Shown here: one piece after another, positions 1-64,000 of the stretch
Position numbering within the stretch: position 1 is the stretch's first letter
Layout of the letters: every line of letters begins with the position of its first letter
NCBI RefSeq assembly: GCF_029960785.1
Contig: NZ_JASBQE010000001.1
Span: 1-64,000, forward strand
DNA: 64,000 nt
From: Polyangium sp. 15x6
GTDB lineage: Bacteria; Myxococcota_A; Polyangia; Polyangiales; Polyangiaceae
Direction of reading: 5' to 3'
Position numbers and translations under genes: made by a program
Notes under the pieces: model-generated
The model's database searches: none
Seen by the model: only the letters and a program-made list of their open reading frames with translations
Told to the model about the DNA's origin: nothing

Positions 1-1413
1 GCCGCCGCCGCGAAGCCGGCCGCGCCGCCCGCGAAGCCGGCCGCGCCCGCGCCCGCCCCGAAGCCGGCCGCGCCGAAGCCGAACATCGTGACGATCATCG
101 CGCCGCCCCCGAAGGCGAGCGGCGGCCCGAAGGCGTCTGCGCCGAAGCCGGCGCTGACGGCGAAGGAAGCCCTCGCCGCGAAGGCGAAGGCCGCGCAGGC
201 GAAGGGCAAGGCCCCGGCGCAGCCCGCGAAGGCGGAAGGCGCCGCGGAGGCCCCGGCGGCCGCAGCGGCCCCGGCGTTCGAGGCGGCCGATTTGTCGGCC
301 GGCTGGGATACGGCCGTGGAGGCCGCGCGCAAGGCGGGCGATCGCAGCGGAGCGCTCGTGGACGCGTGGCTCGCGGGCTCGAACGTGGAGGCAATCGCAG
401 CCGTGGCCGACGCAGACGACGCGCCGGGCGTCGCGCGCAAGGCCGCGCGTCGCGCGATCAACATCCTGAAGTCGCGCGGGACGGCGATCCCGACGCGGCC
501 GCGGGTGGCGCGCGTGGACACGCGGGCCGAGGTGGCGCTCGAAGCGACGTTCCTGCCGCCCGACGGCAGCGGGACGTCGGCCATCTCGATCACGAGCCGC
601 GACGCGAGCGGTCGCTATCACCTGGCCGAGGTGATCGTGAGGGACCCGATCGGCATCCTGAACGCGGGCAGCGCGTGGATGAGCGGCTCGCAGCTCAAGG
701 AGGGCCGCAACCGCGCGCTCGAAGGGCTCGGCGTGTCGCCGGCGCCCGTGCCCGTGGAGTGGGCGCGTCATCGGATCGCCACGGCGCGGAAGCAAAACGC
801 GACGTCGGGGCAGATCGTGCCGCTCGGGTTCGAGGGCTGTCGCGAGCTCGTCGAGCCGTGCCCCGAGGCCGAGCCGGCGCATCCGGTGGCCGATCTCGAA
901 GCGGAGGTCACGAGCGAGATCGCCTGGGCGCGCGCGCCCGGGTCGGCGACGCTGCACGAGGAGCCGGAGTTCCGGTCGTGGCTGCCCGATCGCGGGAGCC
1001 TGGAGGAGCTGCTCCAGCGGCTCGGCCAGCGGCTCGGGCCGGAGGGCGTGCGGGATCCGCAGGCCGTGAACGAGGCGCTGCGCGAGGAGATCGCGAGCGC
1101 GACGGATCGCTTCTTCTCGCCGGAGGCGCGCGCGGTCGTCGCGACGCGGATGCGAGACGCGGCGATCTCGGTGCGCTCGCGAAAGGGGAGCGACCGCGCG
1201 ACGGACGTGCTCGCGGTGGCGCGCGCGGTGAAAGAGGCGGGGCTCATCACGTCGCCGCCGAACGAGATCCCCTTCCTGCTGGGCTTCTTCCAGAAGGGGA
1301 TCAACGTGCTCGCGCATCAGGGCGGCGGCTCGCTGCGGATCCCGATGGCGCCGATGGCGCCGCAGGCGCAGCAGGCTGCTCCCGCTGAGGGAACGCAGGA
1401 AGCCTCGACCTGA
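1..1413 (+). CDS. 5'-partial Ala/Lys/Pro-rich protein of unknown function
   Basis: The frame is open from the first base of the window and ends at TGA 1411-1413, so the true start lies upstream; a GTG at 88 is in frame but sits inside the same low-complexity stretch and is unlikely to be the start. The first ~95 codons are an Ala/Lys/Pro-rich segment (repeats of the AKPAAP type), probably a disordered linker. After it comes a globular part of roughly 330 residues beginning near GWDTAVEAARKAGDRSGALV, with Arg-rich helices and a few beta-like stretches (EVALEATFLPP). The C-terminus is a Met/Pro/Ala/Gln-rich tail. There are no membrane segments or recognisable catalytic motifs in the visible part. 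I do not recognise the family. A rho-independent terminator follows directly, so this is the last gene of its transcription unit. Confidence 0.75.
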   Translation, partial: AAAAKPAAPPAKPAAPAPAPKPAAPKPNIVTIIAPPPKASGGPKASAPKPALTAKEALAAKAKAAQAKGKAPAQPAKAEGAAEAPAAAAAPAFEAADLSAGWDTAVEAARKAGDRSGALVDAWLAGSNVEAIAAVADADDAPGVARKAARRAINILKSRGTAIPTRPRVARVDTRAEVALEATFLPPDGSGTSAISITSRDASGRYHLAEVIVRDPIGILNAGSAWMSGSQLKEGRNRALEGLGVSPAPVPVEWARHRIATARKQNATSGQIVPLGFEGCRELVEPCPEAEPAHPVADLEAEVTSEIAWARAPGSATLHEEPEFRSWLPDRGSLEELLQRLGQRLGPEGVRDPQAVNEALREEIASATDRFFSPEARAVVATRMRDAAISVRSRKGSDRATDVLAVARAVKEAGLITSPPNEIPFLLGFFQKGINVLAHQGGGSLRIPMAPMAPQAQQAAPAEGTQEAST

Positions 1414-1431
1414 TCACGGCATCATGAAACG

Positions 1432-1461
1432 GGGGCCGGTCGTTGCGATCGGCCCCTTTTT
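1432..1461 (+). terminator. Rho-independent terminator
   Basis: Ten-base arms (1432-1441 and 1447-1456, one G-U wobble) enclose a 5-base loop and are followed by five T. It lies 18 bases after the stop of the plus-strand gene and just before the stop of the convergent aminotransferase gene. It clearly serves the plus strand; termination from the other side is possible but the T tract there is poor. Confidence 0.85.
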
Positions 1462-1465
1462 CATT

Positions 1466-2344
1466 TCAATCGACCCACGGCGCTTTCGCGTCACCCATCC
1501 CCACATGACGCCGAAACGCGAGGTGCAACGCTCGCGTGTTCGGGCCCGGTTTGCCGCTGCCGATCGGCGCGCCGTCGACCACGACGACCGGCAAGAGCTC
1601 TCGCAAGCTCGACGACAGGAACACCTCGTCCGCCGCGCGCACGTCGTCGGGCACGAGCGGACGTAGCTCGACGGAGAGGCCCGCTTCGTCGGCGATCGCG
1701 AGGATGTGCGCGCGCGTGATGCCCGCGAGGATCCCCGCCTCCTCGGGCGGCGTGATCAGGGTTCGTCCCCGCACCACGAAAACGTTGGAGGTCGTACCTT
1801 CGACGATCTGCCCCGCGGTGTTGATGATGAGCGCCTCATGCGCGCCGACGTCACACGCCTTGCGGATCGCGAGCACGCTGGCGAGGTAGTTGCCGACCTT
1901 GGCGCCATGCGCGGCATCACAGGCGCGCTCGGTGCGATGCGTGATGACGGCGACGCCGTCGCGGTACATCGCCGCCGGGAGGAGCTTCAGCGGCTCGACG
2001 AGGATGACACGCAGCGGATGCGCGGCGAGGCGCGGATCGAGGCCGAGCGGGCCGGTGCCACGCGTGAGCGTGGCGCGCACGTAACTCTCGGGGTTCGCCG
2101 CGGCCGCGAGGGCACGCTCGATCTCGGCGGCGAACGCGGCCCGATCGATCGGCATGGGGATCGCGACCTGCGCAGCCGATCGTTCGAGGCGCTGCACGTG
2201 CTCGTCGAGCGCGAAGGGGCGTCCGCCGTAGGTGCGGATGGTCTCGAAGACGCTGTCGCCGTAGAGGAAGCCGCGGTCGTAGACCGAGACCTTGGCGTCC
2301 TCGGGCGCGTGAATCACTCCGTCGATGCAGGCGATGCGGCTCAT
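1466..2344 (-). CDS. Class IV PLP aminotransferase (branched-chain aminotransferase / aminodeoxychorismate lyase type)
   Basis: A 292-residue fold-type IV PLP enzyme. Visible motifs: YDRGFLYGDSVFETIRTY (residues 22-39), the Schiff-base lysine K149 in KVGNYLAS, and EGTTSNVFVV (182-191), which binds the PLP phosphate. The length is close to IlvE (about 305). The family covers branched-chain aminotransferases, D-amino-acid aminotransferases and PabC; the sequence alone does not separate them, but the TTSN motif and KxGNYL context favour a BCAT-like transaminase. ATG 2344 is chosen because MSRIACIDG is where family similarity begins; the frame is open further upstream, but this would overlap the preceding gene. 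It is the last gene of a minus-strand unit: giant TPR, DUF374, this gene, with only 20 bases between it and the DUF374 stop. Confidence 0.88.
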   Translation of the reverse strand: MSRIACIDGVIHAPEDAKVSVYDRGFLYGDSVFETIRTYGGRPFALDEHVQRLERSAAQVAIPMPIDRAAFAAEIERALAAAANPESYVRATLTRGTGPLGLDPRLAAHPLRVILVEPLKLLPAAMYRDGVAVITHRTERACDAAHGAKVGNYLASVLAIRKACDVGAHEALIINTAGQIVEGTTSNVFVVRGRTLITPPEEAGILAGITRAHILAIADEAGLSVELRPLVPDDVRAADEVFLSSSLRELLPVVVVDGAPIGSGKPGPNTRALHLAFRRHVGMGDAKAPWVD

Positions 2345-2364
2345 GGTCGTCACCGCGGAGCGTG

Positions 2365-2970
2365 TCACGGATCGGCGCCGAGCGCGCGCAGGGCGGCCTC
2401 GCGAGCGGCGTCGATCGCGCGCGCGAGGGTCGTGGTGTCGAGGCCGCGTGGATCGAGCGGCGCGCCGAGCGCGACGGCGACACGCGAGAAGGGGCGCGGG
2501 ATCTCGAACCGATCCCACGTCCGCGCGAGGACCCACGCAGAGGAGCAAGCCGATGCGAGAGGCACGACGAGGCCGCCGCCGAGCTGCGCCGCGAGGATCG
2601 CGCCGACACGATCACCGTCGCCACGCACGACGCCGCGTGGTCCGCGTGGTCCATCCACGGCGAAGGCCGCGTCATGACCGTGGCGCATGCGACGAACGAT
2701 GCCCTTGAGGCCCATGGCGCCGCCGCGCGAGGACGAACCACGCTCGACGACGAGGCCGAGGGATCCGAGCGCGCCGGTCTGGATCTCGCCGTCGTCGGAG
2801 AGGCTGACGAGCACGGAGGTGCGGCGACGCTTGGGCCAGCGGTGCAGCGCGAACTGCTGACCGTGCCAGAAGGCGAGCACCCAGGGGGTGCCGTCGGTTC
2901 CGTCGAGATCGGGGTGCGTGAGGAGGGAGAAGCGGACGGTGCGGAGAAGAACGCGGGCGACGAGCCCCAC
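2365..2970 (-). CDS. DUF374 / lysophospholipid acyltransferase-like protein
   Basis: Contains the DUF374 signature: FWHGQQFALHRW (catalytic-type H in a WHxQ context), then SLSDDGEIQTGAL, GSSSRGGAMGL and the AVDGPRGPRG motif typical of this family of LPLAT-like proteins, thought to acylate lipid A or other lysolipids at the inner membrane. I chose GTG 2970 (201 residues). A GTG at 3060 overlaps the TGA of the upstream TPR gene (GTGA) and is also in frame, but using it would make the 43-base palindrome at 3005-3047 coding, giving a low-complexity peptide unlike the family. Neither start has a strong SD, so translation is probably coupled to the TPR gene. Function of the operon partner is not revealed by this gene. 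Confidence 0.75.
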   Translation of the reverse strand: MGLVARVLLRTVRFSLLTHPDLDGTDGTPWVLAFWHGQQFALHRWPKRRRTSVLVSLSDDGEIQTGALGSLGLVVERGSSSRGGAMGLKGIVRRMRHGHDAAFAVDGPRGPRGVVRGDGDRVGAILAAQLGGGLVVPLASACSSAWVLARTWDRFEIPRPFSRVAVALGAPLDPRGLDTTTLARAIDAAREAALRALGADP

Positions 2971-3004
2971 AGCGTGGCCGAGGGCTCGTCGCCGCGTATT
3001 CGAC

Positions 3005-3047
3005 GTTTGGGGGCTACGCCCGAGCAAGTCGGGCTTCGCCCCCAAAC
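3005..3047. repeat. 43-base interrupted palindrome at the TPR/DUF374 junction
   Basis: Perfect 10-base outer arms (GTTTGGGGGC at 3005-3014 and its complement at 3038-3047), a 3x3 internal loop (TAC/TTC), perfect 6-base inner arms (GCCCGA 3018-3023, TCGGGC 3029-3034) and a 5-base loop. It starts ten bases downstream of the TPR stop codon. There is no T tract, so it looks more like a dispersed REP-type intergenic palindrome or an mRNA-processing/stabilising hairpin than a simple terminator. No second copy was noticed in this window. Confidence 0.7.
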
Positions 3048-3056
3048 CCCCGGCGC

Positions 3057-6000
3057 TCACTTCTTCAGCTTGGCGAGCAGCTCCTTCGCGGGCGCGAAGT
3101 TCTTGTCGGCGTCGATCGCGCGATCGAGCTGCTGGATCGCCTTCTTGTCGTCGCCCTGCGCGTGGAGGATCCGGCCGATGTAGTAGAAGGCCGCGGCCTT
3201 CGAGATCGGCGAGTTCTCGTCGAGCTTCTGCAGGAGCAGCGCGCGGAAGGTCTTCTGCGCGCGCTCGAAGTGCGCGTCGCGCCCCGCCTTCTCCTCCGTG
3301 GCCTCGCCGAGCTCCATCGAGAGCACGCCGAGGTCGCGCAGGATCGCGATCGAACCCGGATCGATCTTGAACGCGATGTCGAGGTCCGCGAGCGCCTTGT
3401 CCTTGTCGCCTTCGGCGAGGTACGCCTTGGCGAGTCGGTGATGGATCGTCGCGAGCTCCTTCGAGCGACGGCCGCCGTACGACTCCACGATCTTCTGCAG
3501 CACCTCCGCGGCCTGCTTGCCGCGGCCCGAGGCGCTGTAGGCGTCGCAGAGCGCGAGGAGCAGCTCCCGATCGCCGGGCGCGAGCTCCGAGGCCTTCACG
3601 AGCAGGTCCGCCGCGGCGCCCGGATCGTTCCGCTTGCCGAGGTGGATCTCCGCGGCCTTCCGGAAGAGCTGCACCTTCTGGCCCGACTCGGTCGCGGCCT
3701 CGGCGTCGCCCTTCACGAGGTCGGCGAGCTCGGCCCACGCCTGCTGCTTCTCGTAGAGCGCGTGCAGCTTCTTGCGGATGTCCGCGGCGCGCTCGTCGGC
3801 CTTGAGGCCGGCTTCGAGGACGCGACGGACCGCCGCCTCGTCCTTGAGCGCCGTGTACAGATCCGCGAGGCGGAGCGACGTCTTGACGGCCTCTTCGCCG
3901 CTGGCGGAGGAGAGCACCGTTTCGAGCGCCTTGGCCGCCTCGGCCTTGTCGCCCTTCTTCTCGTAGAGCCGCGCGAGCGAGAGCAGCGCGCCCTTGTGGC
4001 TGCCGTCGCGCTCGAGCACCGCCTTGTACGTCTCGATCGCCTTCGGGACGTTGTTCAGGCGGTTCTCGAAGACCTCACCGAGGCGCACGCTGTAGACGAG
4101 CTCCGCGGAGAGATCGCCGCGCTCCTTCGCGAGGTCGATCTGCGTGTTGAGCAGCTCCGCCAGCTCGTCATCGCGGCCCGTCTTCTCGAGGAGCTGCGAG
4201 AGGAGCAGCGTGGCCTGCTCGTGCGTGCGCTCCTCGTCGAGGATCGCGCGCAGGTGCTCCATCGCCTCGCTCGTCGCGTCGAGCTTCTCGATGCAGATCC
4301 GGGCGCTCTCGAGGCGCAGCGTGGCGCGCGCGGAAGGCGTCTCCGCGAGGTCCACGAGGCGCGAGAGGACGTTCAGGAGCTCCTTGTGCTTGCCCGCCTT
4401 CGCATAGAGCTCGCGCAGCGCGTCGGAGGCCTTCGCGTCGTTCGGCTCGTCCTCGAAGATCTGGCTGTAGAGGTCGAGGGCCTTCTTGTCGTCCGAGAGT
4501 TTCTCCCGAGCGACCGAGGCCGCGCGGTGCTTGAGGTCCCGGATCTTCTCGCCCTCGGCCGCGAGCTCGGCCTGACGCACGAGGAGATCGAAGACCTCCT
4601 TCGCGTCGCCGGCCTTGTCGCGCACCTTCGTGAGCTCCGCGAGCGCCCACGCGTCGCTGTCGTCGGCCTTGATCATGTCGCGGAGGATCGCCTCGCTGAG
4701 CGCGTCGTCCGCAAGCACGCCTTCGGCCAGGCCCTTCGCCTCGCGGCGCAGGTCGGAGGCGAGGTGGCCGAGGCCGTCGAGCCCGGCGAGGCGGCGCAGC
4801 GTGCCCACGAGGTCACGCTCGCGGCCGGCCGCGCGCTGCAGGCCCTCGATGTTGCGCAGGATCGTCTCGCTCGTCGGGTCGTGCTTGAGCGCCTGTTCGA
4901 GCGCGCGTTCGGCAGCGGCGTTGTCGGCGAGCTTGTCCTTGCGCCACTCGGCGATGCGCATCCACAGGTCGCGCGCCGAATCCGTCGAGAGATCGCTCTT
5001 CTCGGACACGGCCTTTTCCAGCGCGTCCGCGGCGCCCGCCCACCCGCCCGTGATCGGGGCGAGGCGTTCGAGCTCGGCGAGCACGTCGACGTCGGCCGGG
5101 TCGTCCTTGAGCGCGGCTTCGAGCGCGCTCTGGGCCGCCTTCGGATCGCCGGAGCGATCTTCGAGGACCTTGGCGAGATCGAGCCGGAGCCGCACGCGCT
5201 CGGTGGGCGTTGCGACGAACCCGATGCGCTTCTCGTAGAGCTTCGCGAGCGCCGCGTGATCGCCCTGCGACTTGTAGACGTTCTCGAGGGCCTCGGCGGC
5301 CTCCTCGAAGAGCGACCGCTCGTCGGTGAGCTTCTCGAGCGCCTCGCGCGAGGGCCCGTGATCGGGCGCCCGCTCGAGGGCTTGCTTCAGCGTCGCGAGG
5401 CCCTGCGACTTCTCGCCGAACGCCTCGATCTGGATCGTGGCGAGCCGGTGTTGGAAGTTCGCCTGCTCGCGCTCGTTGGAGATCGCGGACACGCGGCGTT
5501 CGAGGACGTCGGCGAGCGCCTTGTTGTCCCCGAGCCGCGAGTAGAGACGATCGAGGGCTTCGAGCAGCGCGGGCTCGTCGCCGGCTTGCTCGACCGCCTT
5601 CGCGTACGCCTCGACGCTGCGACGATCGTCCTTGAGCTTCTCCTCGGCGATGCGACCGACGCGGAGCCAGAGGTCCTTCGCGATGACCGCGTCGAACGTC
5701 GCCGCCGCGCGCTGCGAGAGGGCGTCGCAGTACCGGCCGAAGCCCTCGGAGCGCTCGGCGAGCCGCTCGATCTCGGCGTGGAGCTCGGGATCGTCCGGCG
5801 TGTCTTCGAGCGCGCGGAGCAGCGCGCCCTCGGCGGCCAGGGGCTTGCCGAGCTTCTCGTCCTCGACGATCGCGATCGCGCGGAGCGTGCGGGCGCGGTC
5901 GCTGCCCTCGGTCTGCGCCTTGAGGCGCATCTCGAGGACGCCGACGAGCTCCTCCCAGCGCGAGGCCGCGCGGAGGACGGGCTCGAGGGCGTCGGCCGCG

Positions 6001-9000
6001 TCGAGGCGCAGCTCCTCGCGACCCTCGCCGATCGCGCGGATCGCCTTGATCGCGTGATCGTTCGTGGCGTCGTCGTCGAGCACCAGGCGGTAGTGTTCGA
6101 GCGCGTCCTGCGGGCTCGCGAGCTCGGCGGCGTAGAGGTCGCCGATCGCGGTCCGCAGTTTGACGCGTGCTTCACGCGTATCCGCCGTGCTCGCCTGGAG
6201 CTTCAGGTTGTCGAGCAGCTCGTCCCACATCTTCTCGGCGCGGTAGAGCCGCTCGAGCGAGGCGAGGACCGCCGCGTCCGAGGGCCGCGCGTCGAGCGCC
6301 GCGTTGAGCGCGTTGATCGCCTCTCGACGGTTGTCGAGCGACTTCTCGTAACGCTCGGCCGCGCGCACGTTGAGGTCGTATCGGAGGTCAGCCTCGCCCG
6401 AGCCCGCGAGCTCCACGCGACGCGCGTAGAGCTCGACGAGGCGCTGGGCTGCGTCACGCGGCTCGTACAGCGGGATGAGCGCGTCGACCGTGACCGTGCT
6501 CTCCGGATCGAGCTCGAGGGCGCGCTCGTACGCCTTGATGGCGCCCTCCTCGTCGTCGAGCATCTGCAGCTTCGTCTCGGCGATCCGGCGCCAGATGGCC
6601 GCGTTCTCGTCGTCCGACGCGAGCTCGCTCTTCTTCTCGAGGACCGCGATCAGGGTCTGCCAGTCGGAGAGCAGCATCGACAGCACGTCGATCGCCTCGA
6701 GCGGATCCCGCTCGCTCGGATCGAGCTCGCTGAGCCTCCGGTAGGCGCCGAGGGCACGCCGCGGATCGTCGACCTTGTCGTCGTAGACCTTGGCCACCGC
6801 GAGCAAGAGCTCGCGCTTCACCACGTCGTCCGTCGTCTTCTCGATGCCCTGCTCGTAGCTCTCGCAGAGCCGCTCCCAGGCGCCGAGCATGGTCGCGAGG
6901 CGCTCGAGCTCGGCCCGCGTCTGTCCGTCCTCGGGATCGAGGGCGAAGGCGGCGCGCATCGAGCGGAAGGCGAGGCTCTTGTCGTTGCCACGCGTCTCCC
7001 AGAGCTGCGCGGTCTCGCGCAGCACGGCGACCTTCTCGTGCACCTCGCTCGCGAGGTGGTAGCGCTCCTCGTTCAGCTTCACGAGCAGGCGCCAGTCGTC
7101 GCTGCGCTCGTAAAGCGGGCGGAGGATCTCCACCACGCGCGCCTTGTGCTCGTCGTCGCGCGTGAGGGCTTCGAGCTCCTTGATCGCCTCCTGGTGCCAG
7201 GGCACGTCGGAGACGATCGCTTCGAGCTGATCGATCGCGGCCGACGTGTCCTTGATCTTGTCGCGGAGCAGCCGCGCCAGCGCGAGGCGGTACGGCGCGC
7301 CGGCCTCGCCGTTCGCCGCGGCCTCGGCGCGCCGCAGGTAGAGGTCGGCGAGGTCCTGATCACGGCCGAGCTCCGCGTAGAGCTCGGTCAGCGCGTCGAG
7401 CGCGCGCGCGTCGGACTCGTCGACGTCGAGGGCCGCCCGGTACGTCTCGATCGACTTCTCGGGCTGCTTGAGCTCGATCCGTTCGAGGCGCGCGATCGTG
7501 TGCAGCGCGTCGAGCCGCTCCTTGTCGTAGCGGTAGTCGAGCGACGAGCGGTAGAGCTCGACGCGCTCCTCGTGGCGGCGCTCCTTCATGAGCAGGCCGT
7601 CGATCGCCGAGAACAGCTCGCGCGACTCCGGCTCGAACTCGTGCGCGCGCCGGTACCACTTGAGCGCGCTCGTGACGTCGTTCAGGTCCGCGTAGATCTC
7701 GCCCGTCCGGCGGCAGAGCTTGGCGCTCTGCGCGTCGTCGACCGTGATCTCGGTGAGCTCGGCCGAGTAGATCTCGGCGAGCCTCCGCTCTGCGCTCGCC
7801 ACCTTCGCGAGGCGCTCGAGCTCGTGCCACACGCCCTCGTCGCCGAGGTCCTCGTGCAGGAGCTTCGCCACCGTCTCGAGGGCGGCCTTGTAGTCCTCGA
7901 GCTGCTCCTCGTGCAGCGTCGCCAGGCGCGTGAGCAGATCGCGCCGCTCCGACGGGTCCTCGCTCGCGGCGAGCCGCGCGTCGAGGGCCATCTTCACGCG
8001 CGCCCAGTCGGCACGGCGGAGGTAGACCGGCTCCAGCATCTCGCCCGCGCGCGCCCGGTGCGCCGGGTTCTCCGACGCTTCGAGCAGCGCTTCGAGCTCG
8101 CCCACCGCGCCCACGTGCGCCGCGTCGATCACGAGCGCCTCGGCGAGCTCGTCGAACGCGCGGGACACGTCCTCGAGCCGCTCGTGCGCGACCTTCGCGA
8201 TCTTCACGCGGAGCTCGGCCGGCGTCCCCACCGCTCCGTCGAGCTGACGCTCGTAGAGCTTGATGAGGTCCTCCCAGCGCTTCGACTCCTTGTAGAGCGT
8301 CTCCAGCGCGTCGATCGCCTTCGGGTTCAGCTCGACGTCGAGCAGCGCCTCGTACGTCTCGATCGCGCCCGTCGGATCCTTCAGCGCGTCGCGCTGCAGC
8401 TCCGCCTGGCGGAAGAGGAGGCGCTTCTTCTCGACGTCGTCCTCGGCGTTCTCCACCCGCTGGCGGAGGATCTCGAGGAGGTTCGGCGCGTCGTTCGCCT
8501 CGCCGTAGAGCTCCTCGAGGGCGATCATCGCGCGGCGATCGTCGCTCCTCGCTTCGAGCGCGTTCTTGTACCACTCGACCGCGAGCGCCTTGTCGTCGAG
8601 CTTCGTCCGGGCGAGCTCGCCGACGCGGAGCCGCACGTCCTGCTGCACGTCGCCGTCGAGGATCGAGTCCACGACCGAGCGGTAGAGCTCGGAGAGCTCC
8701 GCCCACCGACCCGTCGCCTTCGCGAGGCGCTCGACCGTCTCGATCCACTGCGCGACCTCGGGCTCACCCGCGGCCTCGCGCACGCCGCGCACCGCGTACC
8801 CGAAGGCCCGGCCCGTGTCGCCGAGCGGACCTTCCGCCGTGCGCAGCGCGCTCTGCAGGTTCGAGAGCCGCTCGCCCGTGCTGTCCGCCGTCTCCACCTC
8901 GATCTCGAGGACGCGGAGCAGCTTCTCGCTGTCGCCGTCGGCCTCGTAGAGCGGATGCAGCGTCTCGGCCGCGTCGCGCCGCGCCTCGGGATCCTCGAGC

Positions 9001-12000
9001 AGGGCTTCGAGCGCGCTCCTGCAGCGCGCGTTCGCCGGATCGAGGACGAGCGCCTGACGGTACGCGTCGAGCGCGCCCGGCAGATCACTCTGGTGCAGGC
9101 GCCGCACGTCGCCGAGCCGCGCGAACAGATCGAGCCGCTCGTCGAGCTCGGTCGCGAGCGACAGGTGCACGTCGAGCGTGTCGGCGAGATCCGACCACCG
9201 CTCGGCCTTCTCGTAGAGCGCTTCGAGCGCCGAGAGCGTGGCCGGCTCGGGGCCGAACTCGTCGGAGACGTTGCGCCAGCCGCTGATCGCGCCGGACACG
9301 TCGTCGAGCTTGCTCGCGAGTGTCTCGGCCGCGCGCACCATCGTCCGCTTGCGCTCGGTCGCGTCGTTCGAGAGCGTCTGCCGCGCTTCCAGGATGGAGA
9401 CGAGCTCGCGCCACTCGCCCGTGCGCTCGTAGAGGCGCTCGAGCGCGGAGAGCGCTTCGAGGTCCTCCGGATCGTCGGACATACGCGCGCGCCAGGCCCC
9501 GATCGCCTTGTCGGGCGCTTCGAGCACCGACTCGTACACCTCGCCGATGCGGCGGTAGAGGCTGCGACGCTTCTCGAGGTCCTCTTCGAGGCGCACCTCG
9601 ATGCCGAGCACCTCGGCGAGCGCCTCGTGCTTGCCCTTGCCCGTGTAGATGCCGGCGAGCGCCTGCGCCGCCGGGATCACCAGGTTCGGATCGGTCTCGT
9701 CGATCGAGAGCACGCGCCGGTAGACCTTCTCGGCTCGATCCAGGTCGCCCAGCATGTCCGCGCAGATCTCCGCGACGACCATGAGGATCTCGCCCTGCGT
9801 CGGCGGCGTGCTGCACGCGTCGGCGGCCGCCGTGAGGACGGTCGCCATCTTCTCGTGCTCGGCGAGTCTGCGACCGATGTCGACGAAGCGCTCGCGCACG
9901 ACCGCGTCGTCGGGCTCGAGCGGCACGAGCTCGCTCAACGTGGCGAACGCGCCCGCGTCGTCGCGCAGACGGTCGTCGCGCAGCGTGCTCACGCGGCGCA
10001 GAAGCTCGCGACGCTCGTGCTCCTCCTGCGCGCCTTCGCGCCGGATCTCGAGCACACGCACGAGCTGACGCACCTCGTCGCGCGCCTCGTACACGACCTC
10101 CAGCACGCGCGCGGCGCGCAGGCGCAGGCTGCCCACTTCGAGCAGGCGCTCGACGAGCTGGCGCGCCTCCGTGTCACCCGGACGTTGCTCGAGCACGCGC
10201 TCGAGGTGCTCGAGCGACAGCGCAGGCTCGTGCAGGCGGTCGAGGTAGATCCGCCCGAGGCTCAGCTTGATGTCGGCCGCTTCCTCGTCGGTCGCCGTCT
10301 CGAGCCGTCGCTCGAGCAGCGCCGCGAGGTCCTTCCATCGCCCCTCGCGCTCGTAGAGCCTCTGCAGCGCGTCGAGCGCCGGCTCGTAGAACGAGTCGAG
10401 CGTGAGGATGCGCTCGTAGTAGCGGATGGCCTTCGCCGCATCGCTCATGATCTCCTCGGCGATCACGGCGACGTCGTTGAGCAGCGAGATCCGCGTCGGT
10501 TGATCCGGCGTGCCCTGCGCGGCCTTGTCGTAGAGCGCTTCGAGCTCGCCCCACCGCTCCGCGTTGGTCAGGATCTGCTTCAGGCGCGAGAAGGCGCGCT
10601 CGTTCGTCGGGTCCACCGCGAGCACGCGATCGAGGTAGGGCATCGCCCCCTCGGGATCGCCGAGCTGCTCGTCGTGCAGCATCGCCGCGCGCTCGCAGAG
10701 CTCGATCTCCACGTCGTCGGGCAGCTTCTTCTCGCTCTCGGCGCTCCGCGCCGTGACGAGGTGCGTCCGGTACGCCTCGGCGAGGTCCGTCGGGCGACCC
10801 GCCCGCGCGGCGAGCTCGGAGGCGCGGTCCCACACCGTGAGCTCGCTCGAGAACTCGTTCAGCGCGCCGAGCACGACGTCGAGCGCCGTGCCCACCGCGC
10901 GGAGCTTCTGCTCGTTGACGTCCGCGAGCCGGAGGAAGAGCGCGAGCCGCGTGGCCGTGTCGGTCTCCGACTCGAGCAGCACCTTGATCGCGTGCGCCTC
11001 GCGGCGCGCGTCGCCCGTCTCGGCGTACTCGATCGACAGGACCTGCGCCGCCTGCGCGCGCGTCTCGGGTTTGTCGAGCAGCCGCGCGAGGATCCCCACC
11101 GCATCCGTATCGTGCGGCAGGATCTCGAGCGCGCGCACCGCCGCGTCGAACGCGTCCACCGGTCGTTCGAGCTTCTCCAGGTACAGCGTCGCGAGCTCGA
11201 CCTCGCACTGCCCGCGTTGCTCGCCCTCGGACACGTCGCGATGACGCGCCACGATCTCGGCGCCCGCGGCCGCCTCGCCCGCCGCGATGAGCAGGCGCGA
11301 GAGAGCGCGGAGTGCCTCGCCGCGCGCCGGCGTCACCTCGACGACCTTGTGCAGGAGCTCGATCGCCTTCGCGTTGTCGCCGAAGACCTCCTCTTCGAGC
11401 GTCGCCCACTCTTCGAGGATCTCGGCGCGAGCCTCGCCCTCGACCTGATCGGCGCGCAGCTGGAAGAGCCAGCGCAGGTCGTCCTTCTTCTCGTTCGCGC
11501 GGAGCAGCGCGTCGAGCTCGCGGATCGTCTCCTCGTCGGTCGGATCCGCCTCGACGAGCTCGCGGTACGTCGCCGCGGCCTCGTCCACCTTGCCGAGCTC
11601 GCGCGCGTACACCTCCGCGAGCCGCAGCTTCAGCGCGCGCCGCGTCTCGCCGTCGAGATCCGCGTCGCGCTTGAGCCGCGCCTCGACGGCCTCGACGAAC
11701 GGACCCCACGAGCTCGCCGCGCGCGACCACGCTTCGAGCAGGGACAGCCCGTCCTCGCTCGCGTCGAGCTCGTAGGCGCGCCGCGCGTAGCCGAGCGCCT
11801 TCTGCTTGTCCGCGAGCGGCCCGCCCGTCACCGCGGCGAGCTTGCGCAGCATCGAGACCTGCTCCTCCACGTCTTGCGTGGCGCCGAGCAGGATCTCGTA
11901 GAGCGCGGGCAGCCGCCCCCACTTCTCTTCCTTCTCGTAGATCGGCACGAGCGCTGCCGCCGCGCGCGCGTCGGAGGGCGACACGCTGAGGACGCGCTCG

Positions 12001-14297
12001 TACGAACGCACGGCCCGCTCGGGCGCGCCGAGCTGCTCCTCGTAGATCCGCGCCGCGCGGAACGAGATGTCGAGCTTGACGTTCGGCTCGGTCGCCTTGT
12101 CCGCCGCGCCCGAGAGGAACTCGACGAGTCCCTCCCAGTCGTTCTGCGACGCGTAGAGCTCTTCGAGCCCGTCCCAGTCGCCCGACGCCACGTACGACTC
12201 ACGCAGCACGCGGAGCGCGCGCGCGTGCCCCGGCGAGAGCACGAGCACGCGACGCCACGTGCGCGCCGCCGCCACCGGATCCTTCAGCCGCTCCGCGTAC
12301 ACCGCGCCGAGCTTCTGCAGCGCGTTGAGCCGACCGGCGTCGTCCGTCGCCGCGTCCACGCGCCGCTCGAGCACCTCGGCCACCGTCGCGAAATCCTTGT
12401 CGCGCTCTGCTTGCTTCTCCAGCGCGTCGAGCACGCCGGGCGCCTGGGCGTCGAGCTCCAGGATCTGCTTGTAGTGCGCGATCGCGTCCGCGCCGCGATC
12501 GAGGCGCTCGGCCGCGAGCTTCGCCATCTCGCCGAGCAGCTCGATGCGCGCCGCGTCCTCCGTCCTCGGGAGCTGCGCCTCGTAGAGCGCGTAGAGCTGC
12601 GCCCACGAGCGCCGCTTCAGGTAGAGCTCCTTCAGCCGCGACTCGGCCTCTTCATCGCCCGGCGCCACCGCGAGCAGCGACTCGTAGGCCGACACCGCGT
12701 TCTGGACGTTCGAGAACTGATCGACCCAGCGGCGCGCCACCGCGCGGTAGAGGTTTGCCTTCTCCGCGTCGCTCGTCGAGAGCTCGGCGAGCTTCTGCTG
12801 GTAAGCGAGCAGGTCACGCCAGCGACCCAGCGTCTCGTAGACCCGCGTCAGCTCACGCACCGCGTCGATGTCCCGCTCGTCGAGCTGCACGATCTGCGTG
12901 AGCGCCGTGACGAGCGCCGCGTCGTTCTTCGCGCGGTCGCGGTAGACCGAAGCGATGTCGCGCAGCACCTGGATGCGACCCTGCACGTCGGTCTGCGGCG
13001 TGCGCTCGAGCTCCTGCCGGTAGAGCTCGACGAGGGCGTTGTAGCCCTCCGTCTGCATGTAGAGACGCTTCAGCGCATCGCGCGCGTCGCGGTTGTCCGG
13101 GTCCGTGCGCAGGATGTTCTTGTACTGATCGATCGCCTTGTGCGCGTTCTCGGTCGACTCGGCGAGCTTGGCGAGCTCCGAGGCGATCGCGCGTTTGTCG
13201 GCCCCGTCGGGCAGCGCGCGCTGCGCGTCGGTGAGGATCGCGTAGAGCCGCGCCTTGTCGCCCTTGGCGAGCAGGTGTTCCCGGAAAAACGACAGCATGC
13301 CGGCGTGCGTCGGATCGGCGCGACGCACGCGATCGAAGTACGCCTCCGCCGCCTGCGGCTGACCGCGCATGCGCCAGTGCACCATGCCGATCTGGATGAG
13401 CACGCCGAGCTCCTCGCCCGGCTTCACGCCGCCGCCCTTGAGCTGATCCTCGTAGAGCGCGACGAGCTCGTCCCATTGCTCGTTCGAGGTGAAATGGTCG
13501 GCGAGGAACGCGAGCGCGTCCGACTGACCGGGCTGCATGTCGAGCACCTGCGCGAAGGCGTCGCGGGCGCGGTTCTTGTCGCCGAGCTTCTCCGCCGCGA
13601 CGCGCCCGAGCTTGAGCCCTGCCGCGATGCGATCGTCCTTCGTCGCGCCCTCGCGCAGCGTGAACGAGAGCGCCCGCGTCACGCCGTCCCAGTCGGCGAC
13701 CTTCGCGCTCGCGCGCTCGAGTAGCCGCGTCGCGCGGCTGTTCTTCGGGTCGAGCGCGAGCGCGAGACCGATGAGCTCGTCGATCCGATCACGCGCCTCG
13801 CCGTGCCCGTACCGGAGCGCCATGTCCGCCGCGCTCGCGAGCAGCGAGCTCTTGAACGCGGGGCCGTCCGCGTTCTCGGACTCGGCCACGTAGCGGTCGA
13901 CGATCTCGCTCCACCGCTCGCGCTTCGCCGCGTCGCTCTCCAGCGCCTCGGCGGCGGCCTCGTCATCCGGCCGGAGCTCGAGCAGGCGCTCGTACGCGGC
14001 TCGTGCCTTGTCGGCATCGACGAGCTCCTCGTTGTAGATGCGCGCGAGCTCCGCCTGCATCGGCGGCTCGACGGGCGTCCCCGAGGCAAACGAGATCTCC
14101 AGCTCGAGGAGCTTGGCGACCGCGCCCCATTCTTTCCGCTCCTCTTGCTTGGCCCGCGCGAGCCCCAGGAGACGCTCCACGTCGTTCGTCGACGTGTCGG
14201 GGGCCGTCACTGCCTCCGAGAGATCGTTCCAGGCCGCCTCGTTCTCGGGATCGGACTGCAGGACCCCGAGGGCCACGCGAATTTTCTCAACGCTCAT
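3057..14297 (-). CDS. Giant tetratricopeptide-repeat protein (3,746 aa), AgmK/GltI-like in size and build
   Basis: The chain is almost entirely TPR-type helix pairs arranged in a super-repeat of about 100-110 residues. Each unit runs roughly as LxALYE...WxELxxxLExR, then ...A..EER..LLxRxAxLxEExL.D, then A...YxxxLxLDPxN..AxxxLExL; about 35 units fit in the chain. It opens with MSVEKIRVALGVLQSDPEN and ends with a canonical TPR, AEGDKDKALADLDIAFKIDP. I see no signal peptide, membrane helix or catalytic domain, so it should be a very long cytoplasmic (or unconventionally exported) scaffold. Myxobacteria carry a giant TPR protein of about 3,800 residues, AgmK/GltI, of the gliding machinery; the match here is of length and repeat type only. 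ATG 14297 is preceded by GGGGT in the SD region. It heads a unit with the DUF374 and aminotransferase genes. Confidence 0.9.
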   Translation of the reverse strand: MSVEKIRVALGVLQSDPENEAAWNDLSEAVTAPDTSTNDVERLLGLARAKQEERKEWGAVAKLLELEISFASGTPVEPPMQAELARIYNEELVDADKARAAYERLLELRPDDEAAAEALESDAAKRERWSEIVDRYVAESENADGPAFKSSLLASAADMALRYGHGEARDRIDELIGLALALDPKNSRATRLLERASAKVADWDGVTRALSFTLREGATKDDRIAAGLKLGRVAAEKLGDKNRARDAFAQVLDMQPGQSDALAFLADHFTSNEQWDELVALYEDQLKGGGVKPGEELGVLIQIGMVHWRMRGQPQAAEAYFDRVRRADPTHAGMLSFFREHLLAKGDKARLYAILTDAQRALPDGADKRAIASELAKLAESTENAHKAIDQYKNILRTDPDNRDARDALKRLYMQTEGYNALVELYRQELERTPQTDVQGRIQVLRDIASVYRDRAKNDAALVTALTQIVQLDERDIDAVRELTRVYETLGRWRDLLAYQQKLAELSTSDAEKANLYRAVARRWVDQFSNVQNAVSAYESLLAVAPGDEEAESRLKELYLKRRSWAQLYALYEAQLPRTEDAARIELLGEMAKLAAERLDRGADAIAHYKQILELDAQAPGVLDALEKQAERDKDFATVAEVLERRVDAATDDAGRLNALQKLGAVYAERLKDPVAAARTWRRVLVLSPGHARALRVLRESYVASGDWDGLEELYASQNDWEGLVEFLSGAADKATEPNVKLDISFRAARIYEEQLGAPERAVRSYERVLSVSPSDARAAAALVPIYEKEEKWGRLPALYEILLGATQDVEEQVSMLRKLAAVTGGPLADKQKALGYARRAYELDASEDGLSLLEAWSRAASSWGPFVEAVEARLKRDADLDGETRRALKLRLAEVYARELGKVDEAAATYRELVEADPTDEETIRELDALLRANEKKDDLRWLFQLRADQVEGEARAEILEEWATLEEEVFGDNAKAIELLHKVVEVTPARGEALRALSRLLIAAGEAAAGAEIVARHRDVSEGEQRGQCEVELATLYLEKLERPVDAFDAAVRALEILPHDTDAVGILARLLDKPETRAQAAQVLSIEYAETGDARREAHAIKVLLESETDTATRLALFLRLADVNEQKLRAVGTALDVVLGALNEFSSELTVWDRASELAARAGRPTDLAEAYRTHLVTARSAESEKKLPDDVEIELCERAAMLHDEQLGDPEGAMPYLDRVLAVDPTNERAFSRLKQILTNAERWGELEALYDKAAQGTPDQPTRISLLNDVAVIAEEIMSDAAKAIRYYERILTLDSFYEPALDALQRLYEREGRWKDLAALLERRLETATDEEAADIKLSLGRIYLDRLHEPALSLEHLERVLEQRPGDTEARQLVERLLEVGSLRLRAARVLEVVYEARDEVRQLVRVLEIRREGAQEEHERRELLRRVSTLRDDRLRDDAGAFATLSELVPLEPDDAVVRERFVDIGRRLAEHEKMATVLTAAADACSTPPTQGEILMVVAEICADMLGDLDRAEKVYRRVLSIDETDPNLVIPAAQALAGIYTGKGKHEALAEVLGIEVRLEEDLEKRRSLYRRIGEVYESVLEAPDKAIGAWRARMSDDPEDLEALSALERLYERTGEWRELVSILEARQTLSNDATERKRTMVRAAETLASKLDDVSGAISGWRNVSDEFGPEPATLSALEALYEKAERWSDLADTLDVHLSLATELDERLDLFARLGDVRRLHQSDLPGALDAYRQALVLDPANARCRSALEALLEDPEARRDAAETLHPLYEADGDSEKLLRVLEIEVETADSTGERLSNLQSALRTAEGPLGDTGRAFGYAVRGVREAAGEPEVAQWIETVERLAKATGRWAELSELYRSVVDSILDGDVQQDVRLRVGELARTKLDDKALAVEWYKNALEARSDDRRAMIALEELYGEANDAPNLLEILRQRVENAEDDVEKKRLLFRQAELQRDALKDPTGAIETYEALLDVELNPKAIDALETLYKESKRWEDLIKLYERQLDGAVGTPAELRVKIAKVAHERLEDVSRAFDELAEALVIDAAHVGAVGELEALLEASENPAHRARAGEMLEPVYLRRADWARVKMALDARLAASEDPSERRDLLTRLATLHEEQLEDYKAALETVAKLLHEDLGDEGVWHELERLAKVASAERRLAEIYSAELTEITVDDAQSAKLCRRTGEIYADLNDVTSALKWYRRAHEFEPESRELFSAIDGLLMKERRHEERVELYRSSLDYRYDKERLDALHTIARLERIELKQPEKSIETYRAALDVDESDARALDALTELYAELGRDQDLADLYLRRAEAAANGEAGAPYRLALARLLRDKIKDTSAAIDQLEAIVSDVPWHQEAIKELEALTRDDEHKARVVEILRPLYERSDDWRLLVKLNEERYHLASEVHEKVAVLRETAQLWETRGNDKSLAFRSMRAAFALDPEDGQTRAELERLATMLGAWERLCESYEQGIEKTTDDVVKRELLLAVAKVYDDKVDDPRRALGAYRRLSELDPSERDPLEAIDVLSMLLSDWQTLIAVLEKKSELASDDENAAIWRRIAETKLQMLDDEEGAIKAYERALELDPESTVTVDALIPLYEPRDAAQRLVELYARRVELAGSGEADLRYDLNVRAAERYEKSLDNRREAINALNAALDARPSDAAVLASLERLYRAEKMWDELLDNLKLQASTADTREARVKLRTAIGDLYAAELASPQDALEHYRLVLDDDATNDHAIKAIRAIGEGREELRLDAADALEPVLRAASRWEELVGVLEMRLKAQTEGSDRARTLRAIAIVEDEKLGKPLAAEGALLRALEDTPDDPELHAEIERLAERSEGFGRYCDALSQRAAATFDAVIAKDLWLRVGRIAEEKLKDDRRSVEAYAKAVEQAGDEPALLEALDRLYSRLGDNKALADVLERRVSAISNEREQANFQHRLATIQIEAFGEKSQGLATLKQALERAPDHGPSREALEKLTDERSLFEEAAEALENVYKSQGDHAALAKLYEKRIGFVATPTERVRLRLDLAKVLEDRSGDPKAAQSALEAALKDDPADVDVLAELERLAPITGGWAGAADALEKAVSEKSDLSTDSARDLWMRIAEWRKDKLADNAAAERALEQALKHDPTSETILRNIEGLQRAAGRERDLVGTLRRLAGLDGLGHLASDLRREAKGLAEGVLADDALSEAILRDMIKADDSDAWALAELTKVRDKAGDAKEVFDLLVRQAELAAEGEKIRDLKHRAASVAREKLSDDKKALDLYSQIFEDEPNDAKASDALRELYAKAGKHKELLNVLSRLVDLAETPSARATLRLESARICIEKLDATSEAMEHLRAILDEERTHEQATLLLSQLLEKTGRDDELAELLNTQIDLAKERGDLSAELVYSVRLGEVFENRLNNVPKAIETYKAVLERDGSHKGALLSLARLYEKKGDKAEAAKALETVLSSASGEEAVKTSLRLADLYTALKDEAAVRRVLEAGLKADERAADIRKKLHALYEKQQAWAELADLVKGDAEAATESGQKVQLFRKAAEIHLGKRNDPGAAADLLVKASELAPGDRELLLALCDAYSASGRGKQAAEVLQKIVESYGGRRSKELATIHHRLAKAYLAEGDKDKALADLDIAFKIDPGSIAILRDLGVLSMELGEATEEKAGRDAHFERAQKTFRALLLQKLDENSPISKAAAFYYIGRILHAQGDDKKAIQQLDRAIDADKNFAPAKELLAKLKK

Positions 14298-14349
14298 CGT
14301 TACCCCGGTCGGCGAAGCTCAACGACACGATCATCCGGTCACCCATACG

Positions 14350-14367
14350 CTGCACCTCGACGTGCAG
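14350..14367. promoter_or_regulatory. 18-base inverted repeat between divergent genes (possible operator)
   Basis: CTGCACCTCGACGTGCAG reads nearly the same on both strands (CTGCAC-N-TCGA-N-GTGCAG, symmetric except the two N positions). It sits in the 312-base gap between the divergent giant TPR gene and the 3-hydroxyacyl-CoA dehydrogenase gene, 53 bases from the TPR start. A TTGACG hexamer lies at 14440-14445 on the plus strand but has no convincing -10 partner. A dimeric repressor site is possible; nothing identifies the regulator. Confidence 0.35.
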
Positions 14368-14609
14368 CGTGGGCTCCTTGGACCAGACAGCTCGTCCTTC
14401 TCCCGCCATGCGTCACGAGAGAAGGATCCTCGTATTTATTTGACGCGAGCCGACTCTACGCTGCATTCGACCGGCGTATCAAGGTGCCGTTTCCATCCCG
14501 GCCCGGCCGTCCGCTCGCGGCGCGGCAAACCCGCGGGAAAGCTCCCATCCTCCCCCGGTGCGTCCTCGGCCGTTCCACGCGGCCGCACCTTGGGCTATCA
14601 AGCGGGCCC

Positions 14610-15506
14610 ATGAACGCTTCCTCCGTGAAACGGATTGGTGTCATCGGCGCTGGCCAGATGGGCCGCGGCATCGCGCAGGTCGCCGCCGCAGCCGGGATCG
14701 AGGTCGTCCTCTGCGACGCCTCCCTGGAGATCGCGGACAAGGGCAAGTCGCTGATCGGCAGTATCCTCGGAAAGCTCGTAGAAAAAGGGAAGTTGTCGGC
14801 CGACGATCATCGTGCATTGCTCGATCGCATCGTCCCTGCCGGCAGCATGACCGCCTTCTCGTCGGTCGAGCTCGCCGTCGAGGCCGCGACGGAGAACGTC
14901 GACATCAAGCTCGACCTCTTCTGCAAGGCCGACGCCGCGCTCGCGCCGGGCGCGATCCTCGCCTCGAACACCTCGTCCATCTCGATCACGCGCCTCGCCG
15001 CCGCGACGTCTCGGCCCGAGCGGGTCATCGGCATGCACTTCATGAACCCCGTCCCGCTCATGAAGCTCGTCGAGATCGTGCGTGGCGTGCAGACCTCGCC
15101 GGAGACCTACGCGCTCGTCCACGAGCTCTCGGTTCGTCTCGGCAAGACCGTGATCACCTCCGAGGATCGACCGGGCTTTCTGGTCAACCGCATGTTGATC
15201 CCCTTCCTCAACGAGGCTTGTTTCACCTTGCAGGAAGGCGTGGGCAGCCCCGAGGACATCGACACGGGCGCGAAGCTCGGCCTGAACCACCCGATGGGCC
15301 CGCTCGAGCTCGCGGACCTCATCGGCCTCGACACGGTCCTCGCGATCGCGGAGGTGCTCCACAAGGACCTCGGCGAGGACAAGTACCGCCCCGCCGCGCT
15401 CCTGCGGAACCTCGTCGCGGCCGGCTGGCTCGGCAAGAAGAGCGGCCGCGGCTTCTACGTGTACGACGAGAAGGGCCAGAAGACGAAAAGCAGTCTCGCC
15501 CGCTAA
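14610..15506 (+). CDS. hbd: 3-hydroxybutyryl-CoA (3-hydroxyacyl-CoA) dehydrogenase
   Basis: A 298-residue single-domain 3-hydroxyacyl-CoA dehydrogenase that oxidises (S)-3-hydroxyacyl-CoA to 3-ketoacyl-CoA with NAD+, or works in reverse for butyryl-CoA formation. It shows the Rossmann motif GVIGAGQMGRGIAQVAA near the N-terminus, the ASNTSSISIT segment, GMHFMNPVPLMKLVEIV with the catalytic histidine, DRPGFLVNRMLIPFLNEA, and NHPMGPLELADLIGLD. The length matches Hbd/PaaH. Start ATG 14610 is the first Met before the Rossmann fold; the much longer upstream open frame is antisense to the TPR gene and carries no domain. It faces an enoyl-CoA hydratase gene across a shared terminator, so the two adjacent beta-oxidation-type activities are convergent, not co-transcribed. 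Confidence 0.93.
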   Translation: MNASSVKRIGVIGAGQMGRGIAQVAAAAGIEVVLCDASLEIADKGKSLIGSILGKLVEKGKLSADDHRALLDRIVPAGSMTAFSSVELAVEAATENVDIKLDLFCKADAALAPGAILASNTSSISITRLAAATSRPERVIGMHFMNPVPLMKLVEIVRGVQTSPETYALVHELSVRLGKTVITSEDRPGFLVNRMLIPFLNEACFTLQEGVGSPEDIDTGAKLGLNHPMGPLELADLIGLDTVLAIAEVLHKDLGEDKYRPAALLRNLVAAGWLGKKSGRGFYVYDEKGQKTKSSLAR

Positions 15507-15518
15507 CCCCTCGTCAAG

Positions 15519-15545
15519 CCCCCTCTCCCGCGGGAGAGGGGGTTT
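15519..15545. terminator. Bidirectional terminator-like palindrome between convergent genes
   Basis: A perfect 24-base palindrome (arms CCCCCTCTCCCG and CGGGAGAGGGGG, 15519-15542) is followed on the plus strand by TTT. It lies between the stop codons of the convergent dehydrogenase and hydratase genes and could end both transcripts. Confidence 0.75.
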
Positions 15546-15557
15546 GGGGGTGAGCTC

Positions 15558-16352
15558 TCACCGCCCGAGGAACGTCGGCTTCGCCTTCGCCAGGAACGCC
15601 TTCATCCCCTCGCGCTGATCCTCCGATCCGAACAGCCCCGCGAACGCCTGCGCCTCGTGCTCGCACGCCGACGCGAGGTCGACGCCCTCGCCGTGCAGCA
15701 TCACGCGCTTGGCCGCCGCGACCGCGAGCGGCCCGCGCGACGCGATCTTCAGCGCCGTCTCCCGCGCCTTGAGGACGAGCTCCGCCGCCGGATGCACCGC
15801 GTTCACGAGCCCCATCGCGAGCGCTTGCTCCGCGCTCACCATGTCGCCCGTGAACACGAGCTCCCGCGCGCGCGCCGCGCCGACGCGCCGGAGCAGCCGC
15901 TGCGTCCCGCCGAACCCCGGCATCACGCCGAGCGTCACTTCGGGCAGCCCGAGCTTCGCGCCCTCGGCCGCGTAGATGAAGTCGCACGCGAGCGCGAGCT
16001 CCGAGCCTCCGCCGAGCGCGAATCCGTTCACCGCGGCGATCACCGGGAACGGCAGCGCCTCGATCCGATGACACAGCCGTTGCCCCGCGTCCGCGAACCG
16101 CTTCGCCGCCACCGGCGTCATCTCCGCCATTTCCCCGATGTCCGCGCCTGCCACGAACGCCTTGCCCGCGCCCGTCAGGATCGCCGCGCGCACCGCGTCT
16201 TCTCCAGCACCTTCGGTCGCGAGTGCTTCGAACACGCGAGCGAGCTCTGCCACGAGGTGCGCGTTCAGCGCGTTCAGCTTGCTGGGCCGGTTGATCGTGA
16301 GCGTCGCGATCGGGCCGGTCCGCTCCACCAGGACGAGGTCGGTATCCGTCAT
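15558..16352 (-). CDS. Enoyl-CoA hydratase/isomerase (crotonase family)
   Basis: A 264-residue crotonase. It has the acyl-CoA binding motif AFVAGADIGEM (65-75), the oxyanion-hole region NGFALGGGSELALACD (109-124) and both catalytic glutamates of true hydratases, E118 in GGGSE and E138 in LPEVTLGVMPGFGGTQRL. The C-terminal part (EHEAQAFAGLFGSEDQREGM...) is the usual trimer and CoA-binding helix region. It should hydrate trans-2-enoyl-CoA to 3-hydroxyacyl-CoA, the substrate of the dehydrogenase encoded next to it on the other strand. ATG 16352 begins the family-like sequence MTDTDLVLVERTGPIATL; the frame upstream is Arg/Pro-rich noise. Confidence 0.93.
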   Translation of the reverse strand: MTDTDLVLVERTGPIATLTINRPSKLNALNAHLVAELARVFEALATEGAGEDAVRAAILTGAGKAFVAGADIGEMAEMTPVAAKRFADAGQRLCHRIEALPFPVIAAVNGFALGGGSELALACDFIYAAEGAKLGLPEVTLGVMPGFGGTQRLLRRVGAARARELVFTGDMVSAEQALAMGLVNAVHPAAELVLKARETALKIASRGPLAVAAAKRVMLHGEGVDLASACEHEAQAFAGLFGSEDQREGMKAFLAKAKPTFLGR

Positions 16353-16798
16353 GGCGCCCGCGTTACCAGGGCGCGGCCCCGGTGGGAAGCCGGGACGAGG
16401 CGTCGACGCGGTGTGCCGTGAGGGCAAAAAAAAGTCGCGCAGCGCACCGGTTGGGGGGGGCGGACCGGCACGCGCGCGACGAGTTGGAGTGTGACACCCG
16501 CGCGCTCCTTGTCGAGCGCAAGTGCGCGACTCGTGCACGGAAACGACGATCGACCGGGCCGATCCAACACGTCTACATCGTCACGTTACGGAGCCGGTGT
16601 CTCCGTCATGCGCAGGTCGTTGTGCCCGGGACTACTTGACGCAGAAAAAGAGACCGAACGGGCAGAACCGAGAGGCGCACACCGATCGGGACGTGATGCA
16701 TGGTCCCTCGGCGGGCCGCCCTCCAAACGCGCTTTGGGACTCGACCAGAACGCAACCGATCTTGTCCCCGCGTGCGACTCGGGGTGAAACTGCCGGGT
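16353..16798. other. 446-base intergenic region without a supported gene
   Basis: The gap separates the divergent crotonase and STAND NTPase genes. No small ORF here has a coding look. Features seen: an A-run near 16426-16434, a short hairpin (GCGCTC 16502-16507 with GAGCGC 16514-16519), and a TTGACG at about 16636 without a matching -10. The promoters of both flanking genes presumably lie here but I cannot place them. Confidence 0.5.
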
Positions 16799-19276
16799 AT
16801 GGTCCTTACCAAGGCCGGTCTGAACCGGCTGCTCGCGGAAGTCCTGCCTCAAGACGCAGACGTCGAAGCGTTCGTCGCACAGAACTTCGGCACCATCGCC
16901 CGGCGCATCGCGCGCGGCGCCGATCGGGCCGGCAAGATCGCGCTCCTCGTGGACAACGCCGATCTGAAGGTTCTGCTCGACAAGATCTCCGGCGCGCACC
17001 CGGTCGCCGTCGCTCGGAACGAGCACCTGCTCGCCGAGGACAAACGGGTCGCGGGAGCGCCGGTGCCCGACGCAGGACCCTGCGTGGGTCGGGACGCGCT
17101 CCTCGCCGAGCTCGCGGCGCACATCCATGGAGATGCGCCGAGGCCCGTGCTCCTCGCCGGCGACGCAGGCCTCGGCAAGACGACGCTCGCGCTCGCGCTC
17201 CTCCACGCGCCTGCCTCCGTCCAGCACTTCGGCGGCCGCAGGTACGTCGCGCACCTCGACACCACGGTCGACACCGAAGCGGCCGTCGTCGAGGTCAGCC
17301 GCGCGCTTGGCGTCACCCCCGAGGCGCCGCTCCTCAACCGCATCGCAGAGGCGCTCCGCCGCGCGCCGGCCCTGATCGTCCTCGACGATCTCGACGTACC
17401 CCTCGAGAAGGATCCCGCCAACGTGCGCGACCTTCTCCAGAGGCTCACGGCGATCCCGGGCGTCGCGGTCATCGCGACGGCGCGGTCTTCGTCCGCGCGG
17501 CCCGACGGCTTCCACGTCGCCGCCGTCAAACCCCTCGACGAGGCGTCTGCGCGGGAAGCGTTCCTCGCCGTCGCCGGCGACGCGCGCCGCTCCGACCCGG
17601 GCCTCTCCTTCGCGCTGACCGAGGCGGCGGGCAATCCCCTCGCGCTCACCTTGCTCGCGCGCGCGGCGGGTGATGGTCCGCTCGACCTCGCGGTCCGCAC
17701 CTGGCACCAGAAGCAGAACGAGCTCCTCATGCGCGAGGACGGCCCCGAGTCGGCGAGCGCCATCGAGATCGCCGTCGCGCTCGCGCTCGCGAGTGGGCGC
17801 CTCTCGGACGAAGCGCGCCGCCTCGTCCCGCTCGTCGCCGCGCTGCCGAACGGCGTCCGCGCCGACGACCTCGCGACCTTCGCGTCTTCCGGCACGGCCG
17901 ACGCGGCCGTCGCGCTCGTGGCCCTCGGCCTCGCGCAGGATGCATCGGCGCGATACCGCGTGCGCCGCGCCGTGCGTGAGGCCGTCGCCTCGCAGCGCCC
18001 TGGCGTCGAGGAGTCCGCGAAGGCGACGCAGCGCTACACCGGCCTCGCGCTCTCGAACGGCCCGAACGTCGGATGGCCGTCCGGCGAAGACAGCGCGGTG
18101 CGCCTCGCGGCGGACAGCGACAACATCGAGGCGATGATCCTGCGTGGCTTCGACGGCCCGCATCGCATCGCGTGCATCGACGCCTCCGTCGCGCTCGCCA
18201 CGTTCATCGGCTCCTCGGGCCATGGCACGCCGCGCGTCGTCGAGCGTGCGCGCGACGCGGCGCGCGAGGGTGGCGACAAGCTCGGCGAGGCCGACTGCAC
18301 GCAGGCGCTCGGCGACATCGCGCTCGCGCGTGGCGACGTCGACGAAGCGCGCGCGCGTTACCTCGACGCGCTCCCGCTCTTCCACCAGGCGCGCGCGGGC
18401 CTCAGCATCGCGGCTTGCCTCATGCGCCTCGGCGACATCGCGCTCGAGCGCCACGAGTACGAGGAGGCCAAGCTCCGCTACACCGACGCCACGCCGTTCT
18501 ACCGGCACATCGGCGATCGGCTCGGCGAGGCCAACTGCTTGCGCAACCTCGCCGAGATCGCGGCCTTGCGCGACGAGTACGAGGAGGCGCGCGCTCGGTT
18601 CAAGGAGGCGCTCCCGATCTACAACGAGCTCGGCGACAAGGAGGCGAGCGCCCACTGCATGAAGGGCATCGCGGACATCGCCTTCCAGGGCACGCAGTAC
18701 GACGAGGCGCGCGCGCTCTACCAGGAGGTCGGCCCGCTCCTCGAAGAGCTCGGCGATCGCCTCTCGATGGCGCAGTGCCTGCAGAACCTCGGCGACATCG
18801 CGTTTGCGCTCGGCGAGCACTCCGTGGCCGAGGGGCATTACCAGAAGGCGCTGCCGATCTTGAAGGAGCTCGGCGACAAACTCGGCGAGGGCACGTGCCT
18901 CTCGACGCTCGGCGACGTCGCGCTCGCGTGCACGGAGATCGAGGACGCGCAGGCCTACTACCTCGCGGCGCTCCCGCTCCTCCGCGAGGTCGGCGAGAAG
19001 ATGGGCGAGGCGAACTGCATCCAGAGCCTCGGCGACATCGCGCTCACGCAGTTCGAGCACGACGCGGCCCGGTCGCATTACGAGAACGCCCTCGGCCTCT
19101 TCACGGCGCTGAAGGACGATTACTCGATCGGCTGGACGCATTACCGCCTGGCCCAGGTCGCCGCGGACCCGGACATCTTCAAGAACCACCTCTACGCCGC
19201 GCGTGACGCCTGGCTGCGCATCAACCGGAAGGACCTCATCGACGACGTCAACACCGAGTTCCCGGGCATTCTCTAG
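16799..19276 (+). CDS. STAND NTPase: effector-associated/death-like N-domain, NB-ARC-type ATPase, C-terminal TPRs
   Basis: 825 residues in three parts. Residues 3-63 form a small helical domain (LNRLLAEVLPQDADVEAF, then NFGTIARRIARGADRAGK) of the kind found as death-like or effector-associated adaptors at the N-terminus of myxobacterial conflict proteins. Residues ~95-470 are a STAND/NB-ARC module: P-loop GDAGLGKTTL (121-130), Walker B LIVLDDLD (192-199), ATARS sensor region, and GNPLAL (278-283, the GxPLAL motif). Residues ~490-810 are about eight near-identical 40-residue TPRs (LGDIAL...YEEARxRYxEALPLY...LGDxLGEAxC). In the family, TPRs sense a ligand, the NTPase oligomerises and the N-domain recruits an effector. 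No effector domain is in the chain or next door. ATG 16799 is chosen; the frame is open for 33 codons upstream without domain similarity. Confidence 0.85.
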   Translation: MVLTKAGLNRLLAEVLPQDADVEAFVAQNFGTIARRIARGADRAGKIALLVDNADLKVLLDKISGAHPVAVARNEHLLAEDKRVAGAPVPDAGPCVGRDALLAELAAHIHGDAPRPVLLAGDAGLGKTTLALALLHAPASVQHFGGRRYVAHLDTTVDTEAAVVEVSRALGVTPEAPLLNRIAEALRRAPALIVLDDLDVPLEKDPANVRDLLQRLTAIPGVAVIATARSSSARPDGFHVAAVKPLDEASAREAFLAVAGDARRSDPGLSFALTEAAGNPLALTLLARAAGDGPLDLAVRTWHQKQNELLMREDGPESASAIEIAVALALASGRLSDEARRLVPLVAALPNGVRADDLATFASSGTADAAVALVALGLAQDASARYRVRRAVREAVASQRPGVEESAKATQRYTGLALSNGPNVGWPSGEDSAVRLAADSDNIEAMILRGFDGPHRIACIDASVALATFIGSSGHGTPRVVERARDAAREGGDKLGEADCTQALGDIALARGDVDEARARYLDALPLFHQARAGLSIAACLMRLGDIALERHEYEEAKLRYTDATPFYRHIGDRLGEANCLRNLAEIAALRDEYEEARARFKEALPIYNELGDKEASAHCMKGIADIAFQGTQYDEARALYQEVGPLLEELGDRLSMAQCLQNLGDIAFALGEHSVAEGHYQKALPILKELGDKLGEGTCLSTLGDVALACTEIEDAQAYYLAALPLLREVGEKMGEANCIQSLGDIALTQFEHDAARSHYENALGLFTALKDDYSIGWTHYRLAQVAADPDIFKNHLYAARDAWLRINRKDLIDDVNTEFPGIL

Positions 19277-19300
19277 GGTTCTCGAAAAAACGGATGTCGT

Positions 19301-19339
19301 GTCCTCCGCGCCCGGTATAGTGCCGGGCGCACGGAGGAC
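19301..19339. promoter_or_regulatory. 39-base palindrome that covers the Shine-Dalgarno of the SDR/steroid-reductase operon
   Basis: GTCCTCCG (19301-19308) pairs with CGGAGGAC (19332-19339) and CGCCCGG (19309-19315) with CCGGGCG (19323-19329): 15 perfect pairs, a 2-base bulge (19330-19331) and a 7-base loop TATAGTG. The right arm contains the SD GGAGGA (19333-19338) of the gene starting at 19349. As RNA it would hide the SD; as DNA the loop TATAGT could be a -10 hexamer inside an operator, although no good -35 is seen upstream. Confidence 0.6.
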
Positions 19340-19348
19340 CGATCATCC

Positions 19349-20332
19349 ATGAACGTCGTCGTTACCGGAGCCACGGGGCACGTGGGCGCGAACCTCACGC
19401 GCGCGCTCGTCGAGCGCGGCGATCGCGTGCGTGTGCTCTATCGACATGCGCCGCCGCGCGCGCTCGACGACGTCGATTGCGAGCGCATCACCGGCGACGT
19501 CCGCGACCCCGACACCGTCGATCGCGCCATCCAGGGCGCCGAGCTCGTCTACCACTGCGCCGCCAAGATATCGCTCGAATCGGTCGATCCCGAGGTCGAG
19601 ACCATCAACGTCGACGGCGTCCGCAACATCACGAACGCCTGCTTGCGCCACGGCGTCCGCAGGCTCGTGCATTTCAGCTCGATCCACGCCTTCGCCACCG
19701 AACCTGCGTCCGAGGTCCTCGACGAGAAGCGCCCGCTCATCACCGACACTCGGCAACCTCCGTATGACCGCTCCAAGGCCGCGGGCCATCGTGTCGTCCT
19801 CTCGGCCGTCGAGAAGGGCCTCGACGCTGTCGTCTTGCATCCTGCGGCTGTCCTCGGCCCGCACGATTACATGCCCTCGCGCATGGGCCGCGTCCTCCTC
19901 TCGCTCGCGCGTGGCCGCATGCCTGGCCTCGTCGAGGGCGGCTTCTCGTGGGTCGACGTCCGTGACATCGTGGCAGCGGCCCTCGCGGCCGACACCCGCG
20001 GCCGCCGTGGGGAAAACTACCTCCTCTCGGGCCATTGGCTCACCTTTGCGCAGCTCGCGGCGGTCGCGGGCGAGGTCACGGGCCGCCGCCCGCCGCGCCT
20101 CACCACGCCCATGTGGCTCGCGCGCGCCGTCGCGCCGGCTGCGGGGGGCATTGCGAAGCTCCTCCGCGTCGACCCGCTCTTCAACAGCGTCTCTTTGCAC
20201 GCGCTCCGCATTCACCGCTACACGAGCCACAAGAAGGCCGAGACCGAGCTCGGATTCACGCCGCGCTCCACGAAAGAGACCTTGGAGGGGACCTATGCGT
20301 GGTTCCGCGAGGTCGGCATGCTTCCCAGCTGA
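19349..20332 (+). CDS. Extended SDR, 3-beta-hydroxysteroid dehydrogenase / NAD-dependent epimerase type
   Basis: A 327-residue extended short-chain dehydrogenase. The NAD(P)-binding motif VTGATGHVGANL is at residues 5-16, HCAAKISLES marks the beta-4 region, and the active site is seen as the HFSS serine region plus YDRSK (Y and K of YxxxK). The downstream VLHPAAVLGPHDYMP and GFSWVDVRDIVAAAL segments are typical of the 3-beta-HSD/dihydroflavonol-reductase group, which acts on sterols, flavonoids or sugar nucleotides. Start ATG 19349 has GGAGGA ten bases upstream. The stop is three bases before the ATG of a steroid 5-alpha-reductase-like gene, so both are one operon; this supports, but does not prove, a 3-hydroxy/keto step on a steroid or terpenoid. 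Confidence 0.88.
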   Translation: MNVVVTGATGHVGANLTRALVERGDRVRVLYRHAPPRALDDVDCERITGDVRDPDTVDRAIQGAELVYHCAAKISLESVDPEVETINVDGVRNITNACLRHGVRRLVHFSSIHAFATEPASEVLDEKRPLITDTRQPPYDRSKAAGHRVVLSAVEKGLDAVVLHPAAVLGPHDYMPSRMGRVLLSLARGRMPGLVEGGFSWVDVRDIVAAALAADTRGRRGENYLLSGHWLTFAQLAAVAGEVTGRRPPRLTTPMWLARAVAPAAGGIAKLLRVDPLFNSVSLHALRIHRYTSHKKAETELGFTPRSTKETLEGTYAWFREVGMLPS

Positions 20333-20335
20333 TAC

Positions 20336-21103
20336 ATGGACGAGCCCACGTTCTATCGATTCCTCCTCTGGGGATTCCTCGTCATCGCGGCCCTGATCTT
20401 CCCGGCGCTCTTTTTCATCACCGCCCCGTACGGCCGCCACGAAACGAAATCCTGGGGCCCCACGATCGACAATCGCCTCGGCTGGCTCCTCATGGAGTCG
20501 CCGTCGGTCCTCGTCTTTTTGGCGTGCTGGTACCTCGGCGGCTGCCCGACGGACCCGGCCTCGCTCGGGTTCCTCTTCCTCTGGCAGCTCCATTACGTCC
20601 ACCGCGCCTTCATCTTCCCGTTCCGCATCAAGAGCGGCCCCAAGCGAATGCCGATCGCCATTGCCGCCGCGGCGTTCACGTTCACCTCGCTCAACGGTTA
20701 CCTCAATGGCCGCTGGCTCTTCGGCTTCGCCGGCGCGGATCGTTACGGAAGCGCGTGGCTCTCGGATCCTCGCTTCTTCCTCGGCGCGGCCATCTTCCTC
20801 GCGGGATTCGCCATCAACCAGCAGGCCGACTGGATCCTCCTCCACCTGCGCAAGCCTGGCGAAACCGGCTACAAGATCCCGCGCGGCGGCTTTTACCGCT
20901 GGGTGAGCTGCCCCAATTATTTCGGCGAGATCATCGAGTGGATCGGCTTTGCGATCTGCACCTGGTCTCTGCCGGGCGTCGCGTTCGCGCTCTGGACCAT
21001 CGCGAACCTCCTGCCGCGCGCCCGCTCCCACCACCGCTGGTACCGCGAAAAATTCCCGGAGTACCCGCCGGAGCGGAAGGCGCTCGTGCCGGGATTATTC
21101 TGA
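20336..21103 (+). CDS. Steroid 5-alpha-reductase (SRD5A)-like membrane enzyme
   Basis: 255 residues with about six hydrophobic segments. The C-terminal half has the family hallmarks: GFAINQQADWILLHLR, YKIPRGGFYRWVSCPNYFGE (NADPH/steroid site: the G-x-F-x-x-V-x-x-x-N-Y-x-x-E pattern) and the tail HHRWYREKFPEYPPERKAL. The length matches human SRD5A1/2 (254-259 residues). The family reduces the delta-4 double bond of 3-oxo-steroids with NADPH, or related enones in polyprenol and fatty-acid elongation. It starts three bases after the stop of the SDR gene. The last 9 bases overlap the 3' end of the convergent amidohydrolase gene. Substrate is unknown; sterol-like metabolism is plausible in myxobacteria. 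Confidence 0.87.
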   Translation: MDEPTFYRFLLWGFLVIAALIFPALFFITAPYGRHETKSWGPTIDNRLGWLLMESPSVLVFLACWYLGGCPTDPASLGFLFLWQLHYVHRAFIFPFRIKSGPKRMPIAIAAAAFTFTSLNGYLNGRWLFGFAGADRYGSAWLSDPRFFLGAAIFLAGFAINQQADWILLHLRKPGETGYKIPRGGFYRWVSCPNYFGEIIEWIGFAICTWSLPGVAFALWTIANLLPRARSHHRWYREKFPEYPPERKALVPGLF

Positions 21104-22051
21104 TCCGTAGAGCCTCTTCGCATTCCCCCCGACGATCCCCGCGAGCTCTTCCTCCCGCATTCCGAGCGCCGCGAGCCGCTTGATCTCCCGATCCCACGCG
21201 TACGGCACGTTCGGGAAATCCGAACCGTAAAGCACTCGCTCCGGCCGGCAATGCAAAAGCCGCATCGGCGGCGGGCCTGTGAAGTATTCGGCCATCGTCA
21301 TCGTCGTATCGAGCCAGAGGTTGTCGTACCGTTCCATCAGCCGCTCGTACGCATCGAACTCGTTGGCCCCGAGGTGCGGCACACACAGCTTCAAACCCGG
21401 ATAGTCCGCGAGCACCCGCCCGACCCGGTCGGCCGAGCAAATCTCGTACGTATCACACTTGTAGGCCGGGCTCTTCGGCTCCCGGCCTGCGTGCACCACG
21501 AGCGGTTTGTTTGCCCGGACGCACGCCTCGTACACGTCGTGCAGCGCCTCCTCGTCCGGCGAGAAGCATTGCACGTGGCAATGGAGCTTCACGCCTTGGA
21601 GCCCCATCGCGAACGCCTCCGAAAGGATCTCCTTCGCGCCCGGCTCCCCGGGCAGCACCGTCGCGAGCCCGACGACCCGCGGCTCCTCCCGGCAAAGCCC
21701 CGCCACGAATTGGTTCAGCGCCCGCGCCATGCCCGGCTTGTGCGCGTAATGCAGCGCCACGATCCGCGACACCCCGCGCGACAGCAGAAATTGCACCACT
21801 TCCCGCGCTTTGAGCTTGTACCGGATCGGCCACCCATACTGGTCGAACCAGCGCCACAGCGCCTCGAACACCGGCTCCGGAAACACGTGCACGTGCGCGT
21901 CGATCACCTCGGGCAAGGACGACGACAGGCGCGCGCCTTCCTCGTCGTTCGCGGCGGGCAGCGGGGCCTGGTCGGCCGAGAGCCATCCTCCGAAGGCCTC
22001 TCGGGACGGCGGCGCGTGATCGGCGAGGCAGGGCAGGGGACAGTCGTGCAT
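21095..22051 (-). CDS. TIM-barrel metal-dependent amidohydrolase (amidohydrolase 2 type)
   Basis: 318 residues. The metal-binding HxH is in VIDAHVHVFPEP, further ligands are in GVKLHCHVQC, PLVVHAG and VPHLGANEFDAY, and the terminal Asp in VLYGSDFPNVPY. The C-terminal GIVGGNAKRLYG is the usual end of amidohydrolase-2 (COG2159) proteins, which act as hydrolases or decarboxylases on small aromatic or acyclic acids. The ~45 residues before the barrel (MHDCPLPCLADHAPP...) are Cys-containing and unusual. ATG 22051 is chosen because the region upstream is low-quality coding sequence. The gene is convergent with, and overlaps by 9 bases, the steroid reductase gene. The substrate cannot be told from the sequence. 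Confidence 0.85.
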   Translation of the reverse strand: MHDCPLPCLADHAPPSREAFGGWLSADQAPLPAANDEEGARLSSSLPEVIDAHVHVFPEPVFEALWRWFDQYGWPIRYKLKAREVVQFLLSRGVSRIVALHYAHKPGMARALNQFVAGLCREEPRVVGLATVLPGEPGAKEILSEAFAMGLQGVKLHCHVQCFSPDEEALHDVYEACVRANKPLVVHAGREPKSPAYKCDTYEICSADRVGRVLADYPGLKLCVPHLGANEFDAYERLMERYDNLWLDTTMTMAEYFTGPPPMRLLHCRPERVLYGSDFPNVPYAWDREIKRLAALGMREEELAGIVGGNAKRLYGSE

Positions 22052-22230
22052 GGCGACGCAGCATGCCTCAAACGGGCGCCGCGCGACAGATCTCGCGCCG
22101 CGTGGCAAGCGCGCGTCGTGCAGCACGGACAATCTCGACCCGACTCGAGCCATCGTGCGAATCGGAACCCCTTCATCTTGACCGCGCCCTCGCGCGGCCA
22201 CACGATCCGGCCACCCTCGAGGTGCGCCCC

Positions 22231-23055
22231 TTGGACTTCCTCCAATCCCTCTTCGTCTGGGCGAACCTCCCCTACGCCATCGTATTCGCGGTCGCGATCC
22301 TCTTCGCGCTCCTGCAAATGACCGGCGTCCTCGGCTTGCTCGTCGGCGGCTCCGATCACGACGCCGACGCGGATCACGACGCGCACGTCGACGCCGACGC
22401 GGATCACGACGTCGACGCGGATCACGACCACGATCACGACGCCGATCACGAGAACGACGCGGGCCTCGGCGGCAAGATCCTCGTCGACCTCGGCGCCGGC
22501 CGCATCCCGTTTTCGGTCCTCTGGCAGACCTTCGCCGTCACCTTCGGCATCACCGGCCTCGCGCTCAACACCCTTTATTTCGGCCGCGCCGGCGCGCTCG
22601 CTCCCTCGACCCTCGCGCTCAGCCTGCCCGCTTCGCTCCTCGTCGCCTACCTCGTCACGCGCTCTGCCTCGCGCCTCCTCGGCAAGGTCGTCGCGCCGTC
22701 GGGTGAAGAGGCCACGAGCCGCAGGAACCTCGTGGGCTGCTCGGGTGTCGTGATCAGTAGCCGCGTGACCAGCGAATTCGGCGAGATTCGTGCCAAGGAC
22801 CGGACGGGGCATTTCGTGCACGTCATCTGCCGCATTCGCGAGGGCGAATCCGTCATCGGGGCTGGCCGCGAGGTGGTCATCGTCGATTACGACAGCAGGG
22901 ACGGTCGCATCTTCGTCGCGCCGCTCGACGACGACGACGCGCCGCCCGCGCCCGCGCTCCGCATCGCGGGTGATACGCGGGCGGAAGCCGAAGCGGAGGC
23001 CGAAGCGGAGGCCTCGGAAAAGAATAATAAATCCCACGTACGACGCGCGCCTTGA
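22231..23055 (+). CDS. YqiJ/NfeD-like inner-membrane protein with an Asp/His-rich loop
   Basis: A 274-residue membrane protein: helix 1 (ANLPYAIVFAVAILFALLQM), a polar loop of about 35 residues made almost only of Asp, His and Ala (DHDADADHDAHVDADADHD and onward), then two more hydrophobic segments (WQTFAVTFGITGLAL; LSLPASLLVAYLV) and a C-terminal OB-fold-like domain (GCSGVVISSR...GREVVIVDYD...IFVAPLD). This layout fits the YqiJ/NfeD family that partners flotillins, and a flotillin gene follows 99 bases later. The tail is an (EA)n stretch. Start TTG 22231 has GAGGTG seven bases upstream; GTG 22222 is the alternative. The Asp/His loop could bind divalent metal, which is inference only. Confidence 0.78.
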   Translation: MDFLQSLFVWANLPYAIVFAVAILFALLQMTGVLGLLVGGSDHDADADHDAHVDADADHDVDADHDHDHDADHENDAGLGGKILVDLGAGRIPFSVLWQTFAVTFGITGLALNTLYFGRAGALAPSTLALSLPASLLVAYLVTRSASRLLGKVVAPSGEEATSRRNLVGCSGVVISSRVTSEFGEIRAKDRTGHFVHVICRIREGESVIGAGREVVIVDYDSRDGRIFVAPLDDDDAPPAPALRIAGDTRAEAEAEAEAEASEKNNKSHVRRAP

Positions 23056-23154
23056 GCGGGCGAGCGCGTTCTCCCTTGCCACGGCCCCCTGCGAGGCGGT
23101 CTCATCGATCGTCGCCTTCGCGGCGGAGTTATCTCCATACGGAGCATCCGAGCC

Positions 23155-25329
23155 ATGCCTCAGCTCTTCCAGAAACCCGAGTTTCAGTTATTCGCCTTGG
23201 GGACGGCCGGCTTCCTGGTCCTCCTCATCGCCTTCTTCGTCACCCTGGCGAAGTTTTATCGACGCTGCGGCGCGGACGAGGCCCTCGTCCGCACCGGCGC
23301 CGGCGGGAACAAGGTCGTGATCGGCGGCGGTATCACCGTCTATCCGATCCTCCACCAGCTCCTGCGCGTCTCGCTGCACTCGATCAAGCTCTCCGTCGAG
23401 CGCTCGGGCAAGAACGCCCTCGTCACGAAGGACAAGATCAAAGCCAACGTCACGACCGAGCTCTACATCAAGGTCGAGCCCATCGCCGAGGACGTCCTCG
23501 CCGCCGCGCGATCGTTCGGCGAGCGAAACTTCGACGAGCAGGCCATCGGCGACCTCATCGAGGGCAAACTCACCGACGCCCTCCGCTCCGTCTCGGCGAA
23601 CCAGACCTTCATGGAGCTGCACGGCCAGCGAAAGCAGTTCGCCGAGCACATCCAGAGCACGCTCTCCGACGAGCTCAAGAAAAACGGCCTCACGCTGGAG
23701 AACGTCTCGATCACCGCGCTCGCGATGGTCCCCGTCAAGGAGCTCGACCCGAACGACGTCTTCGACGCCGAGGGCCTGCGCGCCATCACCGACAGCGTCC
23801 AGTCGAACGCCGAGCAGACCACCAAGATCCAGCGCGAAAAAGAGCTCGCCATCCAGCTCACGAACGCCGAGGCGAAAAAACGCGCCCTCACGATCGAGCA
23901 GGATCAGAAGCAGGCGGAGGCCGACCAGGCCCGCCGCGTCTCCGAATACGCCGCCACGCAGAAGGCCGAGACCGCGAAGGCCGTCTACGTCCAGGAGCAG
24001 GCCCAGGAGCTCGCCGCGCTCGAAAAACGCAAAGCCACCGAGACCGCGCGCATCCAGCAAGAGCAAGCGATCGCCGTCGCCGAGGCCGCGCGCCAGCGGG
24101 GCCAGCGCGAGGCGCAGATCGCCGCCGAGAAGGCGCAGCAGGCCGCCGAGATCGCCAAGCAGCGCGAGATCGAGGCCTCGATGATCGAGAAGGAGAAGGT
24201 CGTCCAGGCCGCCGAGGTCGATCGCCAGAAGGCCCTCGAGACCGCCTCGATCGACAAACAGAAGGCCGTCGAGAGCGCCGAGATCGTCAAGCAGCAGGCC
24301 GTCGAGACCGCGCGCATCGCCAAGCAAATCGCGGTCACGCAGAGCGAGGAGCAGGCCGCGCGCGCCGCCGCCCTGAAGGCCCAGGCCGAGGCCGAGCAGC
24401 AGCAAGCGATGCAGGGGATCATCACGGTCGAGGAGACCGCGAAGGCGAACCGCGAAAAAGCGATCGCCGTCATCAAGAGCGAAGAGGACGCGCAACGCTC
24501 GCGCATCGCCGCCGAGCGCGAGGCCTTCAAGCTCAAGCTCGAAGCCGAGACGCAGGCCGCCGCGCTCAAGGCGCACGCCGAAGGCGAAGCCGCGGCCAAA
24601 CGCGCCGCCGCCGAGGGCGAGATCGCCCGCGCGCAGGGCCTCGCGCAGGCGCGCGAGCTCGACGCGCAGGCGAACGCGAACGTCATGCGCAAGGGCGCCG
24701 AGGCCGACGCCGATCGCGTCCGCATCTCGGCCGAAGCCAAGGCCCAGGCCGCCTCGCAGGAAGCGCAGGCCTTGATCGCCCTCGCCGAGGCCACGCGCAA
24801 GAAGGGCGAAGCCGAGGCCGACGCCAAGCGCAAGCTCGTCGAGGCCGAGAACGCCGTCTCCACGAAGTTCCTCCTCCGCGACGTCGCCGTGAAGGCGCTC
24901 GACGTCCTGCCCGCCGTCACGCGCGAGCTCATGACCCCGGCCCGCGCCATCAGCGAGATCAAGGTCCTGCAGCTCCAGGGCGCGGGCGGCGTGGCCGCGA
25001 CGAACGGCGAGGGCGCCCCGAGCGCGCCCTTCGGCAACGTCGCTTCGCCGGTCCTCAAGACCATCCTCGAAGCTGGCGCTGCCTACCCGCTCCTCCGCGA
25101 GATGCTCGCGTTCTCGCAGGTCGACGAGCGAGGCCTGGCGGACAAGGCCCGCGCCTTCCTCGGCACGCTCCCGGCCGAGCTCCGCGCCGTGATCGACAAG
25201 GACCCGGAGCTCGCGAAGAAGCTCGACGACCTCGGCGCCGGCCGCGCCGCGCCCTCCGGCGCCGGCATTCAGGTCCACGAGATCGAGCCTCCGACGATCC
25301 CGCCCGCGGCCCCGCTTCCTGGGGAGTGA
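23155..25329 (+). CDS. Flotillin-family (YqiK-like) SPFH membrane protein
   Basis: 724 residues. An N-terminal membrane anchor (LGTAGFLVLLIAFFVTLAKF, ~15-34) is followed by an SPFH/band-7 domain (ALVRTGAGGNKVVIGGG...; ALVTKDKIKANVTTELYIKV; ELKKNGLTLENVSITAL) and then ~370 residues of charged Ala/Glu/Lys/Gln heptads, a long coiled coil with many EAA/AEA repeats. The C-terminal region (FLLRDVAVKALDVLPAVTRE) resembles the flotillin tail. Flotillins scaffold ordered membrane microdomains; bacterial ones are co-encoded with NfeD/YqiJ proteins, as here. ATG 23155 has GGAG about 12 bases upstream. The stop is four bases before the next ATG (pore-loop protein), so the three genes form one operon. It is longer than E. 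coli YqiK (about 550 residues), mostly in the coiled coil and tail. Confidence 0.9.
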   Translation: MPQLFQKPEFQLFALGTAGFLVLLIAFFVTLAKFYRRCGADEALVRTGAGGNKVVIGGGITVYPILHQLLRVSLHSIKLSVERSGKNALVTKDKIKANVTTELYIKVEPIAEDVLAAARSFGERNFDEQAIGDLIEGKLTDALRSVSANQTFMELHGQRKQFAEHIQSTLSDELKKNGLTLENVSITALAMVPVKELDPNDVFDAEGLRAITDSVQSNAEQTTKIQREKELAIQLTNAEAKKRALTIEQDQKQAEADQARRVSEYAATQKAETAKAVYVQEQAQELAALEKRKATETARIQQEQAIAVAEAARQRGQREAQIAAEKAQQAAEIAKQREIEASMIEKEKVVQAAEVDRQKALETASIDKQKAVESAEIVKQQAVETARIAKQIAVTQSEEQAARAAALKAQAEAEQQQAMQGIITVEETAKANREKAIAVIKSEEDAQRSRIAAEREAFKLKLEAETQAAALKAHAEGEAAAKRAAAEGEIARAQGLAQARELDAQANANVMRKGAEADADRVRISAEAKAQAASQEAQALIALAEATRKKGEAEADAKRKLVEAENAVSTKFLLRDVAVKALDVLPAVTRELMTPARAISEIKVLQLQGAGGVAATNGEGAPSAPFGNVASPVLKTILEAGAAYPLLREMLAFSQVDERGLADKARAFLGTLPAELRAVIDKDPELAKKLDDLGAGRAAPSGAGIQVHEIEPPTIPPAAPLPGE

Positions 25330-25333
25330 TTCG

Positions 25334-25888
25334 ATGACCACGCCTCGCCGAGACCCGGACGTTGCCGCGCTCTCTGCGCTCGCGCAGATCGCGCGTGGCC
25401 TCGTCTCGACCCCGGGCGCGCAGGGCGGCGCGCTCGGGTATGGCACGTGGAAGCAAGGTTTTCGCGAGCTCGTCCAGCGGGATCCGCTGGACACGCTCCT
25501 CGTCTCCGTGCTTGGCGGCGCCTACCTCTTTTGGCTCGCCGAGAGGGACAAAAATCCGCGGTGCCGCACGTTCTGGGACGCCGCGGTCTTCGTCTCCACG
25601 TGCCTATCCGTGGGCTACGACAACAAGTTCGCCGTGACCGAATCGGGCAAGGCCCTCGCCACCTTCCTCATGACGTTTGGCCCGAGTGTCGCGGCGAACG
25701 CGTTCGCTCCTCCCGCCACGGCACAGCAAAATTTCGGCGAGCCAGCTTCCAATGGGGCGGATGCACATGTTTCCGCCGCCACAGCGGAGTCGCTCGCCCT
25801 CCAGAAAGCCATTCTCGCGCGCCTCGACGCGATCCTCGCCGAGCTCCAGGACGCCCGTCCGTCGCCCGACCGGAACGTGCGGGGCTGA
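25334..25888 (+). CDS. Small membrane protein with a degenerate ion-channel pore loop
   Basis: 184 residues, four bases after the flotillin stop. A hydrophobic helix (DTLLVSVLGGAYLFWLA, ~53-69) is followed by TFWDAAVFVSTCLSVGYDN (79-97) and a second helix (KALATFLMTFGPSVAANAF, ~106-124). This is the order helix, pore helix, filter, helix of two-TM potassium channels, whose filter reads TVGYGD; here it is SVGYDN, so the filter is altered. The C-terminal ~50 residues are soluble and end in a helical segment (LALQKAILARLDAILAELQD) that could oligomerise. Its place in a YqiJ-flotillin operon suggests a microdomain client. It may be a channel with changed selectivity or a non-conducting relative. 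Confidence 0.7.
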   Translation: MTTPRRDPDVAALSALAQIARGLVSTPGAQGGALGYGTWKQGFRELVQRDPLDTLLVSVLGGAYLFWLAERDKNPRCRTFWDAAVFVSTCLSVGYDNKFAVTESGKALATFLMTFGPSVAANAFAPPATAQQNFGEPASNGADAHVSAATAESLALQKAILARLDAILAELQDARPSPDRNVRG

Positions 25889-25912
25889 CAGGATTTCCGA
25901 TTCGGCTATCAT
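25885..25912 (+). promoter_or_regulatory. Sigma-70-type promoter for the FAD oxidoreductase gene
   Basis: CTGACA (25885-25890) and TATCAT (25907-25912) are separated by 16 bases; each matches the consensus at five of six positions. The -35 overlaps the stop codon of the pore-loop gene. Transcription would begin near 25919, just before the SD AGGAGGA (25926-25932) of the gene starting at 25938. Confidence 0.6.
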
Positions 25913-25937
25913 GCGGCCTTCGTCCAGGAGGACCGCC

Positions 25938-27344
25938 ATGAGTCTTGCTGCGTCGCACGGAACCGGCCGTCATGCCATCGTCATTGGTGGTGGTATCGCT
26001 GGCCTCGCCACCGCGCGTGTGCTCACCGAGCATTTCGACCGTATCACCGTGCTCGAGCGCGACAAACCGCCGGGCGGCGCCGAGCACCGGGCCGGGGTCC
26101 CGCAGGCCCGGCACGTCCACATCCTGCTCGCGGGCGGCGAACAGGCGCTGGAGGGGCTCTTTCCGGGCCTGCGCGAGGAGCTCACCGCGGCCGGGGCGCC
26201 GTGGGGCGACTATGCCGGCACGTCGCTCATCAATTTTCCCATCTTCCGCCTGCCGCACTCGACGAGCGGCGTCGAGGTGAGCTTCGCGAGCCGTCCGTTC
26301 CGAGAGTACACGATGCGGTGTCGACTCGAGCGTGGCGGCCGGGTCGAGTTTCGCAATGGCGTCCAGGTGAAGGGCCTCGTCGGCGAGGGCCATGGGGTCT
26401 CGGGCGTTAAGCTTCGCGACAGCCGCGGCGAGGACGTCCTGCGGGCCGACTTCGTGGTCGCGGCGTGCGGCCGCGAGGGCCGCGTGGACGAATGGATCGC
26501 GGAGCTCGGCTATCCGACGCCGCGTGAGGAGACGGTCGACGCGGCCCTGTCTTATGCGACCCGCTGGTATCGTGGACCCCGCAGCCTCTCGCGGTACAAC
26601 CTCGTGGTGGACCTCCCGACGCCCCCGGATCTGCCGCGGGGCGGAGGCTACATGTCGTGTGAGGACGGCAAGTGGTTCGTCACGCTGATGGGCATCGCGG
26701 GCGAACGCGCGCCGCTCGACGAAGAGGGATTCTACGCCTGGATCCGCAACCTGCGATTCCCCGAGGTCTGGGACCTCGTGCAGAAAGCCGAGCCGGCCTC
26801 GCCGATCTACGGCTCGGCGAAGGGGGAGAACCGGCATCGCCATTTCGAGGAGCTGAAGCGCTTCCCGGACCGCTTCGTGGCGCTCGGGGACGCGGTCGCC
26901 TCGTTCAACCCGATGTATGGCCAGGGCATGTCGATGGCGGTGCTCGGCGCGATGGAGCTCGGCGCTTGCCTTTCGGAGCAACGCGAGCGCATCGGCGGCC
27001 CGAGCCTCGTGGGTTTGTCGCGCCGGTTCCAGCGGCGCCTCGAGCGCGTCGTGCGATCGGTGTGGGGAATGTCGATTTCCGAGGATTTCCGCTGGTCGGC
27101 GACGCGGGGCGAGCGCCCCGGGGGGATCAGCCGGGTGGTGGGGAAGTACATGGACAAGCTCATGAATACCGTCCCGGAGGACGAGCTGGTGTTCCAGAGG
27201 TTCGTCCGGGTACAACACTTGCTCGATCCGGTCTCGTCGCTGCTCGCGCCGGACGTCGCGGGACGTGTGATCGAGCGGGCGATGCGGCCGGTGCGGACTT
27301 CTGTGCGTGAGGTGGTGGGGGAGCTCGTGGGAGGGGCGGGATAG
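25938..27344 (+). CDS. FAD-dependent oxidoreductase/monooxygenase (PHBH-fold)
   Basis: 468 residues of the PHBH/UbiH-type flavoprotein fold. The N-terminal dinucleotide motif is IVIGGGIAGLATARVL with the acidic end of beta-2 in TVLERD; QARHVHILLAGG follows; VVAACGREGRVDEW is the middle FAD region; and GDAVASFNPMYGQGMSMAV is the classic second FAD motif (GDAAHxxxPxxGQG type). Relatives hydroxylate or reduce aromatic and polyprenyl substrates, and many sit in secondary metabolism. The C-terminal ~110 residues (SLVGLSRRFQRRLERVVRS...) are helical. ATG 25938 has an excellent SD. It carries its own promoter and is convergent with rsmB. No neighbour indicates the substrate. Confidence 0.85.
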   Translation: MSLAASHGTGRHAIVIGGGIAGLATARVLTEHFDRITVLERDKPPGGAEHRAGVPQARHVHILLAGGEQALEGLFPGLREELTAAGAPWGDYAGTSLINFPIFRLPHSTSGVEVSFASRPFREYTMRCRLERGGRVEFRNGVQVKGLVGEGHGVSGVKLRDSRGEDVLRADFVVAACGREGRVDEWIAELGYPTPREETVDAALSYATRWYRGPRSLSRYNLVVDLPTPPDLPRGGGYMSCEDGKWFVTLMGIAGERAPLDEEGFYAWIRNLRFPEVWDLVQKAEPASPIYGSAKGENRHRHFEELKRFPDRFVALGDAVASFNPMYGQGMSMAVLGAMELGACLSEQRERIGGPSLVGLSRRFQRRLERVVRSVWGMSISEDFRWSATRGERPGGISRVVGKYMDKLMNTVPEDELVFQRFVRVQHLLDPVSSLLAPDVAGRVIERAMRPVRTSVREVVGELVGGAG

Positions 27345-27376
27345 GACACGCTGCCTGCGGCGCGCCTGCCCCTGAA

Positions 27377-28726
27377 TCAGCCCTTCCGCACCAAAAACCC
27401 CGCCACGAAATACCCATCCGTCCCCTGCACGTGCGGCAGGAGCCGGAAGCTCGTCGCCCCCTCACCCAGAATCGCCCGCGGAAGCTCCGCCTCGATCGGA
27501 AGTTTTTCCAGCCGAACCCCCGTCTCCGACCCTTCCCCCACGAGCCGCTCGACCACCTCTTCGGCCTCCTCCCGCAGCACACTGCACACGGCGAAGACCA
27601 GCCGCCCCCCGTCCTTCACCCGCGTCGCCGCGTTCCGCACGATTGCAGTCTGCAGCTCCGACAAACGTTTCACGTCCTCCGCCGTCCGCCGGAGCGCGAT
27701 CTCCGGCCGCCTCCGCAGCGTCCCCACGCCCGAACACGGCGCGTCCACCAGCACCCGATCGTAATCCTCCGGCACCTCCGCGAACGCCCCCGTCCGCGCC
27801 GCCCAGTCGACCGCGTATGTCGCCCGCGCCGCTCGTCCCGCCGAACCCTCCTTCAATCGCTCGAGCTTCGCCGCGTACAGATCCGCCGCGTCCACCGCGC
27901 CTTCGGGGCCCACCTCGTCTCCGAGCAGCCACGTCTTGTTTCCGCGCCCCGCGCAGGCGTCGAGCACCCGCTCGCCCCGCCGCGCACCGAGCGCGAGCGC
28001 CACCACCTGCGCCCCCTCCTCCTGCACGATCCACGCGGTCCCCGCGCCCGGCAATCGCCGCACGTCGCCCGCGCCGCGCACCAGGATCGCCCGCGGCGAG
28101 GCGTGCCCCTCCTCGAATGTTCCTTCCGGACAAACCTCACGCAATCGCGCGATCCACGCCGCCCGATCCTCCGACAGCGCGAGCGACAAACCCAGCGGCG
28201 GCGGCACCGGGCCCGCCGCGAGATAGGCCTCCGCCGCGCTCCGCCCGAGCGATCGACGCAGCGATCCCCGGAGCCACCCTGGAGCCGACGCGCTCGCCGC
28301 CTCCAGAAGCGACGGCCGCCCCTTCGCCTCGACCTCCGCCGACAGCTTCCGCAAAATCGCATTCGCGAACGACCCCGTCCGCACGTCCCCTTCCGAGCGG
28401 ATCGCCCCCACGGCCTCGTTCACCGCGGCGAACGTTGGTACCCGATCCAGAAAGCAGATCGTATACGCCGCCATGAGCACGTGCGCCCGCGCAATGGGCG
28501 ACGGCAGGTCGAGCTTGCCTTTGGGCGTCAACGCCGAGAGCCTCGCGACGAGCGCTGCTTCCGTCCGCAAAACCCCGTACACGAGCTCGGTCGCGAGCCC
28601 CGCGTCGCGCGGATCCATTCCGGAATGCCGCCCGAGCTCGGCGTCGAGCGCCGCGGCCGCGAACGCCTCCGTGCTCCACACCCGCGCGAGCACCCGCGCC
28701 GCGATGATCCTTGCGTCGCTAATCAA
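27377..28726 (-). CDS. rsmB: 16S rRNA (cytosine-967 C5)-methyltransferase RsmB
   Basis: 449 residues. The N-terminal ~140 residues are a NusB-like RNA-binding domain (ARIIAARVLARVWSTEAFAA...ATELVYGVLRTEAAL). The C-terminal part is a Rossmann methyltransferase: SAM motif VLDACAGRGNKTWLL, the motif IV cysteine in VDAPCSGVGTLRRRPEI, and the nucleophilic motif VI cysteine C381 in FAVCSVLREE. It methylates C967 of 16S rRNA during ribosome assembly. The start is TTG 28726, which overlaps the last 8 bases of the rseP gene, so translation is probably coupled. No ATG lies near. It is convergent with the FAD oxidoreductase gene (32-base gap). Confidence 0.92.
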   Translation of the reverse strand: MISDARIIAARVLARVWSTEAFAAAALDAELGRHSGMDPRDAGLATELVYGVLRTEAALVARLSALTPKGKLDLPSPIARAHVLMAAYTICFLDRVPTFAAVNEAVGAIRSEGDVRTGSFANAILRKLSAEVEAKGRPSLLEAASASAPGWLRGSLRRSLGRSAAEAYLAAGPVPPPLGLSLALSEDRAAWIARLREVCPEGTFEEGHASPRAILVRGAGDVRRLPGAGTAWIVQEEGAQVVALALGARRGERVLDACAGRGNKTWLLGDEVGPEGAVDAADLYAAKLERLKEGSAGRAARATYAVDWAARTGAFAEVPEDYDRVLVDAPCSGVGTLRRRPEIALRRTAEDVKRLSELQTAIVRNAATRVKDGGRLVFAVCSVLREEAEEVVERLVGEGSETGVRLEKLPIEAELPRAILGEGATSFRLLPHVQGTDGYFVAGFLVRKG

Positions 28727-30392
28727 CGAGCTCCCTCAACTGCCCTTGGATCACGTCCCACCGCCGCTCCACGTCATTCTTGAACGCTACCCCCATCAAT
28801 GCAAAGAGCACGAGCAGGCCCACGAGGCTCGCGATCTCCCGCACCCGGAGCGGCAGAGGCCGCCTCGATACGGCCTCGAACAGGAAAAACAGGAGATGAC
28901 CGCCGTCGAGCACCGGGATCGGCAAGAGGTTCACGAGCCCGAGGTTGATGGAAATCACGGCCATCGCCCACACGAAATAGGAGACGCCCTTCGAGCCCTC
29001 CTCGCCGACCACGTCGTACACCGTGATCGGCCCGCCGAGCGTCGAGATGCTCACCTTGCCCTCGGCGATTCGCACGATCCCCACCACGATGAACCGGATC
29101 ACGTCGTACGTCTCGTCGAGCGCGCTCCGGAGCGCGAACGGCAAGAGCGACGCGTGCTCCACGTACGCCTCCGGCACCACCGGCGACCAGTTCGACGAGC
29201 GCACGAAATACCGCGGCCGGTGCTGCCCGTATTCGTCGATCCAGTCCTCGCGCCGCAAAAGAATCGTCCCGCTCTTCTTCACGCCGCCGCGGAGCCACGT
29301 CACCGTGTGAGGACGATCCGGCGAGGCGAGCAGCCGTTCGAGGAACGTCGCCCAGGCCGTCACCGTGGTCTGATCCACCTCCACGATGCGATCCCCTGGC
29401 CGCATGTCGGCGTTCCATTCGGCCGAACCCTCGGCCACGTCGAATACGTAAAGGTCCGCCGATTCGAGCCCCGTGCGCTCTTCGAGATCGCCGTGCCCGT
29501 TCGCCTCCGGCGTCAGCGCCGCCACGCCCGACTCGTACACGGCCATGTCCGCGAGCCCGCCGAACGCGCGCGGCACCTTCACGGGCCGCAAATACGTCAC
29601 CGGCACCGTCTCGCCGTGGTTCTCGGACAGCGCGGCTTCGAGATCCGCGAACGTCTTCACCGGCCGGCCTCGAACCTCGGTCACGAGGTCGAACGTCCGG
29701 AGCCCCGCGCGATACGCAGGCGAATCTGGCCGCGAGATACCCACGACGGCCGCGGGCCGGCTCGGCTTGATGCCGATTTCGCCGACCTTCTCCACGATGT
29801 CGAGCGGCTTCCGGACGACCTTCTCCTCCGGCACCACCACGACCTCGACGTGCTCGTTGTTGCGGAACACCTTGAGCCGCAGCTCTTTGCCGGGGCTCTC
29901 GCCGATGATCCGCGCGAGCTCGGCGAACGTCGAGATTCGCTCGCCGTCCACCTCGAGCACCCGATCGCCCGGCACGAGTTTTCCCTCCGCCGGGTGTCCG
30001 GGCAAAACGAAGCCGACCGTGGGGGGCGAGAATCGTGTCTCCCCGACGAAAACGGAGAAATACAGGAGGACCGGGAACAGGATGTTCATCGCCGGGCCCG
30101 CGATGACGATGATCACCCGTTTCCAGAGTGCCTGCGCCTCGAACGTACGCTTGCGATCCTCGGGCAGCACCGGCTCCTGCCGGTTCTCCTCGAGCATCTT
30201 CACGAAGCCGCCGAGGGGCAAGAGCCCCACGCAATACTCCGTCTCTCGTCCTCGAAACCGGAGCACCTTCGGCCCGAAACCCATCGAGAACGTGAGCACC
30301 TTCACGCCGAAGATCTTCGCCCACACGAAGTGGCCGAGCTCGTGCACGAAGATCAGCACGGAGCAGAGCAGCGCGAAGTAGAGCAGATCCAC
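28719..30392 (-). CDS. rseP: Site-2 zinc metalloprotease RseP with PDZ domains
   Basis: 557 residues, longer than E. coli RseP (450). HELGH (residues 18-22) in the first membrane helix is the zinc site and protease centre; the third ligand is in NLLPIPVLDGGHLLFF near the C-terminus. Between lie at least two PDZ-type segments (GHPAEGKLVPGDRVLEVDG; GSAEWNADMRPGDRIVEVDQ) and a further PDZ-like one (SPAYRAGLRTFDLVTEVRG). RseP cleaves anti-sigma factors and signal-peptide remnants inside the membrane. The extra PDZ-like segment explains the length. Start GTG 30392 precedes MDLLYFALLCSVLIFVHELG. It overlaps rsmB by 8 bases; this pairing with a housekeeping methyltransferase is unusual compared with the common cdsA-dxr-rseP-bamA order. 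Confidence 0.92.
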   Translation of the reverse strand: MDLLYFALLCSVLIFVHELGHFVWAKIFGVKVLTFSMGFGPKVLRFRGRETEYCVGLLPLGGFVKMLEENRQEPVLPEDRKRTFEAQALWKRVIIVIAGPAMNILFPVLLYFSVFVGETRFSPPTVGFVLPGHPAEGKLVPGDRVLEVDGERISTFAELARIIGESPGKELRLKVFRNNEHVEVVVVPEEKVVRKPLDIVEKVGEIGIKPSRPAAVVGISRPDSPAYRAGLRTFDLVTEVRGRPVKTFADLEAALSENHGETVPVTYLRPVKVPRAFGGLADMAVYESGVAALTPEANGHGDLEERTGLESADLYVFDVAEGSAEWNADMRPGDRIVEVDQTTVTAWATFLERLLASPDRPHTVTWLRGGVKKSGTILLRREDWIDEYGQHRPRYFVRSSNWSPVVPEAYVEHASLLPFALRSALDETYDVIRFIVVGIVRIAEGKVSISTLGGPITVYDVVGEEGSKGVSYFVWAMAVISINLGLVNLLPIPVLDGGHLLFFLFEAVSRRPLPLRVREIASLVGLLVLFALMGVAFKNDVERRWDVIQGQLRELVD

Positions 30393-30541
30393 GGCTGGCG
30401 TATCTCTACGCGAGATCCCGCCGGGGCGCCAAGGACAAAACCGCGCCCAGGACGCTCTTTCCGCTCACGAGGGGACCCCATTTGCCCGGCCAACACCGCC
30501 GTGCAATCGTTGGCCTCTGCAATAGACCGGGGGGAGCCGTC

Positions 30542-31855
30542 TTGCGCCTGCTCATCGTCTCGTACGCATTTCCGCCCGTCGGCGGCGTCGCCGTCCAGCG
30601 CGTCACCAAGTTCGCCAAGTACCTGCCCTCGTGCGGCGTCGAGACCACCGTGCTCACGGCGGAAAACCCGTCCGTCCCCATCCGGGACGAGAGCTTGCTC
30701 CGCGACGTCCCGGCCGAAGTGAAGGTCGTCCGCGTCCGGACGCTCGAACCGAGCTACGAGAAAAAGGCTGCCGTCTGGCGCGGCGCCGCGTCGAAAGGCC
30801 CCTTCTCCGGGGCGCGCCGGGCCCTCGCGCGCCTCGCCTCCGCCGCGCTCGTCCCGGACCCGCAAATCCTGTGGCTACCCGCTGCCGCGGCCGCGATTCG
30901 CCGCCTCTCGGCGAACGTCGACGCCGCCCTCGTCAGCGGCCCTCCGTTTTCGCCTTTCTTGCTCGGCCCGCTCTCGCGCGTACCGTTCGTCCTCGACTAT
31001 CGCGACGAATGGCGCACCGCGGCCACCTACGAAATGCACGGCGGCCCGCTCCTCGCGCGCGTGATCGACACCATCGAGCCCGCGCTCGTCCGGCGCGCCG
31101 CGCGAATCCTCACGGCCACCGAGGACTTCCGCCGAAACCTGCTCACGCGTTATCGCGACCTCGATCCGAGCCGCGTCGTCACGCTGACGAACGGCTACGA
31201 TCCTGACGATTTCGCGCACATCCTCGACGCGCCTCCGCCCCGGACCTACGCGCCCGGCCGCAAGCTCGTCGCGACCTATGCCGGCACGACCTTCTGGCAT
31301 ACTTCGCCGCGTGGCCTCTTCGCGGGCTTGCGCCTCCTCGCGGAGCGCGCGCCTGCCCTTGCGGACCTCTTCGACATTCGTTTCATCGGCCGCGTCGTCG
31401 ATACCGAGCGCGCCGTCTTCGAGGAGAACCCGCTCCCGATGGTCCGGCACCTCGGCTTTCGTCCGCACGACGAGGCGCTTTCGCTCCTCGCGGAGAGCCA
31501 CCTCGCGCTCGTCATCGTCGATGACATCCCGGGCAATACCGCCATTTACCCGGGAAAGATCTTCGACATCATGGCGATCGGCCGGCCTTGCCTCGCGCTC
31601 GCGCCAGCGGGCGCGCTCTCGCGCCTCGTCGAGCGACATCGGCTCGGCCTCGTCGTGCATCCGCGCGAGCCCGCCGCCATTGCCGAAGCGCTCGAGCGGA
31701 TTGCCCTCTCGTTCCAGCGCGGCGAGCCGCTCCTTCCTTCCCGGCCCGTCGGCCTCGAACCTTTCCACCGCCGCGCCATCGCCGGCCGCCTCGCCGAGGT
31801 GCTCCGCGACATCGTCGTTCCGCAGGGACAAACGAGCACGCCTTCGACTGCTTAA
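30542..31855 (+). CDS. GT4-family glycosyltransferase
   Basis: 437 residues of GT-B fold. The N-terminal acceptor domain opens with LLIVSYAFPPVGGVAVQR, typical of GT4 enzymes; the C-terminal domain shows ATYAGTTFWHTSPRGLF, FIGRVVD, HLGFRPHDEALSLL and PGKIFDIMAIGRPCLAL, where the E/K residues that bind the sugar nucleotide are expected (here PGKIFDIMA in place of the common E-x7-E form). It should transfer a sugar from an NDP-sugar to a glycan or lipid. Start TTG 30542 has GGGGGGAG five bases upstream; a longer TTG start at 30482 lacks an SD. Divergent from rseP. Its TAA shares the bases TTAA with the stop of the convergent hydrolase gene. Confidence 0.85.
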   Translation: MRLLIVSYAFPPVGGVAVQRVTKFAKYLPSCGVETTVLTAENPSVPIRDESLLRDVPAEVKVVRVRTLEPSYEKKAAVWRGAASKGPFSGARRALARLASAALVPDPQILWLPAAAAAIRRLSANVDAALVSGPPFSPFLLGPLSRVPFVLDYRDEWRTAATYEMHGGPLLARVIDTIEPALVRRAARILTATEDFRRNLLTRYRDLDPSRVVTLTNGYDPDDFAHILDAPPPRTYAPGRKLVATYAGTTFWHTSPRGLFAGLRLLAERAPALADLFDIRFIGRVVDTERAVFEENPLPMVRHLGFRPHDEALSLLAESHLALVIVDDIPGNTAIYPGKIFDIMAIGRPCLALAPAGALSRLVERHRLGLVVHPREPAAIAEALERIALSFQRGEPLLPSRPVGLEPFHRRAIAGRLAEVLRDIVVPQGQTSTPSTA

Positions 31856-32589
31856 CGGGCGGGGGAGGCGATCCTTTCGAGCACCGCGGCGAGCTCCTTC
31901 GGGTGGCTGACCATGGGAAACAGGCCGGCGGCCACCTCGTGAAATTCGAAGCCCTCCGCCCGCGCCTTTTCCACGAAGTGAGCGATCGGATCCGCCTTGA
32001 AAAAGGCGATCAGATCCTCGCGCGCCGTCCCGAGCACGTAAGCCCGGGGCATCCGAGGCTCGCCGCGCGTGAGCACGATCGGCTCCTCGAGGCATTTCAT
32101 CGGATGCGGCGAGAGCCTCGGCTCCACCCAGGCCTGGTCCGCGGCGTCGTGAATCCCCATCGCCTCGAAGGGAAACGGCGGCAAAAGCCGGGGCCCCTCG
32201 TTGTCCGACATATCGTCGAGCTTGCCGGCCGTCCCTCCGCCGAACGCGCCCATTGCATTGCGCCCGCTCGTCGGCACGTGCCCGTTCACGTACACGAGCC
32301 GCGTGATCCGCTCCGGCACGCGGTCCGCGACGCCGGTGATGACCATCCCGCCGTAGGTCTGCCCCACGAGGATCACGTCACGGAGGTCCTCGTACACGAG
32401 CACGTTCGTGATGTCCTCGATATGCGTCGAAAGCCCCACGTCCGGCCCGAGCAGGTGCGAGCGCTCGCCGATGCCCGTGAGCGTCGGCGTGAAGACCGTG
32501 TGCCCTGCGCGTTCGAGCTCGGAAGCGATACGCCGAAACCCCCATCCGCCGAGGAAGGGGCCGTGGACCAGGACGAACGTCGCCGTCAT
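31852..32589 (-). CDS. Alpha/beta-hydrolase of the EstC/SABP2-like group with altered catalytic residues
   Basis: 245 residues, strongly patterned like small esterases: FVLVHGPFLGGWGFRRIA (oxyanion region), FTPTLTGIGERSHLL, HIEDITNVL, YEDLRDVILVGQTYGGMVI and GVADRVPERITRLVYVNG. The nucleophile elbow, normally GHSYGG, is GQTYGG, so Ser is Thr78. The segment that usually carries the catalytic His (GHDxM / DHMAM) reads AGLFPM, so that His is Leu. It may be a non-catalytic binding protein or use a different mechanism. ATG 32589 overlaps the TGA of the upstream C-type-lectin lipoprotein gene (ATGA), so the two are translationally coupled. Confidence 0.82.
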   Translation of the reverse strand: MTATFVLVHGPFLGGWGFRRIASELERAGHTVFTPTLTGIGERSHLLGPDVGLSTHIEDITNVLVYEDLRDVILVGQTYGGMVITGVADRVPERITRLVYVNGHVPTSGRNAMGAFGGGTAGKLDDMSDNEGPRLLPPFPFEAMGIHDAADQAWVEPRLSPHPMKCLEEPIVLTRGEPRMPRAYVLGTAREDLIAFFKADPIAHFVEKARAEGFEFHEVAAGLFPMVSHPKELAAVLERIASPAR

Positions 32590-33611
32590 CGCGCCGCTTC
32601 CACCCTGGGTTTTTCGCACAGACTCGCGCGTTTTTCCTGACAGGGCAGATCATTCACGCGCCCGTCGCTCGGGAGCCACTCCGCGCAATCCTCGTCGCCG
32701 AGGTTGTTCGGCTCTCCGCTCCGCCATGGCGGCGCGCCGACCGGCTCGCCCGAGGCCCAACGGAAATCGTCTTCTTTCGCCGCGTCCGAGAGCCCGACCC
32801 ACATCGACCCGACGTCGATCTTCGCGCCGATCGCCGCAAAAAGCGCGTCGTTCTCCTCCGCCGACTCGATCACGGCGAGGTCCCCGCCGGATCGCGCGCA
32901 CCGCGCCTGCGCATTTTGCCACGTCGCGGCGTCTTGCAAGCAATACTCGCGTTTCCCGACGACGAGCCGCGCGCTCTCGGCGCACGCGAGCGCGCCTTTT
33001 TTCCCGGCCGGCGACCGGCTCTTGCAGAGCGCCGTGCGCGGCACGAAGCAATCGACGTCGTTCCACCGCCCGCTCCCGAGGAGCCACGAGCCGCAGTTCT
33101 CCGCGCCGCCGTCGTTGTTCGGCTCGCCGTCGTTCCACGCGAAGAATCGTATGGGCTTGGCGTCGGGGCCGAGCCATCGCCCTTCCGTCGGCTCCACGAG
33201 TCCGAGCCACACGTTCTCACCGCTGACGGGCGACACGATCGCCGAGCGGAGCACCTGCGCCTCGGCCTCGGACGTGATCGACGCGAGGTGCCCGCCGTGC
33301 TCCTCGCAATGCCGCTCGGCGTCCGGCCACGATCGCGGCTCCGTGAACACGCAATACGTGCCCGTCGCCGCCACGATTTCCTTCCCCTTGCCACACGAAA
33401 ATGGCGGAGGCGGTTTTTTCGCTCCGTCCGCCACTTCGAGCGTCGGTTTTTCCGGAGCGGAAGCGGAAGCAGAAGCCGACGGGGTCGCGGAAGCGGAAGC
33501 CGCGCCTCGCGGGATCAGCGCCTCGTCGGGGTTCGATACGACCGTGGGGCCCGGACCGCAGCCAGCAAGGGCCAGCAAAACGACGGACCACGACGAACCG
33601 GACTTCCGCAT
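32586..33611 (-). CDS. Lipoprotein with two C-type-lectin domains
   Basis: 341 residues. A lipoprotein signal ends at LALAGC (Cys18), then a Ser/Ala-rich linker (ASASATPSASASASAPE). Domain 1 (~73-196): TYCVFTEPRSWPDAERHCEE, HLASITSEAEAQVL, WLGL, NDGEPNNDGGAENC and GRWNDVDC. Domain 2 (~209-333): EYCLQDAATWQNAQARC, DLAVIESAEEN, MWVGLSD, RSGEPNNLGDEDC and GRVNDLPC. Both have the EPN and WND/VND calcium and sugar motifs of mannose-type lectins. It should be anchored to a membrane and bind carbohydrate, perhaps for cell-cell or prey contact. Start ATG 33611. It overlaps the degenerate hydrolase gene by 4 bases; C-type lectin and hydrolase coupling is not a familiar pair. Confidence 0.88.
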   Translation of the reverse strand: MRKSGSSWSVVLLALAGCGPGPTVVSNPDEALIPRGAASASATPSASASASAPEKPTLEVADGAKKPPPPFSCGKGKEIVAATGTYCVFTEPRSWPDAERHCEEHGGHLASITSEAEAQVLRSAIVSPVSGENVWLGLVEPTEGRWLGPDAKPIRFFAWNDGEPNNDGGAENCGSWLLGSGRWNDVDCFVPRTALCKSRSPAGKKGALACAESARLVVGKREYCLQDAATWQNAQARCARSGGDLAVIESAEENDALFAAIGAKIDVGSMWVGLSDAAKEDDFRWASGEPVGAPPWRSGEPNNLGDEDCAEWLPSDGRVNDLPCQEKRASLCEKPRVEAAR

Positions 33612-33653
33612 GGTCAGGATCGCATCAGCCCGCGGGCCTTCCTGTCAAGGCAT

Positions 33654-34958
33654 TCACGCGCCCTCGGCGCGCGCGAATCGCTTCGTGCCGAGGGCCACCA
33701 GGATCCCGAGCACCAGCGTCACCCCCGCGAACAAGAACTCCGGCTTCTCCGCGCCTGCGAGCAGCGCCACCGATCCCGCGGCGCCCACGAACGGAATGAT
33801 CTTCCCGCCCGGCACCCGGAACCCCTTCGATTCGCCGTCCTTCTTGCGCAAGACCGGCACCGCGAGGCACGTGAACAGATACTGGATCACGATCGTGATG
33901 TTCGACATCCCCACGAGGCGCCGATAATCGAAGAAAAACGCGAGCGCTGCCGTGATGGCCGTCGTCCAGAAGATCGCCACGTGCGGCGTGCCCCAGCGCC
34001 CGTGGATCCGCGCGAGCGCCGCCGGCATGAGCCTGTGCGCCGCGATCGCCTGCGCGTACCTCGGCGACCCGAGCGCGCTGCCCGCCGTGAATCCGCCGAC
34101 CGAGAGCAAGCTGCCGGCGACCACGACCGCGCCGATCGTGGGACCGATGAACCGCGCGGCGTCGACCAAGGGCTGCCCCGACTCCTCGCCGATCTTCGGG
34201 TACGTCGTGACCAGCACCGCCTGCACCACGATGAAGAGCAGCGCCGAAATCGACAGCGCTCCGAGCGTCCCGAGCGGCACGTTGCGCTGGGGATTTTGCG
34301 TCTCGCCCGCCGCGATCGGCGCGACCTCGAAACCCTGGAGCGGAAAGAGCGCGAGATACACGCCTTGCCCCACGCCGAGCGCGCCGAGCGGGAGCTTTCC
34401 TCCGAGCCGCGACGGATCGACGAGCGACACGGCCACCACGAGGAAACACAGGATCGCGCCGATCTTGCCGAGCGTCATCGCGTTCACGACCCACGCGCCC
34501 GGTTTGACCCCGAAATAATTCACCACGCCGAGCGCGACCACGACCGCCGCGGCGACGGCCGACCCCACGAACGGCGCGCGGATCCCCACGAGCTCCACGA
34601 AGAGGCTCGCGTTCGCCGCCCAGCTGACGAACGTGTTCGCCCAGCAAAACCAGCCGACGAGGAAGCCGGCCCGGTCGCCGAACGCATTGCGCGCATAGAG
34701 GTACGTCCCGCCCGTGTCGACGTGCCTGCCCGAGAGCTCGGCGAAGCAGAGCGCGACCGGCATCAGGAGCAGCGCGCAGAGCGCGAAGGAGAGCGGGGAA
34801 AACCCGCCCATCACCCGGTGCATGTCGTCGGGCAGCGCGAACACGCCCGATCCCACCGTGGCGTTGACCCCGATGCAGAGGACGTCGAACAACGTGAGCC
34901 TGCGCCGCAGGGAGGGCACCTGGGCCTGGGTCGAGTCGCCGAGGGCGGAGACGCTCAT
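33654..34958 (-). CDS. APC-superfamily amino-acid permease
   Basis: 434 residues with about twelve hydrophobic segments. The start of TM1, LFDVLCIGVNATVGSGVFAL, carries the G-x-G substrate-binding break of APC transporters; CFAELSGRHVDTGGTYLYAR and GWFCWANTFVSWAANAS are also typical. The mid-region GFEVAPIAAGETQNPQRNVP is the conserved EETxNPxR-like stretch. It most likely takes up amino acids with protons; specificity is unknown. ATG 34958. The divergent gene upstream is the selenoprotein candidate. A possible minus-strand promoter (TTGCCT, 18 bases, TAGACT, around 35038-35009) is weak. It is separated from the downstream lectin gene by 42 bases and could be co-transcribed. Confidence 0.88.
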   Translation of the reverse strand: MSVSALGDSTQAQVPSLRRRLTLFDVLCIGVNATVGSGVFALPDDMHRVMGGFSPLSFALCALLLMPVALCFAELSGRHVDTGGTYLYARNAFGDRAGFLVGWFCWANTFVSWAANASLFVELVGIRAPFVGSAVAAAVVVALGVVNYFGVKPGAWVVNAMTLGKIGAILCFLVVAVSLVDPSRLGGKLPLGALGVGQGVYLALFPLQGFEVAPIAAGETQNPQRNVPLGTLGALSISALLFIVVQAVLVTTYPKIGEESGQPLVDAARFIGPTIGAVVVAGSLLSVGGFTAGSALGSPRYAQAIAAHRLMPAALARIHGRWGTPHVAIFWTTAITAALAFFFDYRRLVGMSNITIVIQYLFTCLAVPVLRKKDGESKGFRVPGGKIIPFVGAAGSVALLAGAEKPEFLFAGVTLVLGILVALGTKRFARAEGA

Positions 34959-35054
34959 GATGCGGACCCCATGGCAGGAGGAGACGACCGAAAGCGGGCC
35001 GACAGTCTAGGACGCGCGGGCCGCGCGAGGCAACCCCTTCGATCACCCTTCGGC

Positions 35055-35083
35055 TTGACGTTCCCGGTAAAACCCTGAATAGT
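35055..35083 (+). promoter_or_regulatory. Sigma-70-type promoter of the selenoprotein gene
   Basis: TTGACG (35055-35060) and AATAGT (35078-35083) are 17 bases apart. The expected start of transcription is near 35090, directly before the SD AGGAGG (35092-35097), so the leader would be very short. Confidence 0.6.
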
Positions 35084-35105
35084 GCTGGCGAAGGAGGAAA
35101 CTGGC

Positions 35106-35465
35106 ATGAACGAGCGAGCCGACTGGTATTATCACCGCAAGGGGTGAACCTCGTGCACTCGAGCGCGGGAGTTTCTCGCGCAAGAAAATGTGACGATCGG
35201 GGAAATGGCCGACGCGGGCAAGCTCAAGCTCGGCGGAGAGGGCGCGCTCGCGCTCGCCCGGCAGGCCGAGCGGATCGTCGCGGTGAAAGGAAAGAAGCGC
35301 GTCACGCTCGACATGCGCGCGCGCCCGCCCGACGCGGACGTGCTCGAGGCCATGCTCGGGCCGACGGGCGGGCTCCGGGCCCCGACGATGCGGGTAGGAC
35401 AAACGCTCGTGGTGGGCTTCGATCCCGAGGTTTACGCCGAGGTCCTCGGGCGCGGGAAGGGGTGA
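35106..35465 (+). CDS. ArsC-like selenoprotein candidate (UxxC), TGA 35145-35147 read as selenocysteine
   Basis: From ATG 35106 the frame reads MNERADWYYHRKG, then TGA, then TSCTRAREFLAQENV and continues to TGA 35463-35465: 119 residues including one Sec. The SD AGGAGG lies 8 bases before the ATG, a promoter lies upstream, and a SECIS-like hairpin follows the TGA. With Sec at residue 14 and Cys at 17 the motif is WYYHRKGUTSCTRAREFL, the CxxC active-site position of ArsC/Spx/YffB thioredoxin-fold proteins with U replacing the first Cys; the remainder (GKKRVTLDM, LGPTGGLRAPTMRVGQTLVV, then GFDPEVYAEVL) fits the C-terminal half of that family. Families of ArsC-like (seleno)proteins with Sec or Cys here are known. 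Without recoding only a 91-residue GTG-start piece (35190) would be called, lacking the active site. It should act as a thiol/selenol redox protein. The alternative is a Cys-to-stop mutation in a dying gene. Confidence 0.8.
35163..35181 (+). promoter_or_regulatory. Bacterial SECIS-like hairpin after the in-frame TGA
   Basis: GCGC (35163-35166) pairs with GCGC (35178-35181), with inner GAG/CTC (35169-35171, 35175-35177) closing a TTT loop after a GG bulge. Taken as a 4-bp stem with an 11-base apical loop, the loop begins with GG and lies 19 bases after the TGA, within the spacing and loop rules described for bacterial SECIS elements. Energy and context were not computed. Confidence 0.55.
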
Positions 35466-35475
35466 ACGAGAAGGC

Positions 35476-35832
35476 TCAATCCGCCAGATTGCCCATGCCC
35501 ATGCCGAGAGCAGGTGCTTCTGGACCTCGGTGTGCGCCTTGTTCAGCCCCTCGGCTGCCTGTCCCGAGAACGGATCGACGACCACGCGCGTGGGGCGGCT
35601 GCCCGCGGGCGACTCGACGAGCGTGAGGACCGCGTCCGCCACGAGCTGCGGGCTCGGAACGTTGTCGCCCGAGAACATCTGCTCGAAGCTCTTGCCCATC
35701 ATCTCCACCGCGTTCGCGAACGGCCCGTAGCCCTGGGCGCGCTCCTGCTCGGCGCCCACGGCGAGCTTCTGGCCAAATTCCGTGGGGCTCTTCCCCGAGG
35801 GAAGGGGCCCGTCACCGAGGAAAAATCGAACC
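35476..35832 (-). pseudogene. 5'-truncated, frameshifted SDR-family oxidoreductase remnant
   Basis: About 115 codons match only the C-terminal third of an SDR: GKSPTEFGQKLAVGAEQER, YGPFANAV, SPQLVADAVLTLVESPAGSR, PTRVVVDPFSGQAAEGLNKA, QKHLLSA. The Rossmann fold and the YxxxK site are absent; similarity begins right at the stop codon of the FG-GAP gene (35833). Near the end the frame shifts: after LLSA the in-frame reading becomes WAWAIWRIE, while a +1 reading gives MGMGNLAD and a stop (TGA, 35478-35476), the natural family-like ending. So it has lost its front and one base at the tail. It ends 10 bases from the stop of the selenoprotein gene. Confidence 0.75.
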
Positions 35833-37614
35833 TCAATCTCCGTTCGGCTGACCCATGCGGAGCGGGCCGCCGCGCGCGGTCGACCAGAGCAGGCAATTCT
35901 CGGCCGAACCCGGCACCGTGAACACGTCGAGCCCGTGCTCGAAGGTCTGCACGAAGATCTCGACCTGCCCATCACCGTCGAGGTCGCCGACCGCGGGCGC
36001 CGCGGGCGCGCCATTGCCATTTCCATTTTGCTCGCCCGTATTGTGAAGCGGCACGTCGTGGAGCAACGTCCCATCCGCGGCGAGGATCACGAGATACCCC
36101 GAGTCGAGCACGTTCGGATCGCCGTACGTGGCGAAGATGAGCTCGGGCGAGCCGTCCTGGTTCAGGTCCGCGACGGTCACCTCGGTCGCGAACATGATCG
36201 ACTTACCGTGCGTGTAGTTGAATCGCCAGATCTGCTTCGCGTCCGCGCCGAACGCATACACGAACCCGTCGTTGAACGGCGCCACGATCTCGGGTTTGTC
36301 GTCGCCCTGGATGTTCACCGTCGTCGCCGTCGGGATGCCGCCGGGCGGATAATAACCCTCCACCTGGATGGGTTTTTCCCCGCGCGGGAGCGTCTCCCAG
36401 CCGGGCTTGCGCATCGCCGAGCGGCTCCCGTCGCCGTGCGCGCCTTCGAGCACCATGATCGCATAGGCCTGCGTTTCGTACGGCTCGTTTTTCTCGATGT
36501 TCGGCAGCCCCAGCACCTCGTTTTTCCCGTCCCCGTCGAGGTCGACCACGTTCGGCGGCGACGCGGTCCACTGGAGCCACTCGGCGAACGACGGGTGCGG
36601 CCACTCGCCCGTGTGCAGGTTGTAATGGTCCGCCTCGACCTTCGGATCCGCCCAGCGGATGAACTGGCCCCACGTGAGGCGCTGCCCCTCGAATTCGTTC
36701 GCGCGGTTCGTGAAGAACGGCGCGGCGTCGATCGCCACGCCGTCGTGGTCGAAGGCCTGGATGTGGTGGTTGTCGTAGGTCGCGAGCACCTCGAGCTCCG
36801 GGTCGTCGTCGATGTTCCCGACCGCCACGTTGAGCCCGTAGCAGCCATACCCGGAGTGCCCCATCCCATTCCGATCTGCGTCGTTCCCGGCGCCCGTGAG
36901 GTTGTTGTATCGAGGCCACGCCGGAAATCCGAGCCCCGCCGGTTGATGGAGCGAGCCGTCGGCGCGGAACACGAACACCTGCGCCCCGCCGTCCTCGGTG
37001 CTCGCGGTTTGCGTCGTGGTCACGACGATCTCGAGCACGCCGTCGCCGTCGAGATCGCCGGCGGCCATACCGCGCACCTCGGGCGCGTCGTTCGCGGTCG
37101 TCGTGCTCGCGGGGAACCCTGCCTTCGGCACGAGCGCCTTGTCCTTCCACTCGTACGCCCAGACCTCGTGATCGCTGCCGTACACGATGTCCACGAGCCC
37201 GTCGCCTTCGAGGTCCGCGACGACGTGCGGGGCGTACACGCGCCCCTCGCCGCCCTCGGCCTTCGCGAGCACGTTGCCCTCCGCGTCGTGGACGAAGACC
37301 GAATAATAGGCCGCGATGAGCTCGCGTTTTCCGTCGCCGTCGAGGTCGCGCACGACGGGCGAGGCGAACCAGCTCGTCTCGCCGGGGAGCGTCATCTTGT
37401 ATTCGGGCGCCATCACCTCGCCCTTGCTTTCGCCCTTCTCGCACGTCGTGTTGCGCGTCCCGCCGGTCGTGGAGCCCCCGGTCCGGCCCCCGGGGCCGCC
37501 CTCGCTCTCGCCGCAGGAGGCGACCGCGAGGGAGAGGCCCGAGGCGAGGAGCAAGGAGAGGAGGGGTTTGCCCCGCCGGGACATCGAGTGATGGAATGAG
37601 CGCATGTGGGTCAT
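35833..37614 (-). CDS. FG-GAP/VCBS-repeat lipoprotein
   Basis: 593 residues. Signal with lipobox LAVASC, then a Gly/Thr-rich spacer, then a beta-propeller of FG-GAP (integrin-alpha-like) repeats with calcium loops: VRDLDGDGKRELIAAYY, VADLEGDGLVDIVYGSD, AGDLDGDGVLEIVVTTT, VVDLDGDGKNEVLGLPN, VADLNQDGSPELIFATY, VGDLDGDGQVEIFVQTF. This predicts an outer-surface, Ca-stabilised propeller that binds a ligand or other cells. ATG 37614 has GAGGA six bases upstream; ATG 37605 is possible. An inserted ~110-residue section between repeats (NDADRNGMGHSGYGCYG onward) contains extra Cys and Trp. It is divergent from the next gene. Confidence 0.88.
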   Translation of the reverse strand: MTHMRSFHHSMSRRGKPLLSLLLASGLSLAVASCGESEGGPGGRTGGSTTGGTRNTTCEKGESKGEVMAPEYKMTLPGETSWFASPVVRDLDGDGKRELIAAYYSVFVHDAEGNVLAKAEGGEGRVYAPHVVADLEGDGLVDIVYGSDHEVWAYEWKDKALVPKAGFPASTTTANDAPEVRGMAAGDLDGDGVLEIVVTTTQTASTEDGGAQVFVFRADGSLHQPAGLGFPAWPRYNNLTGAGNDADRNGMGHSGYGCYGLNVAVGNIDDDPELEVLATYDNHHIQAFDHDGVAIDAAPFFTNRANEFEGQRLTWGQFIRWADPKVEADHYNLHTGEWPHPSFAEWLQWTASPPNVVDLDGDGKNEVLGLPNIEKNEPYETQAYAIMVLEGAHGDGSRSAMRKPGWETLPRGEKPIQVEGYYPPGGIPTATTVNIQGDDKPEIVAPFNDGFVYAFGADAKQIWRFNYTHGKSIMFATEVTVADLNQDGSPELIFATYGDPNVLDSGYLVILAADGTLLHDVPLHNTGEQNGNGNGAPAAPAVGDLDGDGQVEIFVQTFEHGLDVFTVPGSAENCLLWSTARGGPLRMGQPNGD

Positions 37615-37729
37615 GTCGTCCTCGTCGCGCAAAAGAAAGGTGCCGCGTCCGCCCCCAGCGGCGGCGGGTCCGAGGATATCAAACTTGGTCCGGTCGTGGT
37701 AAGGTCGCCTCGTGCGACCCCGGTGAGCC

Positions 37730-38536
37730 ATGCGCGCGTCTGCCACGGAAAACCGAGCTTCACGAACCCACGAGAGCCGCGTCCTCCGCGCTCTTCTCTG
37801 CATCCTTGCGCCCCTCGTGCTCGGCGCGGCGTCGCCCGACGAGGCCGCGCCTTCGCCTCCGGCCGAGCCTCTGCCCGAGCTCCCACCGCCGCCCGACCCC
37901 GTGGCGGCGCCGTCCGCGCCTGCCGCGGGCAATGCCGCGCCGCGTGAGCGCTCGACGGTGGAGATGGCGCGGCTCGACGCGGGCGTCATGTACGTCCGCG
38001 GCCTGAAAATGCTTGGGTTCGGGACGCTCGCGCGGTACCAGGTCTTGGTCGGGGTCATCGACCTCGACATCGTGCGTTTCCCGCACGAGCGGCTCGGCTT
38101 CGAGATTCACCTGAACGGCGGCCCGATCGGATTCGACGAGAATGCGCAGGTCGAGATCGGCCTCTCCGGCGCGGGCCTCGTCGCGCCGCTTCGCTGGAAG
38201 GGCCGGGCGCCGGGCTCGTTCGTCCTCGGCGTGGGCGGCACCTTCGAGTACGGCCGCCCCGTCTGGCTCGAACCAGGCTATCACGGCGCGCCTTACGGCG
38301 TCGCGCGGTTCCGGATTTTTCCCACCGAGACCGTTGGACTTCAAACGAGCTACCGCTTCGTCCCGATCACCACGAACGAGCTCGCGCTCCAGGAGCACGA
38401 CGTCGAGTTCGGCGTGAGCACGGGGCTCCTGCAGGTGGGCGCGCGCGTGCGGGTCGACGAGGTGCGGGGCGGCGAGCCTTCGAGGCTTTATCGATCGATC
38501 GGCGGAGGCCTCTTTGCCGGGCTCGTGGTGTTCTGA
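37730..38536 (+). CDS. Secreted protein of unknown function, possible outer-membrane barrel
   Basis: 268 residues. A basic N-terminus and hydrophobic stretch (VLRALLCILAPLVLGAASP) form a signal peptide, followed by a Pro/Ala-rich linker (~37-70). The mature part alternates hydrophobic and polar residues in beta-like strands (FEIHLNGGPIGFDENAQVEI, SFVLGVGGTFEYGRP, GVARFRIFPTETVGLQTSYR, VEFGVSTGLLQVGARVRV) and ends in SIGGGLFAGLVVF with a C-terminal Phe, as many outer-membrane barrels do. No catalytic motif is visible. ATG 37730. Its TGA shares a base with the ATG of the next lipoprotein gene (TGATG), so the pair is coupled. Confidence 0.72.
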   Translation: MRASATENRASRTHESRVLRALLCILAPLVLGAASPDEAAPSPPAEPLPELPPPPDPVAAPSAPAAGNAAPRERSTVEMARLDAGVMYVRGLKMLGFGTLARYQVLVGVIDLDIVRFPHERLGFEIHLNGGPIGFDENAQVEIGLSGAGLVAPLRWKGRAPGSFVLGVGGTFEYGRPVWLEPGYHGAPYGVARFRIFPTETVGLQTSYRFVPITTNELALQEHDVEFGVSTGLLQVGARVRVDEVRGGEPSRLYRSIGGGLFAGLVVF

Positions 38537-39237
38537 TGAAGACGCGCGTGCTGCCGCTCGTTCTCGTCGCCCTCACGGCCCTCGCGGGTTGCGAGGACGA
38601 GCCCGTACGCTCGACCGACGTCTCGACCCTCGATATGCTCTTTTCTCTCGACGCAAGCGACGAGGGAAACGGCGCCACGGTGCGCGTGCGGATCTCGAGC
38701 CCGGTCGGCGAATTGCGTTTGTCGGACGGCGACACCCTGCGCCTCCAGATGAGCGGAAAACCGCTTCCGCTGCGCGAGGTGACCGAAGACGATCGTCCCG
38801 TCTACCTGGCCGAGATCGAGGGTTTGTCAGGGGATATCACGCTCGACCTGGAGCGCCGCGCGGATCGGGGCATCATCGGCCGCGTGATCCCCGTGCCGCC
38901 GCCGATCGGGCTCTCCGCCGAGCCGCTCATGGGGGATGCTCCGCTGAAGCTCACCTGGAATGCCGCGCCCGAGGGCAACCACGTGCTCGGCCTGGCCGCC
39001 TCTGGCACGTGCATCAAGCCGCTCGGCCGCACGTTGCCGAACGACGTGGGCCAATACGAGATTTCTCAGGCCGAGCTCGTGCCCGCGAATCCGGCCATGC
39101 CCGGCCCGTGCCCGCTCCAGGTGACGCTCACGCGGACCGCGACGCTCCAGGAGCCGATCGCCCCGCCGGTGATGCAAGTCGGGCTTTATGCGTGGTTCGT
39201 GCTCAGCCGCACCGTCGAGGTGAGCTGGACGCCGTGA
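38536..39237 (+). CDS. Lipoprotein of unknown function
   Basis: 233 residues. Signal MKTRVLPLVLVALTALAGCE with lipobox LAGC (Cys19). The mature protein looks all-beta (VRVRISSPVGELRLSDGDTL, ITLDLERRAD, PLKLTWNAAPEGNHVLG) with two further Cys (ASGTCIKPL and MPGPCPLQV) that may bridge. The pattern resembles an Ig-like or carbohydrate-binding fold but no family is recognised. Start ATG 38536 overlaps the preceding stop by one base; both proteins are exported and probably work together at the outer membrane. Confidence 0.75.
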   Translation: MKTRVLPLVLVALTALAGCEDEPVRSTDVSTLDMLFSLDASDEGNGATVRVRISSPVGELRLSDGDTLRLQMSGKPLPLREVTEDDRPVYLAEIEGLSGDITLDLERRADRGIIGRVIPVPPPIGLSAEPLMGDAPLKLTWNAAPEGNHVLGLAASGTCIKPLGRTLPNDVGQYEISQAELVPANPAMPGPCPLQVTLTRTATLQEPIAPPVMQVGLYAWFVLSRTVEVSWTP

Positions 39238-39279
39238 ATGCTCGTCCTGGGCGATTCACCAGATTCGAGGGAGGGCCCG

Positions 39280-39735
39280 TCAGAAGGCCAGGTTCCGCGA
39301 GACCGGCCCTGCGAAGTGGTGATTGCCGGCGTTGCTGGTGACATGGATGTCCCTGTATTCGACTCGGCGAAGCTTCAACTGGCTGGGCGGACACATCCCG
39401 AACATCTGCGGCGTTGGAGGCGGTGGGGCGATCCTGATGACGACATCCACCTGCCCAGCCGCGTTGGCCGTGGACGTCCCGGTGCGTCCCATCACCCGCT
39501 GGTGGGGCGGCTCCGGCCTGAACGTGACGCGGCAGATGTAGTAGGCTGTCGCCTTCGCCGTCGCTTGCCAGTTGATCTGCGAGCCCGGAGTGGCTCCTTC
39601 GATGAAATGGAACTGGAGGCCGCCGTGGAAATCGACGTTCGCGCCCGCAATGGTGGCCCTGGCCTCGCTACCGGCGGTGAGGAGCGGAAGGCTCACCGCG
39701 GCCCCGAACAGTATGGATTGAATCGAATTTCTCAT
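39280..39735 (-). CDS. Small exported protein of unknown function
   Basis: 151 residues. Signal peptide MRNSIQSILFGAAVSLPLL, cleaved near GSEARA. The mature part contains DFHGGLQFHFIEGATPGSQI, two Cys (YYICRVTF and FGMCPPS) and many beta-like stretches; it may be a small beta-sandwich. The SD GGAGGAT lies just before ATG 39735. It converges on the plus-strand lipoprotein gene (42-base gap). A 149-base gap without other features separates it from the next gene upstream. I do not recognise the family. Confidence 0.7.
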   Translation of the reverse strand: MRNSIQSILFGAAVSLPLLTAGSEARATIAGANVDFHGGLQFHFIEGATPGSQINWQATAKATAYYICRVTFRPEPPHQRVMGRTGTSTANAAGQVDVVIRIAPPPPTPQMFGMCPPSQLKLRRVEYRDIHVTSNAGNHHFAGPVSRNLAF

Positions 39736-39884
39736 GGTGCATCCTCCCTCCTGAACCGTCGCGGCCCATGCGGTGATCAAAAACGCGCCACACGTATCGC
39801 TCTAGCAATAAACTTGCCGTTCTGGACGTTCGCTCGTGCCTTCGAGGGAACGAGAAGAGGCACCCACCGCTTTGCGTACGGCGT

Positions 39885-41096
39885 TCAGCGCTCGGCGACA
39901 ATTCCCCGGAGAATGGGAGGAAAATCCTCGGGCCGGACGCCTTCGGTCACGAGCGGTCGGCTGTTCTGCGAGTTCCAGAAGAGCACGACTTTCCCCGCGA
40001 GGCGCGTGGCGTCGTCGAGCAAAGCCGCGAGGGTTTTTCCCGTATAGGTCGGTTCGAGCGTCATCCCTTCCGTCTCGGCGGCGAGCGTGATCGCCCGTTC
40101 TCCTTTTCGTGTCGGGGCGCCATAGCCGGCGCCGAGATGGTTCGTCGCGAATCGCACGCGCGCGCGGCCGAGGCGCACGTCGGGGAAGGTCGGATCGAGC
40201 GAGCGCGCGAAAGCCACGGTTTCTCGGGCCATCGCGAAAAACCGCGCCTCGCTCGACGTCTCGGGGCTCGACGTCCGCACGGCGACGACCTCGGTCCGGA
40301 GCCCGGAGAGCTCGAGCCCGAGCGCAAGGCCGACCGCGCTGCCCATCGTGCCCATCGCGAGATAGACGCAATCGGGCAGAGGGCAATGCCTGTCGCCGAC
40401 CTGCTCGGCGAGCTCGAAGCCAGCATTGACGAACGCGAGGTTCCCGAGCGGAGAAGAGCCGCCGGGTGGCACGAGATACGGCGCGACGCCTTTCGCCGCC
40501 TTTGCCATTCGTTTCGCCAGTGCCTCGGCCTCGGCAACCCCGCCGGTCACGACCCGGATCGTGGCCCCGGCGCGTCGCGCGGCGAGCAGGTTTTTCCGGA
40601 CGTACGGGCTCGGCGCCTGCGGGGCGAGCAGCAGCGTGACCGCAAATCCCTGCGCCGCGCCGTACAGGGCCGTGGCGACGGCTTGATTCGACCCGAAGGC
40701 GCCGAACGTGACGATCTCGCGCGCGCCTTTCGCGCGGGCCTCCGCCAGGAAAAACTCGAGCTTGCGTGTCTTGCCCCCGCCGTACGCGGCGCCGGCGAGG
40801 TCGTCCCGCTTGATGTGGAGCCCGGCGAGCCCGGCCTTTTCGCCGAGTTTTGCTGCGCGTTCGACGGGCGTGGGCAAAAGGCCGATTGGGAGGCGCGGAA
40901 GGTGCGGCGCGAGGCCCGGATGGGCGCGGAACAGGGGAGGGACGTAATCAGCAGGCGCGGGCGCGGAGGTGGGAGCAGAAGCGGCGGCGGGAGCGGAAGC
41001 GGAAGCGGCGGCGGGTGCGGGGGCCTCCGTCCGTTCCTCACACCCGACGAGCGCGCCGAGCGCGAGGGCCGAGAAGGTGCGTCGGTCCATGTTCAT
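39885..41096 (-). CDS. Exported PLP enzyme of the ACC deaminase / D-cysteine desulfhydrase family
   Basis: 403 residues. The N-terminus DRRTFSALALGALVGCE has a Tat-like RR motif and a lipobox (LVGC), followed by an Ala/Ser/Pro-rich linker (~25-50). The enzyme part is fold-type II PLP: IKRDDLAGAAYGGGKTRKLE with the PLP-binding Lys in GGGKTRKLE, TFGAFGSNQAVATALYGAA, PPGGSSPLGNLAFVNAGFEL, YLAMGTMGSAVGLALGLEL (phosphate-binding Gly loop) and LEPTYTGKTLAALL. Relatives release ammonia and sulfide from D-cysteine, or open the ACC ring. Most are cytoplasmic; a Tat-lipoprotein form is unusual, though Tat export fits a protein with a cofactor. It lies 65 bases after the SWIM gene and may be co-transcribed with the five-gene operon. 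Confidence 0.86.
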   Translation of the reverse strand: MNMDRRTFSALALGALVGCEERTEAPAPAAASASAPAAASAPTSAPAPADYVPPLFRAHPGLAPHLPRLPIGLLPTPVERAAKLGEKAGLAGLHIKRDDLAGAAYGGGKTRKLEFFLAEARAKGAREIVTFGAFGSNQAVATALYGAAQGFAVTLLLAPQAPSPYVRKNLLAARRAGATIRVVTGGVAEAEALAKRMAKAAKGVAPYLVPPGGSSPLGNLAFVNAGFELAEQVGDRHCPLPDCVYLAMGTMGSAVGLALGLELSGLRTEVVAVRTSSPETSSEARFFAMARETVAFARSLDPTFPDVRLGRARVRFATNHLGAGYGAPTRKGERAITLAAETEGMTLEPTYTGKTLAALLDDATRLAGKVVLFWNSQNSRPLVTEGVRPEDFPPILRGIVAER

Positions 41097-41161
41097 CCGT
41101 CGCCCTCAACGCCCGCGGGCGGTTTTTCGAACCCGGCGGCATGTGCTTTTCACGGCCTCGC

Positions 41162-42994
41162 TCATGCCCGCGCCAGCGCCACCGAGATCGCCGCGTCGGC
41201 AAAGGCCTTTGTCGCCTCGCCGAGGTCCCCCGCCGCCCGCGCGGCCTCGAGCCGCGAATAGATCGCCGCCATCGCTCGCAATCCGACGTGCTCGAGCGCC
41301 GGCGCGAGCGGCGGGATCCGCGCCGAAAGCACGCCGTCCTGGGCCAGCGCGTCGAGGGCCGATTCGAGCCGCCCGAGCGCGTCGCCGAGCACGTCCGGAG
41401 CCTCGGGCGCGGCGATCGGCAGCGCGGGGATCGGCGCGGCCGGCGCGAGATCCGGGATGACGACACGATCCGTGACCACCGCGATCGGCTCGAGCACACG
41501 CCCGCCTCGCGATTCACGCAGCCAGCCCGAGACGTAACGTGCCGACGGGAGCGCCTCCGCGAGCGCCGCGATGGCGCCGGGGGCAAACCATTCGTGCGCT
41601 CGTTCCACGCGGAGCCGGGCGCCGTCGTCCTCGATCCACCCCGACAGCGTTTGACGTCCGGGCGACCATGACAAACCCTGGACCCCTCCGTTCGTCGCGA
41701 CGATCCGGAGCGCCGCCGTGCGGGCGCGCGGGCGCAAGAACGAGGGAGGCCGGCCCACCTCGTCGGCGAGGAGCGCGCTCGGCCCGGGGAAACCAAAGGG
41801 CGCGGGGATGTCGCCCCACGCGCCGCGCTGCGGGATCACCGTGGTGTCCTTGCCGCGCCGGATCTCGATGGTGCGTCTCGCCAAACGCACGAGGTGGCGC
41901 GAGAGGACCTGCCCGCCGGCCATGACCGCGAGCGGCGTGCCCGCGACCGCGATCATGGAGGCTGGATCGACCTTGTCGGGAATCGCCACGCTCCACGACA
42001 CGACCGTGGCGCCGTCCCAGAACAGCACTTCCAGCGCTCGGGCCGTTCCCGCCGCCAAGAGCCGCGCGCCGAGCGAGAGCAGGCGCGCCCGGTCGAGCGG
42101 GACTTCGAGCGGCTCGCCGAGCCCGAGTAACGTCGCAGGCTCGCCGCCGCCCCTCGCCGCCCGCAGCCGCGCCCATCCTTCGGCGAGGAGCCTCCGCACC
42201 TCTCCGGCGTCGTGTAATGCCGAGCGAATCTCCCACGCCTCGCGTTGCGCCTCGAGGTCCTCGATCAGGCCGTCGAGCCAGGGGTATTCGTTCAATTGCG
42301 CGCGGACCTCCTCGCGCGCCTGCGCGAGCCCGCGCGCATCCGCGAGCCCACGCGCGAGGGTTCGCCCGAGGAGCCCCTCCACACCGGCGAGCATGGCCGC
42401 CGGAATCGTGGGTTTCGGCGGCGGCCCGAGGCGCACGTGCCCCGCGCCGCGCGCCCGATCCTCCACGGAGAGCCGCTGAAATGCCCGGACCGCGAGCGGC
42501 ACGTGCGCGCACCGCGTCGTCGCGCAATCGCACCGCGCGTGCGCGAGATCGGCCCCCGCCAAGAAGCGCACGGTGCACCCCGAGAAACGCGCGATCGGCG
42601 GATTCGTCCCGAGCTCGACCTCGACCCCCGCGGCCTCGGCGGCGTCCACGAGCGGCGCCCGTTCGCCCAGCCAAACCAGAAGCTCCTCGGGGCTGATCTC
42701 CCACGGTGGCCGCGTCTCGGTCCCGGCCATCGCCGCGTAGGCGAGCACCGCGGCGATGCGATGGCGACAAACCGTCTTCGCCCCGCAGCCGCAGGGCGTG
42801 TCCTTCAGCGCCTTGCCCGGCAGGAGGCGCGTCGAAATGCCGTCCGGGAACGTCGCGACGACGGCGCCATTCGCTTCCTCGTGGACCTTCGGCCCCTGTC
42901 CGGCCTCGATTTCGCGCTGCGCGCGCTTCACGAGGCCCACGTTCGCCATCGCGGCGAGCGCCTCCGGCGTCAGGGCCGCGAGATCCGCCCTCAT
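41162..42994 (-). CDS. SWIM zinc-finger protein (YehQ-like), fifth gene of the WGR/MoxR operon
   Basis: 610 residues. Two SWIM-type zinc motifs are visible: C68-x-C70 ... C76-x-H78 in PCGCGAKTVCRHRIAAVL, and C155-x-C157 ... C162-x-H164 in RCDCATTRCAHVPLAVRAF. The rest is a large alpha/beta region without recognised catalytic motifs. SWIM domains bind nucleic acid or protein. A SWIM protein is the last member of the E. coli yehLMPQ set. ATG 42994 overlaps the TGA of the VWA gene by four bases (ATGA), so translation is coupled. The doubled zinc finger is noteworthy. Confidence 0.85.
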   Translation of the reverse strand: MRADLAALTPEALAAMANVGLVKRAQREIEAGQGPKVHEEANGAVVATFPDGISTRLLPGKALKDTPCGCGAKTVCRHRIAAVLAYAAMAGTETRPPWEISPEELLVWLGERAPLVDAAEAAGVEVELGTNPPIARFSGCTVRFLAGADLAHARCDCATTRCAHVPLAVRAFQRLSVEDRARGAGHVRLGPPPKPTIPAAMLAGVEGLLGRTLARGLADARGLAQAREEVRAQLNEYPWLDGLIEDLEAQREAWEIRSALHDAGEVRRLLAEGWARLRAARGGGEPATLLGLGEPLEVPLDRARLLSLGARLLAAGTARALEVLFWDGATVVSWSVAIPDKVDPASMIAVAGTPLAVMAGGQVLSRHLVRLARRTIEIRRGKDTTVIPQRGAWGDIPAPFGFPGPSALLADEVGRPPSFLRPRARTAALRIVATNGGVQGLSWSPGRQTLSGWIEDDGARLRVERAHEWFAPGAIAALAEALPSARYVSGWLRESRGGRVLEPIAVVTDRVVIPDLAPAAPIPALPIAAPEAPDVLGDALGRLESALDALAQDGVLSARIPPLAPALEHVGLRAMAAIYSRLEAARAAGDLGEATKAFADAAISVALARA

Positions 42995-44124
42995 CGCCGG
43001 ATCCTCTCCACGAGCCAGCCCACGAGCTCGCGCGGCGTCGTGGCCGCCACGTGCGCGCCCGCGTCCGCGACCGCCTGCGCGACGCCGTGATCGTACGCGC
43101 CGCGCACCTGATCGTCGAGCGATGCCGCCCCGAACACCGTGACCCCTTCGCCGACGAGCGCGGTCACTTCACGGACGAGTTTGTCCGCGTGATCCTCGAA
43201 ATCGGTGATCCAGAGCAAGATCGTCCGGTGTGGCATGTCCACGAGCTCCGCCGCGTATCGCAGCGCCTTCGCTCCATCGGTGCCGCCGCCGAGCTGAACG
43301 CGCAAGAGGAGCTCGACGGGATCGTCCACGTATGGCGTCAGATCGACGACCTCCGTGTCGTACACGACGAGGTGCGAGCGCGTGGACGGGAGCTTCCAGA
43401 GGACCGACGCCAGCACGGCCGCGTGAATGATGTTGCGCGCCATCGAGCCGGATTGATCGACGAGCACGATGACCTGATACCGCGGCCCGAAGCGCCGGAC
43501 GCGCGCGAAGAATTCGGGGCGCTCGATGATGAGCCGCCGTTTGTCCTGGTCCCAGTGCTGGAGGTTTCTCCGGATGGTCCGGAGCGCGTCGAGGTTCCGC
43601 GCCACGCGGAAGCGCGAGCGCCGGTGCCGGAACGGCGTCGCGCCGAGCCGGTGCTCGATCTCGTCGCAGAGGCGTTTTTTCAGGTCCTCGACGACCTTGT
43701 CGACGATCGCGCGGGCGGCGTCGAGCACATGGGCATCCATGCGGGATTTGCAGCACAGGATGGCCTCGACGAGCGAGAGCGAAGGCGTGACGTTCTCGAG
43801 CGCCTCCTTTCGCGTGACCACGTCGAGGATGCCATAGCGGTGCAGCGCGTCCGATTCGAGGCGCTCGATCGCCTCTTTCGGGAAGAGCTCGTGGATCGTA
43901 TTGAGCCAGTCGGGCACGTCGAGCGGGTGCTCGGGGCCGCTCCCGGGGCGGCCGCGCGCAATCGAGCGGCTCGCCTCGCCGTCGGTCTCGCGATCGTAAA
44001 GCCAGGCGAGGGCGCGCTCGAGGTCCGCGGTCTCGCCCCCGCCGGCGTCCGCGGCCCCGAGCCCGTCGTTTCCGGCCGGTCCGAGGATCAGCCGCCATCG
44101 CGTCTCCGCGTCGTACGTGCTCAT
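42991..44124 (-). CDS. VWA-domain protein (YehP-like)
   Basis: 377 residues, matching E. coli YehP (378, from memory). The N-terminal half is helical (LERALAWLYDRETDG...; NTIHELFPKEAIERLESD); the C-terminal half is a von Willebrand A domain with the MIDAS motif DQSGSMA (223-229), the Thr of GGGTDGAKAL and the Asp of LLWITDFEDHAD. Such VWA proteins act as metal-dependent adaptors for MoxR AAA ATPases. It overlaps by four bases both the DUF5682 gene (upstream) and the SWIM gene (downstream). ATG 44124 follows directly on the overlap; the longer open frame upstream is antisense-like noise inside the DUF5682 gene. Confidence 0.9.
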   Translation of the reverse strand: MSTYDAETRWRLILGPAGNDGLGAADAGGGETADLERALAWLYDRETDGEASRSIARGRPGSGPEHPLDVPDWLNTIHELFPKEAIERLESDALHRYGILDVVTRKEALENVTPSLSLVEAILCCKSRMDAHVLDAARAIVDKVVEDLKKRLCDEIEHRLGATPFRHRRSRFRVARNLDALRTIRRNLQHWDQDKRRLIIERPEFFARVRRFGPRYQVIVLVDQSGSMARNIIHAAVLASVLWKLPSTRSHLVVYDTEVVDLTPYVDDPVELLLRVQLGGGTDGAKALRYAAELVDMPHRTILLWITDFEDHADKLVREVTALVGEGVTVFGAASLDDQVRGAYDHGVAQAVADAGAHVAATTPRELVGWLVERIRR

Positions 44125-46361
44125 TCGAGCACCCCGAGCGCGCGGCCCCACGAGAGCACCCGCGCGTCGAGCGCGAGGCCGGCTTGCAATACATCGGCGG
44201 GGACGTCCCCGATCCACGAAGCATCCGGCCGTTTGCCCCAGCGCGCCGCGAGGAGCGCGCCGATGCGCGCGCGCTCGGCGGGAGGAAACCACGAAAAGGC
44301 TAGCCTCAATGCGGGCAGCGCGACGAGGAAGGCATTGTCGTCGAGCTTTCCGAGGGCCGCGTCGACCGCGCCGATGAGCCGATCGTCGCGCAGCGCGGGC
44401 CCACGCGCGAGGGCGAACAGCCCCGCGAGGTAATCACCGAGCCGGCCCTCCGACGAAGCGAAGAGCGCGCCGTCGATGGCCGAATCGACGGGCGCGGCCT
44501 CGGTGTCGAGGAACCAGATCGCGCCGAGCGCGGCGCCGCGCAGCATCGCGGGCGCGGCAGGGTCCGCGACCCTTCGCGCGAGCGCGGCGCGGGTATCGTC
44601 CGGAGGGAGGTCGAGCGCCTCGCCATGGCGCAAAAGCTCGGCGAGCGAGCGCATCGCGTCGAGGTCGGCCGGGAGCAGATCCGTCCCCTGAATGCCCGCG
44701 AGGAGCGAGAGCGACCGCTCGCCGGCCGCCCGTAGCACGGGCGAAAAGAGCGGCGCGCCGACGACCTCGAGCCATTCGCCGTGCCGCCACAGGCCGAGGA
44801 GTTTTTCGATCGCGGGCCCGAGCGCGCTGAACGAGGGCGTCGCGGCCACCGCGTTCGCCACGAGATCGAGGATCTCGCCGGCGAGCTTCGTGAGCCCCAC
44901 GAATGCGGCATCTCCGAGCGCGTCCACGCGCGCGCCGAGCGACTCGGCCGCGAGCAGGCGGTGCGAGAGAAGCAAGGAGACCGCGCCTTCGAGCGTCGAG
45001 CCCCAGCGCGAGGCTTCGATGATGGCCGGATCCTGATCGGGCCGCCATACGAGCTTGAAGGCCTCGGCCATGCGCGCGTCCGTGCCCCACGCCGGACCAT
45101 GAATCCGGACGAATCCGGGGATCTCGAGAAGCCGCAATCGATGCAGGACGCGCAATCGCTCGCGATCTCGCTCGATACGCCAATCGAGCGACACCGCCTG
45201 CGGGTTTCTCGGCGGAGAGAGCCCGAGGCGATCGAGCGTCTCGTGCACCTCGCGAAGGAGCGGCGGTCGCTCCGTCTCCGCGGACAAACGGCCCACCCGA
45301 TCCCCCGTGAACGTGCGGAGGAGGGTCGCCAGCGTCGGATGCAAATCGCCGGTCACGATGCCGCGCCGCGACCAGGGCGGCGGGCCGGGGAGCGGCTCGC
45401 GGACGAGCGCGGAGAGCAGCCCGTCGAGCACGTCCACGCGTTTCGGCGTCTCGTGCCCGCGTAATGCGGCGAGCGCACCGATCCCCGTGCGAACCGCGAT
45501 ATGATCGGCGACCGTGGGTCGTTGCGTGTTCCTGCGCAACGCTTCCAGGCTGCGATCGAGCATCGCCTCCGCCACGCCCGCGCCGAGCTTCCATTCGAGC
45601 TCCCACCACATCGGCGAGGGCATGCCGGCCTGGTATCCGGCGAAGGCATCCATGCGAGCATAGGTCCAGGGCACGAGGTGGCTCTGGCCGCCGAGCGAGG
45701 GCACCGGCGGAATGGGCTCGGGGCCGCCGGGCGTGATGGAGGCGAGCGCGGGCGCATGATACCCGCCGCAAACGAGGACGACGTCGCCGCGCGTGAGCGC
45801 CCAGGAGGCATAGTCCCGCATGAATGCCTCGCGCGGCGCATCACGCTCGCCGGCCACCGCATCGCCGCGGATCTGCTGAAAATAGGCTTCGAGCGCGGGT
45901 TCGAGCTCCTCCGGGGGGCGGCCCTCGAAGAGGTGATCCCATAACGCGTCGAGGTCCGAGGTGCCGGTGCGGCGGCAAAGCGCCTCGATCGCTCGTTCGT
46001 ATCGATCGTCTTCGTCGCGATACCGATTCTGCACGCCGACGAACGCCTTGCTCCACGAGGGCAAATCGCAGAACCGCACGGTTTTTCCGTGCGCGAAGGC
46101 CCAGCGGAGCGCGACCCACTCCGGGGAAAACGCGCAGAACGGCGCGAAGGACGAGACCGGGCCGTCCTCGGTCAGGTAATGCGTGAAGATCGCGATGGGC
46201 GGCGCGTGATCGAGCGCGAGCTCCGCCATTTTGACGTTCCAGTCGGAAGGGCCCTCGATCAGCACCACGGCCGGCTCGATCCGCGCGAGCACGGCCTCGA
46301 CGAGCCGCGCGCACGCGGGGCTGTGGTGCCGCACGCCGACGACGTGGAGCGTTCCCGACAC
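44121..46361 (-). CDS. DUF5682-family protein (YehM-like)
   Basis: 746 residues. The opening LHVVGVRHHSPACARLVEAV and VVLIEGPSDWN define DUF5682; with the later VLVCGGYHAP the N-terminal ~250 residues resemble the TraB/EreA/ChaN-like alpha/beta fold with conserved His and Glu that may bind metal. The remaining ~500 residues are mainly helical. E. coli YehM is of the same size (about 759). The biochemical function is unknown. Start GTG 46361, four bases after the MoxR stop; its end overlaps the VWA gene by four bases. It always seems to travel with MoxR, VWA and SWIM partners. Confidence 0.87.
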   Translation of the reverse strand: MSGTLHVVGVRHHSPACARLVEAVLARIEPAVVLIEGPSDWNVKMAELALDHAPPIAIFTHYLTEDGPVSSFAPFCAFSPEWVALRWAFAHGKTVRFCDLPSWSKAFVGVQNRYRDEDDRYERAIEALCRRTGTSDLDALWDHLFEGRPPEELEPALEAYFQQIRGDAVAGERDAPREAFMRDYASWALTRGDVVLVCGGYHAPALASITPGGPEPIPPVPSLGGQSHLVPWTYARMDAFAGYQAGMPSPMWWELEWKLGAGVAEAMLDRSLEALRRNTQRPTVADHIAVRTGIGALAALRGHETPKRVDVLDGLLSALVREPLPGPPPWSRRGIVTGDLHPTLATLLRTFTGDRVGRLSAETERPPLLREVHETLDRLGLSPPRNPQAVSLDWRIERDRERLRVLHRLRLLEIPGFVRIHGPAWGTDARMAEAFKLVWRPDQDPAIIEASRWGSTLEGAVSLLLSHRLLAAESLGARVDALGDAAFVGLTKLAGEILDLVANAVAATPSFSALGPAIEKLLGLWRHGEWLEVVGAPLFSPVLRAAGERSLSLLAGIQGTDLLPADLDAMRSLAELLRHGEALDLPPDDTRAALARRVADPAAPAMLRGAALGAIWFLDTEAAPVDSAIDGALFASSEGRLGDYLAGLFALARGPALRDDRLIGAVDAALGKLDDNAFLVALPALRLAFSWFPPAERARIGALLAARWGKRPDASWIGDVPADVLQAGLALDARVLSWGRALGVLE

Positions 46362-46365
46362 GGTC

Positions 46366-47451
46366 CTAGAGCCTCGACCGCGCCGCGTGCAGCGCGGCCC
46401 AATGCGGCGCCTTGCGCTTGCTCACCACGGTTTCGAGATATCGCCGCAGTTTTTCCAGGTCCTCGGCGTTGTCTTTCACCGCGGCGCCCGCGAGGCAATC
46501 GATCACGTCGCCCGGGTGCGGCGCGCCGTCGCCGAGGAACGCCGCCCGGACGCCGACGGCGTGCGCGACGGAGACCGCTTCGGCCGTGGAGAGGACGGTC
46601 GAGAGCCGCTCGACGGGCTGGCCGTCGCCGGAGACGCCCGTGCGCAGCTCGCGGAACGTGGTGACGAGGACTTCGAGCACCGGCTCGGGCAAGGTCATCT
46701 TCACGCCCGAGGCGTCGAGCAGGCGCGTGGATTCACGGCGAACGAGCTCGATCTCGGCCGCGAGGTCGCCGATCGGGAAGAGGGTTTCGAAGTTGAAACG
46801 GCGCTTGAGTGCAGCGCTCATTTCATTGACGCCGCGGTCGCGGGTGTTCGCCGTGGCGATGATGTTGAATCCCTCCCGCGCGAAGACCACGCCTTGCTCG
46901 CCGAGCTCGGGGATCGTGAGGACGCGGTCCGAGAGAATCGAGAGGAGCCCGTCCTGCACCTCGGCCGGGCAACGCGTGATTTCCTCGAATCGAACGACCT
47001 TGCCCTCCCGCATGCCCGTGAGCACGGGGCCGGGCACGAGCGCGCGTTCGCCCGGGCCCTCGGCGAGGAGCAAGGCGTAGTTCCACGAGTACTTGATCTG
47101 GTCCTCGCTCGTGGCCGCGCTTCCTTGCACCGTGAGCGTCGATTGCCCGGAGATCGCCGCGGCGAGCAGCTCCGAGAGCCAGCTCTTCGCCGTGCCCGGC
47201 TCGCCGATGAGCAGAAGCCCGCGCGAGGTCGCGAGCGAGACCATGGCCCGATCGATCACCGCCGAATGGCCCACGAATTTCGGCTTGATGTCGCGCGCCG
47301 GATCGCCGAGCACGAAGGCCCGCACCGCCCGCGGCGAGAGCTTCCATCCGGGCGGGCGAGGGCCCGTGTCCTCCGCGGCGAGGCGCGCGAGCTCGTCCTT
47401 GAAATGCAGCTCCGCCGAGGCGCGCTGCAAACCCGCCTGCTTCTTTTTCAC
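46366..47451 (-). CDS. MoxR-type AAA+ ATPase (YehL-like)
   Basis: 361 residues. Walker A GEPGTAKS (83-90) in LLLIGEPGTAKSWLSELL, the MoxR-type Walker B variant VVRFEEI (152-158), the pore/insert segment RCPAEVQDGLLSILSDR, sensor 1 IIATANTRDRG (198-207) and an arginine-finger region ALKRRFNFE. In place of the usual MoxR GVPG motif it has GEPG. MoxR ATPases remodel partner proteins with VWA adaptors; here the adaptor is encoded two genes downstream. GTG 47451 overlaps the TGA of the WGR gene (GTGA), an arrangement that indicates translational coupling. Confidence 0.9.
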   Translation of the reverse strand: MKKKQAGLQRASAELHFKDELARLAAEDTGPRPPGWKLSPRAVRAFVLGDPARDIKPKFVGHSAVIDRAMVSLATSRGLLLIGEPGTAKSWLSELLAAAISGQSTLTVQGSAATSEDQIKYSWNYALLLAEGPGERALVPGPVLTGMREGKVVRFEEITRCPAEVQDGLLSILSDRVLTIPELGEQGVVFAREGFNIIATANTRDRGVNEMSAALKRRFNFETLFPIGDLAAEIELVRRESTRLLDASGVKMTLPEPVLEVLVTTFRELRTGVSGDGQPVERLSTVLSTAEAVSVAHAVGVRAAFLGDGAPHPGDVIDCLAGAAVKDNAEDLEKLRRYLETVVSKRKAPHWAALHAARSRL

Positions 47452-50400
47452 GAGGCGCTCCCGAGCTGCACGAGGTCCCGCACGAGCTCCGAAAACACCA
47501 CGGGCGTGAGCTCGCCGAGCTTGAAACCGTCGCGGTTTTTCGAGACGTACACCTCGCCGATCTCCTGCTTCGGCTCCGTATACTGCATGTCGGCGCTGAT
47601 GCCGGTGCGGAGGGCCAGCGTGGCCACGACGCCACCGGGCAAACGCTTTTCCATGTCCCAGATCCAGCCCGCGTCCTGGGGCTCGCCCTTGCGCCAGCCG
47701 CGCTCGACGAGGCCGAGGAGCTTGCCCACGGGGACGAATTGCCCCGCGCGGCGCTTGATCGAGTTGTCGGTCGCCTCGGCGCTCGTCGGGGCATACGTGT
47801 CGCGGCCGATCTGCGGGAAGGGCTGAAGAATGCCGTAATCGCCGAGGATCTGGCCGAACGCCGCGCGCGTCGCGTCCGGGAGCGCGAGCGGGTGGACGAT
47901 GCCGACGAGCGCGTTGTCCGGCAAATCGAAGGCCGCGTCGTCGGCGTCGGCGAGTGAGCTGTCCTCGGCGACGCGGAAGGCATTCAGGTATTTGCCCTCC
48001 TCGGTGTAGACGCCCCAGACGAGCCGCCGCACGAGGTGCACGAGCAGCGGATGTTCGAGGAAGAGCGCGCGGAACGAATTCACCTCCCAGCGACGCTCCG
48101 CGCACATCGCGAGTTCGAGCCGCGTGATCTGGTTCTGGGCGATCGCCTTGACGTCCTTCTTGAGCGTCTTCCAGGTCGTATCGGCCTCTTTCGCCTTCGC
48201 AGCGTCGTCCGATTTGCCCGGCTTCGGCAGATCCGAGAGGGTTTTTCCGGACCCATCCACGACGTACGGCTTCAAGGCCTCGTCGAAGCCGACGCGGAAT
48301 TGACGCGCACCGAAATCGAGCGTGCGCGAGCCGTCCTCGTCGAGGTCGAGGTCGGGCACGAGCCGATCGGCGAGCTCGTCGGCGGAGAGGCCGCGGTTCT
48401 GCGCGACCTCGTCCATTTTCGCGCGCGCTTTCTCCTGGAGGCCCTTGAACTTCACTTTCTGCGCGATGCCATTGAGGTGCATCAACGCGAGGTCGGAGCC
48501 GATGCGCGCGAGGATGTCGAGGCCCGAGACGGCGCGGGCCTGGAGGTTTTCCCCGGGCCAGGCGCGAATGAGCGGCGTGAGCTTGCGCGCGACGCTGTCG
48601 CCGCCGAGCAGCCCGAGCTGCTGAAAGCCCCACGCCTCCTTGGAAGGAGCGCCGGCCCGCTGCCATTCATTGAAGAGCGCCCAGGAGAACTCCTCCAGCG
48701 AGGCGGGATCGCAGACGGTGAACACGTCCTCGAGGCCGGCGTACACGTTTTCCGGCGTGGAGATCGCCAGCATGACGAGGAGGGCCTCGACGGCGGATCG
48801 CGGCAAGCCCTTGGCTCGGCCCGCGACGAGGAGCGTCGGCAGGGCCTCGGGTTTGGCCCAATCGCCGATCTTCGGCAGCTTCGCGGGGAACCGATCGCGC
48901 GGGTCCGTGGAGAGGACGGCCTTCACGGCGGCCTCGACCTCGGAGCCATAGGATTCGGCGGCCTCGCGGACGATTTCGCCGTGGCCCTTCGCGACCAGGA
49001 ATCGCACCGCTTCCTCCGCGTGCTCGCGCGCCTTGGAATGAGGTCCGACGGCCGTCGGGATGAGGCCTGTGGCCGCGGCCTTCGGGAACTTCGTAAACCA
49101 CCGCTCCGCCGATTTGCGCGCGGATTTCAGGGTGCGGGCGTGGGCAAAGAAGGTCGCGAGCCGCGGGGACTCGACGACGTCGGCGAGGGCGGACGCGAAG
49201 TGCGCGGCATTGGCGGAGGCAATACGCGGATACCCGCCGATCGCGTCGACGCCGAGGACCACGAGCGGGACGAGCAGGCCGTAGCCGGCGTCCCACGCCT
49301 TCGCGGGCCACTCCGCAAAGGCGCGTTTCACGTCCGCATCCGAGAGCTCGCTCATCCTGCCCGAGACGTACTTGCCGACCCAGCGGTGGTTGATGTTCTC
49401 GGACGCCTCCTCGAAGGACGTCTTCGTGTGTTTTCGCGTCTGCTCGCGGTCCGCTTTCGCCTGCGAGAGTTCCCCGTAGGCGTCGTGCAGCACCTCGGCG
49501 TAAGGCTGCATCGCGACGCGTACGACGAGGGGCAAAGCGGTGGACCACCGGCCCGAGATCCAAGGTGGATCGAGGAGGATGCGGGGCAATTCGGTCGGGG
49601 AGGCGTCGGGCCGCGGGGCCATCTTTTCGCGGAGCTTCTGGACGGCCGTGCGCGCGGCGGGGCGAAGGTCGATCTTGTCGGCGAGGCCCGGGTGTGCCCG
49701 GTCGATCCCGAGGAACACGGACGCGGCGCGATCCCCGAGCGTCGAGGCCGCGGCAATGGCGTCGGCGAGCGGGGCGACGGCGAGCGCGGGGTTTTTCGCG
49801 AGCCACTCCTCGGCGACCTGGGCGATTTCGCGCTTCTGCGCGAGCTGGGAGACCATGAGCGAGGCCGTCTCGGGCCCGATGACGTGCGTCGCGACCTGGA
49901 GGCCCTCGACGATGATGCCCGCGTAATCAGCGTTGTCGCAATGGATCCGGCACACCGGGACCACGTCCGCGCCGCAGAGGTCGAGGAGCGTCCAGAGATA
50001 CCCTCCGAGGTAGCCGCCCGAGAACGACATCGCGACGGTTTTTTTCGCGAGCTTGAGGAGGATGGGGCGCGAATACGCGAAACGGAACTCCGGCTTGATG
50101 CCGTCCTTGTCCCACGTGGGACGGACGTACCCCTCGACGTGCCCGTCGCAGGCGAGCCATTCCTCGCCGAGCGCGTCCGCGAGCGGCGTGTGGTCGGGGA
50201 TCAGCGCGAGCGCGAGGCGCTTCTGCCAGTAGGAGAGCGTGGGCCAGCGCGTCGTGATGGCCGCGATGAGGGCTCCGTAGGTGTCGTCGGGCAGGTTTTG
50301 TGTGTAAAACGCGAATGTAGGGGTGCCGTTCGTGTCGAGCTCGAAGGGGCCACTGGTCTCCTTATATAGGGAAAAACCGCTGAACTCTTTCGCCTCCTTG

Positions 50401-51176
50401 TTGCGGATCTGATACGGCCACGGCTCGATCCGGACACGCGTCACCGCGAGGACCGCGTCGAGGAGCCACCCCGGGCCGTCTTTCGCGATCGAGGCATCGG
50501 CGAGCGCGCGGAGCAAGGGATACGCGGGCGGGCCGTGAGGCATGTCGAGCAAATCGTCGAGCACGGCGGCGGCGAGCGGCGAGATCGGCGTCGGGCCCTT
50601 GCCTTCGAGAAAGGCGCGCGCCTCGCGAACGGCCGGCGCGAGCTCGGCGGGAATCGCCATTTGATCCCACGGGCAAAACGGCGCCCAGGCGGCCCACGCC
50701 GTCTGCACGGCCTGCCAGGGATCGGCCGCGAGCTCCTCGGCCGTGGGCCTGAGAACCCCTTTGCGATGGGGCATGTGCACATTTCGACGAATGTCCTCGA
50801 CCTGAGCGATATCGAGGACGACGGGGGCTTCGGTCGCCGCGGGCATCGCGGGTTCGTCCGTGGCTGGCGGCGGAGCGCTCGCCACTTTCGGGGCCGGGGG
50901 CGGCGTTGCGCTCGGCTCCGCGGGCGCGGCGGCGGCCTTTTTGGGAGCCGGGGCCGTCGACGCGTCCGGTGCCGCGACCTCGACGTATCCTTTTTTGGTC
51001 TTCTCGGCGACGAGCTTGTCGTGCTCGGTCTGGGCCTTCTGATCGCTCGGAAAGTCCTTGACCTGGCTTTGACCGGCCGTGCCGATCTTGCCCCACTGGA
51101 TCGAGAGTTGCGAGCCATCACGCTCGATCTGCCAGAACTTCTTCGAGGCCCCTTCCACGAACTCGAACCGACGCAT
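47448..51176 (-). CDS. WGR-domain, DUF4132-containing protein (YehI/MolR-like), first gene of the operon
   Basis: 1,242 residues. Residues 1-70 are a WGR domain (MRRFEFVEGASKKFWQIE, SIQWGKIGTAGQSQ), a fold that in PARPs contacts DNA ends. An Ala/Pro linker follows. The long middle part is HEAT-like helical repeat sequence, and the C-terminal ~250 residues match DUF4132 (ITRLELAMCAERRWEVNSF, LVRRLVWGVYTEEGKYLNAF, GIVHPLALPDATRAAFGQIL, PFPQIGRDTY, GEVYVSKNRDGFKLGEL). E. coli YehI has the same architecture (about 1,210 residues) and its gene is adjacent to yehLMPQ. ATG 51176 is the WGR start. It is divergent from the CHAT protease gene with a 50-base gap, so both promoters must lie in or near that gap. 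Confidence 0.9.
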   Translation of the reverse strand: MRRFEFVEGASKKFWQIERDGSQLSIQWGKIGTAGQSQVKDFPSDQKAQTEHDKLVAEKTKKGYVEVAAPDASTAPAPKKAAAAPAEPSATPPPAPKVASAPPPATDEPAMPAATEAPVVLDIAQVEDIRRNVHMPHRKGVLRPTAEELAADPWQAVQTAWAAWAPFCPWDQMAIPAELAPAVREARAFLEGKGPTPISPLAAAVLDDLLDMPHGPPAYPLLRALADASIAKDGPGWLLDAVLAVTRVRIEPWPYQIRNKEAKEFSGFSLYKETSGPFELDTNGTPTFAFYTQNLPDDTYGALIAAITTRWPTLSYWQKRLALALIPDHTPLADALGEEWLACDGHVEGYVRPTWDKDGIKPEFRFAYSRPILLKLAKKTVAMSFSGGYLGGYLWTLLDLCGADVVPVCRIHCDNADYAGIIVEGLQVATHVIGPETASLMVSQLAQKREIAQVAEEWLAKNPALAVAPLADAIAAASTLGDRAASVFLGIDRAHPGLADKIDLRPAARTAVQKLREKMAPRPDASPTELPRILLDPPWISGRWSTALPLVVRVAMQPYAEVLHDAYGELSQAKADREQTRKHTKTSFEEASENINHRWVGKYVSGRMSELSDADVKRAFAEWPAKAWDAGYGLLVPLVVLGVDAIGGYPRIASANAAHFASALADVVESPRLATFFAHARTLKSARKSAERWFTKFPKAAATGLIPTAVGPHSKAREHAEEAVRFLVAKGHGEIVREAAESYGSEVEAAVKAVLSTDPRDRFPAKLPKIGDWAKPEALPTLLVAGRAKGLPRSAVEALLVMLAISTPENVYAGLEDVFTVCDPASLEEFSWALFNEWQRAGAPSKEAWGFQQLGLLGGDSVARKLTPLIRAWPGENLQARAVSGLDILARIGSDLALMHLNGIAQKVKFKGLQEKARAKMDEVAQNRGLSADELADRLVPDLDLDEDGSRTLDFGARQFRVGFDEALKPYVVDGSGKTLSDLPKPGKSDDAAKAKEADTTWKTLKKDVKAIAQNQITRLELAMCAERRWEVNSFRALFLEHPLLVHLVRRLVWGVYTEEGKYLNAFRVAEDSSLADADDAAFDLPDNALVGIVHPLALPDATRAAFGQILGDYGILQPFPQIGRDTYAPTSAEATDNSIKRRAGQFVPVGKLLGLVERGWRKGEPQDAGWIWDMEKRLPGGVVATLALRTGISADMQYTEPKQEIGEVYVSKNRDGFKLGELTPVVFSELVRDLVQLGSAS

Positions 51177-51226
51177 GGCGCGGGAGGCTACCACGCGCGC
51201 GGCGAGCGATGGTAGAACCTCCCGTG

Positions 51227-54070
51227 ATGCGTCGCCTCGCGAACGTCGCTTTCGCCCTCGCCCTCGCCCTCGGCACGCTCTCGGGAGGGGCCGCGCGCGC
51301 GGACGCCCCCGCGAAGCCCGCCGCGGCGCTCTCCGACGACGAGACGATCGAAAAGGACGTCGAGGCGCTCTACGGCGCGGGGAAGTACGGCGAGGCGCTC
51401 GCGGCGGCGCAGAAGCTCGTGGCGCTGCGCGAGCAGAAGTACGGCAAAGAGCATCCGAAGACGGGCTCGGCGCTGTCCGATCTCGGCGGGATGTACCTCG
51501 CGACGGGCGATTACCCGAAGGCCGAAGGGTTTTTGCGGCGCGCAGTCGAGATTCTGGAGGCGACGAAGGGGCCCGACGATCTGCTCGCCACGGCGGTCGG
51601 CAACCTCGGCACGTTGCTCAAGAAAAAGGGTGATACGAAGGGCGCGGAGAAGGCCTACGAGCGCGCCATCGCCCTCGAAGAGAAGGGCGGCGCGGCGCGC
51701 GAATCGGCTCTCGGGACGGTGTTCGCGAATCTCGCCGGGCTTTACATGGCGAGCGGGAGATTGGCCCAGGCCGAGAAGCTGTTTTTGCGAGCGATCGCGC
51801 TCCACGAGAAGAATGGCCCCGAACGTTCGCTCCTCATCGACGTCGGCAGCCTCGGCGCGCTGTATCGAGGCATGGGGCGCTACGACAAGGCCGCCGAGCA
51901 GTACAACCGCGCCCTGCCGCTCGCCCAGCGTGTGCACGGGACGAACCACCCCGACGTGGGACGGCTGTACCACAACATCGCGGTGTTCTTGACGGGGTCG
52001 AGTCAGAAAGATCTCGCCGAGGAGCATTATCGAAAGGCCGAGTCGATCCTCGCGAGGACGCTCGGGCCCCGGCACCCCGATCTCGCCTCGGTTTATAGCG
52101 ACTGGGCGCTCCTGCGGACGCGGATCGACTGGAAGCAGGCCATCGATCTGTACGAGAAGGCGCTCGACGTCGAGGAGCCATGGCTGGAGAGCGCCCTCGT
52201 CGGCGGCTCGGAAGAGGACAAGACGCTGTATGCGTCGCGCCTCGAGACGATCATGGATCGGGTGGTCTCGTTCGAATACGCGAGCAATGGCCTCGGCCGG
52301 CCGGAGGTCGCGCGCCTCGCCTTCGGCGCGGTGCTGCGCAACAAGGCGCGCGTGCTCGAAGCGTCGGCCGCGCACGTGAACGCATTGCGCGAGCGCATGA
52401 GCCCCGAGGATCGCAAATTGCTGGACGAGCTCGCCCGTGTGCGTGGCGCGTACGCGGCCGCCATGACGCGAGGGCCACGCGGAATGACGGTGGACGAGCA
52501 CAACGCCGAGACGGATCGGCTCCGCGCCGAGGCCGACGCGATCGAGGCGCGGATCGCCGAGCACAGCGCCGGATATCGCCGCGGAAAGGCGAAGGTGACG
52601 GTCGAGGCCGTCGCCGCCCGCATTCCGAAGGACGCGGTGCTGATGGAGTTCGTCCGGTACCAGCCGCGCAGCGCCCATTTCTACAGCGCGGCGAGCGAAA
52701 GGCTCGGCGTGCCGAAGTACATGGCCTACGTGCTCTGGCCGGACGGGACGATCCGTCACCACCAGGTGCCGGTCAGCGCGGCCGAGGTCGATCGGAAGGT
52801 CGATATCATCCGCCGCGGTCTCGCGGATCCGAGCGCGAAGTTCCGCGATACCGGGACGCAGCTCGCGTTGCTGCACGACGTCCTCTTCGCGGAGGTCAGC
52901 GACCGACTCGCCGGGGTGAAGCACGTCTTGGTCTCGCCCGACGCGGCGCTCGCCCTGGTGCCGTTCGGCGCGCTGATCGGTCGCGACAGTAAATATTTGA
53001 TCTCGAAGTATTCGTTCACTTATCTCTCGACCGGGCGGGATCTCCTGCGGCTCGGCGCGGGCGGCGCGAAGCGGTCGGCGCCGCTGCTCGTGGCGAACCC
53101 CGATTACGATGCGCCGGGCGAGGCAGGGGCGACGGCGCTGCCGGAGGCGCCGAAAGGCGCGCTGCCCACGATTGCGCGGGTGAAGTTCACGTCGCTGCCG
53201 GGCACGGCGGAGGAGGCGGAGGCGATCCGGTCGCTCATGCCCGATCCGGCCGTGAAGCTCGAACGCGTCGCCACGGAGACGGCGCTGAAGCAGGTCTCCT
53301 CGCCGCGGATCCTGCACGTCGCGACGCACGGGTTTTTCCTGGGCAACGACGGCAAGGCCGGGCAAGGAAAGGCGCGCGGGCTCGAGCTCGAAATTCCGCC
53401 CGAGAACCTGCCGCAAGTCGCGTCGGAGGTGGACGGGCGCAAGCTGCCCGTGCCGCACCCGATGTTCCTCTCGGGCATCGCGCTCGCCGGCGCGAACGTG
53501 CGAAAAGGGCAGGCCGACGACGGGATCCTCACGGCGTACGAGGCGTCTTCGTTGGACCTCCAAGGAACGGAGCTCGTGGTGCTGAGCGCGTGCGAGACGG
53601 GCCTCGGCCTGCGCGCCGGGAGCGAAGGCGTGCGAGGGCTGCGTCGCGCGCTCGTGCTCGCAGGATCCGAGACACAGGTGATGAGCCTGTGGCAGGTGGA
53701 CGACGAGGCGACGCGTGACCTGATGACGAGCTACTACCAGAAGCTCTTTCGCGAAGGAAAAGGGCGCGCCGAGGCGATGCGCGAATCGCAGATCCGCCTG
53801 CTCCAGCGGCCGGGGTACGAGCACCCGTACTTCTGGGCGAGCTTCATCGTGTCCGGCGCGTGGGGGCCGCTCGAAGGCGTGATGCCCGCGAAGGGAGAAG
53901 CCGCGTCGGCGGCGCGCGGCGCCGTTCCAAAAGGCGGGGCGCGGGGCTGCGGATGCGAGGTCGCGGGGAGGAACGAGGGCACGCAGGCGGCCGGGGCCGG
54001 TGCTCTGGCGCTCTTCGCGCTCGCGGCCGCGCGCCGCATTCGTGTAGCTCGCGCGCGAGCGGGGCGATAA
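51227..54070 (+). CDS. Exported TPR-CHAT caspase-like protease with a MYXO-CTERM-type C-terminus
   Basis: 947 residues. Signal peptide MRRLANVAFALALALGTL, cleaved near ARA. Residues ~45-330 are TPRs of the 42-residue kinesin-light-chain type (YGKEHPKTGSALSDLGGMYL; VHGTNHPDVGRLYHNIAVFL). A helical linker follows, then a CHAT domain with catalytic His701 in HVATHGFF and Cys789 in VVLSACETGLG. The C-terminus is GCGCEVAG..., a hydrophobic stretch (GALALFALAAA) and RRIRVARARAGR: the Cys-motif, helix and basic tail of a MYXO-CTERM sorting signal. This predicts a surface-anchored cysteine protease. ATG 51227 is chosen for the signal peptide; ATG 51209 is possible. A possible unit with the nucleotidyltransferase gene 10 bases downstream. 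Confidence 0.88.
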   Translation: MRRLANVAFALALALGTLSGGAARADAPAKPAAALSDDETIEKDVEALYGAGKYGEALAAAQKLVALREQKYGKEHPKTGSALSDLGGMYLATGDYPKAEGFLRRAVEILEATKGPDDLLATAVGNLGTLLKKKGDTKGAEKAYERAIALEEKGGAARESALGTVFANLAGLYMASGRLAQAEKLFLRAIALHEKNGPERSLLIDVGSLGALYRGMGRYDKAAEQYNRALPLAQRVHGTNHPDVGRLYHNIAVFLTGSSQKDLAEEHYRKAESILARTLGPRHPDLASVYSDWALLRTRIDWKQAIDLYEKALDVEEPWLESALVGGSEEDKTLYASRLETIMDRVVSFEYASNGLGRPEVARLAFGAVLRNKARVLEASAAHVNALRERMSPEDRKLLDELARVRGAYAAAMTRGPRGMTVDEHNAETDRLRAEADAIEARIAEHSAGYRRGKAKVTVEAVAARIPKDAVLMEFVRYQPRSAHFYSAASERLGVPKYMAYVLWPDGTIRHHQVPVSAAEVDRKVDIIRRGLADPSAKFRDTGTQLALLHDVLFAEVSDRLAGVKHVLVSPDAALALVPFGALIGRDSKYLISKYSFTYLSTGRDLLRLGAGGAKRSAPLLVANPDYDAPGEAGATALPEAPKGALPTIARVKFTSLPGTAEEAEAIRSLMPDPAVKLERVATETALKQVSSPRILHVATHGFFLGNDGKAGQGKARGLELEIPPENLPQVASEVDGRKLPVPHPMFLSGIALAGANVRKGQADDGILTAYEASSLDLQGTELVVLSACETGLGLRAGSEGVRGLRRALVLAGSETQVMSLWQVDDEATRDLMTSYYQKLFREGKGRAEAMRESQIRLLQRPGYEHPYFWASFIVSGAWGPLEGVMPAKGEAASAARGAVPKGGARGCGCEVAGRNEGTQAAGAGALALFALAAARRIRVARARAGR

Positions 54071-54080
54071 GCTTGGCCCC

Positions 54081-55346
54081 ATGTCGCGAAGGCTCTCCGG
54101 CATGGGGGACGTCGATCCCCTCGCCGTACCTCTCCCGCATGGGACGGAGGTGACGACCCGCGTGGATCGGACGCTCGGCGAGCGTCTGGTCCCGCAAGGC
54201 GCGCTCGGACGCGTGGTCGGGTCCGGAGAGGGATTTTTCGATGTTCTCGTCGTCGGCGTGGGGACCGTGCGGTATTCGCGCGAGGAGCTCGTGCCGCGCA
54301 AGGTCGGCCAGGTGCGCTACGCGCGGCGGCGCGAGGACGCGTGGTCGGCGCTCTTGCCGTGCGTGGTGATCGACGCGGTCGTCGGGTCGCGGACGTGGGG
54401 TTTGTCGGACGAGAACTCGGACGAGGATCGGCGCGGGGTGTTCGTCTTGCCGTTCCCGTTCACGACCGGGCTCGTCGAGCCGCCGCAGGACCTCGTGTCG
54501 GAGGACGGCAGCCGCACGTACTGGGAGATGGGAAAGGCGATCCGGCAGGCGCTCCGGGCCGATCCGAACACGCTGGAGATGCTGTTCGCGGCCGCGTCGC
54601 AGCCGGCGAGCGAGAAGGACCCGATGGGCCGCTGGCTCGTCGAGGCGCGCGACGCGTTCGTCTCGGTGGAGATCCACGCGAGCTTCGGCCGTTACGCGCT
54701 CTCGCAGCTCTCGCGCCTCTCGCACGACACGCGCCTCGCCGAGCACCGCGCGATCGTGCTCGGGTGGCTGCGCGAGGATCCGACGCTCGGGCTCGACGAG
54801 GCGGCCGCGCGGCTCGCGAAGGAGACGCACATCGTGGCGCCGACGCCCGAGGACGCGATGCTCCGCGCGCGCGAGTATCTGAAGCAGCTCTATCGCTCGA
54901 TGGCCGATCAGGGCCTGCTCGAAGGGCGCGAGTGGACGGCGCTCGCCGCGTATGCGCGCGCGGGTGACGTTTCATCGTTGCCTTCGCCGCGCGAGCTCCG
55001 GCCGAAGAATGCCTACAACCTGGTGCGCCTCATCGATCTGTCGATCCGGTGGCTCCGGACGGGCGAGCCGGAGCTTCGCGTGCGGGACGAGCTCCGGCCC
55101 GTGCTGCTCGACATCAAGAAGGGGCGCGTGCCGCTCGCGGAGGTGATCACGCTGGCGGAGTCGCTCACGCCGGAGCTCGAAGCGGCGCGGCGGGAGAGCA
55201 AGCTGCCGCGGCGCGCGGACGTGCGGCGGGCCGAGATGGCTTTGCGCAGGGTCCGCGAGGAGGCCGCGCGGAGGTTTTTCGAGGGCAGGGAGGGGCCCTT
55301 CGGCAAGGACGCGCCGGCCGCGCCGGAGGCGCGCTGGGACGAATGA
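54081..55346 (+). CDS. RlaP/YcgL-type nucleotidyltransferase with an SH3-like N-terminal domain
   Basis: 421 residues. Residues ~20-78 look like a small SH3-type beta barrel (VPQGALGRVVGSGEGFFDVL, GVGTVRYSREELVPRK). From ~98 the Pol-beta nucleotidyltransferase fold shows the G-S motif VVGSRTWG (101-108) and the SDED acidic pair in NSDEDRRGVFVLP (112-124), as in predicted nucleotidyltransferases of COG3541 (RlaP). RKNAYNLVRLIDLSIRWL-like helices (here PKNAYNLVRLIDLSIRWL) follow, as usual in the family. Such enzymes have been linked to RNA repair. ATG 54081 lacks a clear SD; ATG 54102 is an alternative. A paralogue follows after seven bases. Confidence 0.83.
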   Translation: MSRRLSGMGDVDPLAVPLPHGTEVTTRVDRTLGERLVPQGALGRVVGSGEGFFDVLVVGVGTVRYSREELVPRKVGQVRYARRREDAWSALLPCVVIDAVVGSRTWGLSDENSDEDRRGVFVLPFPFTTGLVEPPQDLVSEDGSRTYWEMGKAIRQALRADPNTLEMLFAAASQPASEKDPMGRWLVEARDAFVSVEIHASFGRYALSQLSRLSHDTRLAEHRAIVLGWLREDPTLGLDEAAARLAKETHIVAPTPEDAMLRAREYLKQLYRSMADQGLLEGREWTALAAYARAGDVSSLPSPRELRPKNAYNLVRLIDLSIRWLRTGEPELRVRDELRPVLLDIKKGRVPLAEVITLAESLTPELEAARRESKLPRRADVRRAEMALRRVREEAARRFFEGREGPFGKDAPAAPEARWDE

Positions 55347-55353
55347 GGGACGA

Positions 55354-56178
55354 ATGACGAAGGAAAAGGGTGAGCAGGCGGGCAAGCTCGTAATGCAATT
55401 CGACGCTCTGCCCGACGCGCAAGCGAAGGTGGCGCGGGGCGTCCTGGAAGAAGAGGGCAAGGCGCGCGAGCACCTCGTCGTGCTCCTGAGCGGCGCGCAC
55501 GCGTACGGGTTCGCCTCGCCCGACAGCGATCTCGATCTGAAGGCGGTGCACGTGGTGTCGACGTCGCTCCTCGTGGGGCTCGAAATGGCGCCGGCCGCGC
55601 GGGATCGCATGGAGGTGATCGAGGGGGTGGAGATCGATTACACCTCGAACGAGATCGGCCCCGTGCTCGCCGGGATCGTCGGGGGAAATGGGAATTACTT
55701 GGAGCGGATCCTGGGCGCGCCCGCGCTCGTGCAGAGCCCGCTGCTCGAAGGGCTGCGCCCGCTCGTGCGCGCGGCGCTGTCGCGGCGCGTGTTCCGGCAT
55801 TACGCGGGGTTCGCCCAGAACCAGCGCAAGGCGGCCGAGGAGGAGGGCGGGACGACGGCGAAGCGCGTGCTCTACGTGCTGCGCACGGCGCTCACGGGGA
55901 CACATCTGCTCCGCGCGGGGGAGGTGGTGACGGACGTGGCGCGGCTGTTCCCCGAATACGGGTTCGAGGAGGCGAACGCGCTCGTCACGATGAAGCGCGC
56001 CGGGGAACGAACGAAGCTGTCCGCGAAGGACGCGAAGCGATTCCGCGCGAGCCTCGACCGGGCGATGCGGATGCTCGAAGAGGCGCGTGACGAATCGGTC
56101 CTGCCCGAGATGCCCAAGGACGAGGCGTTTCGCGCGCTCTCGACCTGGCTCATCGCGCTTCGCAAAGAGCGATTCTGA
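55354..56178 (+). CDS. Second RlaP-type nucleotidyltransferase
   Basis: 274 residues, a shorter relative of the preceding gene without the SH3-like part. It shows SGAHAYGFASPDSDLDLKAV: the G-[A/S]-x-x-Y-G loop (46-52, with Ala where most have Ser) and the S-D-x-D metal ligands (58-61). DYTSNEIGPVLAGIVGGNGN and YLERILGAP resemble the family's third acidic strand and following helix, and KRVLYVLRTALTGTHLL is the conserved helical region. Two adjacent paralogues with different N-termini suggest a heteromeric or two-substrate system. Convergent with the amidohydrolase gene (6-base gap). Confidence 0.83.
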   Translation: MTKEKGEQAGKLVMQFDALPDAQAKVARGVLEEEGKAREHLVVLLSGAHAYGFASPDSDLDLKAVHVVSTSLLVGLEMAPAARDRMEVIEGVEIDYTSNEIGPVLAGIVGGNGNYLERILGAPALVQSPLLEGLRPLVRAALSRRVFRHYAGFAQNQRKAAEEEGGTTAKRVLYVLRTALTGTHLLRAGEVVTDVARLFPEYGFEEANALVTMKRAGERTKLSAKDAKRFRASLDRAMRMLEEARDESVLPEMPKDEAFRALSTWLIALRKERF

Positions 56179-56184
56179 GGCGCT

Positions 56185-57945
<1,761 letters not shown>

Positions 57946-58033
57946 GGCGCCGATCATCGGCCGAAGCCCGAGGCCCTGGCAAGCGCATTCGGACCCGGCG
58001 TGCAAGGGACGCGTCTCGGACGGAGGAGCCGCG

Positions 58034-58061
58034 GGGGAGCGAGGTTTCGGCCTCGCTCCCC
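58034..58061. terminator. Strong hairpin between two minus-strand genes (terminator-like)
   Basis: Perfect 11-base arms GGGGAGCGAGG (58034-58044) and CCTCGCTCCCC (58051-58061) with a 6-base loop, 13 bases downstream of the lipoprotein stop on the minus strand. There is no T tract, so termination by itself is uncertain. Confidence 0.5.
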
Positions 58062-58073
58062 GGAGGCCGCTCT

Positions 58074-59189
58074 TTATCGGCCGCGGATGCGATCGACGAG
58101 CTCGGTGCGGATCTGCGGGTTGTGGCTGCCGCGCGGGAGGCGGTCGGGCACGATGATCGCGTAATCGGGGTGGTCCCATTGCGATCGGTCGGTCCAGGCG
58201 CTCGAGGTCACGCCGAATCGATCCCCCTGCCACTTGCCCTTGAGGTCGTACGTGTACTCGCGCGCGTCCTCGATCGTGCCCACGAAATTGTGATCGTCGA
58301 CGTGCGGGCTCGCGAGGAAGAGCCAGGTGCGGACGTGCGCGACGGTGCTGTCGTCCTCGTCCTTTTCGATCCGCGTGATCGTCTTCCACGCCGGCTCGTT
58401 CCACACCTCGGGGCCCGCGTCCTCGTCGATGATGAAGGCGCGCTTGCGGCCGATGAGCTCCGTCTCGATGACCCGGTGCAGCTCGTGGGGCCGGACGTCT
58501 TCGTAGACGTCGTCCCATTCGCCGTCGAATCGGGTGCCGACGATCGTGAGCGGCGGGACCTTCTCGTACGTCTTGAGAAGGAGCGCCTTCTGATCGGCGA
58601 CCGTGAACGTCACGTCGCCGCGCGTCACGGAGCGCGTCGGCTCGGGCTCGAGGATCGACGCCAGGGCCCACGCGTCGCAGAGACCCGACCACTGGGCCGC
58701 GCGCGGCTGGTAGAGCTCCTTGCGCTCGTAGGCCGTGGCCGACGTGCGCGTATTGGCGAATCTCTCCGCCCAGGTGTCGTATTTCTCGAGCGTCGAGAGC
58801 TCGCCGTTTTTCCCCTGGAACAGGGTGTCCTCCCAGAGCGGATACCACCAGGACGACCAGGGTTTTCTCGTCGCTTCCGCCGTGCGTTCTCCCTTCTCGA
58901 CCCAGAAAAGGGGCTGACCCGTCGCCGAGCTGCCGCCGGTGCCGCCGGTGCCGCCGGTGCCGCCGGTGCCGCCGGTGCCGCCGGTGCCGCCGGTACCACC
59001 CGTTCCGCCAGTACCGCCGCCGCCGCTTCCGTCGCGACCTCCGTTTCCACCCGTGTTGTCCGGACAATCCTCCGCCGGCTCGCAATCGGGTTCGCCGCCG
59101 CCGGTGGTCGTGGTGCCGACGACGCCGCAACCGGCGCCTACGAGGCCGATCACGAGGATGGTAGAGGTCGTCACGATGCGAATCGCCAT
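58074..59189 (-). CDS. Lipoprotein with a transglutaminase-elicitor-like domain
   Basis: 371 residues. Lipobox LVGAGC (Cys21), then a Gly-Gly-Thr repeat linker (~57-87). The catalytic-looking domain (~110-360) has AAQWSGLCDAWALASILEPE (Cys171), GDVTFTVADQKALLLKTYEK, GPEVWNEPAWK and DDHNFVGT, a set that resembles the transglutaminase-elicitor family of papain-like thiol enzymes (W-x-G-x-C-x-x-W-A, the VWNxP motif, a downstream His). It would act on proteins or peptidoglycan at the cell surface, either cross-linking or hydrolysing. The family match is by motif memory. ATG 59189 lies at the signal peptide. A terminator-like hairpin follows. Confidence 0.78.
   Translation of the reverse strand: MAIRIVTTSTILVIGLVGAGCGVVGTTTTGGGEPDCEPAEDCPDNTGGNGGRDGSGGGGTGGTGGTGGTGGTGGTGGTGGTGGTGGSSATGQPLFWVEKGERTAEATRKPWSSWWYPLWEDTLFQGKNGELSTLEKYDTWAERFANTRTSATAYERKELYQPRAAQWSGLCDAWALASILEPEPTRSVTRGDVTFTVADQKALLLKTYEKVPPLTIVGTRFDGEWDDVYEDVRPHELHRVIETELIGRKRAFIIDEDAGPEVWNEPAWKTITRIEKDEDDSTVAHVRTWLFLASPHVDDHNFVGTIEDAREYTYDLKGKWQGDRFGVTSSAWTDRSQWDHPDYAIIVPDRLPRGSHNPQIRTELVDRIRGR
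58931..59000. repeat. 9-base minisatellite coding for Gly-Gly-Thr
   Basis: About eight near-identical copies of the 9-base unit CCGCCGGTG (Gly-Gly-Thr on the minus strand), degenerating toward 59030. It lies between the lipobox and the catalytic domain of the lipoprotein and may vary in copy number by slippage without shifting the frame. Confidence 0.85.
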
Positions 59190-59235
59190 GAGCCGTCTCC
59201 TTGGATGTTTGTCCCGGAATGCTCAGGGGATTTTC

Positions 59236-59275
59236 AAAAAAGGCCAGGCGACCGGGCCACGCGGCCCGGCCGCCT
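59236..59275 (-). terminator. Rho-independent terminator (minus strand)
   Basis: Arms of 13 bases with one mismatch (59246-59258 and 59263-59275) around a 4-base loop; on the minus strand they are followed by GGCC and six T (59241-59236). It ends the transcript of the small exported protein gene at 59311-60027, 36 bases after its stop. Confidence 0.85.
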
Positions 59276-59310
59276 GACGAGCGCGCTCACTTCATGTCAG
59301 CGCGACTTGT

Positions 59311-60027
59311 TCACCGCGACTTGTGGCCGCCCGCGAGGCCCGGGAGCGACGGGAGCTGCCCGCCGATGCCCGGACGCACGCTGCCGACCTGCCCGCCCGG
59401 GATGGCCGGCTGCACGCCGCCCGGCTGCGCCGGAGCCGCCTTGCCGCCGTTCTGGACCGGAGCCACCGGCGCCGGGGCCTTCGGAGGCTCGTTCAGGAGC
59501 TGAGGCGCCGCGCACATATCGTACACGCGACCCGTCGCGGCGCGCGTGGCGAGCTGCTGGTTGCCCTTGACCGCGGTGTCGAGGCGCGCCTTGCAGAAAT
59601 CGTTCATGTTGCCCTGGAAGTTCTGGATCTCCTGGCACGAGAGCGAGAAGCTCTGCGTATAGGAGACCTGGACCTCCTTGAAGCGCGGGCACATCGTCTG
59701 CGAAACGCTCATCGGCACCGATTGGTCCTGCCGGATGATGTAATACTTGTCCGAGCTCAGCGACGCCGTGATCTGCCGCGAGTTATCCATTTCCACGCGG
59801 TCGGTCTGCTCGGCCTCCCAGACGAGCTGGGTATCCTCGCAGGTCAGCCGGATCGCGTTCGGCTGGCGCTGGCTCTGGAACGCCGCGGGATTCTGACAGG
59901 CCGACTGGAGCTGCTGCCACGAGAGCTGCTTGAGCCCCGCGTTCTGACCAGCCCCCGTCTCCGCGAAAGCCGTGGCGCCGAGAGCGAAGGTCGAGACGAG
60001 AGCGGCGGCTGCGATGTGCTTGAGCAT
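59311..60027 (-). CDS. Exported protein of unknown function
   Basis: 238 residues. Signal peptide MLKHIAAAALVSTFALGATA, cleaved near AFA. The mature part is Gln-rich (KQLSWQQLQSACQNPAAFQS) with five or more Cys, and has beta-like stretches (IRLTCEDTQLVWEAEQT; KEVQVSYTQSFSLSCQEI). The last ~55 residues are Pro/Gly/Ala-rich and probably disordered. SD GGAGGAGG lies a few bases before ATG 60027, and a terminator follows, so it is a single-gene unit that may be well expressed. No family recognised. Confidence 0.78.
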   Translation of the reverse strand: MLKHIAAAALVSTFALGATAFAETGAGQNAGLKQLSWQQLQSACQNPAAFQSQRQPNAIRLTCEDTQLVWEAEQTDRVEMDNSRQITASLSSDKYYIIRQDQSVPMSVSQTMCPRFKEVQVSYTQSFSLSCQEIQNFQGNMNDFCKARLDTAVKGNQQLATRAATGRVYDMCAAPQLLNEPPKAPAPVAPVQNGGKAAPAQPGGVQPAIPGGQVGSVRPGIGGQLPSLPGLAGGHKSR

Positions 60028-60791
60028 GGGATCCTCCTCCACTTCGTTGCGCGTTTCCGAGACCGGGCGAGCGCGCCTCGGCCGGCTTCGTTCACGCACC
60101 GAGACCCAATTGCAAGGCGCCTGCCGTACCCGGTCCCGAGCACATTTCCGCGTGAATTCGTGGTGCCTTCGCTCCGGAGGCGAGTTCCGTCCGATCAGGA
60201 CGGATACAGGGAGCGAGCGTCTTCCCGCACATGACCGGCACGGACTGTCACGCCCGACCGATACGGAGTCGCCCCGGCGTCCGTCCGTGCAGGGAAGCAT
60301 CGCCCGTCCCTGCACACCACGGCCTATTCGTCAATAACGGAAGCCCATGGAGGCCATTTGTCGCTTCATCGAGGAAATTCGCGGCGTCTTCGCCAGCGTG
60401 TGCCCCTCGGGCGCGGGAGGGAGGCGGGTCGGGACGGACGTGACGGTGCCCTACGATGACGAGGGCAGGCGGCCGTCGATTCTGTCCATCTTGCCGATCC
60501 TCCCATGTTCTCGATGGATGGCATTTCATTCAAGAGGCTCTACAGGTTCCTGCTCGAGATGGCGTCGCCCGAAATGAACCCGTCTCGTATCGGCGGCGTG
60601 TATCGCGTCGAGCACCTCCGGGGTCCCTTCGCTCGCGGCGCCGGTCTACAGGGCGGCGACGGAGTTCGCGGTCGCGCACGCGCCCGAGCTCGCAGGCGCG
60701 CGGCGGGTGCGGCATCGGTGGTGTTCTCGGGGGCCGGAGGGGCGCGCGCAGAACGTCGACAAAAACCCGAAGGTGCGCTAGTCGGTCGGCC
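60028..60791. other. 764-base region without a supported gene
   Basis: No frame here has a coding look or family similarity. Seen: a perfect 9-base stem with an 11-base loop (60287-60295 with 60307-60315), which could be a regulator site or RNA hairpin. Also seen is a frame ending at TAG 60779-60781 whose last residues read AQNVDKNPKVR and which has no start after an upstream stop, perhaps a decayed gene end. The promoter of the minus-strand gene must lie near 60050-60150. Confidence 0.5.
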
Positions 60792-61469
60792 GTGGACCTT
60801 CTACGCGAGTTCTTCTCCAAGCTGCGCCACCTCGAGGAGCTGCTCACCTGGGGCGGCTACCCGGTGCTCATGGCCATCATCTTCGCCGAGACCGGGCTCC
60901 TCGTGGGTTTCTTCCTTCCGGGCGACTCCCTGCTCGTGACGGCGGGCGTGCTCGTCAACGCGAATATGATCAACCCGCTCGAGCTCTCGACCTTCTCGAA
61001 CCTCCTGCTCTTGAACGCCGTGCTCTGCGTCATGGCGATCGTGGGCGATACGGTGGGCTACTCGATCGGGTACAAGGCGGGCCCGAGGCTCTTCAACCGG
61101 GAGCAAAGCCTGTTTTTCCGGCGCGACTACCTGATCGCCACGCAGAAGTTCTACGAGAAGCACGGCGGCAAGACGATCGTGCTCGCCCGCTTCATGCCGT
61201 TCGCCCGCACGTTCGCGCCCGTCGTCGCCGGCATCGGCCAGATGAGCTATCGCCGCTTCATCATGTTCAACGTGTTCGGCGGCATCGGCTGGGTCGTGTC
61301 GATGACGTTTCTCGGCTACTTCCTCGGCAAGGTGCTCGGCGCGAAGGAGATCGAGAAGGTCGTTTACCTGATCATCGTGATTTCGGTGCTCCCGCCCGTC
61401 GTGGGCGCGATCCGGACGCACCTCGCCTCGAAGAAGGCGGCGGCCGCGGAGAAGGTGAAATCCTCGTAA
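60792..61469 (+). CDS. DedA-family membrane protein
   Basis: 225 residues. Hallmarks of DedA (SNARE-associated) proteins: IIFAETGLLVGFFLPGDSLL with the E and P-G-D-S residues of the re-entrant loop, GDTVGYSIGYKAGPRLFNRE, FYEKHGGKTIVLARFMPFAR (the R-x-x-P/R-x-F motif) and RRFIMFNVFGGIGWV. The family includes proton-dependent lipid scramblases for undecaprenyl-phosphate and phosphatidylethanolamine. Start GTG 60792 precedes DLLREFFSKLRHLEELL; the frame is open further upstream but is Arg-rich and unrelated. The stop is one base from the stop of the convergent P450 gene. Confidence 0.9.
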   Translation: MDLLREFFSKLRHLEELLTWGGYPVLMAIIFAETGLLVGFFLPGDSLLVTAGVLVNANMINPLELSTFSNLLLLNAVLCVMAIVGDTVGYSIGYKAGPRLFNREQSLFFRRDYLIATQKFYEKHGGKTIVLARFMPFARTFAPVVAGIGQMSYRRFIMFNVFGGIGWVVSMTFLGYFLGKVLGAKEIEKVVYLIIVISVLPPVVGAIRTHLASKKAAAAEKVKSS

Positions 61470-61470
61470 T

Positions 61471-62868
61471 TCAGCTCGGGAGCGGCTCGGGGACGACACG
61501 CATGTGGATGCCGTCCCGGGGCCTGAGCGTGATTCCCGGCTCGGGCTCGATGGTCTGTCCGGGGACGAGGTCGAGGCGGACGCGGCGCAGGATCGTGGCG
61601 AGCACGAGCGTCCCCTCGACCATGGCGAAGCTCGATCCGATGCACTGGCGCGCGCCGCCGCCGAACGGAAAATAAGCAAAACGTGGCATCCGGGAGAGCG
61701 CGCCGCCGGCGAAGCGGTCGGGATCGAACCCTTCCGGGTTCTCCCAGTACGACGGGTGCCGGTGCGTGACGAAGGGGCTCACGAGGGCGAGGGAGTCCTT
61801 GGGGATCGAATACCCCCCGACGACGTCGTCCTCGGCCACGCGCCGGGAAATCATCCACGCCGGCGGATAAAGGCGCATCGATTCCTGAAACACCCGGCCG
61901 ACGAGGTCGAGGGCGCCGATGTCGGTGAAATCGGGGAGGCGGTCGCCGAGGACACGGAACACCTCGGCGCGGGCGCGGCGCCGGACGTCGGGGTGCGTGG
62001 AGAGCAGATAAAAGGTCCAGGCGAGCGCGTTCGCCGTGGTCTCGTGGCCCGCGGCGAACATGGTCATGACCTCGTCGCGGAGCTGGCGGTCGGTCATTCC
62101 TTCGCCGGTCTCGGGGTCGCGCGTGGCCATGAGCATGGAGACGAGGTCGGTCCCGCCCTCGCGCGCCTTGCGGCGGTGCTCGATGATGCGGAAGACCTCG
62201 CGGTCGAGGACGGCGATGGCCTCCTGAAATCGCCGATTGTCGGGGGTGGGCACGCTCCGGGGGATCTTGAGGAGCCGCGTGAGGTTCTTGCGGCTGTCGT
62301 CGAGGATGAAGTCGAGGGCAGAGGCCGTCGCGGCGGCGTCGATGGGCACGTCGGTGCCGAGCAGGGTCTCGGTGACGATGCGCAAGGCGACGCGCATCAT
62401 CTCGCCGGCGACGTCGACGGGCGCGTCGGGGCGGGGCCTTCGCATCCAGCCGTCGACGAGCTCGTCGGCGGCGCGGACCATGACGCCGGCGAACGCGGCG
62501 ATGCGTTGCTTGTGAAAGGCCGGCTGTGCAATGCGGCGCTGCCGGCGCCAGAAGGCGCCCTCGCTCGTGAGCAAGCCGTTGCCGAGGACCGGGCGGATCG
62601 CGTCGATGCCGGGGGTTTGTTTGGTAAAACGCTCGGCCGCGTCGACGAAGACGTACTTGATGTGGTCGGGGTGGCGGAGGAGGTGGGCGACGTGCCGCGG
62701 GCCGGGGCCGAATTGAAAGCGGACGACGTCGCCGTAGGTATCGGCGGCCTCGAGGAAGATGCGGATCCGGTCGCGGCGAAGCGCGGGGAGGTTGCCGAGG
62801 AACGGCATACCCCGAGGTCCCGGCGCGAAGGGGGCGGAGGGCGAGCGCGAGGCGGAGACGGAGGTCAC
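61471..62868 (-). CDS. Cytochrome P450
   Basis: 465 residues. All P450 signatures are present: I-helix oxygen-binding AGHETTANALAW, K-helix ExxR in ESMRLYPPAW, the PERF-like region FDPDRFAGG, and the heme loop FPFGGGARQCIGSSFAMVEG with Cys409 as the thiolate ligand. The N-terminal PFAPGPRGMPFLGNLPAL is the Pro-rich hinge of CYP102/CYP4-like enzymes, without a membrane anchor. Likely substrates are fatty acids or terpenoids; no reductase or ferredoxin gene is next to it. Start GTG 62868 is uncertain (ATG 62808, MPFLGNL, is too far in). The frame is open far upstream, through the divergent lipoprotein gene, but that is antisense noise. Confidence 0.92.
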   Translation of the reverse strand: MTSVSASRSPSAPFAPGPRGMPFLGNLPALRRDRIRIFLEAADTYGDVVRFQFGPGPRHVAHLLRHPDHIKYVFVDAAERFTKQTPGIDAIRPVLGNGLLTSEGAFWRRQRRIAQPAFHKQRIAAFAGVMVRAADELVDGWMRRPRPDAPVDVAGEMMRVALRIVTETLLGTDVPIDAAATASALDFILDDSRKNLTRLLKIPRSVPTPDNRRFQEAIAVLDREVFRIIEHRRKAREGGTDLVSMLMATRDPETGEGMTDRQLRDEVMTMFAAGHETTANALAWTFYLLSTHPDVRRRARAEVFRVLGDRLPDFTDIGALDLVGRVFQESMRLYPPAWMISRRVAEDDVVGGYSIPKDSLALVSPFVTHRHPSYWENPEGFDPDRFAGGALSRMPRFAYFPFGGGARQCIGSSFAMVEGTLVLATILRRVRLDLVPGQTIEPEPGITLRPRDGIHMRVVPEPLPS

Positions 62869-62924
62869 GGGGGCAGCGTAGCAGCGAGGCGTCGTCGGGG
62901 GGAGATCCGGTGTAAGATGCCGGT

Positions 62925-63659
62925 ATGCGAGCGCAATCGATCCTGATTTCGGTGATATTTGCGGCCGGGCTGTCCGCCGTCGTCGCGGCCTGCAGTGACG
63001 AAGGCGAGGGGACCGCGGGGGGCGGGGCGTCCGGCGCGGGGACGGGTGCGTCCGGGGGCTCCGGCGGGAGCGGCGGTGGGAGCGGCGGGAGCGGCGGAAT
63101 CGGGGGCGGGAGCGGCGGCGGAGGCGGGAGCGCGAGCGGAAGCGGCGGCGGGAGCGCAAGCACGAGCGGCAGCGGCGGCGGTGGCGTGGGGGGCGGCAAT
63201 GGTGTGGGCGCGCCGTGCAATGGGGGCGCCTCCGGGTGTGATCCGGGTCTTTATTGCAATGCGCCCGGGTGCGGGGCGGGCGTTTGCGCGCAGAAGCCGC
63301 CTCCGGGGCTGCAATCGCAGGACCCCGACCTCGTGTGCGGGTGCGACGGCGTCACGTACTGGAATGCGGAGATCGCCGAGGTGCTCGGGTCGAGCGTGAA
63401 ATCGGCGGGCGCCTGCCCCGCGGCCGAGGCCGTGACCTGCGATCCTGAGACGCCTTGCCCCGGGGGACGCCATTGCAATCGCATGGTCGCGGCGGCGAAC
63501 GCCTGCTCGCCCATGGTCACGGGCGTTTGCTGGGGCATGCCCATTTCATGTTCCGTGACCGGGGCGAAGGCGAAGGGCTGCGCCGGCGGGATGTGCTTCG
63601 ATCAGTGCAGCCTGATCCAGAGCCAGAATCCCTGGTACGACGACGGCGGCTGCCCTTGA
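62925..63659 (+). CDS. Lipoprotein with a Gly/Ser-rich linker and a Kazal-like Cys domain
   Basis: 244 residues. Lipobox AVVAAC (Cys23) after a typical signal. Residues ~32-96 are Gly/Ser/Ala repeats (GGSGGSGGGS type), a flexible tether. The remainder has many Cys: CNGGASGCDPGLYCNAPGC, then VCGCDGVTYWN (from ~138) ... SVKSAGACP, which matches the core of Kazal-type protease inhibitors, and a further Cys-rich segment ending PWYDDGGCP. It may be a surface protease inhibitor, possibly protecting against own or foreign proteases. ATG 62925. Divergent from the P450 gene with a 56-base gap. Confidence 0.82.
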   Translation: MRAQSILISVIFAAGLSAVVAACSDEGEGTAGGGASGAGTGASGGSGGSGGGSGGSGGIGGGSGGGGGSASGSGGGSASTSGSGGGGVGGGNGVGAPCNGGASGCDPGLYCNAPGCGAGVCAQKPPPGLQSQDPDLVCGCDGVTYWNAEIAEVLGSSVKSAGACPAAEAVTCDPETPCPGGRHCNRMVAAANACSPMVTGVCWGMPISCSVTGAKAKGCAGGMCFDQCSLIQSQNPWYDDGGCP

Positions 63660-63689
63660 GAGGGGAGGGGGGCGGGAGAGGCGACGCGG

Positions 63690-64000
63690 TTACTGCGTGA
63701 TCGCCTTGAGGTCGAGCATCTCCTCGACGCTCGGCACCACGATGAGGTCGCAGCGGCGGTTCTTCTGCCGGCCCTCGTCCGTGTCGTTCGACGCGATCGG
63801 GTCCGTGTCGCCGAAGCCGGCGGCGCTCCACTTCGCGGTCGGCATGTTGCCGCCCTTCTCGCTCACCAGGTAGAGCAACACCTCGCGCGCGCGCATGAGC
63901 GACAGACCCCAGTTGTCGCGGAAGACGCCGCCCGCGAGGGGCTTGTTGTCCGTGTGCCCGGCGACCTGGTAGTCGCGGCCGAGCAGCGAGGCGTCGTTCT
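63690..64000 (-). CDS. OmpA-family protein, C-terminal part (5' end outside the window)
   Basis: About 103 codons up to the window edge, no start seen. It is the peptidoglycan-binding OmpA/MotB C-domain: GRDYQVAGHTDNKPLAGGVF (the GHTD motif), DNWGLSLMRAREVLLYLVSE, AAGFGDTDPIASNDTDEGRQ and KNRRCDLIVVP with the NRRV-like arginine pair that binds diaminopimelate. The short tail VEEMLDLKAITQ ends at TAA 63690-63692 region. Because the N-terminus is missing, it could be an OmpA porin, a Pal-like lipoprotein or a MotB/TolR-type protein; the sequence RDNWGLSLMRA is often seen in MotB-like proteins. Confidence 0.88.
   Translation of the reverse strand, partial: NDASLLGRDYQVAGHTDNKPLAGGVFRDNWGLSLMRAREVLLYLVSEKGGNMPTAKWSAAGFGDTDPIASNDTDEGRQKNRRCDLIVVPSVEEMLDLKAITQ

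Follow-up and report, generated by a model that had tools for sequence, protein, structure and literature searches.

The stretch of DNA between positions 35,106 and 35,462 of the window (the whole 64,000-nucleotide sequence analysed here) is very probably a real selenoprotein gene. We put the probability at about 0.96. The recoded reading frame, its conservation in homologues, a SECIS hairpin and the genomic machinery for selenocysteine (Sec) can all be read directly from the sequence (Table 1). The preliminary description of this DNA had located the Shine-Dalgarno motif, the ATG start at 35106, the in-frame TGA and the open frame that continues to a final stop codon, TGA 35463-35465, and all of these positions proved to be right. 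The redox motif of the recoded 119-residue protein reads R-K-G-U14-T-S-C17. The source genome (13.4 Mb) belongs to the Polyangium group, and the closest relatives of the protein come from Polyangium fumosum and other Polyangium spp.

Table 1. Features of the predicted selenoprotein locus, with positions in the window.
Feature	Position	Strand	Basis
TTGACG, part of promoter-like block TTGACGTTCCSGGTAAAACC	35055..35060	+	Kept in Polyangium loci; function inferred
Shine-Dalgarno AGGAGG	35092..35097	+	Sequence; kept in 6/6 Polyangium loci
Predicted selenoprotein CDS, 119 codons, ArsC/Spx-like UxxC protein (NF041106)	35106..35462	+	Profile score, homologues, model
Predicted Sec-encoding TGA, codon 14	35145..35147	+	TGA in 63 other non-redundant homologues, TGC in one
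TGC codon 17, resolving Cys of U-x-x-C	35154..35156	+	Invariant, 51/51 aligned members
Bacterial SECIS hairpin GCGCGGG-AGTTT-CTCGCGC, 7 bp, loop 35170-35174	35163..35181	+	Conservation, compensatory pairs

The recoded protein matches the NCBIfam family NF041106 with 123.9 bits (E 3.8e-36; curated cut-off 85 bits) over profile positions 2-107 of 107. It shares with this family (ArsC_rel_Se_1, 'ArsC family (seleno)protein') the full-length match, the UxxC motif and a Sec TGA at the same codon. Homologues were found in GTDB contigs and in the genomes of relatives, and belong to Polyangiaceae, other Myxococcota, Gammaproteobacteria, Planctomycetota and others; a search of plasmids gave no match. 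The suggestion that the TGA is read as Sec, creating a U-x-x-C motif, is supported by these homologues, as the aligned codon is TGA in 64/65 non-redundant loci and TGC, encoding Cys, in the other (L090). Similarly, a scan of the phylum recovered 77 genomes with a match above the cut-off, and every such match contains one TGA except the Cys form of G442. The redox site of the family, with Sec or Cys at position 14 and Cys at position 17, is present in 51/51 aligned members, among which R11, U14, C17, G62, G85, G88, R91-A92-P93 and G104 are invariant. A sequencing error, which the preliminary description had itself raised as a possibility, is ruled out because the TGA recurs across dozens of independent assemblies.

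The sole Cys form that we found (L090, on contig C28 of G442) has the motif HRRSCETC; its genome retains a tRNA-Sec and its hairpin is lost. We also noticed a divergent branch within the same order (L091, L092, L093 and L094, from G326, G408, G253 and G331, respectively), with the motif FYGRxUTGCxPVREFLAR and a conserved TGA; the SECIS was examined in L091-L093. Since L091 reaches 69 bits against the NF041106 cut-off of 85, this branch may be missed by annotation. In addition, weak NF041106 matches of 22-31 bits, each with one TGA, occur at G444:C984, G446:C487, G416:C48, G395:C508, G143:C8, G392:C55 and G178:C82, and may belong to a further ArsC/Spx-like family of selenoproteins in this phylum.

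The AlphaFold2 model built from the family alignment has a mean pLDDT of 91.3 and a pTM of 0.84, and among solved structures it comes closest to Spx, to YffB (1rw1) and to ArsC-related and glutaredoxin proteins. With Foldseek, 1rw1 was retrieved at E 2e-4; VIA-align superposed 3gkx and 3ihq over 88 residues with Z 9.0 and an rmsd of 2.6-2.8. Fold matches at Z 8 to 9 are only moderate, but the same proteins are found independently by profile search, in which Spx/YffB/ArsC relatives appear with E down to 5e-10 and U14 and C17 fall on Cys10 and Cys13 of Spx. Alignments with homologues, including the Cys-containing Spx and YffB, begin around residue 4-8 and run through the Sec position; the opposite case envisaged in the preliminary description, homology starting only at about residue 30, was not encountered. 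The protein is similar in fold and length to the YffB/ArsC-related proteins (1rw1, 2m46, 3gkx), from which it differs by its Sec and its UxxC motif. We predict that its activity is probably thiol/selenol-disulfide oxidoreduction.

It is unlikely that the selenoprotein is instead an Spx-like redox-sensing transcription regulator, in which the UxxC motif would be a switch contacting RNA polymerase, rather than an enzyme. Spx (1z3e, 6ghb, 3gfk) is indeed similar in fold and among the best profile and fold matches, with U14/C17 lying on its Cys10/Cys13 switch. However, the Polyangium protein has Sec for Cys and is shorter, with a shorter C-terminus, and Spx residues 51-54 correspond to a gap in the profile alignment. 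These residues belong to the alpha-CTD contact loop and include Gly52, which Spx requires for contact with the alpha-CTD of RNA polymerase. Moreover, Spx-type regulators are otherwise, to our knowledge, Cys proteins of Firmicutes.

We consider it improbable, too, that the selenoprotein is a true arsenate reductase. Pfam ArsC is its best Pfam match, although below the gathering score (glutaredoxin is also sub-threshold), the fold matches putative arsenate reductases with Z 8.2 and 7.7, and R773-type ArsC (1i9d) belongs to the same ArsC superfamily, the Polyangium Sec occupying the position of its catalytic Cys12. Nevertheless, ArsC works with a single Cys and an external glutaredoxin and not with a UxxC motif, whereas the Polyangium protein possesses the second Cys of the motif. 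A weak alignment (probability 7.6%), which places only Arg94 among the anion-binding arginines Arg60, Arg94 and Arg107 of R773 ArsC, sets P93 of the RAP motif on P95 and thereby the invariant A92 in the place of Arg94. Furthermore, no conserved arsenic operon adjoins the gene: clustering of neighbouring genes at 30 loci revealed no conserved operon and no neighbour hinting at a substrate, the clusters being mostly antisense ORFs in GC-rich DNA or genus-level synteny. Arsenate reduction thus appears, on weak evidence, less likely than oxidoreduction. The genome also encodes an ArsC-like paralogue of its own.

The frame appears to be under coding constraint on both sides of the TGA. In a comparison of six Polyangium loci, codons 1-13 have a pN of 0.029 and a pS of 0.128 (small counts), and codons 15-119 a pN of 0.052 and a pS of 0.173; by this measure the segment before the TGA is constrained as coding, as is the one after it, with few counts available for the former. 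The SECIS hairpin begins 15 bases past the TGA, and its AGUUU loop 22 nt past the UGA. At least 6/7 positions pair at this offset in 60/64 homologues, against at most 16 homologues at any other offset within the 239 nt that follow the TGA, so that there is a single common stem. When arms were swapped between homologues, 0/2000 trials matched the observed pairing. Compensatory changes are seen at pair 4 (CG or TA, with one exception), pair 5 (GC, CG or AT) and pair 7 (GC, AT or GT), and all 60 paired homologues have G as the second base of the loop. The isolated hairpin has an energy of -11.7 kcal/mol and is mildly more stable than shuffled sequences (z -1.4 and -1.7); as energy alone is only modestly unusual, the case for the hairpin rests on conservation. 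The Cys homologue L090 has no stem at this position. According to the published model, a bSECIS has a stem of 4-16 bp, a loop of 3-9 nt with a G within its first two positions, a loop located 16-37 nt past the UGA and an MFE of at most -7.5 kcal/mol (PMC13188914, Fig. 2), all of which apply to the hairpin at 35163-35181. Its stem differs in sequence from the commoner GCGTCCA/TGGACGC type of the NF041106 family, with a similar fold.

These data refute the reading of the locus as a nonsense-mutated pseudogene or a sequencing error, in which translation would really end at the TGA and the ORF behind it would be a relic or start at GTG 35190: the frame is indeed broken under table 11, but a relic would not hold one stop at one codon across many phyla, and the recurrence of the TGA in nearly all non-redundant homologues, purifying selection on either side of it and a conserved RNA hairpin just past it make this explanation exceedingly improbable. 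We also rejected a start at GTG 35190 as an unrelated ORF; these 91 codons, correctly described beforehand as having no active site, do not include the conserved R11-x-x-U14-x-x-C17.

The genome possesses the complete set of Sec genes whose search had been proposed at the outset (selA, selB, selC and selD). A tRNA-Sec is located on C66 (71.3 bits; anticodon TCA according to ARAGORN), selB (289.5 bits, cut-off 242) lies on the opposite strand at a distance of about 60 bp from it, and selA (490 bits) and selD (392 bits) are also present. Among 108 family-level genomes, selB was detected above the cut-off in 11/11 holders of the gene vs 24/97 non-holders (Fisher p 1.2e-6, a value not corrected for shared ancestry, six of the holders being from one genus). 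By hand count, 68/77 gene holders of the phylum have a tRNA-Sec at E 1e-10 or better; the nine holders without a clear match are all drafts, at most 90% complete. The same genome contains a second selenoprotein gene of the SelW/Rdx type (L113, G000:C247:7047-7250; MNVVIKYCHVU...), with an in-frame TGA, a CxxU motif and, past the TGA, a hairpin that has the same AGUUU loop as the one described above. Searches of the genome for formate dehydrogenase and Uxx-star selenoproteins yielded nothing above the cut-off, nor did any match carry an internal TGA.

Insertion of Sec in vivo, the steps of catalysis and the substrate are inferred here. SelB carrying Sec-tRNA(Sec) would bind the hairpin just past UGA codon 14, leading to the insertion of Sec, and the product would be a 119-residue protein with a thioredoxin fold, a member of the ArsC/Spx/YffB superfamily. 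The Sec14 selenolate would most likely attack an oxidized substrate (a disulfide or similar), after which Cys17 would resolve the intermediate, forming a U14-C17 selenenylsulfide that a cellular thiol system could reset.

Upstream of the gene, we could identify a promoter-like match, TTGACG-17-AATAGT, at 35055-35083 (1 vs a shuffle mean of 0.0). TTGACG and GGTAAAACC recur upstream of the gene in Polyangium loci; AATAGT does not. Likewise, the block CTTGACGTTCCSGGTAAAACC (35050-35078) recurs in these loci and a consensus -10 does not; the block may be a promoter for an alternative sigma factor or a site for a regulator. On the minus strand, inspection by eye revealed at 35466-35835 a stretch within an ORF that resembles short-chain dehydrogenases over their C-terminal part, with no evident start, which is possibly a gene remnant.

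An 'Arsenate reductase-like protein, NF041106, UxxC' is listed among prokaryotic selenoprotein families in a 2026 review (PMC13188914, Table 1), and in a list from 2022 it is entered as COG1393 UxxC (PMC9312934). The same family probably appears as 'Arsenate reductase 2, UxxC' in the GOS study (PMC2398784). The earlier statement that ArsC-family (seleno)proteins are known therefore stands, whereas the accompanying statement that standard gene calling would miss such a gene applies only to callers that do not handle Sec. The Polyangium gene is thus a further member of the already catalogued NF041106 family and not new in kind. In the literature searched, no paper mentioned all three of selenoprotein, selenocysteine and myxobacteria.

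On the strength of the genomic evidence, we regard as confirmed a Sec-encoding gene that is cut short or overlooked when genes are called with table 11. The same evidence indicates that the Polyangium genome decodes Sec in two or more small redox proteins, among them one of the NF041106 family and one of the SelW/Rdx type. The NF041106 family is almost wholly fixed for Sec, with 1 Cys form among 65 non-redundant loci. This is unusual, as nearly all selenoproteins possess Cys homologues (PMC13188914), and suggests that the function of the family relies on the chemistry of selenium. One could further imagine, although we hold it to be unlikely, that the family senses redox state in a selenium-dependent way, as an Spx/ArsC-like switch with Sec, and is not a housekeeping oxidoreductase. 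If true, such a Sec sensor would tie gene control to selenium/oxidant status in Myxococcota and marine proteobacteria.
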